From positions 1 through 25,569 of the IMG/VR virus record IMGVR_UViG_3300046011_002042: a stretch of 25,569 nucleotides of DNA, one strand, 5' to 3'. Within the stretch, counting starts at the first letter, position 1. The number at the start of each line of letters is the position of its first letter. This DNA comes from a virus. Position numbers and translations under genes: made by a program. Positions 1 through 25,569 of the stretch are shown here, piece after piece. The notes under the pieces were generated by a model. That model was not told the DNA's origin. It worked only from the letters and a program-made list of their open reading frames with translations, and ran no database searches.

Positions 1-350
1 GGACCATGGCTTCAGGATTAGCAATTCGAACTTGAGTGGGGATAAATGCTGGCAACGCTAGAGCAGGAGCAATATCTCTTAGCCCCTTGATTGCATCTTT
101 TCCGCCTAGGTCAATGATGTTGAGCAACTGCGCTTCAATCTTAGGAGCATCGCCATTGATAGAGATTGCTCGGAGCAAGCGGTCTAAAGTATCGGCATCT
201 AGGCGACCAAGAATCTTCGCCAACTCATCCACCTTGATTTTGTCCGTTGCGTTACGGATTGCATTAACGAGAACTCGCGCCATTGCCGCTTCTTCAGCGG
301 TAAGAGGGTTTCTGGAGCCTTCTGAGCCAGAGCCGAACCTAATTGCCATG
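1..350 (-). CDS. Partial CDS after portal, function unknown
   Basis: An open frame of 116 codons starts at the ATG at 350 and runs off the left edge of the window, so the C-terminus is missing. It begins MAIRFGSGSEGSRNPLTAEE and continues with alternating charged and hydrophobic residues that look helical. The start lies 2 bases after the portal stop, and a GGAG ribosome binding site overlaps the end of the portal gene, so the two are almost certainly co-transcribed and translationally coupled. Position directly after the portal is where head-morphogenesis (MuF-like) or protease genes usually sit, but I see no diagnostic motif in this fragment. The function is inferred from position only. Confidence 0.75.
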
Positions 351-352
351 CT

Positions 353-1783
353 CTACTCCAAATCGCCGTCTAGCGGTTCCTGTCCTTCTGGAATATCCAG
401 TTCTTCTTCCAAAGATGGCGGTGCATCAAAGTTTTCTGGAGCCGTAGCGCCTTCTGCATCTGGCATCGCTGGAGCGCCATAGGCTTCTTGTCCATCATGC
501 TCGGCAGGTGGTAATCCAGCCAAATCACGGAGGTAATCTTCTAACTTAGGGTCTGGCATAAGAACACCAGCGGTAGCCAACTTGGTTACGAAGTCTGAAA
601 TCTCAGTCAAATCAACATGGCTTACTTCTCCGTAGGTAAGGTACGGGCATCGTGAACCATCCATACCATTGAGTTTTAGAAGGCGTGGAATCGCGTATTG
701 GTTAAATACTTCGGCAATGTTTTTAGCAATTGAATCAACTGCCATTGACCATAAATCCATCTTGGTTGAACCGAGGGCATAAGAACCTACGCGGTCAGAG
801 CCTAAAAGAATAAAGTCTGAAAGGATTGACATAGACATACGCTGGTCATAGCGCTGAACAATCTTGTCTGTATCGAACTGGCGAGAACCGCCTGAAGATA
901 AGAGAACTAGGTCGAACTGCTTATGTCCTGCATCATCGTAAAGCGTTGGGAATACAACACCCTCTTGCTCATTGCGCTTGATAGATGTAACAATGTTTTG
1001 AACTGTTGCTAAAACATTTGCTTGCTCTGCTGTCGCCGCGCTTGATAGATACTCAGGTGGTACATAGGCAACTGGTAATCCTGCAAGGTCGCGCTCGATA
1101 CCGACTGCTTCGATTTCTTCGATACGGCGCTTGAAGAACCAAGGGCGATATGCGTTACGAAGGATTGAGCGACCTTCTGGGTTATTTTTAGCCGTAGTTG
1201 TACGGAATAACAAAGCCTTTTCGATAGGGATGATGTGAGTGCCACCCGATGATGGGTCGGTCTGCTCCATCGCTTGAATTCCACCGCGCTCATCAATCTG
1301 CCAGCGGAACAAAGTTTCTTGGGAGCGGATAGGCAACTTGCGCCATCCGATTTTATTATCTGTGTGCTTTGAACGCTTAGATGGGTCTTTTGCCTCTGGA
1401 CCTGTACGGACTTTGTAAACAATCTCGTTATAGGAATAACCGTAAACTAGCATTGAAAGAATTTGTGAAAGAGTTTGGTCCCATGAATCTGACATATCGT
1501 GCAAACAAGAATCTATGAACGCCGCGACTTCTTCATCTTCAGGCTTTACATCGCCATCTGCGGAATTATCTGAATATGGGTCTACGCGCCATTCAAGACG
1601 AGTAATAACCTTTTCAATCGCATAAAGCATTGACCCGATTGTTGGGTCGTTGTCAGCCATTTCACGATAAACGCGAGCGCCACGAAGTCCACGAAGATTA
1701 ACTAAGAATTCTTCGTAAACCGTTCCACCTGAACGGCGTAGCCCAGTAGAGCCGAGTTCCTGTAAATCTGGCTTTTCTGCCAT
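353..1783 (-). CDS. Phage portal protein
   Basis: This 476-residue protein has the size and composition of a portal, the dodecameric ring through which DNA enters and leaves the head. The N-terminal part has the VYREMADNDPTIGSML stretch, typical of portals that start with 'what is the state of the ring' helices, followed by EWRVDPYS and the SYNEIVYKVR region. The middle has the NPEGRSILRNAYRPWFFKR segment seen in DUF935/Mu gp29-like and related portals. The C-terminus (about 430-476) is acidic and rich in Pro and Glu, as portal tails often are. The ribosome binding site is AGAGGGA, 4-5 bases before the ATG. A 52-codon gene precedes it and a partial gene follows with a 2-base gap. The terminase lies about 14 kb away, not adjacent, which is unusual but not rare. 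The exact portal subfamily is uncertain. Confidence 0.85.
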   Translation of the reverse strand: MAEKPDLQELGSTGLRRSGGTVYEEFLVNLRGLRGARVYREMADNDPTIGSMLYAIEKVITRLEWRVDPYSDNSADGDVKPEDEEVAAFIDSCLHDMSDSWDQTLSQILSMLVYGYSYNEIVYKVRTGPEAKDPSKRSKHTDNKIGWRKLPIRSQETLFRWQIDERGGIQAMEQTDPSSGGTHIIPIEKALLFRTTTAKNNPEGRSILRNAYRPWFFKRRIEEIEAVGIERDLAGLPVAYVPPEYLSSAATAEQANVLATVQNIVTSIKRNEQEGVVFPTLYDDAGHKQFDLVLLSSGGSRQFDTDKIVQRYDQRMSMSILSDFILLGSDRVGSYALGSTKMDLWSMAVDSIAKNIAEVFNQYAIPRLLKLNGMDGSRCPYLTYGEVSHVDLTEISDFVTKLATAGVLMPDPKLEDYLRDLAGLPPAEHDGQEAYGAPAMPDAEGATAPENFDAPPSLEEELDIPEGQEPLDGDLE

Positions 1784-1792
1784 TGTTTCCCT

Positions 1793-1951
1793 CTACTCTT
1801 TAGATGCTAGTCCGACAAGAATTTTGATTGCCTGTTCTTCGTTAAACCCTGCGCCCTGCAACTCCAAGAATAATTCATGTGTCTGCACAGCGAAAGCACC
1901 GAGAACGGACAAGACTCCACCGCCATTTAGGTCAGAGTAGTCGTGTTCCAC
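1793..1951 (-). CDS. Small conserved-looking protein before portal
   Basis: A 52-codon frame starts with GTG at 1951 and ends 9 bases before the portal start. The product reads from MEHDYSDLNGGG to a C-terminal half of amphipathic helix with GFNEEQAIKILVGLASKE. Short proteins with a 'GFxEEQAxxI' helical ending are common just upstream of structural genes in actinophages, as far as I recall, but their role is unknown to me. Codon use is like its neighbours, and it fills the whole gap between two certain genes. No strong ribosome binding site is visible, so the GTG start is a best guess; stop codons upstream leave little other choice. Confidence 0.6.
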   Translation of the reverse strand: MEHDYSDLNGGGVLSVLGAFAVQTHELFLELQGAGFNEEQAIKILVGLASKE

Positions 1952-1983
1952 CCAATGATTTTAGCATTAAGTGAATTTTGTAC

Positions 1984-2283
1984 TTATTCTCCGTCTAGGA
2001 CAAATTCCTTGCAATTCATACGCATAGTGGTAATTTCTTTTGCAAAGGCGCGAGCCATGTCTTTTGTACCCGCTTGAGCGTACATACGATGTTCTGTCTG
2101 CTCGCCAAGTGAATTAAATGAACGAAACGAAATCCTAAAAGGCAACTCATGGGATGTCTCGGTCAATTCGATTTCTACATAATCGCCCACATCAATCTTG
2201 TGCGATACGAACGGTCTGCCAGATTCGGATACAACGACTTTAGCGCCAGCAATATTGCTAACGAAGTAATCAGTCCAAGCCAC
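1984..2283 (-). CDS. Hypothetical protein, 99 aa
   Basis: The product is 99 residues and begins MAWTDYFVSNIAGAKVVVSE. It is predicted mostly beta-rich in the first two thirds (VGDYVEIELTE, LPFRISFRSFNS) and helical at the end (TKDMARAFAKEITTMRM). I recognise no family. Translation starts at GTG 2283, six bases after a good AGGGG ribosome binding site. It has its own promoter-like sequence upstream (see 2311-2331), separating it from the SSB gene. It is probably an early or accessory gene rather than a structural one, judging from the shared promoter type. Confidence 0.75.
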   Translation of the reverse strand: MAWTDYFVSNIAGAKVVVSESGRPFVSHKIDVGDYVEIELTETSHELPFRISFRSFNSLGEQTEHRMYAQAGTKDMARAFAKEITTMRMNCKEFVLDGE

Positions 2284-2310
2284 GATTTTCCCCTTTCATA
2301 AGGAAATTAT

Positions 2311-2331
2311 TAACCCCTATCATACTATACG
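2311..2331 (-). promoter_or_regulatory. Promoter with reverse AACCCC box
   Basis: On the minus strand a TATGAT -10 hexamer (2319-2324) is followed directly by AGGGGTTAATAA, which is the reverse complement of the AACCCC box found at other promoters in this window. The predicted start point lies about 30 bases before the GTG at 2283. The layout matches the sites at 10438 and 11473, where a -10 is also followed by GGGGTT. No clear -35 is visible. Confidence 0.5.
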
Positions 2332-2335
2332 ATGG

Positions 2336-2767
2336 TTAAAAAGGCGCAACATCCGAACTGAATGGAGCGCTCCAAGGGTCAGGCGTGGATGGATTGAATG
2401 AGGCATCTGTGCGCTGGACAACGCTTGCGGTGGTTACATGGCGCTTGAGGTCAATTCCAACATTCCATGCGGTGACGGCAATCTTTGAGCGCTTAGCCCC
2501 CGTTGCCTTGTCATCCCAATTCTCTTGAACTGCGGTTCCGACCACAATCACGGACATTCCCTTTTGAACTGAATCGGCTACATTCTCTGCGGTCTTACCC
2601 CAACATTTAATATCCCAAAATGTTGTATCGGTGTTTTCCCATGAGCCATCGGCTTGCTTAACTGATTTTGATGATACGACTGTAAAGGTTGCAATTGCTT
2701 TTCCGCTGGGGATAACACGCAACTCTGGGTCGGCTACTACATTTCCCGTTATAGTTAATTGAGTCAT
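2336..2767 (-). CDS. ssb: Single-stranded DNA-binding protein
   Basis: The 143-residue product starts MTQLTITGNVVADPELRVIP and has the OB-fold pattern of bacterial SSB: strand 1 (LTITGNVV), FTVVSSK, then TTFWDIKCWGKTAENVADSV (around residues 50-70) and GMSVIVVGTAVQE. The C-terminus ends in DVAPF, a variant of the acidic tip DDIPF that recruits partner proteins. It should coat single-stranded phage DNA and work with the ERF annealase and replisome organizer encoded near the right end. An in-frame extension upstream is possible but lacks SSB similarity; the ATG at 2767 has a GAAGGAAG ribosome binding site and overlaps the WhiB-like stop in a TAATG arrangement, so I chose it. Confidence 0.93.
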   Translation of the reverse strand: MTQLTITGNVVADPELRVIPSGKAIATFTVVSSKSVKQADGSWENTDTTFWDIKCWGKTAENVADSVQKGMSVIVVGTAVQENWDDKATGAKRSKIAVTAWNVGIDLKRHVTTASVVQRTDASFNPSTPDPWSAPFSSDVAPF

Positions 2768-3054
2768 TAGATTCTTCCTTCGGTAATAGGTATCGGGATG
2801 ATATTTAGTTTTGTTCTCATGCTTTGTCTTTCTCTGGCAGAGGTTCCTCCCCAGATTCCGACTACTGTGTAATGTAACGCGTAGGTCAGACATTCTTGTT
2901 TCCAAGGACACCTGCTACACATTGCCTTTACTTTTTTATTCTCCTCCGTGATTTTATTCTTGTCTGGAAAATAAAACTCTGTATCAATCTGTGAGCAAAT
3001 CGCTCCTTCGAACTGCCACGGTTTCAACACTAATAAATACTTCTCTCTCCTCAT
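2767..3054 (-). CDS. WhiB-like regulator (second of pair)
   Basis: This is a WhiB-family protein of about 95 residues. From the ATG at 3054, cysteines are at 20, 46, 49 and 55 (C, then CxxC, then C five residues on), the four ligands of the 4Fe-4S cluster, and GIWGG follows at 66-70, the hallmark turn. A basic tail rich in Arg (SARERQSMRTK) follows, as expected for DNA contact. WhiB proteins bind the primary sigma factor of actinobacteria and redirect transcription. The start is uncertain: a GTG at 3030 and a TTG just after are alternatives, and the AGGAGAGAG at 3044-3052 could be their ribosome binding site. Its 5' end overlaps the preceding WhiB-like gene by about 70 bases, and its stop overlaps the SSB start. 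Confidence 0.88.
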   Translation of the reverse strand: MRREKYLLVLKPWQFEGAICSQIDTEFYFPDKNKITEENKKVKAMCSRCPWKQECLTYALHYTVVGIWGGTSARERQSMRTKLNIIPIPITEGRI

Positions 3055-3304
3055 TGACAATCAACGGATATGGGGAATTAGGAGATAACCTAGCCAATAA
3101 ATTGCCATTACGCCATACCTTGCCTCCAGCAATTCCATCGTAATTAGAACTCTCTGGCTTTACTAAAGAGTCACACTCATTCCAGAATTTACAGTTTCGG
3201 CAATATTGCAACCCAGGCTGTGCAAGGTCTAATTGATATTGGTCAAAGAGCCACGGGTCTGAATTGCGACACGGGGCGTTATCAATAAACTCTAATAAAC
3301 TCAT
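2984..3304 (-). CDS. WhiB-like regulator (first of pair)
   Basis: The 106-residue product has the WhiB cysteine pattern: C12, then C35-x-x-C38 and C44, followed by YDGIAGGKVW (55-64), a divergent form of the G[IV]WGG turn with a helix of basic residues missing or weak. It begins MSLLEFIDNAPCRNSDPWLF, matching the usual acidic/aromatic lead before the first Cys. It should bind an iron-sulphur cluster and may act on the host sigma factor. It is the first gene of a WhiB-WhiB-SSB run. No Shine-Dalgarno is visible, and a TAGTAT -10 sits 7 bases before the ATG, so the mRNA may be leaderless. The altered GxxGG turn suggests it has diverged in function from the second copy. Confidence 0.82.
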   Translation of the reverse strand: MSLLEFIDNAPCRNSDPWLFDQYQLDLAQPGLQYCRNCKFWNECDSLVKPESSNYDGIAGGKVWRNGNLLARLSPNSPYPLIVNEEREVFISVETVAVRRSDLLTD

Positions 3305-3311
3305 GGTGTAA

Positions 3312-3317
3312 ATACTA
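3312..3317 (-). promoter_or_regulatory. -10 element, possible leaderless start
   Basis: On the minus strand TAGTAT lies 7 bases before the ATG of the first WhiB-like gene (3304), and no ribosome binding site fits between them. This spacing predicts transcription starting at or next to the A of the ATG. Leaderless mRNAs are common in actinobacteria. No good -35 is seen. Confidence 0.35.
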
Positions 3318-3381
3318 GAGTTAGTTATTCGAATTGTTTGTGATTTGGCTCTCTTGGCGTGTCGCTAAATCGCCGTATCTT

Positions 3382-3672
3382 TCAACTAGGAGTTTCTGGA
3401 GAAGTTCCAGTCTCTCCTTCTCCGTCATCGTCATCGTCAAAAAGGTTGTCCTCTCCCCATGTATCTATCGCGTGATGCAGTAATCCTTTTTGTCGCCAAT
3501 CAGGTTGCTGGTCATCTGCCAAAGTAGTTGTCCAGAAACCGTTAGCGGTTCCATCTGTCCATTCCGCTACCAAGACCCAGCCAGTACAAATGGCTGGGTC
3601 AAGGAAAGCAACTCTGGCTATATCAGCAAGAGCGTTATCTATCGCGGAAGGTTTTTTCTGTTCTTCATCCAT
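3382..3672 (-). CDS. Acidic hypothetical protein, 96 aa
   Basis: The product begins MDEEQKKPSAIDNALADIAR and has a compact core (FLDPAICTGWVLVAEWTDGTANGFWTTTLAD, spread over about 24-53) followed by WQKGLLHHAI-like helix and a long acidic tail with DDDDDGEGE. The pattern 'GWVLVAE...WTTTLA...KGLLHHAID' is one I associate with small conserved actinophage proteins of unknown function. It starts 9 bases after the stop of the lytic enzyme gene and is probably in the same transcript. There is no clear ribosome binding site, which suggests translational coupling. Confidence 0.75.
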   Translation of the reverse strand: MDEEQKKPSAIDNALADIARVAFLDPAICTGWVLVAEWTDGTANGFWTTTLADDQQPDWRQKGLLHHAIDTWGEDNLFDDDDDGEGETGTSPETPS

Positions 3673-3681
3673 GCACCAACT

Positions 3682-4152
3682 CTAGTACCAAAGATTTCGG
3701 TGCCAGAAAGAATTGGCTTCGCATGGCGTGTCGTAGCGAGATTGGATATAGAGAAATCCTCTTTCAATCTGTCGCTCAACCGTAGTGTCTGGGTCAAGTC
3801 CTAGAATCTGAGGAATTCCTCCTGCGTGAAGTCGCTCGCCATTTTGGTAAACGGCTTGCTTGTTATACGCATTTGGTCTCCAATTTGATTCGCCAGTCCA
3901 CAAATCAACGAGACAAGCCCATTGCTTAGGTGTATCCCAGCCAAATAAAGCCAACTGGGTTTTGGCGTATTCCTTTGCCGCCTCTGGTGTTCTTTCAACC
4001 AGAACTGGCTTAGGAGGTTTTACTGGTTCAACTATTTCAACTGCATTTGCCGAAGGGTCTCTTGGCATCTGAAGCGGATTGGTTGTAATCAGTAATGCGC
4101 TGATTAGCGCTATGTGAATCGGTTTTAACGAAAGTTTTCCATAAGTACGCAT
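3682..4152 (-). CDS. Secreted lytic transglycosylase-like enzyme
   Basis: The 156-residue product starts with a positively charged N-terminus and a hydrophobic segment (IHIALISALLITTNPL, about 12-27), a signal peptide or membrane anchor. The C-terminal half reads WACLVDLWTGESNWRPNAYN, then AGGIPQILG, RQIERGFLYIQSRY and SFWHRNLWY. This follows the lysozyme-like fold of soluble lytic transglycosylases: a catalytic Glu in the 'ESNW' motif, then the G-IPQ turn and the final W..R. It likely cleaves peptidoglycan, for lysis or for DNA entry. The ribosome binding site GGAGG is 3 bases before the ATG. A highly structured leader lies upstream (4164-4260). It is separate from the CHAP endolysin at the right end. 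Confidence 0.8.
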   Translation of the reverse strand: MRTYGKLSLKPIHIALISALLITTNPLQMPRDPSANAVEIVEPVKPPKPVLVERTPEAAKEYAKTQLALFGWDTPKQWACLVDLWTGESNWRPNAYNKQAVYQNGERLHAGGIPQILGLDPDTTVERQIERGFLYIQSRYDTPCEANSFWHRNLWY

Positions 4153-4163
4153 ATTCCTCCATG

Positions 4164-4260
4164 GTTCGGAGCGAACGATTCGGCGTTACTGGATGTAACG
4201 AATCCCTGTCGTCAGTATCGGACTGACCTCGCTTTTGAGGTGTAGGTAGTTTGCGACCTA
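4164..4260 (-). ncRNA. Chain of hairpins in leader of lytic gene
   Basis: Five short inverted repeats follow one another: GTTCG/CGAAC (4164-4176), CGTTAC/GTAACG (4184-4200), GTCAGT/ACTGAC (4211-4227), ACCTC/GAGGT (4226-4241) and TAGGT/ACCTA (4243-4260). The third and fourth share two bases, so they may be alternatives. The chain ends a few bases before the GGAGG ribosome binding site of the lytic gene at 4152. This density suggests a structured 5' leader, perhaps a riboswitch or protein-binding RNA, but the repeats read equally on both strands. I do not recognise a known class. Confidence 0.4.
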
Positions 4261-4294
4261 AATCAAAGGTAGCAGATTATTCTGTGATTACAAA

Positions 4295-4310
4295 TTAAGT
4301 GGGGTAATAA
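4295..4310 (+). promoter_or_regulatory. Promoter-like site with GGGG box
   Basis: TTAAGT (4295-4300) is followed directly by GGGGTAATAA (4301-4310), the same -10 plus GGGGT arrangement found at 10438 and 11473. It would drive the 48-codon frame at 4343. Read on the minus strand it gives TTACCCCACTTAATT, similar to the site at 13159, so it might fire in both directions. Confidence 0.35.
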
Positions 4311-4320
4311 ATAAAAAGGT

Positions 4321-4395
4321 GTTCGGTAGGGGAGCCAACACAATGCCAGTCTATGAGAGAGGACAGACAGCATCGGGCAATCTACCCTACCGAAC
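4321..4395 (+). repeat. 11-bp inverted repeat around a start codon
   Basis: GTTCGGTAGGG (4321-4331) pairs perfectly with CCCTACCGAAC (4385-4395) across a 53-base loop. The left arm contains part of the AGGGGAG ribosome binding site of the 48-codon frame, whose ATG at 4343 sits in the loop. A second pairing, GGTGTTC (4318-4324) with GAACACC (4434-4440), competes for the same bases. Two mutually exclusive folds are the usual basis of an RNA switch, or this may be a non-coding RNA. Confidence 0.5.
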
Positions 4396-4489
4396 TTGGG
4401 TACCCGAGAAAAATGGTACACCAATGATATGCAGAACACCCGCTGGGAACGGAACGGCGCTCGACCAGCGGGTGAACTTTATTGATTAG
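4343..4489 (+). CDS. Possible 48-aa protein in structured region
   Basis: A plus-strand frame begins MPVYERGQTASGNLPYRTWV and ends NFID, with AGGGGAG nine bases before the ATG. A promoter-like site lies upstream (4295-4310). It ends inside the convergent gene by 4 bases. No family is recognised. The main doubt is that most of the frame is occupied by inverted repeats, so the region may instead be a structured RNA, and the open frame a by-product. Confidence 0.4.
   Translation: MPVYERGQTASGNLPYRTWVPEKNGTPMICRTPAGNGTALDQRVNFID
4437..4474 (-). terminator. GC-rich hairpin after 4486-4944 gene
   Basis: CACCCGCTGG (4437-4446) and CCAGCGGGTG (4465-4474) form a perfect 10-bp stem just beyond the stop of the minus-strand gene at 4486. 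There is no long U-run after it on either strand, so it is a possible intrinsic terminator only. It could equally be part of the structured RNA described for this region. Confidence 0.4.
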
Positions 4490-4944
4490 TCTAGGCGACT
4501 CTGACCGTAAGCATTGATTCCGTACTTGTTAAGCACTTCAGCAAATGCACTAGCGAAAGCCGCTTTGCGGTCTACGCTTTGTCCGAATTCACGAACCCAG
4601 ATTTCGTAGCCACCATAGTAGCCCTTGCTACCGATTCCTTGAGCCTTGAGCCAATTCACAAACGCACCTCGCGCTGGTGAAATGTTTACCCAAGCAAATC
4701 CGCAAAGACCATCAAGGATGTAAGTTTTCTTACTGAAGTCAATCTCATTGCTAAGACCGATTGCATCTCCAACAATAAACTTTGGAGTATCTGCATCTTT
4801 GCCAGCGTTGAGACCAGCCTCGTATGCTTCACGATAAATGTCTCGGCATTGAGACTTTGTTAGAGCCTTTTTCTTGGCTTCTTGCTTGGCGACATAAGCG
4901 CCGATAATACGATTGCTTTCTGCATGAATGTCTACTTCTGACAT
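4486..4944 (-). CDS. Conserved-looking phage protein, 152 aa
   Basis: The product begins MSEVDIHAESNRIIGAYVAK. The N-terminal third is a charged helix (KKKALTKSQCRDIYREAYEAG). The second half has LCGFAWVNISPARGAFVNWL (about 81-100), GSKGYYGGYEIWV and a final helix (RKAAFASAFAEVLNKYG). I believe this arrangement recurs in phages infecting diverse hosts, with no assigned function. It is the last gene of the leftmost accessory operon and has its own promoter: a TATACT -10 at 4973-4978 with the AACCCC box 13 bases before, and a GAGAGAGG ribosome binding site 7 bases before the ATG. Confidence 0.8.
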   Translation of the reverse strand: MSEVDIHAESNRIIGAYVAKQEAKKKALTKSQCRDIYREAYEAGLNAGKDADTPKFIVGDAIGLSNEIDFSKKTYILDGLCGFAWVNISPARGAFVNWLKAQGIGSKGYYGGYEIWVREFGQSVDRKAAFASAFAEVLNKYGINAYGQSRLD

Positions 4945-4972
4945 TTTGTATCCTCTCTCTTGGTGTATGACC

Positions 4973-4991
4973 AGTATAACCTACTGGGGTT
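4973..4991 (-). promoter_or_regulatory. AACCCC-box promoter for 4486-4944
   Basis: On the minus strand the site reads AACCCCAGTAGGTTATACT, with the -10 TATACT exactly 13 bases from the first A of the box. It is followed by a GAGAGAGG ribosome binding site and the ATG at 4944. The TAG stop of the upstream gene (4981-4983) lies inside the site. Four other promoters share this box and spacing. Confidence 0.7.
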
Positions 4992-5145
4992 TAATAATCA
5001 AATCCAAACGAGCCTTACGGCGAGCGTGTCGCTTATCGGCTTCCTCGGACAGTATGCGCTCGCGCTCGCGGGCGCGTATGCGGGCGAGGGAGGCTTCAGA
5101 GACCTTCTGAGGCTCTTTGAACTTAGCCCATGATGGAATTAACAT
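4981..5145 (-). CDS. Small basic helical protein, 54 aa
   Basis: Starting at the ATG at 5145 the product reads MLIPSWAKFKEPQKV and continues as one long Arg/Glu-rich helix (RIRARERERIL, ADKRHARRKARLDL). A longer in-frame version exists upstream, but it would run through the small membrane protein gene in another frame; the ATG at 5145 overlaps that gene's stop as TGATG, which argues for coupling. The helix could be a coiled coil or bind nucleic acid, but no family is recognised. Its stop codon sits inside the next promoter. Confidence 0.6.
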   Translation of the reverse strand: MLIPSWAKFKEPQKVSEASLARIRARERERILSEEADKRHARRKARLDLIIKPQ

Positions 5146-5294
5146 CAGAACCACTTTCCGCTCTCTATTGACCCCACAACGCCGAAAACGGCGAAGATGA
5201 GGAGGAATAGCCCCAAGGCATCTAGCCATTCTGAGACCTTTTGACCGCGCTCTGTTACGCGACCACCTTGCTTGGATAGGTATTTAGCCAACAT
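5145..5294 (-). CDS. Small single-pass membrane protein, 49 aa
   Basis: The frame starts at ATG 5294 with AGGAGAG 6 bases upstream. It encodes MLAKYLSKQGGRVTERGQ, a short linker, then one clear transmembrane segment (LGLFLLIFAVFGVVG, about 27-41) and a short tail. It overlaps the preceding zinc-ribbon gene by 11 bases and shares TGATG with the next gene. Possible roles include superinfection exclusion or an accessory lysis function, but nothing in the sequence decides this. Confidence 0.65.
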   Translation of the reverse strand: MLAKYLSKQGGRVTERGQKVSEWLDALGLFLLIFAVFGVVGSIESGKWF

Positions 5295-5421
5295 ATTTTC
5301 TCTCCTTTTCTCGAACGATTCCTAATGCAACGAGAGAGGCATCTGCCTCGCATCGAAAGCAATAGGGCTTACCTTTTACGAAAGTGATTCGGAATTCCGA
5401 ACCGCAGGTGTAGCACTTCAT
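5284..5421 (-). CDS. Zinc-ribbon peptide, 45 aa
   Basis: The frame starts MKCYTCGSEFRITFVKGKPY and continues CFRCEADASL, giving two CxxC knuckles (residues 3-6 and 21-24) 15 residues apart, a compact zinc ribbon. It starts at ATG 5421, which overlaps the stop of the ADP-ribosyltransferase-like gene as ATGA, so it is probably translated by coupling. Such small zinc ribbons often act as adaptors or inhibitors in phages; the target here is unknown. Confidence 0.7.
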   Translation of the reverse strand: MKCYTCGSEFRITFVKGKPYCFRCEADASLVALGIVREKERKYVG

Positions 5422-6059
5422 ACAATCACCTCGAATTCATTTCGGTTTGTGAACACAGCAATAATGTCCTTCTTCTGGACTTCTTTTTCAAGCACCACGC
5501 CATCTTTATCAAGTCGTGTTGCAAACCATTCAGCCTTGTCGCGCTTGAGTGTCCAAGAGATTCCATCCTCGTTGATTCCCTTTTGGCATCCTCGATAAAT
5601 CTTGACGGTATCTGGAAGGCTTGAGAGAGCAAGAACTTCATCTCTGTCCATTAAGCGCTCGCGCTTTGGGCGGTCAGAATTGAATAACTCTCTCCATTGC
5701 TCAAGATTCTGCCAAGCATTTTCTGTGTCTGTCCAGATTGAAGCAAGAAGTGACCAATACTGCTCATCTGGTAAATCGTTGGCAATCGAAAGAAACGCCT
5801 GTAAACGATATGGGCGCTCATGTAGGTAAATGATTCGGCTGTACTTTCTATGTAAAACCGCATCAATTAAATCGCTTTTCTTTTGAAGATAGTAAGCATT
5901 GGCTCTGCCGTTTGAAAATAGCGGTACCTGATACACCAATGGGTGACGAAGTTGTGGACCTAGCGCTCCATCCTTTTCAAAATACGGAACTAGGTCAGGA
6001 TGAAGTGGCTCATTGGTCTCTGCCAATAAGCGCTGAATTGTTTCGTTTATCTCAGTCAT
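5418..6059 (-). CDS. ADP-ribosyltransferase-like protein
   Basis: The last 67 residues of this 213-residue protein follow the R-S-E plan of arginine-type ADP-ribosyltransferases, which move ADP-ribose from NAD onto a target. I see IYRG with R156, then GISWT (S168, T170) followed by AEWFA, and finally NEFEVIV with E208 and E210 forming an ExE pair. The ISWT to AxxFA spacing matches the ART fold. The first 140 residues (MTEINETIQRLLAETNEPLH onward) are probably a separate helical domain, possibly for target binding. Phage T4 uses such enzymes on host RNA polymerase. It overlaps its neighbours by 4 bases on both sides (ATGA), so it is part of a coupled operon with a Cys-rich protein before it. 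The family call is by motif only. Confidence 0.68.
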   Translation of the reverse strand: MTEINETIQRLLAETNEPLHPDLVPYFEKDGALGPQLRHPLVYQVPLFSNGRANAYYLQKKSDLIDAVLHRKYSRIIYLHERPYRLQAFLSIANDLPDEQYWSLLASIWTDTENAWQNLEQWRELFNSDRPKRERLMDRDEVLALSSLPDTVKIYRGCQKGINEDGISWTLKRDKAEWFATRLDKDGVVLEKEVQKKDIIAVFTNRNEFEVIV

Positions 6060-6904
6060 CGGTTCCCTCTTTTCTTGTACTTATCTTGCAGTATTTTCAA
6101 CTGCTGGTCAAATGAAACGCCGTGCTTCTCAGCAAGACTTTGGCAGATGATGTCTGCCTTATCTTGAGCCTTGAGAATCAAATCCTTTTGGTGCTGGATT
6201 GATTCCTCTGTGTGAGGCTCTCCGTTGTAGTAGTGAGTGACAACCTCGCTATTGATTCTGTACTGAAGGTTGTTCCATTCAGAAACCGCTGTGCGCTCTG
6301 TGCGGATGACCTCTGTGTACTTTCCATCCTTGAAGTAGAGGAATTCGCCTGATGCTGTTGGGGCATCTGCCTTTTCCTTAGCCAACTTTGCTTCACGCTT
6401 TGCATCGCGCTCTGCCTTTGCTTGAGCCTTTGCGATTTTGTCTGCTGTGACAATTCGTGATGGGCGATTCAAAGTTTCTGCTGGAGCAGATGGATAACAG
6501 ATTGTGCAAGCATCTTGACCAGCATCCTCAACGATTGTTGCCTCGTCATCGTTGCTGTACTGAACCAACCATGTGTAACGAGTTGTTGGGAAGCAGGTCG
6601 AGCAATTCAATGAACTGTGAACATGACCGTTGCTGTTGATTACCAAGAACGCTCTTGTCCATGGGTCTTGGTTGTAAATGTCATCAAGGCTTTTGATTGC
6701 CGCATTAACTTCTTTGATTAAGACATTGAGGCTGGCAATTTTTTCCTCGCACTTGTTGATTGATTCTTGATTGTTTGGATAATGCTTCTTGTAGAACTCC
6801 AAAGTATCAATCTCTGTTAATTGCTTGCTGACAAGATTCCAGCGCTGGTCATGCAATTCAGCAAGGTTTGTATCAATCTTGACCGCGAACTCTTTTGTAA
6901 CCAT
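6056..6904 (-). CDS. Cys-rich actinophage protein, 282 aa
   Basis: The ATG at 6904 follows a GAGAGAGG ribosome binding site by 6 bases; an earlier in-frame ATG at 6922 overlaps that site and is less likely. The core has AFLVINSNGHVHSSLNCSTC (about 85-104), FPTTRYTWL, and then ACTICYPSAP (132-141), so C101, C104, C133 and C136 may bind a zinc. His94 and His96 are next to it. I recall this 'SNGHVHSS..CSTCFPTT' block from many actinophage and actinobacterial proteins of unknown function. A coiled-coil Ala/Lys/Glu-rich stretch (AKAQAKAERDAKREAKLAKE) follows. It is the first gene of the operon that includes the ADP-ribosyltransferase-like gene. Confidence 0.82.
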   Translation of the reverse strand: MVTKEFAVKIDTNLAELHDQRWNLVSKQLTEIDTLEFYKKHYPNNQESINKCEEKIASLNVLIKEVNAAIKSLDDIYNQDPWTRAFLVINSNGHVHSSLNCSTCFPTTRYTWLVQYSNDDEATIVEDAGQDACTICYPSAPAETLNRPSRIVTADKIAKAQAKAERDAKREAKLAKEKADAPTASGEFLYFKDGKYTEVIRTERTAVSEWNNLQYRINSEVVTHYYNGEPHTEESIQHQKDLILKAQDKADIICQSLAEKHGVSFDQQLKILQDKYKKRGNR

Positions 6905-6927
6905 CTTTGTCCTCTCTCTCATTTCTA

Positions 6928-6946
6928 AAGATACACTACTGGGGTT
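6928..6946 (-). promoter_or_regulatory. AACCCC-box promoter for 6056-6904
   Basis: The minus strand reads AACCCCAGTAGTGTATCTT, with the -10 TATCTT (6928-6933) exactly 13 bases from the box start. The GAGAGAGG ribosome binding site and ATG follow. It faces away from the divergent site at 7033. Confidence 0.7.
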
Positions 6947-6968
6947 AGATATGCAAACTCATGCCAAC

Positions 6969-7020
6969 CCTGAATCCTCGGCGTGTCTACGCTCGGCTGG
7001 AGCCTGAGCCTGAATCCTCG
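6969..7020. repeat. 12-bp direct repeat between divergent promoters
   Basis: CCTGAATCCTCG occurs at 6969-6980 and again at 7009-7020, exactly 40 bp apart, about four helical turns. Both copies lie between the divergent AACCCC promoters at 6928 and 7033, where an activator or repressor could bind on one face of the DNA. The rest of this 150-base gap holds no gene that I can support. Confidence 0.5.
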
Positions 7021-7032
7021 ATTTTATTACCC

Positions 7033-7051
7033 AACCCCAGTATGGTAAAAT
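7033..7051 (+). promoter_or_regulatory. AACCCC-box promoter for 7073 operon
   Basis: AACCCCAGTATGGTAAAAT has the box 13 bases before the -10 TAAAAT (7046-7051). It is followed by a GAGAGGGGG ribosome binding site before the ATG at 7073. Confidence 0.7.
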
Positions 7052-7072
7052 AGGAAATGAGAGGGGGCAGAT

Positions 7073-7198
7073 ATGAGAATCGTCATCTGTTCTGAATGTG
7101 GCAAGGAATGGCAAGTCCGTGGAGGCATGGCTTTTGAAAGCCTTTGGCGACACATCAAGAGAGAACACAAAACTGAACAAATCCAAGTCGCGGCGTAA
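7073..7198 (+). CDS. C2H2-type zinc-finger peptide, 41 aa
   Basis: The frame begins MRIVICSECGKEWQVRGGMA and ends with LWRHIKREHKTEQIQVAA. C6-x-x-C9 and H28/H33 give a C2H2-like zinc finger with the helix between. The ribosome binding site GAGAGGGGG is 5 bases upstream and an AACCCC promoter precedes it. It probably binds DNA or acts as a small protein adaptor. The next gene starts 9 bases after its stop, so they share a transcript. Confidence 0.75.
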   Translation: MRIVICSECGKEWQVRGGMAFESLWRHIKREHKTEQIQVAA

Positions 7199-7206
7199 GG
7201 AGAGAT

Positions 7207-7986
7207 ATGCCTAAAAGTAAAAGAGACCAAACCCAGCGGGTTTACAAGGCTGAGAATTATGTTATGGAAAAGAAAGAGCAATGGACTCTTGAAGAATGTC
7301 AGAAATATGTAGACAAACTTCTCAAGAAGAAAAGAATTCAAGACAACTATCCATGGGCGAAGAATCACAAAATCTTTGTGACCCATGGAGGCACAGGTCG
7401 AAGGATGGCTTATGCGACCTTCACCTATCGCGGGGCGACAATTAAATTACCGCCTTGGGCTAGAAACCAATATGTCGTATTGCACGAAGTTGCCCACCAT
7501 CTCGATTGTTTCGAGGATGGGCATACCGATTCATTTGCGACAATCCTTTTAGATTTAGTGCGCCGTGAGATGGGCAAAGAAAAGGCTGAACTCCTTCAGG
7601 CTTCTTACCACTTACACGGGGTTAAAATCCAGAGTGGCAAGAAAGTCGTCAAGGCTCGTTGCCCACAATCCAGAAAAGAATGGGTAGCCGAGCAACGCCA
7701 GACAAAAACCGAACGCAAATCTAAAATCAACTCCCAGACCGAAGAAAAAGAGCAATTCAAATTGCGGGTTGCAAGAGGCGAAGAAATTCAATGCTGGTTC
7801 GAGAACTGTACTGGCTCAGCAAAAGGCGATGTTGATTTAATCCGCTGGTCACGCGAGCGCGTTCAATTTCAATGGAACTGGAGATGCCCACGATGCGAGC
7901 GCGGAAGATGGGAACACCAAAACCGTCAATACGATGTTGAGACACATGGCGTACTTACCATCTCTCGAAACGGCGTGTGGCGTTAA
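7207..7986 (+). CDS. HExxH metallohydrolase with Cys-rich C-terminus
   Basis: This 259-residue protein starts MPKSKRDQTQRVYKAENYVM and has a zinc-metallopeptidase motif HEVAHHLD (H93, E94, H97), with H106 in GHTDSFATILLDLV as the likely third ligand. The block from RDQTQRVYKAE through LPPWARNQYVVLHEVAHH resembles the actinobacterial putative metallohydrolase family TIGR04338, as far as I recall. The C-terminal 80 residues add a Lys/Glu-rich linker and a zinc ribbon-like region with ENCTGSAKGD and CPRCERGRW, which is not typical of that family and looks like a fusion. The ribosome binding site AGGAGAG is 2-3 bases before the ATG. The stop overlaps the convergent holin candidate gene by 4 bases. 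The substrate is unknown. Confidence 0.8.
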   Translation: MPKSKRDQTQRVYKAENYVMEKKEQWTLEECQKYVDKLLKKKRIQDNYPWAKNHKIFVTHGGTGRRMAYATFTYRGATIKLPPWARNQYVVLHEVAHHLDCFEDGHTDSFATILLDLVRREMGKEKAELLQASYHLHGVKIQSGKKVVKARCPQSRKEWVAEQRQTKTERKSKINSQTEEKEQFKLRVARGEEIQCWFENCTGSAKGDVDLIRWSRERVQFQWNWRCPRCERGRWEHQNRQYDVETHGVLTISRNGVWR

Positions 7987-8222
7987 GGCTTCTTCTTATC
8001 AACCTTGCTGAAGGCTTCGTTGATTTCTGTGGTGGTTAGTTTTCCATCATCGAGGAATGAGCGAGCCAGAGATTCAACCACGGTTGCAACTCCAAGCAAG
8101 CCAGCCATAAGTGCGGCGGTCAATGGTTCAAGACCAAAGAGTGAACCTGCGCCAATAACGGATAGACCAGATGCGGCGAATACTGAAAGAATCCGCATTA
8201 TTACATTGTTTACATTTTTCAT
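7983..8222 (-). CDS. Holin candidate, 79 aa
   Basis: The product begins MKNVNNVIMRILSVFAASGL and has two hydrophobic segments: ILSVFAASGLSVIGAGSLFG (about 11-30) and LTAALMAGLLGVATVVESLA (34-53), then a charged tail (DDGKLTTTEINEAFSKVDKK). This size and topology fit phage holins of the r1t-like group, which open the membrane to release the endolysin. It follows the two-TM gene at 8219 with an ATGA overlap and is the last gene in the lectin transcript. Its stop overlaps the convergent metallohydrolase stop. A structural membrane role cannot be excluded. Confidence 0.65.
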   Translation of the reverse strand: MKNVNNVIMRILSVFAASGLSVIGAGSLFGLEPLTAALMAGLLGVATVVESLARSFLDDGKLTTTEINEAFSKVDKKKP

Positions 8223-8392
8223 TCTTCATCCTTATTTCTGCGTAGTGGGTAAGTGAGAATCCAAATTCCGAGGCACCATAAAGTCGCATAGGCAACTGCC
8301 GATTTAGCAGACCCGTCAATGGTTACCCATGCAATAAAGAAACCCAGCATGGTAAATAACTGACCGATTAGGTCATTGAAGAAGTTCTTCAT
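8219..8392 (-). CDS. Two-TM small protein, second holin candidate
   Basis: A 57-codon frame starts at ATG 8392, immediately after the TAA of the lectin gene (TAAATG), with AAGGAG 8 bases upstream. The product reads MKNFFNDLIGQLFTMLGFFI, a short loop with AWVTIDGSAKS, then AYATLWCLGIWILTYPL and RRNKDEE. Two transmembrane segments with a short charged tail give a holin or antiholin layout. It overlaps the next gene as ATGA. The neighbour begins with the same MKN and is also hydrophobic, which suggests a holin pair, though sequence similarity is otherwise weak. Confidence 0.68.
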   Translation of the reverse strand: MKNFFNDLIGQLFTMLGFFIAWVTIDGSAKSAVAYATLWCLGIWILTYPLRRNKDEE

Positions 8393-10366
8393 TTACATTC
8401 TCCTTATAGATAGTGATGCAATTGCTCCCACGATGACCGAGGCAACAACAACTGTTTGTGATTCTTCTCGTTCTGTATCGGACATATCTGCTCCGATACT
8501 TCCTAGCGCCAGAAGTGCCTTGGCAGGGTCAGAGAAAATTGCCCCTACCAATTCGGCTGGGTTTGCTACCAACTCAAGGGCATCAGCGACCTCCGCTGTA
8601 ATGACAATTGGTTCGCCACTTTCATCAACGCGGGTTTCAACTGGAGTCTCTGGAGGCAGGTCGCCGTAATCAATTCCCGCTTCAGCGATTGCCGATGCTG
8701 TTACTGGCTCGCCATCAAATTGAGCAATCAAGGCTTCAGCAACAATTTCTTTTTCGGCTTCCGTCAATTTGCCATCCGCTTGAACTGAATCCACAATTGA
8801 TGCAACTTCATCGGCGGTGACATTGCCATCGGCTAAGATGTCATCCAATATTTCAGAGGGAGATTCAGATGGTGGTTCAGGAGATGGTTCTTCTACTGGC
8901 GTTGGTGGCTCTGCTGGCTCTGGTTCTGGCTCGGGCGCTACATCAGGCGGTTCAACTGGTTCGGGCTGAGGCTCGGGTTCGGGTTCTGGAGCAGGAGTTG
9001 GTTCAGGCTCGCTCGGCAATGGTTCTGGCTCAGGCTCGGGAATGGGAGTTTCATCGGGAGTCGGGGAAGGCTCGGGAGATGGATTAGGTTCTGGCTCTGG
9101 TGCAGGTGGCTCGGGTTCAGGTGTAGGTTCAGGTTCAACGGCAGGAGGAATAGGCGATGGCAAAGGTGTGGGTTCAGGTGTGGACTGCGAAGGTTCCTGG
9201 GGCTGTTGAGGTTGAGGAGTCGGAGTTACGGCAGGTTCAGGGGTTGGAGTCGCTGAAGAAGATGGTTCCGATGTTGGTGAAGGAGACGGCTCACTCGGAG
9301 TGGGCGATGGTTGCGGATTGGTCGCGGTCTCCGTTGGTGTCGGTTGAGGAGACGGTTGAGGTTCTTGAGCCGAAGGACTTGGAGACGGTTCAGGAGATGG
9401 AGAAGGAGAAGTCATATCAGGAGAAGGCGTTGGCGAAGGGCTGGGGCTGGGTTCTGGGGCTTGAGGGTCATCAGTATAAGCAAGACTGACCGCTAAAGAT
9501 TTATATGTTCCACCGCAAGGGTCACCAAACAAATCATTGATTGCCATGATTGTCGCAATTGCTTTCCCTAAAAACATTTCTGCAACTTTTTCTACAGAAC
9601 TCGGTGCATGACATTGACCGATTGAATATCCGTTTGGTGTTCCGTAACTTGCAAATATAACTGAGGTAAATATCTTTCCAATTGGAGCAGAAAGAGTTAG
9701 ACCGTCATTTTCATTCACAGTACCATTCACGCTATTAACTTGAGGGGCAGGGGTAGGCGATGGAGTTTGTGATGGTTCTGGTGTTGGCGATGGGCTTGGC
9801 TCTGGGCTGGATGTTGGGTCTGGACTCGGGGAAAAAGTCGGTTCGGGAGTCGGAGAAGGCGTACTGGTTTCGGATGGTGAAGGACTTGGAATTGGAGTTA
9901 CGGTTGGCGAAGGCGAAGGTGAAGGCTCGGGCGTTGGTGCAGGAGCAGGAGAACTCACCGAGACCGTAAAGATTGGTCCGTACCATCCACCCCAAAATCC
10001 AGCATCTATGCCTGAAACAGAAATTGTTGCTTGACCCGATACCACAGCGCTGACCGTTGCAACTTCGATTGTGTTGCCACTAAAACTTTGACCATTGATT
10101 GAAACTGTCCAGTTATCAGGTATTGGCGTACAGGAACCGATGCAGTTTGCGATTGTGTTATCAATGGTGACGGTGACGGTTGAGCCATCTGAGACGGATG
10201 TTATGTACGAGGCGCTACCGCCTCGATAATCAAATTGGATTGAACTGCCCGAGACATTGCCGTTTACCACGGATTCCCATGCGTTATCAGCCCCAGCATC
10301 ATCTATGGGTAAAAGGGCTAGGAGGATGATGATGAGGAAGGCTATTCCTAAGCGCAAATACCTCAT
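8393..10366 (-). CDS. Secreted Pro-rich protein with SUEL-type lectin
   Basis: The 657-residue product has a signal peptide ([14 protein letters not shown], 6-19) followed by a beta-rich domain (about 28-138) with Ser, Thr and Gly, including [15 protein letters not shown] first PSP/PEP linker covers 139-209. Residues 211-298 match SUEL-type (galactose/rhamnose-binding) lectins: [20 protein letters not shown], then TPNG, C252, and the hallmark [20 protein letters not shown] longer Pro-Glu-Ser linker spans 302-503. The C-terminus has repeated ADGxxTxxE helices, then a hydrophobic segment ([17 protein letters not shown], about 638-654) ending in RRM, which suggests a membrane anchor. It may bind cell-surface glycans during adsorption, or act on the host surface. 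The ribosome binding site is AAGGGGG, masked by a hairpin (10368-10388). Its place next to holins is unusual for an adhesin. Confidence 0.78.
8858..9463 (-). repeat. Low-complexity Pro-Glu-Ser coding repeat
   Basis: This stretch encodes roughly 200 residues of PSP, PEP and PEPEPEP units in the large lectin gene. A shorter linker of the same kind lies at 9740-9952. On the plus strand it is rich in GGTTC and GGCTC units. It is a spacer, not an independent repeat array, and probably varies in length between related phages by slippage. Confidence 0.75.
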
Positions 10367-10367
10367 C

Positions 10368-10388
10368 TGACCCCCTTATTCGGGGTCA
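10368..10388 (-). promoter_or_regulatory. Hairpin masking the lectin-gene start
   Basis: TGACCCC (10368-10374) and GGGGTCA (10382-10388) form a 7-bp stem with loop CTTATTC. On the minus strand the AAGGGGG ribosome binding site is in the 3' arm, one base before the ATG at 10366. Folding would hide the start, so translation may need melting, a protein or a change in the leader. Confidence 0.55.
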
Positions 10389-10435
10389 CTAGGACACGAT
10401 ATGTAGCCCAATTGTACCAATGTGGAATAATCTGT

Positions 10436-10450
10436 GCTAAACTGGGGTTG
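10436..10450 (+). promoter_or_regulatory. Promoter with reverse AACCCC box
   Basis: TAAACT (10438-10443) is followed directly by GGGGTT (10444-10449), reverse of the AACCCC box. A GAGAGAGG ribosome binding site follows at about 10460-10470. Site at 11473 is nearly identical over 12 bases (CTAAACTGGGGTT). It lies in the divergent gap between the lectin gene and the 10476 operon, which holds no other gene. Confidence 0.6.
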
Positions 10451-10475
10451 TAAATGAATGAGAGAGAGGAATCAA

Positions 10476-10826
10476 ATGTCACAGGTCAAAATCACATGGA
10501 AGGCTTTTGGTGATAAGCCAGAAATCGGGCGCTTCATTAGTTCTGTTGAATTCGAGACTGAATTCAAGGTTGAAGAAGCCGATGTAAACAAGTTCTTAGA
10601 GGTTGTTTACCACAATACAAATACATACTCAGGAAACTTATGGCAGATAATCGAGCCAAAGTTATCTGCAACTCGTACTCACACATCTATCTCAGTCGGT
10701 GACGAAATCGAGATTGACGGTCAGGTTTACATCTGCGCTGATTTCGGATTCGAGAAGATTGAGGATGTAGAAATCAAGAAAATTGGAGATTCAATCTTCT
10801 CCGTGTCATCAAAGGCGGTGGCATAA
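10476..10826 (+). CDS. Hypothetical phage protein, 116 aa
   Basis: The ATG at 10476 is 5 bases after the GAGAGAGGA ribosome binding site; an earlier ATG at 10458 would put that site inside the gene and is less likely. The product starts [20 protein letters not shown], with [20 protein letters not shown] and a beta-rich second half ([20 protein letters not shown], then [14 protein letters not shown]). I recognise no named family; small proteins like this are frequent in actinophages. It heads a four-gene plus-strand run coupled by short overlaps. Confidence 0.78.
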
Positions 10827-10987
10827 TGACGATTGATGAAGCCAAGAAAATCGTTGGCAATCAGCCAACATGGGCGCTCAAGAATATGGTTAAGGCGCTC
10901 AAGATGCTCCCAGCGCTTAATACCGCTGAAGATGAACTAAACCTAGAAGCCGCAAAAGTAGTTCTTAGAGAGAGGAACAAAAAGTGA
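10826..10987 (+). CDS. Small helical protein, 53 aa
   Basis: Starts at ATG 10826 sharing an A with the preceding stop (TAATG). The product is [20 protein letters not shown] followed by [19 protein letters not shown] and a Lys/Arg-rich end, an all-helical peptide. The C-terminus overlaps the next gene's GTG start. I recall such short proteins in many phages, of unknown function. Coupling with neighbours at both ends makes it convincing despite its length. Confidence 0.75.
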
Positions 10988-11475
10988 AGAAGTTAATCCT
11001 TACATCAGATGTAGAAAAGTCATCATACGGCGAGCGCTACTGTGTAAAGGTAGATTTTGCTGACCCTCGTATTGAGGGAACCTTAAAAATTGGTTCAATG
11101 GCATCACCTACACATATTCGTTACGAGGGTGATGTCACCATCAACGGCGTGGAATATCGCGTAAGTAATAACTGCTCTGTTGAGGCTACAAAGGTCGAAC
11201 ACTATGTACTCACCAAGCATGGCACTTTCTCAGAATATGCCAGCGCGAGCGCGAGAGAGACTTTTCGTAAGGCTCTTTCAGAAATCGTGGTCGAGGTACT
11301 CAAAGATAAGAAATTCGTAACCGAGCAGATTGAGACTGAATCGCAATATCTCGGCTACGACATCCAGCGTTTGCAGTCAGAGCGCGATTCTCTCGTTGTA
11401 AAGATTGCAGAACTCAATGAGGAAATTTCGCAGAAGATGTCTAAGCAATGGACAAATAAAGCCCTTGTAGGCTAA
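10984..11475 (+). CDS. Hypothetical protein with coiled coil, 163 aa
   Basis: Translation starts at GTG 10984, overlapping the previous stop as GTGA. The first 75 residues look beta-rich ([35 protein letters not shown]). The last 55 residues form a helix with heptads ([32 protein letters not shown]), a probable coiled coil. I recognise no family. Its TAA stop is part of the -10 of the next promoter. Confidence 0.78.
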
Positions 11476-11490
11476 ACTGGGGTTTAATAA
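11471..11490 (+). promoter_or_regulatory. Promoter with reverse AACCCC box
   Basis: GGCTAAACTGGGGTTTAATA repeats the arrangement at 10436: TAAACT as -10 (11473-11478), then GGGGTT. A GAGAGAGGA ribosome binding site and the ATG at 11506 follow. The upstream TAA stop codon overlaps the -10. Confidence 0.6.
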
Positions 11491-11505
11491 GAGAGAGGAT
11501 GAGAG

Positions 11506-11673
11506 ATGGATATTGCTGAAGTAGAAACTAAAGAAGATTTACAAAAGTGGATTGTGCAGTTTTTCCCTGATGCAAAGGTCGAACTCTCATCCGAAGGCGT
11601 GATTATTAAAACTGGAGCAGATGTCGCAATGGGCGGGTATCTTTATCCACTCAAAGAGAGGTATGAAGATTGA
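11506..11673 (+). CDS. Small protein before deacetylase-like gene, 55 aa
   Basis: Begins MDIAEVETKEDLQKWIVQFF and continues to a beta-like stretch VELSSEGVIIKTGADVAMGG, ending ERYED. It follows a GAGAGAGG ribosome binding site. The TGA stop overlaps the next ATG (TGATG), so it is coupled to the deacetylase-family gene and might act with it. No family is recognised. Confidence 0.72.
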   Translation: MDIAEVETKEDLQKWIVQFFPDAKVELSSEGVIIKTGADVAMGGYLYPLKERYED

Positions 11674-12578
11674 TGGAAGATGCAATTATTGTTCATTCGC
11701 CTGAATATGCGAACTGGGTCTTTGACCCTACACATCCAACGCAGGGTCGTAGATTCTTGCTTGGTCGCAACCGTGTAATTCTGGAAGGTCAAGACCGTCA
11801 TCTCAACATTGACGAATTTCCGCCAGAGATTCCGCATACAGACGATTTGTTATTAGTGCATGACCCTATCTATGTCCATGATGTAACTATCAAGGGGCTA
11901 TCAGATGAATGGGATGGCGCTCGCCATGACCTAGGAGACCTTGCAAAGTTATTTGTAGGGGGAACTCTTACCGCTCTTGATTTGCTCTTGGAAGAAAAGA
12001 CCAAGTTAGCAATTCACTTAGCGGGTGCAAAGCATCATGCGATGCGTGACTATTCCAGCGGATTCTGTATCTTCAATGACTTTGCTATCGCCGCAACTAA
12101 ATTGACCCAGATGGGCAAGAAGGTTGCGATATTCGATTGCGATGCTCACCATGGAGACGGTACTGAAGCGCTGACTCATGGCAATAAAGACATCCTCACA
12201 TTCTCGGTTCACCAATGGGGAATTTTCCCAGGAACGGGATTGACTTCTGATTGGGAGCGCCATGCTCTTAACTTTCCTCTTGTCGCTGGTACCGATGACG
12301 AAGGTTTGACCGATGCAACTCAATCATTCCTTGATGTCTGTTTCGACTTTGAGCCAGACTTTATCTTTATCGCTTGCGGTGCAGATGCCTTAGCAGATGA
12401 CCCACTTTCGGAATTGAAATATACCGTGGGTGGTTATGAACTCGCTATGAAAAGTATCCGTATGGCTTACCCAGACACGCCTATCCTGTTTGGAGGCGCT
12501 GGAGGCTATCTGCCAGACGACCAGACTCCTGACCTATGGGGCAAGGCAAGTCTCGCGCTGGTGGCTCCTAGGGGCTGA
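11673..12578 (+). CDS. Histone-deacetylase-family hydrolase
   Basis: The 301-residue product contains the diagnostic motifs of the arginase/deacetylase fold. HLAGAKHHAMRDYSSGFCIF has the His-His pair (H121, H122), VAIFDCDAHHGDGTEALTHG has D157 and H159 as zinc ligands, and IACGADALADDPL has D238 as the third. FGGAGGYL provides the catalytic Tyr279. The family covers AcuC, bacterial HDAC-like enzymes and acetylpolyamine amidohydrolases; this one likely removes an acyl group from a lysine or a polyamine. All active-site residues are present, so it should be active. It is rare to see in a phage genome. It starts at ATG 11673 with AAAGAGAGG upstream, coupled to the 55-aa gene, and the proteasome-like gene follows after 15 bases. 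Confidence 0.9.
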   Translation: MEDAIIVHSPEYANWVFDPTHPTQGRRFLLGRNRVILEGQDRHLNIDEFPPEIPHTDDLLLVHDPIYVHDVTIKGLSDEWDGARHDLGDLAKLFVGGTLTALDLLLEEKTKLAIHLAGAKHHAMRDYSSGFCIFNDFAIAATKLTQMGKKVAIFDCDAHHGDGTEALTHGNKDILTFSVHQWGIFPGTGLTSDWERHALNFPLVAGTDDEGLTDATQSFLDVCFDFEPDFIFIACGADALADDPLSELKYTVGGYELAMKSIRMAYPDTPILFGGAGGYLPDDQTPDLWGKASLALVAPRG

Positions 12579-12593
12579 CGGTACGCTTGAGCC

Positions 12594-13154
12594 ATGACAA
12601 CAATCGTGGCTATCCAGCAAAAGGACAAAGTTATTTTTGGGGCTGACTCACAAACAACTTCTTCCGATGGTCGAACATCTAATCACCCAAAAATGGTGAA
12701 GATAACCGAGCGCGGAGATTTCCTTATTGCTGGTTCTGGCGAATGTGCGCCTTGCGATATTGCTCAACATATCTGGAATCCACCTAAGCCAACTGCAAAA
12801 GACTTTTTAGATGTTTACCATTTTATGATTTCTAAAGTTGTTCCTTCGTTGAAGGCTTGCTTCAAAGAGCAAGAATACAAATGGAATGAATCCGATGATG
12901 GTGAAACTAAATTTGCTTTCTTGATTGCTGTCGGTGGTGAGGTATTCGAACTTGCTGAGGATATGAGCATCTCGCTTGATGGCAAAGGTTTCTATGGTGT
13001 CGGCTCTGGCTCCAGTTATGCCATTGGTGCGCTATCTGCTGGGGCTACGATTGAAAAGGCTTTAGAGATTTCAGCCGATAACGATGCCTACACATCTGCG
13101 CCATTCATCTATAAAACGCAAAAAAAGAAAGTTGCACCAACTCGGAATAAGTAG
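12594..13154 (+). CDS. Proteasome-like Ntn hydrolase
   Basis: The 186-residue product starts MTTIVAIQQKDKVIFGADS. After removal of Met, Thr1 would be the nucleophile, with Asp17 (GADS) and Lys32 close to the usual catalytic positions of proteasome beta and HslV subunits. GFYGVGSGSSYAIGALSAGA matches their GSG-YA-GAL turn. The length is close to HslV (about 175). I see no matching ATPase partner (ClpY/Mpa) in this window, so the chain might work with host factors or alone. It follows the deacetylase-like gene by 15 bases, sharing a transcript. Related proteins occur in other phages. A role in capsid maturation or in removing a host protein is open. Confidence 0.82.
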   Translation: MTTIVAIQQKDKVIFGADSQTTSSDGRTSNHPKMVKITERGDFLIAGSGECAPCDIAQHIWNPPKPTAKDFLDVYHFMISKVVPSLKACFKEQEYKWNESDDGETKFAFLIAVGGEVFELAEDMSISLDGKGFYGVGSGSSYAIGALSAGATIEKALEISADNDAYTSAPFIYKTQKKKVAPTRNK

Positions 13155-13158
13155 TATC

Positions 13159-13174
13159 TTACCCCTGTTATATT
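13159..13174 (+). promoter_or_regulatory. Promoter with variant ACCCC box
   Basis: TTACCCCTGTTATATT has a TATATT -10 (13169-13174) and a GAGAGAGG ribosome binding site and ATG 13195 downstream. The box spacing is 9 rather than 13 bases, so it is a divergent member of the group. Confidence 0.45.
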
Positions 13175-13194
13175 AACCAAGAGAGAGGTAAACA

Positions 13195-13386
13195 ATGGAT
13201 ACAAATGAAGTCAATAAGAAATTCGAGGAAATCGTGAAGCCAAAGACAAAGGCAGTAAAGCGTAAGCCAAAGCGTGAGCCAGCAAAGTTCCCTGAACTGC
13301 GCTATCTCTGGGGCGTTGCATTGCTCGGGTCTTTCGTTCTATGTGTAATTACAGCGATTATTCAATCAATCTTAGAATCGGTGTAA
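13195..13386 (+). CDS. Small single-pass membrane protein, 63 aa
   Basis: The product is MDTNEVNKKFEEIVKPKTKA, then a Lys/Arg-rich stretch (KRKPKREPAKF) and a transmembrane segment (WGVALLGSFVLCVITAIIQS, about 39-58). The positive N-terminal side would stay in the cytoplasm. It has a GAGAGAGG ribosome binding site 4 bases before ATG 13195. It overlaps the convergent Cys-rich gene by 15 bases. The function is unknown. Confidence 0.75.
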   Translation: MDTNEVNKKFEEIVKPKTKAVKRKPKREPAKFPELRYLWGVALLGSFVLCVITAIIQSILESV

Positions 13387-13575
13387 AACCAACATATTTT
13401 CAACATCTTCGTTAGCAACCTCTAAAGCAAATGAGGCTTGCTTAACATCGAACTGTCGAGCATGGTGAACGCAAAAGTAAAGGTCGCCATGAATGAAACT
13501 GGCTCTTACGAGCGCGAGCGCTCCGCATCTGTCGCACCTATCTAAAGGCGTGAGACTGGTACGGAGCGTTTCCAT
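13372..13575 (-). CDS. DUF7455-like Cys-rich protein
   Basis: The 67-residue product starts METLRTSLTPLDRCDRCGAL and has C14-x-x-C17, then FCVHHARQFD, giving a zinc knuckle of the type CDRCGA...FCxHH. I associate this with a small actinobacterial family often annotated as DUF7455, whose function is unknown. It is the only minus-strand gene in this plus-strand stretch and has its own promoter, with a TATGCT -10 and a LexA-type box 15 bases before the ATG at 13575, so it may be induced by DNA damage. No ribosome binding site is visible. Confidence 0.78.
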   Translation of the reverse strand: METLRTSLTPLDRCDRCGALALVRASFIHGDLYFCVHHARQFDVKQASFALEVANEDVENMLVLHRF

Positions 13576-13589
13576 GTCTTAAGCATATC

Positions 13590-13603
13590 CGAACAGATGT
13601 TCG
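13590..13603. promoter_or_regulatory. LexA/SOS-type box
   Basis: CGAACAGATGTTCG is a perfect inverted repeat CGAAC-N4-GTTCG and matches the Gram-positive LexA (DinR) consensus CGAACRNRYGTTYG at all positions. It lies directly upstream of the -10 for the gene at 13575, where repressor binding would block RNA polymerase. The next promoter on the plus strand (13625) is 20 bp away. Confidence 0.75.
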
Positions 13604-13624
13604 AATGTTTTGGTTTGAATATAC

Positions 13625-13643
13625 AACCCCCGTGTGGTATGCT
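13625..13643 (+). promoter_or_regulatory. AACCCC-box promoter for 13669 operon
   Basis: AACCCCCGTGTGGTATGCT has the box 13 bases from the -10 TATGCT (13638-13643). A GAGAGAGG ribosome binding site precedes the ATG at 13669. Confidence 0.7.
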
Positions 13644-13668
13644 TGGTATGTAAGAGAGAGGAGTGACC

Positions 13669-13803
13669 ATGGAAATCTGCGTGAAATGTGGCGTTCAAAT
13701 TGAAAAGTTTGAAGTGTTCCCAAAGCAGGTCTGTGTGAAGTGCTACGGAATCCAATTCCAAAAGGAATGGGCAAGCATCGTCAAGGTCGGGAGGTTCAAG
13801 TAA
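13669..13803 (+). CDS. Zinc-ribbon peptide, 44 aa
   Basis: Begins MEICVKCGVQIEKFEVFPKQ and continues VCVKCYGIQFQKEW, with C4-x-x-C7 and C22-x-x-C25, a two-knuckle zinc ribbon. An AGAGAGAGGAG ribosome binding site precedes ATG 13669. Its stop overlaps the next ATG (TAATG). It may be a transcription or replication adaptor, but that is a guess. Codon use resembles its neighbours. Confidence 0.75.
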   Translation: MEICVKCGVQIEKFEVFPKQVCVKCYGIQFQKEWASIVKVGRFK

Positions 13804-13904
13804 TGAGTGAGCCAAGAATTAAATGCCTTGCTTGCAAGGAGAGAAAAACTTTCGACCAGATTGGCGAAGGCTTGGTATGCGTGGAATGTCAGGAGGCAAA
13901 GTGA
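13803..13904 (+). CDS. Zinc-ribbon peptide, 33 aa
   Basis: MSEPRIKCLACKERKTFDQI followed by GEGLVCVECQEAK carries two CxxC pairs (8-11, 26-29). It overlaps both neighbours by a few bases (TAATG and GTGA), which is the main reason to accept so short a gene. The similarity in layout to the preceding peptide suggests that the two arose by duplication. No function is known. Confidence 0.65.
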   Translation: MSEPRIKCLACKERKTFDQIGEGLVCVECQEAK

Positions 13905-14215
13905 GCCAGCAATACAAAGATTTCGAGTGGAAAACTCAAATATCCGCTGACGAGGGAACTGTAGATAACTACCTTTTCCGTGGCGATGTAAAGCCTGTAG
14001 CGCCTGATAAGGGCGACTTATGGCGAGCGCTTGAGTGGTTGGCTCTCTACGATGCTGGAGACGATTTAGAGGTCGCTCAGAGCCTTGCAAATGTCGTGGC
14101 GTTCTTATCATTCACCGCTGACACAAAAGAAAAGCGTGAAGTCATTGCTGAGGCTAAGAGGCAATACGCCAAGGCTCACGGAATAAAAGTTTCCCAAGTT
14201 AGGTTAAAGAAGTAG
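13901..14215 (+). CDS. Hypothetical protein, 104 aa
   Basis: The GTG at 13901 has an AGGAGG ribosome binding site 4 bases before it and overlaps the previous stop (GTGA). An upstream in-frame extension would run through the zinc-ribbon gene in another frame. The product reads MSQQYKDFEWKTQISADEGT and has a helical, hydrophobic core (RALEWLALYDAGDDLEVAQS, LANVVAFLSF) and a basic end. No family is recognised. It is the last gene before the promoter at 14223. Confidence 0.75.
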   Translation: MSQQYKDFEWKTQISADEGTVDNYLFRGDVKPVAPDKGDLWRALEWLALYDAGDDLEVAQSLANVVAFLSFTADTKEKREVIAEAKRQYAKAHGIKVSQVRLKK

Positions 14216-14222
14216 GATTATT

Positions 14223-14241
14223 AACCCCCGTATGGTATTCT
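14223..14241 (+). promoter_or_regulatory. AACCCC-box promoter for 14266 operon
   Basis: AACCCCCGTATGGTATTCT has the box 13 bases from the -10 TATTCT (14236-14241). A GAGAGAGAGG ribosome binding site follows before the ATG at 14266. Confidence 0.72.
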
Positions 14242-14265
14242 TAGATTGTAAACGAGAGAGAGGAA

Positions 14266-14658
14266 ATGCAAATGTCATCAGTAATCGAAAAGGTAAAAGT
14301 TCAGCCAAAGGTGGGCGACATTCTTTACTCATCATGGGGCTATGACCAGACCAACATTGAATTTTTCAAGGTCGTCAAGGTCAGCGATTTCTCCGTGTGG
14401 ATTCAAGAAGTTCGTTCAGAGATTGTAGAAATTACAGGCTGGGCGCACGAAAAGGTGATTCCAACTGATTCTTCAGATTATCAGGTTCGTGACTGGGATA
14501 ACCCAGGCGCATACATCACAAAGACTTATCCAATCCAACGCAAGAAGATTCAGTATTTCAGTTGGGATGCTGACGAGATTTACTATGTCTCTTTGAACTC
14601 CTTCTCACACGCTAAGTTGTGGGATGGAAAGCCAAAAGAAGCAAGCCACACACACTAA
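14266..14658 (+). CDS. Conserved phage/plasmid-type protein, 130 aa
   Basis: The product starts MQMSSVIEKVKVQPKVGDIL and has YSSWGYDQTNIEFFKVVKV (about 21-39) and SVWIQEV, a beta-rich pattern I recall from phage and plasmid proteins of unknown function. The end is aromatic (KKIQYFSWDADEIYYVSL). ATG 14266 and ATG 14272 are both possible; the GAGAGAGAGG site is 3 bases from the first and 9 bases from the second. It heads a four-gene operon. Confidence 0.78.
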   Translation: MQMSSVIEKVKVQPKVGDILYSSWGYDQTNIEFFKVVKVSDFSVWIQEVRSEIVEITGWAHEKVIPTDSSDYQVRDWDNPGAYITKTYPIQRKKIQYFSWDADEIYYVSLNSFSHAKLWDGKPKEASHTH

Positions 14659-14670
14659 GGAGAGGAAAAA

Positions 14671-15066
14671 ATGGGATACACACATTACTGGAAGTTTAAT
14701 CAAAAGCCATCGGCTGAGAAGTTTGCCGAATTCATTGAAGGCGTTAAGCAGATAACTGCAACTGCCGATGAAGCGGGAATCGCTATCGGTGAAGAAGTTT
14801 ACGAAGCAGGTTATGTGAGTTTCAACGGTGTTGGCAACGGTGCCTATGAGACTTTTGCCATTGACCTTGAGAATGAGGAAGATGATTTCTGCAAGACTGG
14901 TCAGCGACCATACGACACAGCGGTAACTGCATCTCTCATCCTCGCTAAGAAAGTGTTTGGCGATGACATCACAATCCGAAGCGATGGAAATTGGGCAGAT
15001 TGGTCAGATGGGCAACTGCTCTTTGAATCCGTCTATGACATCCAGCCAGAATCCGTTCTCGCATGA
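14671..15066 (+). CDS. MGYTHYW-family protein, 131 aa
   Basis: The product begins MGYTHYWKFNQKPSAEKFAE and contains FNGVGNGAYETFAIDLENEE, then FCKTGQRPYDTAVTASLIL. This N-terminus and the 'FNG-G--YETF...FCKT---PYD' block are typical of a family found on phages and plasmids with no assigned function. An AGGAGAGG ribosome binding site is 6 bases before the ATG. Its stop overlaps the next start (ATGA). Confidence 0.8.
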   Translation: MGYTHYWKFNQKPSAEKFAEFIEGVKQITATADEAGIAIGEEVYEAGYVSFNGVGNGAYETFAIDLENEEDDFCKTGQRPYDTAVTASLILAKKVFGDDITIRSDGNWADWSDGQLLFESVYDIQPESVLA

Positions 15067-15287
15067 GCGATGTATTGGAGACAATGCGGAAAGAGCGCCA
15101 TGAGCGATGGCTCCGTGATTGGTCAGACGGGCTTGCCTGTTGTTACTATTGCGATAAGGAATACACGGATGCTCAGGTCATCGTGGTCAATGAAGAAAAA
15201 TCATGCCCACATTGCAAAGAGCCAGAACGAAAGACTTACTACTATTGCAAAGAGCATGGTAGTTCTAACGATGATTGCGAGCGCTAA
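15063..15287 (+). CDS. Cys-rich protein, 74 aa
   Basis: MSDVLETMRKERHERWLRDW is followed by CCYYCDKEYTDAQV and CPHCKEPERKTYYYCKEH, giving several CxxC pairs that may bind zinc or iron. It overlaps the previous gene as ATGA and is followed without a gap by the next gene (TAAATG). It adds to the set of small Cys-rich peptides in this region. Confidence 0.75.
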   Translation: MSDVLETMRKERHERWLRDWSDGLACCYYCDKEYTDAQVIVVNEEKSCPHCKEPERKTYYYCKEHGSSNDDCER

Positions 15288-15497
15288 ATGGCTGAAAAGA
15301 AGAAAGACACAAAAACTAACCTCGATACTAAGGTTTATTCAATCTCGGTTAATTTAACCGTGCAGATTCTTGCAGAGAATGAGAAGGATGCTCTTGAGCG
15401 CCTAGATTCTAACGGTGGCTATGTCACAAAGCGTGAGGTAGAGGTCATTAACTCAATTCCTCTTAATTCAACAAAGACACTTTCAGCCGTAGAGTAA
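15288..15497 (+). CDS. Hypothetical protein, 69 aa
   Basis: Begins MAEKKKDTKTNLDTKVYSIS, then a beta-strand region (VNLTVQILAENEKDALERLD) and TKREVEVINSIPL. The ALERL segment suggests a small alpha/beta protein of the DUF-type 'x-AENxxDAxxxL' seen in many phages. It converges with the terminase gene: its TAA abuts the TAA of TerL with no spacer or visible terminator. The start directly follows the upstream stop. Confidence 0.72.
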   Translation: MAEKKKDTKTNLDTKVYSISVNLTVQILAENEKDALERLDSNGGYVTKREVEVINSIPLNSTKTLSAVE

Positions 15498-17096
15498 TTA
15501 CAAAGTCCACGGATTCGATTGCGTGAAAGATAACGGCGAAATCGGTTCGTGAACAGTTTTATTCTCGTATAAGGCGAGGAGAATCGCTTCCGCTCGGTCA
15601 GGGGAGTGAACTCCTCGCTTTTTCATGTCTACCTTAGATTCAATCAAGATTCGACCTGATGAATCCGATTTGAATGTTGGACCTGCTAACTGAGCCAATA
15701 CAGCGCGGTCTACATCTAGGCGTAATTCTTGCTTTTCATCTTTAGGCTGGAGCATGGCTCGGGTATTCCACCACATCTCGGCGCGTTGATTCTTGAACTT
15801 GGCTTGGTCTTTAGGTCGCTCTGCCACATTGACCCCAATAACCAAGGCTTTCAACTGTCGCTCTTTGACCCATCTATCCAATAACGAGACAACTCCCCAG
15901 CCTACGCCAATCGTGTCAATCTTGACTCGTACCATATCTGGTACCGCTCTGCTCTTATGTTCGGCAACTGCTTTCTCTATCTCACCAATAATCACACCTG
16001 CGACATCAACGGCGTTCGCATTAGCCTTGCCAGATGAGCGATGAGTAATCGAGACTTTGTATCCATCTGCCTTTGCGATTACGAATTCATCTCCGCCATC
16101 GGATGCAATATCCACTCCGAGACGGATAACGCTGGATTCGAGATAATCTTCGTTCTGTGTCGCCTGTTCTGCCCAATGATAGGGAATGACTTTTCCTGTT
16201 CCCGTTTGTGGGAATCGGGCATTTACACGGGCTTCAACGAATGGAGAATCTTCTCCGAATTCCCCAATTACATCATCCACCCAACTCTGGTCTACTAGGT
16301 GCGTAGCGACTGCGTGAGCCTCTACATGGGGTGGGCAACTGCGACATTGACCAGTTTCCTCACCCGTGAAGTTAGGGGTGTCATAAGCCCCGATAGGGAT
16401 GTTTGTGTAGATAGGCGAATTACAGATGCGCTCGAACCATGTCTGCTCTTGGTCTGTCGGTGGGTTACCCAATACTAGGAGGCGTGTGTGTCCACCCGTC
16501 ATAAGCGCTTCAAGGGCTGAGCCAATCTTGTCCGAGATACCACCCGCTTCATCCACTACTACGAGCAGATGCGGTGCGTGGATACCTTGAACTGCCGCTT
16601 CGTTATTATCGGCTGGGCGAAAACCATAGGCAACTACGGTGTCATCCATTTTCCATTCAGTCGTAAGAATTTCCCCAGGAAGTTGATTGGCAATGTGAAC
16701 TCGGCGGATGTTAGCCCACATGATGTTTCGAACCTGCTTGAATGTTGATGCTGTAGTGATAGCCATAGCGGTTCCAGGCGGGTGAACTGAAATCCACCAT
16801 GCAACGGCTCGCGCCGCTAAGTGAGATTTTCCAGGAGCGTGACAAGCGGGAACTGTAGTTCTCTTATTGTGAATGATGGATTCGAGAATCTCGCGTTGTT
16901 TAGACCAGAGCGTTTCACCTAATCCTTCTTCGATAAATCCAATTGGGTCATTCTCATATCTAGCCCATGGGTTTTCTATCTCAGCATCGAGAATTACACC
17001 TAACGCATTTTTCTCGTCATCGGTAAGCGAGAGATAAATCTTTGTTCTCTCCTCTGGCGTGGCATTGAGAACTAGGTCTACTAGCCGTTCAGCCAT
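15498..17096 (-). CDS. terL: Terminase large subunit
   Basis: The 532-residue product has an ATPase and a nuclease half. CHAPGKSHLAARA at 85-97 is the Walker A region, LLVVVDEAGGI (178-188) is Walker B with D182 and E183, and VLGNPPTDQ (208-216) is the coupling segment. The nuclease acidic residues are D329 (LGVDIASDGGDE), D394 (VKIDTIGVGWG) and D500 (HSPDRAEAILLALY). This enzyme packages and cuts phage DNA. The Walker A has CHAPGKS instead of the more usual GxxGxGKS/T, but GKS is intact. An AGAGG ribosome binding site precedes ATG 17096, 2 bases from the TerS stop. It ends the long MTase-to-terminase transcript. Confidence 0.95.
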   Translation of the reverse strand: MAERLVDLVLNATPEERTKIYLSLTDDEKNALGVILDAEIENPWARYENDPIGFIEEGLGETLWSKQREILESIIHNKRTTVPACHAPGKSHLAARAVAWWISVHPPGTAMAITTASTFKQVRNIMWANIRRVHIANQLPGEILTTEWKMDDTVVAYGFRPADNNEAAVQGIHAPHLLVVVDEAGGISDKIGSALEALMTGGHTRLLVLGNPPTDQEQTWFERICNSPIYTNIPIGAYDTPNFTGEETGQCRSCPPHVEAHAVATHLVDQSWVDDVIGEFGEDSPFVEARVNARFPQTGTGKVIPYHWAEQATQNEDYLESSVIRLGVDIASDGGDEFVIAKADGYKVSITHRSSGKANANAVDVAGVIIGEIEKAVAEHKSRAVPDMVRVKIDTIGVGWGVVSLLDRWVKERQLKALVIGVNVAERPKDQAKFKNQRAEMWWNTRAMLQPKDEKQELRLDVDRAVLAQLAGPTFKSDSSGRILIESKVDMKKRGVHSPDRAEAILLALYENKTVHEPISPLSFTQSNPWTL

Positions 17097-17098
17097 CT

Positions 17099-17614
17099 CT
17101 ACCTCTTTCGAATTGCTAAGACCTTTGCAATCTTATCTTCTAAATCGCCCATTTCAATCTGTACTTTAATCGCTTCACCATTGCTTCCGCCAATTTCAAA
17201 TCTATCTGTCTTGCCGAACTCCTCTGGTACTTGGCGCTCTAGCCACCATGCGGCCGCTCTCCAATCTCCATCGTTACCGCTCTTTGCGATAACTGCAACC
17301 TTTTTAGTAATTGCTTCTGCTCTAGCCTGTTCGACTCGCTGTAAAAATTGTAGAAATATAACTTCGGTGGGATTATCTTTTGCGTTTGGCACTAGCGCTT
17401 GGCGTTCTCTTTCAGCCAATCCGCGACTCATCCAGTTATAGAAAGTCTTTTCCGCTATCCCTGAAGCGGTAACTGCCTTTCGAACAGGTGTTCCAATTCG
17501 GATGTAGTCAAGGAGGGTTTGCTCTTTAATCTCCTCAAGGAGCGCAGTAGGTCGCCCAGCCGATTTTTTGGCAGGTGCCTTCGCTGGTTGTTTCTTCGCT
17601 ACTGTTGATGCCAT
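17099..17614 (-). CDS. terS: Terminase small subunit
   Basis: The 171-residue product begins with an Ala/Lys-rich tail (KKQPAKAPAKKSAGRP), then a helix-turn-helix (TPVRKAVTASGIAEKTFYNW, about 42-61). The rest has FLQFLQRVEQARAEAITKKV and the block DGDWRAAAWWLERQVPEEFG, which is typical of small terminase subunits that recognise the packaging site. The start is 4 bases from the ParB-domain gene's stop and TerL follows after 2 bases, so all three are co-transcribed. Confidence 0.9.
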   Translation of the reverse strand: MASTVAKKQPAKAPAKKSAGRPTALLEEIKEQTLLDYIRIGTPVRKAVTASGIAEKTFYNWMSRGLAERERQALVPNAKDNPTEVIFLQFLQRVEQARAEAITKKVAVIAKSGNDGDWRAAAWWLERQVPEEFGKTDRFEIGGSNGEAIKVQIEMGDLEDKIAKVLAIRKR

Positions 17615-17618
17615 TGGC

Positions 17619-18809
17619 TTATTCTACCTCGGTTGTACACGCTTCTAATGGTATCTGTAATAACTCGGCTATGTCAGTCCAGCCGTATATCGTGTTAGCC
17701 CATGTGTTCAAATCCTCGGTGTGAACTCGCATTGAATGATTACCTACTCGGATGTTTGTTCGACCAATTGGAATATGCCCAGGCTTGGTCTTTCCTCCTG
17801 AAAGAATCTCGGCTACTTCTTCCCTAGAGAATCCCGTTCCCTTGGTACTCGTACTGGTCAGTAACTTATTTAGTTCTTGAGAGTCATAGGTGGCAAGGTC
17901 TGAAGTTCGGTTATCCACGATGAGGATTTTGATTTCCTCTACATCATCTACTTCAATCCAATGAACTGCAATCTTCTCCCAGCCAAGTTGAACTGCCGCT
18001 TGAAGTGTGTGGTTTCCTGATACGCAATGCTTTGTAGGGCGATTGACCACAATCGGTCTGTACTGCCCCATGGTTGAGAGTGAATCAATGATTGCTCCAA
18101 TATCACCCTCACGCGGATTCAAGGGGTGAGTAAGAATCTCGTTCACGGATACGGTTTCTACATCTTCAGGCGAACTCTCCGAGCGCTCCTCAATCCGTTC
18201 TGGCTTCTCCATGATTCGCTCTGGAAATCCTAGGCGTTGTTTAATCCCTGCGTTGGCTTTGCTCTTAGTCTTTCCGAACTCCTCGTAAAGTTGCTCTTTC
18301 CACGCATCGTAGGCATCTTGCTCAACTGAAAACTTCCACGCCGCTATCTTTACCTCTGGGTCATCCTTTAGGTTCCCAGAGGTTCCTAAAGGTTCCTTTT
18401 GGTCACCTGATATGAGACGGTCAAGCGTATCTACCTCGGACTGTGTGAATCCCGTGCCATCCAACTCAGGAAGCGCTTGCAAGAGGCTTTTGAGAAGTGG
18501 CTCGTTATATCCAGCAAGGTCAGTTAGGCGGTTATCGGCTAGAACAATCTTCTTGGCTGTGTCATCGTCTACATCAACGAGAACTGCCTTTATCTTTTTC
18601 CAACCAAGTTTCTTAGCCGCTTTAAGAGTGTGATTACCTGCGAGAACAAACTTGGTACTCGCTTGAACCACGATAGGGCGATATTGACCATGAGCAGTAA
18701 GCGATGATGCAATGGCATCTATGTCTCCTCGTCTCGGATTAGTAGGGTAGGCGGTAAGCGAACTGATACTTACACTTTGAATGTTTCCCGTCTGGATATT
18801 GGCTTTCAT
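17619..18809 (-). CDS. Protein with two ParB-like domains
   Basis: The 396-residue product carries the ParB/Srx-like domain twice: about 12-130 and 220-337. Each copy has NPRxGDIxAI, GQYRPIVV, the GNHTL motif (58-62 and 265-269), a xxLGWxKI strand, a DNR turn and GTGF near the end. Between them are charged segments with a Lys/Glu-rich run (ERIMEKPERIEERSESS) and the C-terminus (about 340-396) is distinct. ParB-like domains bind or cut DNA, or hydrolyse CTP; here neither is proved. It overlaps the CmoA-like gene as ATGA and is followed by TerS. ParB-domain proteins next to a methyltransferase and terminase are frequent in phages, but a tandem pair is less so. Confidence 0.88.
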   Translation of the reverse strand: MKANIQTGNIQSVSISSLTAYPTNPRRGDIDAIASSLTAHGQYRPIVVQASTKFVLAGNHTLKAAKKLGWKKIKAVLVDVDDDTAKKIVLADNRLTDLAGYNEPLLKSLLQALPELDGTGFTQSEVDTLDRLISGDQKEPLGTSGNLKDDPEVKIAAWKFSVEQDAYDAWKEQLYEEFGKTKSKANAGIKQRLGFPERIMEKPERIEERSESSPEDVETVSVNEILTHPLNPREGDIGAIIDSLSTMGQYRPIVVNRPTKHCVSGNHTLQAAVQLGWEKIAVHWIEVDDVEEIKILIVDNRTSDLATYDSQELNKLLTSTSTKGTGFSREEVAEILSGGKTKPGHIPIGRTNIRVGNHSMRVHTEDLNTWANTIYGWTDIAELLQIPLEACTTEVE

Positions 18810-19456
18810 TTAACAAAGAGCCAAGCCTCGAAATTGTAAAACTTCCAGAACATCGTGCCAACTGTGAAGCCAGCGTTCTCAGCCATAATGTAATTACGCA
18901 TTGAGGTATTGGTCTGCATGATAGGGCGAAGGTCTCGCTCTTTCTTCATAATCTCGGATGCGCTGAAGTGAAGGCGCTTGAAGTCGTAGTACGCCGAATT
19001 CATAACACGCTCAAGTTCTCCAGACTCCTCATGCACTTTCTCAGCCCAGATAAAAGCCCCGCCCTCAGCCAACTCATCGTAGACAAGGCTCAAGATATTA
19101 GGGCGGTCTGCCAATGGTAGGAACTGAAGCGTAAAGAGTGAGATGACCAAGGATGGAGTCTTGCCCAGATTCTTGAATGAGCGTAAATCCTTTTGGACAT
19201 ATTGAACTTCGTCATGGCTATCAGGTAACAAGTTGCCAGAAATATCAATCCCCAGTTTGGTTCCCTCAAATGGAATGGACTCAAGAAGTTTGCCTGTTGA
19301 GCATCCTAAATCAACAATACTGAAATCTTCTTTTGCGTAGAAAGTAGCCAAGTCTCGAACTGAATCATTCAAAAGGTGATAGTTCGGGATGGACTTAGCG
19401 ATGTGGTCATCAAAGTCTGTAATCGTGTCAAATGAAAATGGCTCAGTAGAACTCAT
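18806..19456 (-). CDS. CmoA-like SAM-dependent enzyme
   Basis: From ATG 19456 (GGGGAG ribosome binding site inside the MTase gene) the product has 216 residues. It has a Rossmann methyltransferase motif I (IVDLGCSTGKLLES, from 47) and then the sequence LVISLFTLQFLPLADRPNIL and LAEGGAFIWAEKV. The end runs YYDFKRLHFSASEIMKK and NAGFTVGTMFWKFYNFEAW. The FTLQFL, EK, DFKR and F--FNF blocks and their spacing match CmoA, which makes carboxy-S-adenosylmethionine from SAM and prephenate. From memory, E. coli CmoA uses Arg199 and Asn132 for the carboxyl cofactor; ungapped alignment puts Glu (with Arg next) and Leu there. It may make carboxy-SAM or another SAM derivative. It overlaps the MTase gene by 14 bases. 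TTG 19480 is a possible but weaker start. Confidence 0.78.
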   Translation of the reverse strand: MSSTEPFSFDTITDFDDHIAKSIPNYHLLNDSVRDLATFYAKEDFSIVDLGCSTGKLLESIPFEGTKLGIDISGNLLPDSHDEVQYVQKDLRSFKNLGKTPSLVISLFTLQFLPLADRPNILSLVYDELAEGGAFIWAEKVHEESGELERVMNSAYYDFKRLHFSASEIMKKERDLRPIMQTNTSMRNYIMAENAGFTVGTMFWKFYNFEAWLFVK

Positions 19457-20516
19457 GTAATTTTCTCCCCATTGCTTCAACTACTGGAATCGTGATTGTG
19501 CGCCCACATCGTTCGTAGCGCTGTGTGTCTGGAACTCTTGAACCGTCTGCATAGAACTCTGTCCAGCCATCGGGTAATCCTTGCAAGCGCTCGCACTCAA
19601 GCGGTGTAAGTTTGCGGATTCCAAAGTCATTTTCGTTACCAATTTGAACTCCGTGTCTATCTTGAGCCGTAATTGTGTACATCGGGTCGCCATCATCTTT
19701 AATCATTCGACCATTCGGACTCTTATTGACTCGGGCTACATCTAAGACAGGGCGCACAAAAGGAACATTTCCACCGCCTGTACCCATCTGGGCTAAAAGG
19801 GTTGGAACTATTCCCTCGTCATAGGTACGCATTGCTTTATCTCTACGGCTCCAAGTCTCAACTACATAAGGGCGAGAGTTCCCGCCTTTGTAGTAGTGAG
19901 CATCTATGGTTGGAGAAATGTCGGAGAAAAGCCCCTGCCTTCCTTTTTGTTGGCGGATGTTCGTCTCATTATCTCCGCTACCTGTTTTTCCGATAGGGAA
20001 TACTTTGGGTCTGGCGTGACTTCTAAGATTTGCGATAAGGAATACCCGTTCTCGGTGCTGTGGGATACCGAAGTTTTGGCTGTCAAGCAACTCCCATTGA
20101 CAGTCATACCCCATTTCATCCAAGACTGCCAAGATGATTCCAAAGGTTCTTCCTTTGTCGTGGTTGAGGAGTCCTTTGACATTCTCAAATAAGATGTACG
20201 GTATTCCTTTATCCCGAGCGAGGCGAAACATTTCAAAAGCGAGTGTGCCTCTAGTGTCCTCCAAAGAGAACCCTGTTCTGTTTCCCGCAGTTGAAAAAGT
20301 TGCACAAGGAAATCCTCCAACGAGGAGGTCGGCATCTGGAAGGTCTCCAGCGGAAACATCTCTAATGTCTCTGCCATCTGGTTTGTCTCCGAAGTTTCTT
20401 TCATAAATACTCCTTGGTTTGTCTAGCCACTCATTAGCCCATACGCACTCATGCCCAGTATTTTCTAAGCCGAGGCGAAATGCACCAATGCCAGCAAATA
20501 ATTCAATGAACTTCAT
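19443..20516 (-). CDS. C5-cytosine DNA methyltransferase, altered cofactor pocket
   Basis: The 357-residue product contains all main C5-methyltransferase motifs: FAGIGAF (7-13, motif I), GGFPCATFS (67-75, motif IV with catalytic C71), FENVKGL (110-116, motif VI), QHRERVF (153-159, motif VIII), and RYERCGRTITIPVVEAMGRK ending at 352 (motif X). Two positions are unusual. The Gln that normally follows the catalytic Cys (PCQ) is Ala72. The Asn of the GN[SA][VI] motif is Arg339 (CGRTI). These match M.HhaI Gln82 and Asn304, which contact the region around the SAM methyl group. The enzyme would thus have a larger pocket with a positive charge. The target-recognition region (about 170-300) gives no specificity I can name. 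The CmoA-like gene overlaps its 3' end, arguing for a shared role. Confidence 0.93.
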   Translation of the reverse strand: MKFIELFAGIGAFRLGLENTGHECVWANEWLDKPRSIYERNFGDKPDGRDIRDVSAGDLPDADLLVGGFPCATFSTAGNRTGFSLEDTRGTLAFEMFRLARDKGIPYILFENVKGLLNHDKGRTFGIILAVLDEMGYDCQWELLDSQNFGIPQHRERVFLIANLRSHARPKVFPIGKTGSGDNETNIRQQKGRQGLFSDISPTIDAHYYKGGNSRPYVVETWSRRDKAMRTYDEGIVPTLLAQMGTGGGNVPFVRPVLDVARVNKSPNGRMIKDDGDPMYTITAQDRHGVQIGNENDFGIRKLTPLECERLQGLPDGWTEFYADGSRVPDTQRYERCGRTITIPVVEAMGRKLHEFY

Positions 20517-20519
20517 TAA

Positions 20520-20547
20520 CCTTTACCTAACTCTCTCTAAGTAAAGG
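20520..20547 (-). promoter_or_regulatory. Hairpin before methyltransferase start
   Basis: CCTTTAC (20520-20526) pairs with GTAAAGG (20541-20547) around a loop rich in CT (AGAG on the transcribed strand). It fills the gap between the helix-turn-helix gene's stop and the methyltransferase ATG at 20516. The AGG of the ribosome binding site lies in the 3' arm, so the fold may control translation. There is no U-run, so it is a poor terminator. Confidence 0.5.
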
Positions 20548-20847
20548 CTAAAGCGCTGGCTTTGCTGGGCGACCTCTACGGCGTACTAGATTTCCCGCCT
20601 CGTCATAAACGGGCGCTCTATCAATATCGTTGCGGATGATTTTGTAAATCAACTGCTCTGAAACTCCCATAGCATCTGCAATCTCGCGGTATGTAATACG
20701 CTGTTTGCGAAGTCGCAGAATCAACTGCTTACGGCGCTTACCTAAATCTGAAATCTGATTCTGATGTTCTCGCATTGCGTTTGTAAGCATACGAACTTCA
20801 TCTAAACCACGACCATCTAATTGTTCTGCTGTCTGTACATCGCTCAT
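20548..20847 (-). CDS. Helix-turn-helix DNA-binding protein, 99 aa
   Basis: From ATG 20847 (GGAGAG 7 bases upstream) the product begins MSDVQTAEQLDGRGLDEVRM. A helix of about 30 residues leads into a helix-turn-helix (ITYREIADAMGVSEQLIYKI, about 51-70), similar to sigma-70 region 4 or LuxR-type HTH. The C-terminus is a basic tail (RRRGRPAKPAL) with an AT-hook-like GRP. A longer in-frame start exists upstream but overlaps the membrane protein gene. It could be the regulator of the methyltransferase transcript that follows. It overlaps the upstream stop as TAATG. Confidence 0.75.
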   Translation of the reverse strand: MSDVQTAEQLDGRGLDEVRMLTNAMREHQNQISDLGKRRKQLILRLRKQRITYREIADAMGVSEQLIYKIIRNDIDRAPVYDEAGNLVRRRGRPAKPAL

Positions 20848-21047
20848 TATTTCTCTCCTTCGAAGATTTCTTCCCAATTGATGTCGTCATTGCTTGGATG
20901 GAACATCCTTTTATTTTGTCTAATCGCCTCTAACTCTGCGCTCATTTTTGCTTTGTGATAAGCAAGTGCATAAGCAATAAATATAGGTGCGAATAATACA
21001 AGAGTAGTAAATAATCCTACTACAGTCAATATTAAATTCCAGTTCAT
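20847..21047 (-). CDS. Small membrane protein, 66 aa
   Basis: The product begins with one long hydrophobic segment, MNWNLILTVVGLFTTLVLFA followed by PIFIAYALAYH, then a charged helix (KAKMSAELEAIRQNKRM) and an acidic tail. One or two transmembrane passes are possible. It overlaps the RusA-like gene by 4 bases and the HTH gene by 1. Function unknown. Confidence 0.7.
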   Translation of the reverse strand: MNWNLILTVVGLFTTLVLFAPIFIAYALAYHKAKMSAELEAIRQNKRMFHPSNDDINWEEIFEGEK

Positions 21048-21451
21048 GCTTTCCTCTCTTTCTTTGCCCCTCTTATGTATAGAACTAATGAATTTCTATC
21101 GTTTTGAGGAGGTAGAAATATCAGAGACTTCATAAACTTAGATGAGTCATCTGGCAAAATACCTGCATCAACGATTCCATCAATTGCCGCTTTTACTGCT
21201 GGGTTACACGCCCCTACATCCTGTAGGCGACCCCCTTTTTGGTGAGGTTCGACTGTAACTGAAATCCATTCCATCTCTGGCATCTTTTCTGATTTAGCCA
21301 GAACATAAAATGCCGAGCGCCAAGTCTTGACCAACTCAGCCCGTTCCCATCGGTTGCCAGCGCGTTCCCCGTTGGTTGTCCAAGGGCGTTGCGCCAACTC
21401 AAGGCGATAGACGAGTTGTTCATGTTCATCGGTTCTGCATAGGCAATCCAT
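21044..21451 (-). CDS. RusA-like Holliday junction resolvase
   Basis: The 135-residue product has the RusA pattern: MEWISVTVEPHQKGGRLQDV in the middle, then GACNPAVKAAIDGIVDAGIL and PDDSSKFMKSLIFLPPQNDR. In RusA, acidic residues in 'D-xxN--K---D-L-----DD' bind metal; here D78 (LQDV), the DG of AIDGIVDAG and the following PDD fit. It should resolve branched DNA made by replication and by the ERF annealase. It overlaps the membrane protein gene by 4 bases and follows the HNH gene by 3. Some N-terminal features (QRPWTTNGERAGNRWE) resemble other phage RusA-like proteins. Confidence 0.78.
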   Translation of the reverse strand: MDCLCRTDEHEQLVYRLELAQRPWTTNGERAGNRWERAELVKTWRSAFYVLAKSEKMPEMEWISVTVEPHQKGGRLQDVGACNPAVKAAIDGIVDAGILPDDSSKFMKSLIFLPPQNDRNSLVLYIRGAKKERKA

Positions 21452-21454
21452 GGC

Positions 21455-21841
21455 TTAAAGATAAGGGTCACCTGAACTCCTGTCGAATTCCCACTTCTCC
21501 CCGTCATTGAAGATTTTCCACGCTTTACCGTTATCGTCAATGAAAGGAATTTCCTCAGCGGATTCAACTTTGGTGAGCAAGAATCCTCGTTCCCTAGCCT
21601 TGTCTCGATAAGACTCAACCCAGCCATGACACCCAGTAACTCCCGAGCCACATAACAAAATTAGGTTTGCTGGCAAGTGCAACTGCTCGTTACGAGAACC
21701 GCCCATGCGCCGTGGAACTCTGTGATGAACTGACCAACCGAATCTATCCTCTAGCCCACCACATTTTTCGCATCGGTAATTGGCTCGGTAAAAAACTTGG
21801 AAGCGAACCTCATCACCTACCTTGAGTTTAGGTTTAGCCAT
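21455..21841 (-). CDS. HNH endonuclease
   Basis: From ATG 21841 the product has 128 residues and starts MAKPKLKVGDEVRFQVFYRA. The HNH nuclease signature has CEKCGG followed by WSVHHRVPRRMGGSRNEQL and then LPANLILLCGSGVTGCHGWV. The paired His (HH), the Asn and the CxxC...CH set for metal and zinc are present. It probably cuts DNA during packaging, although HNH homing enzymes look similar. A TTG start 87 bases upstream exists but has no ribosome binding site and overlaps the 36-codon frame. The RusA-like gene follows after 3 bases. Confidence 0.85.
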   Translation of the reverse strand: MAKPKLKVGDEVRFQVFYRANYRCEKCGGLEDRFGWSVHHRVPRRMGGSRNEQLHLPANLILLCGSGVTGCHGWVESYRDKARERGFLLTKVESAEEIPFIDDNGKAWKIFNDGEKWEFDRSSGDPYL

Positions 21842-21944
21842 TGGAGTCTCGCGTTCGCCAAAGATTCTGTGCAACCAGAGCAGATGTGTTCGCTCGTTTG
21901 TAGCGCCGTAATCGAAGCCAATCTGCAAATCGGAATATCCTCAT
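21834..21944 (-). CDS. Possible 36-aa basic peptide
   Basis: The frame starts at ATG 21944, overlapping the previous stop as ATGA, and ends 8 bases inside the HNH gene. GGAGAGG lies about 12-18 bases upstream. The product MRIFRFADWLRLRRYKRANT plus 16 more residues is strongly basic. Overlaps on both sides fit the coupling pattern in this region, and without it there would be a 100-base gap. It is short enough to be chance. Confidence 0.4.
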   Translation of the reverse strand: MRIFRFADWLRLRRYKRANTSALVAQNLWRTRDSNG

Positions 21945-22336
21945 AGGTCAGATGCCACCTCTCCGTTACCATCTGCCATATCAGCACTTGATTTGCCTTT
22001 CGCTAATGTTTCCCGAATCTGAGATAAATAAAAATTCACTTGCTCTGGTGTCGCCGCTTTTGTCCGAGTATCTTCCAACTCCAACATATAGCGCTGGGTT
22101 GCTTCTCGGTCTCTTTCATTCTGTCGCTGTCGAACCCATTCTTTGTTGAAATATACGGGAGCAATAACCTTTTCGTCATTCATGTAATGAACCGACACAA
22201 AATACTTTGCGAACTCAAAAGTCATATCTGGCAACAAAGCGGAATCCCATGCAAGGATTTTTCCCTCATCGGCTTGAAGCCGACCATCAAAAAGACAGGC
22301 GTAGGCAAAAAGTTGGGCTACCTCAGAACGGTTCAT
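21941..22336 (-). CDS. Hypothetical replication-region protein, 131 aa
   Basis: The product begins MNRSEVAQLFAYACLFDGRL and continues with WDSALLPDMTFEFAKYFVSV, then a charged helix (EWVRQRQNERDREATQRYML). The layout, a short N-terminal helical domain followed by 'VRQR', is what I recall from actinophage proteins encoded after the replisome organizer, possibly helicase loader or accessory factors. The overlap of 14 bases with the replisome organizer gene supports a shared job in replication. No specific motif proves this. Confidence 0.75.
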   Translation of the reverse strand: MNRSEVAQLFAYACLFDGRLQADEGKILAWDSALLPDMTFEFAKYFVSVHYMNDEKVIAPVYFNKEWVRQRQNERDREATQRYMLELEDTRTKAATPEQVNFYLSQIRETLAKGKSSADMADGNGEVASDL

Positions 22337-23069
22337 TCCCTATCGCCCTCTCTCTTTCTTCTTCATCAATAAACTTTTGAGCAATATCCAACGCTCGCAT
22401 AACTGAGGTCTCGGTACGAGTCACAGCATTACCGCGACTCGGCAGAGGAGTATCAGTCCAGCGCTCTTGATTTAGCCAAGTAGATGCGTGAGCCGTGAAC
22501 TCAGGCTGACGATTAGGGTCACTAGCAAATCTCTTTGCTCCCTCAATAATCAACTCAACAGAGGCTTTTTTGCAAGCCTTCATAAATGCTGTCCTTGCCG
22601 CGCCTTTGGCTTCTTTTCTTGGATAGATAGCCCAAAACAAATTGAACTCCGAATCCGAAGGATTCGTGTGTATATCTATATTGGGTATGGGTATGGGTAT
22701 GGGATGGGTATGGGGCGGTTGAACTTCGCCCGAAGTTACGCCATCTGTTCGCCGTAACGACCTAGAGCGTTGCATACGGTCTGCCGCTTTTTTACGCTCA
22801 GTTTCGACTTTTTCCTTCGTAAATTGGTACTCATCGTAACCCAAAATCTTGATGTCATCCCCGCAAATTTCCCACAAGTTTGCTCCAACTAATGCCGAAA
22901 TATGGCGAGAGTTTGATAGTTTTTTAACCGTATTTATCGGAATAATGCCATCGGTAAGGTAGGCATTGGAATAGCAAAGGGCTGTGATGTAAAGACGGAA
23001 GGCTCCGTCACTCAATCCAATAATCTTTGGATGGTTAGGAAACCCATCATCAATCCTTACCCAAGTCAT
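22323..23069 (-). CDS. Replisome organizer / replication initiator
   Basis: From ATG 23069 (AAGGAGAGAGA ribosome binding site) the product has 248 residues. The N-terminal part, MTWVRIDDGFPNHPKIIGLS then GAFRLYITALCYSNAYLTDG, is a winged-helix DNA-binding domain typical of phage replisome organizers. The C-terminal part, FNLFWAIYPRKEAKGAARTA and ASTWLNQERWTD, resembles the domain that recruits helicase or its loader. A Pro/Ile-rich linker (PHTHPIPIPIPNIDIH) joins them and is encoded by a tandem G-tract repeat that may be the origin, as in lambda O. It is followed by a protein of unknown function with overlapping genes. Confidence 0.85.
   Translation of the reverse strand: MTWVRIDDGFPNHPKIIGLSDGAFRLYITALCYSNAYLTDGIIPINTVKKLSNSRHISALVGANLWEICGDDIKILGYDEYQFTKEKVETERKKAADRMQRSRSLRRTDGVTSGEVQPPHTHPIPIPIPNIDIHTNPSDSEFNLFWAIYPRKEAKGAARTAFMKACKKASVELIIEGAKRFASDPNRQPEFTAHASTWLNQERWTDTPLPSRGNAVTRTETSVMRALDIAQKFIDEEERERAIGNEPF
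22650..22737. other. Candidate replication origin with G-tracts
   Basis: CGAATCC/GGATTCG (22650-22666) is an inverted repeat, followed by an AT-rich segment GTATATCTATATT (up to 22682). Then come six runs of three or more G separated by TAT, TAT, TAT, AT and TAT (22683-22715), and a second inverted repeat AACTTCG/CGAAGTT (22722-22737). It lies inside the linker of the replisome organizer gene, as lambda's origin lies in O. The G-tracts on the plus strand could also form a quadruplex. Confidence 0.5.
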
Positions 23070-23085
23070 TCTCTCTCCTTCAATG

Positions 23086-23460
23086 TTAGAAGTGATGTCC
23101 ACAATTAGGACATGATTTCTTTTGCTGGCGTAATTCTATTTTTCGGTTATCTATGAACTCGGGTAACACATAGACCTTGCAACGGTTACGAGTATCTTTC
23201 AATCTCGCAATTCGTTCGGTCAGATGGAGAACGGACAATACACCCGATGCCGACCCATGGTGAAGTCCGAGGGCTTCAGCCAACTCTTTCCAAGTCGCTC
23301 CATGCTTACCGCGATTGGCTAGGTAGGTAAGCGCCGCGATTTGGCGCTTACCTGTAGTTCCATCGGAATCTTGAACTCTCGCTCTTTCTTCAGATGAATC
23401 TGAACCTGACCAACCAGATGTACCGTTATAGGGAACTTCAGGAAACGCTAACTGTGTCAT
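23086..23460 (-). CDS. Winged-helix protein with Cys/His tail
   Basis: The ATG at 23460 has AAGGAG 8 bases upstream; a longer in-frame start is possible but runs into the annealase gene. The 124-residue product begins MTQLAFPEVPYNGTSGWSGS and carries a winged-helix domain (KRQIAALTYLANRGKHGATW, then KELAEALGLHHGSASGVLSV). It ends with SCPNCGHHF, a likely zinc knuckle. Similar proteins occur near recombination genes in actinophages; the role is unknown, but DNA binding is likely. The replisome organizer gene follows after 16 bases. Confidence 0.78.
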   Translation of the reverse strand: MTQLAFPEVPYNGTSGWSGSDSSEERARVQDSDGTTGKRQIAALTYLANRGKHGATWKELAEALGLHHGSASGVLSVLHLTERIARLKDTRNRCKVYVLPEFIDNRKIELRQQKKSCPNCGHHF

Positions 23461-24112
23461 CGCTTGACTCCTTAGTGGTTGAAGTTTCAACTACTGGGGA
23501 AGTGCCGACACGAACTTGAGCCTCCTTGAATGAAATTCGTAATGTTTCAAGTATTGATGGCTCAATCGCATCTTTGTACTTGGTGATGTAAGCGCCTAAT
23601 TTGGCGAGTCCATCAAGGTCAGATGATTCAGAGATTGCCTTGGCGAGCGCCTTTGTATCAACTACGACCTTTTCTGAACGCTCGTAACTTTGACTGTCTG
23701 GGTCTGGCTCGTCAGTTGGTAGCGATAGTGTTTGGAGGAGCGCTGTTCGAAATGCAACAGACATCGCCTTAGCGGTTGCCTTATCTCCTGAATCCATTGC
23801 CTCACCTACCACCGTGGCTTTGATTGCATCTCCACCTGCGCCGATAAATGTGTAAGTCACTTTAACTTTTACATGACCCATTACGGTACGATTCTTCCCA
23901 ATTTCAACTGAGTGATATTCATAATCCTCAACTGAAGGCACAACGATTACGCCATGCTTTTGAAGTGCAGGTGATACTGCATTTACAACTGCATCAATGC
24001 CACGGAAATTAAATCCTTGGGATGCGTTGCGGTCATTTTTCTTGACTGCTCCAACTTCCTTCATAACTTCATTCAGGGCTTGAGCAATTGATAGTGTTTT
24101 GGTTTCTGACAT
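23438..24112 (-). CDS. erf: ERF-family single-strand annealing protein
   Basis: The 224-residue product begins MSETKTLSIAQALNEVMKEV and has the ERF core: SQGFNFRGIDAVVNAVSPAL, LQKHGVIVVPSV, then GHVKVKVTYTFIGAGGDAIK and GEAMDSGDKATAKAMSVAFR, with TALLQTLSLPTDEPDPDS completing the pattern. ERF proteins anneal complementary single strands, often helped by SSB (encoded at 2336) and by Gam-type inhibition of host nucleases. Its position next to Gam supports this. The C-terminal third is low-complexity (SPVVETSTTKESSDDTVSVS). An AGAGAGAAG ribosome binding site precedes ATG 24112, and its stop overlaps the next gene's start region by 23 bases. Confidence 0.9.
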   Translation of the reverse strand: MSETKTLSIAQALNEVMKEVGAVKKNDRNASQGFNFRGIDAVVNAVSPALQKHGVIVVPSVEDYEYHSVEIGKNRTVMGHVKVKVTYTFIGAGGDAIKATVVGEAMDSGDKATAKAMSVAFRTALLQTLSLPTDEPDPDSQSYERSEKVVVDTKALAKAISESSDLDGLAKLGAYITKYKDAIEPSILETLRISFKEAQVRVGTSPVVETSTTKESSDDTVSVS

Positions 24113-24124
24113 TTTCTTCTCTCT

Positions 24125-24667
24125 CTACTCGGTTACGAACTTGACTGAAGTTTCGGCTGGAACAACCTTGACCTCGGGGATAATTTCGCCTTGGGTTGAA
24201 ATTACCACACCTTCTTCGGTAATCAAAGCCTTTAACGCAGATTTGTCTACATCAGTTTTGATTCGCAGAAGTGAAGGGTCATTGACCTTTGCCCACTCAA
24301 TGAATTTAGATTCATCATTGAACTCAATGCGTGGCTGACCAGCCGTAGTCTTGAGTGAGCCATGGGGCAAAGTTACCGTTTTGCGACCCTCAGAGCGCTG
24401 TAGGAGCGCGTAAGGGGTAAGAACTGCCTCAAAGTACAGGGCATCTCGGTCAAGGGCTGTATTGACCGTTGAGAGCCATTCCGTGATGCGAATAACTTCT
24501 GCATCGTAGATAGCCTTATTCTCGGCTTGCTTGCGCCGAATGATTGCTAATTTGCGAATTGCCCAATCAGCCTTTTGGTCTGTATCAACTACAAAGCCCT
24601 CATTTTCCGCTGAGATTGAAGATACAGCGGGATGGTCGAACTCATTGATTTCTGGTTGTGTTGTCAT
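24125..24667 (-). CDS. Gam-like host-nuclease inhibitor
   Basis: From ATG 24667 (GAGAGGAGC ribosome binding site) the product has 180 residues, the usual size of Mu Gam-type proteins. The central coiled coil reads DQKADWAIRKLAIIRRKQAE and YDAEVIRITEWLSTVNTALD, followed by FEAVLTPYALL, GRKTVTLPHGSLKTTAGQPR and a helical end. Gam binds DNA ends and shields them from RecBCD or AdnAB exonuclease; in this phage it would protect linear DNA before recombination. It is the first gene of the ERF operon and has a promoter upstream. An upstream in-frame extension is rejected because it lacks similarity. Confidence 0.85.
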   Translation of the reverse strand: MTTQPEINEFDHPAVSSISAENEGFVVDTDQKADWAIRKLAIIRRKQAENKAIYDAEVIRITEWLSTVNTALDRDALYFEAVLTPYALLQRSEGRKTVTLPHGSLKTTAGQPRIEFNDESKFIEWAKVNDPSLLRIKTDVDKSALKALITEEGVVISTQGEIIPEVKVVPAETSVKFVTE

Positions 24668-24687
24668 ATTGCTCCTCTCATAGCGAG

Positions 24688-24717
24688 AGGTTACACACCC
24701 CCAGTTGGGTATGTCAA
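24688..24717 (-). promoter_or_regulatory. Promoter for Gam/ERF operon
   Basis: On the minus strand TTGACA (24712-24717) and TAACCT (24688-24693) are 18 bases apart, a nearly consensus -35 with a weaker -10 in an extended TGTG context. Between them is AACTGGGGGT, the reverse form of the AACCCC box. On the plus strand the same bases read ACCCCCAGTTGGGTATGTC, similar to the forward sites. It is the only site in the group with a good -35. Confidence 0.55.
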
Positions 24718-24720
24718 ATC

Positions 24721-24999
24721 CTACAAGCCGATGATTTGCCCAACATATACGGAGGCACCGACAACTGTGGCAATGATGAGAGCGCCGACAGTACGAACCA
24801 CCCACTCGGAGCGAGATTCCATCTTTTCAACTCGGTCAAGGATTGATTCCATTGCCTGTTGAAAACGAGCAGAATCAGATGAGTAGACATCACGGCGAAC
24901 ATAAGTTTCGCCAATATTGATATTGATTTGTTTGACTTCTGTAGTCAAGTCATCAAGCCTACGCATGATTTCCCCGAGGGTTGGTTCGTGTTCTGCCAT
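24721..24999 (-). CDS. Coiled-coil membrane protein, XhlA-like
   Basis: The product starts MAEHEPTLGEIMRRLDDLTT and has an amphipathic helix through EVKQININIGETYVRR, a second helix (FQQAMESILDRVEKMESRSE), and a C-terminal transmembrane segment (TVGALIIATVVGASVYVGQI, about 70-89). Its 92 residues and layout match small lysis-cassette proteins of the XhlA type, which help endolysins reach the wall. It follows the CHAP endolysin by 2 bases, which supports a lysis role. Confidence 0.7.
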   Translation of the reverse strand: MAEHEPTLGEIMRRLDDLTTEVKQININIGETYVRRDVYSSDSARFQQAMESILDRVEKMESRSEWVVRTVGALIIATVVGASVYVGQIIGL

Positions 25000-25001
25000 G
25001 A

Positions 25002-25508
25002 TTATCCTTTGAACTTAGGGCGACCAAAGCCGACAACTGCAAGAGGTAATCCTTTTTTAGCGCTTTTTTTGTAGGCGCGAACCTTCTTGGCAACTTGTCC
25101 ACCGTTTCGCTGGTCACCTTTCTTGTCTGGGCTGGTATTTCCTTCGATACAGGTAACTGTTCCGTCACCGTTATCTTTCAAAACAATTCCTACATGAGAA
25201 ATCCGATTGACCCCATCCATCGGGAAATCAAAATAGGCAATATCCCCAGGCTGAGGAGTTGCTGTTTCTGCATCCTCCCAAGCGTTAGCCTTCTTATAGG
25301 CGTTAGCGCCAGCCAAAGTTGAGACTGTATTTACAATCTTTACGCCGCTTTCATTCCCGCACCACATGACGAAACTTCCGCACCATGGTAAAAAGTTAGC
25401 CTTTGTGTAAGCCCCGTACTTTGTTTCGTTATCCTTTGGACCTTCAATCGTTCCGATTTCTTTGAAAGCGGTTTGAAGGAAAAGTTCAACTGAGCCTTTC
25501 TCTGCCAT
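25002..25508 (-). CDS. CHAP-domain endolysin
   Basis: The 168-residue product begins MAEKGSVELFLQTAFKEIGT and has a CHAP peptidase domain: NFLPWCGSFVMWCG with catalytic C43, GDIAYFDFPMDG, ISHVGIVLKD with H105, and CIEGNTSPD with E122 and N124 as the third group. CHAP enzymes cut peptide bonds or amide bonds of peptidoglycan. No separate wall-binding domain is visible, only a basic end (RAYKKSAKKGLPLAVVGFGR). Its start overlaps the stop of the partial upstream gene as TAATG. The lysis set is therefore spread over the window. Confidence 0.87.
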   Translation of the reverse strand: MAEKGSVELFLQTAFKEIGTIEGPKDNETKYGAYTKANFLPWCGSFVMWCGNESGVKIVNTVSTLAGANAYKKANAWEDAETATPQPGDIAYFDFPMDGVNRISHVGIVLKDNGDGTVTCIEGNTSPDKKGDQRNGGQVAKKVRAYKKSAKKGLPLAVVGFGRPKFKG

Positions 25509-25569
25509 TACTTTGCCGACTTCTTAGCGACAGCCTTCTTCGCAGGTGCCTTCTTAGTAAGTTTTTTCC
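25508..25569 (-). CDS. Partial CDS, Lys/Ala-rich C-terminus
   Basis: The last 19 codons of a minus-strand gene lie in the window. They read KKLTKKAPAKKAVAKKSAK before a TAA that overlaps the endolysin ATG. A tail of this kind is typical of DNA-binding histone H1-like or structural proteins, and TerS at 17614 has a similar N-terminus. The body of the gene lies beyond the right edge, so its function cannot be judged. Confidence 0.65.
   Translation of the reverse strand, partial: KKLTKKAPAKKAVAKKSAK

Follow-up and report, generated by a model that had tools for sequence, protein, structure and literature searches.

In phage lambda, the replication origin lies inside the initiator gene O, in the DNA encoding the linker between the N-terminal DNA-binding and the C-terminal partner-binding parts of the protein. 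The gene O sequence, examined here for comparison, contains four iterons, an AT-rich stretch and an imperfect inverted repeat (TTCGTCAGA/TTCTGGCGAA, read by eye), in that order. For extrachromosomal mycobacterial prophages, the RepA origin has been placed by its authors, citing lambda, probably in or next to repA, with no repeated motifs being recognised (PMC7157519). These prophages resemble the locus described here in the suggested position of the origin, a comparison made by description. The DnaA-trio and the plasmid Rep/DUE motifs are likewise short tandem motifs beside the double-strand sites of an initiator, and binding of Rep to single-stranded DNA of the DUE has been reported (PMC4081077).

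The window analysed here is the whole 25,569-nucleotide stretch of the virus record IMGVR_UViG_3300046011_002042. It carries a gene (Table 1) whose product consists of an N-terminal winged-helix (wH) domain, a disordered linker and a C-terminal helical YPRK/TWLN domain. The protein probably starts at the ATG (MTWVRIDD) rather than at the upstream GTG, since relatives align from there. In profile searches it matches PHROG replication-initiation families with E values from 3.8e-28 to 1.8e-16, and no Pfam family. An AF2 model shows wH-like secondary structure for residues 1-108, disorder for residues 109-134 at the position of the array, and helices for residues 139-200. The PDB gave neither a sequence match nor a confident fold match, which leaves the wH fold unconfirmed by solved structures, and the viral structure models that do match are actinophage HTH proteins, RepA-like initiators and replisome organizers. 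Homologues are found in 253 actinophage records, several of them annotated as RepA-like replication initiators adjoining a DnaB-like helicase. The gene product is a member of the actinophage RepA-like replication initiators (PHROG 2447, 3926, 270 and 9327), and these actinophage homologues indicate that the hosts are probably freshwater actinobacteria. The early region shared with the initiator also contains genes for a ParB-N-like protein and a C5 cytosine methyltransferase (17619-18809 and 19443-20516).

Inside the initiator gene, between the DNA-binding and partner domains as placed by the profile match and the AF2 model, lies a block of short DNA elements (Table 1) that is unannotated in the RepA-like initiator records of the phages examined. 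Its centre is a G-tract array with the spacers TAT, TAT, TAT, AT and TAT; the coding strand reads as CCCATA units translated as PHTHPIPIPIP. Dinucleotide shuffling of the window (300 shuffles) produced 0.02 four-run arrays per window and not a single six-run array, and a chance origin is thereby ruled out. The hairpin has a DNA folding energy of -5.7 kcal/mol (z -3.3). The iterons of the window, one palindrome and one GTTACG pair, are weaker than those of its relatives; the GTAACG motif of the pair is common to L022, L034, L054, L067, L124 and L262. An earlier note on this DNA had described six G-runs, 7-bp inverted repeats and an AT-rich neighbour in the linker between the DNA-binding and partner-binding parts of the initiator. 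All of these are present, and the predicted disorder of residues 109-134 agrees with the linker assignment. The two 7-bp repeats said to flank the array are also there, but as two separate local hairpins or palindromes and not as the arms of one pair.

Table 1. Features of the initiator gene and of the block within it (window coordinates).
Feature	Position	Strand	Description
Replication initiator gene	22323-23069	-	248 aa from ATG 23069; ORF reaches GTG 23102
G-tract array	22683-22715	+	six G-runs, GGG(TAT/AT) unit; GGGTATGGGTATGGGTATGGGATGGGTATGGGG
Hairpin CGAATCC-GAA-GGATTCG	22650-22666	+	7 bp stem, 3-nt loop c(GAA)g on + strand
AT-rich stretch TGTGTATATCTATATT	22667-22682	no strand	16 nt, 81% AT; candidate unwinding element
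Palindrome AACTTCGCCCGAAGTT	22722-22737	no strand	AACTTCG-CC-CGAAGTT; 7 bp, 2-nt loop; candidate initiator-binding iteron
Inverted pair GTTACGCC...CGCCGTAAC	22735-22758	no strand	candidate iteron

The only other four-run array in the window is found at 9438-9459 (GGGCTGGGGCTGGGTTCTGGGG), across from a gene for a protein of 657 aa (8393-10366, minus strand), where the GC skew is very strong (up to 0.46). An identical copy is present in the relatives G002 and G003.

A comparison of the linker DNA among related phages had been proposed as a check. Relatives were gathered with the protein sequence of the wH domain as the sole criterion of similarity, leaving 86 after dereplication, and an array was scored wherever the coding strand had four or more CCC runs in the 300 nt that follow this domain. 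By this measure an array is carried by 73 of the 86 relatives (85%); among 1130 background tiles it is seen in 9 on the same strand and in 3 on the opposite one. G-runs are on the coding strand in just one of the 86. The number of runs per array peaks at five, and the spacers of the 73 arrays are nearly all 1-3 nt long, with mixed lengths in 15. The units seen include CCCGA, CCCGT, CCCAT, CCCGTA, CCCATA and CCCGTT. A tree of the wH domain shows at least 29 changes of the dominant spacer, at least 11 of its length and 12 of the presence of the array; such frequent change in the spacers while the triplets persist indicates that the triplets are retained and that the spacers can vary freely. Counts were restricted to protein-selected loci, and matches from a pattern search, many of them unrelated genes that have Gly/Pro repeats, were left out of the statistics. 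In one relative (G003, 60452 bp; L306/L309) the two contig ends overlap within the initiator gene, and one end has exactly one GGGTAT unit more than the other, which suggests either slippage or a copy number that varies in the population. The contigs of several other relatives likewise terminate at the array.

Judged from how its sequence is kept, the conserved block almost certainly functions at the level of DNA. The strongest single argument for selection on the DNA is the persistence of the array past a stop codon: in six wH-only initiators the array follows the end of the gene (L034, L054, L067 and L083, from the pattern search and therefore illustrative and uncounted, and L260 and L262, from the protein search). 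In the window family the array DNA is translated as PIPIPI, and in L038 (also an uncounted pattern match), L091 and L096 the same DNA gives THTHTHT, while five-base units give PTRPD cycles and some arrays encode SQSQSLSQS. The N-terminal part of L038 is different and presumably DUF1376-like. The L096 protein (1932-2801, minus strand) is initiator-like and has no detected similarity to the initiator of the window; its CCCATA array (SHTHTHTHTQTH) lies in another frame.

The same linker could in principle be a proline-rich flexible spacer (PIPIPIP) that has grown by hexanucleotide slippage in DNA of no function, an account which would fit the disorder of the linker in the AF2 model, the Pro-rich peptides encoded by many arrays and the one-unit difference between the overlapping ends of G003. 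It is opposed by the appearance of the same DNA in different frames and past stop codons, by the 5-nt units, by the SQSQSLSQS and THTHTHT peptides and by the palindromes and covarying hairpin that accompany the array. It also fails at the level of codons. Proline codons of the window gene outside the array are CCT (5), CCG (4) and CCA (2), with no CCC, the codon that the array uses. When the synonymous codons of this gene were resampled, only 0.5% of trials regained a four-run array, and among the relatives such resampling predicts 12.8 of the 71 coding arrays. In comparisons between relatives at 58-63% amino acid identity, the array codons are identical in every case, whereas outside the array identical residues are encoded by different codons about half of the time. 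Selection on the peptide or codon bias is ruled out by the resampling, by this codon identity and by the spacer changes on the wH tree, and the account as a whole is already largely refuted and very improbable. The earlier note had named a conserved protein with a lost DNA repeat as one outcome that would refute its reading; the opposite is found, the DNA repeat being kept while the peptide changes.

The array is accompanied by other elements in a conserved order and on a conserved strand: palindromes, array, AT dip and hairpin. The upstream palindromes vary from phage to phage (GTAACGnCGTTAC, GTCACGCGTGAC, GTTCGCGCGAAC and others), and in several relatives a half-site occurs 4-8 times. Inverted repeats of 6 bp or more are found upstream of the array in 50 of 72 relatives, with 23.6 expected from codon shuffles. 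Because arrays and palindromes vary independently, the palindromes are the better candidates for wH sites, and the G-array itself is probably not bound by the wH domain. Downstream, the GC content of the family falls by 22 points within the first 10 nt. A hairpin with a stem of at least 6 bp within 70 nt downstream of the array is present in 41 of 72 relatives, as against 3.2 expected from shuffles, 7.0 from synonymous resampling and 6% in control tiles. The stems of 34 hairpins near the array are unrelated, but all have a C-G closing pair, and their loops are mostly TAAC, TAAA, TGAC, TAC or TAGC. On the G-rich (template) strand, 18 of 28 tetraloops are of the GNNA type, compared with 7 of 175 in background hairpins; C-G-closed GNNA and GNA loops are unusually stable DNA loops. 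In the window family, ten unique hairpin variants retain pairs 1-6, with two-sided changes (covariation) at pairs 4-6.

These hairpins raise the question of whether the element works in RNA, with the C-rich array and stem-loop of the initiator mRNA serving Rho utilization or pausing, or translational control. The mRNA strand is indeed C-rich and then folds into a stem-loop, UAAC and UGAC loops resemble the UNAC tetraloops of RNA, and the phase of the loop relative to the reading frame is constant in 32 of 34 cases. Folding energies fail to separate the two strands and so do not distinguish a DNA from an RNA hairpin. Against a role in RNA stand the palindromic iterons just upstream, which resemble protein sites, the retention of the array in untranslated DNA, the absence of a terminator-like T-run and the existence of alternative arrays (GAGACA, CAGAATA and ATAAAG) that are not C-rich. 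An RNA-level element is accordingly considered unlikely.

The reading preferred here is that the block is most probably a replication origin of the lambda type within the initiator gene. The earlier note had drawn the likeness to lambda, which the palindromic iterons upstream and the AT dip and covarying hairpin downstream now extend. The comparison is one of layout. Unlike lambda, the actinophage block has an array of 4-8 G-runs between the iterons and the AT stretch. The AT-rich region of the window is shorter (16 nt, 81% AT) and is split from the iterons by the array, the iterons differ from phage to phage, and the stem of the hairpin is short and perfect, with a C-G-closed loop of 3-4 nt. 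The kind of in-gene origin is already known; what would set this one apart is the G-tract element, which is absent from lambda. A search of the open-access literature, with subscription journals outside its scope, found no description of the module.

The G-tract array has at least four runs of three or more G with short loops, conserved as runs, as expected for a sequence that forms a quadruplex. Such a structure is plausible for the G-tract class but not as a general feature, since close relatives carry arrays that are not G-based and the quadruplex cannot be the whole story. Thirteen of the 86 wH relatives lack a four-run array. L124 and L125, whose wH domain is 48% identical to that of the window and which have the same GTAACG motifs, carry (CAGAATA)3 instead; together these cases indicate that the G-tracts are not indispensable. 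(GAGACA)n is carried by Catfish, ThulaThula, Rousseau and pAmyYIM10, and a strict requirement for a quadruplex is weakened by both arrays.

Whether the array of such an origin would instead consist of repeated duplex or single-strand sites, bound by a protein such as primase, SSB or a loader, is a question on which the chances are taken to be even. The analogy with the DnaA-trio or the single-strand motifs of the plasmid DUE favours sites, although the actinophage array is GGG-based and not A/T-based. So do sister classes with other short arrays in the same place (GAGACA, CAGAATA, ATAAAG and GGAACAGG), which are found in 19 of 58 non-redundant relatives of the C-terminal domain as against 1 of 888 background tiles, with a hairpin following the array in 10 of the 19. 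On the other side, the wH family keeps the triplets while the spacers change in sequence and length, and the combination of four or more runs in 85% of relatives with spacers of 1-3 nt, mixed in length in 15 of 73, is allowed by a quadruplex but not by a fixed site. ATAAAG, GGAACAGG, GAGACA and CAGAATA arrays are seen at L111-L127, L142-L143, L169, L174 and L184, in the linkers of initiators with other N-terminal domains; those with 7- and 8-nt periods cannot encode a simple peptide repeat.

Related blocks are also found in plasmids, and because plasmids are replicons in their own right this favours a function as an origin. A circular Saccharopolyspora plasmid has an iteron, a CCCCT array and a hairpin with a TAAC loop, and a circular Amycolatopsis plasmid has GCGATCGC sites with (GAGACA)n. 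The initiator of the Rhodococcus plasmid pRA1 (NC_010882, 9.4 kb) has the same C-terminal domain as that of the window, and four 23-bp palindromic iterons lie in its coding linker (L310:404-494), from which the G-tract array is absent. These iterons have no entry in the gene table. Iterons also occur at partition and incompatibility sites, and the block might therefore be a cis site of another kind, for packaging, recombination, partition or incompatibility. This is most unlikely, given that the block lies in or directly after the initiator gene throughout the family, that iterons in the linker are seen again in a small plasmid for which this initiator is the candidate replication gene, and that the terminase and integrase genes are located elsewhere. 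GC skew offers an indirect test of the origin: the extremum falls at the initiator gene in MrSmee only (32097, with the gene at 32435-33181) and not in Jinkies, Dardanus or three relatives of 55-61 kb. In all, one of four complete phages agrees, and the skew lends the origin no consistent support.

At an origin of this kind, the wH domain of the initiator would bind the palindromic iterons just before the array (22722-22758) and this binding would open the adjoining AT-rich stretch. The G-array could then hold the opened strands apart, either through a quadruplex of the G-rich (plus, template) strand or through repeated single-strand sites bound by the initiator or a host factor. The downstream hairpin would form on the exposed single strand and may mark or limit the site of loading or priming, and the C-terminal domain would recruit the helicase machinery.

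It is possible, though on balance somewhat doubtful, that these loci represent a widespread class of in-gene origins in actinobacterial phages and phage-plasmids, in which a conserved G-quadruplex array and a stable C(GNNA)G or C(GNA)G hairpin on the same strand would replace or assist the AT-rich element and could be exchanged between initiators whose DNA-binding domains are unrelated. For most phages of actinobacteria the origin has, to our knowledge, not been mapped. A recognisable DNA signature within a gene that can be identified would allow candidate origins to be located together in a large number of phages, prophages and phage-plasmids, and would supply candidate minimal replicons for actinobacterial vectors. 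It would also offer a phage system in which to ask whether a quadruplex takes part in the initiation of bacterial replication.
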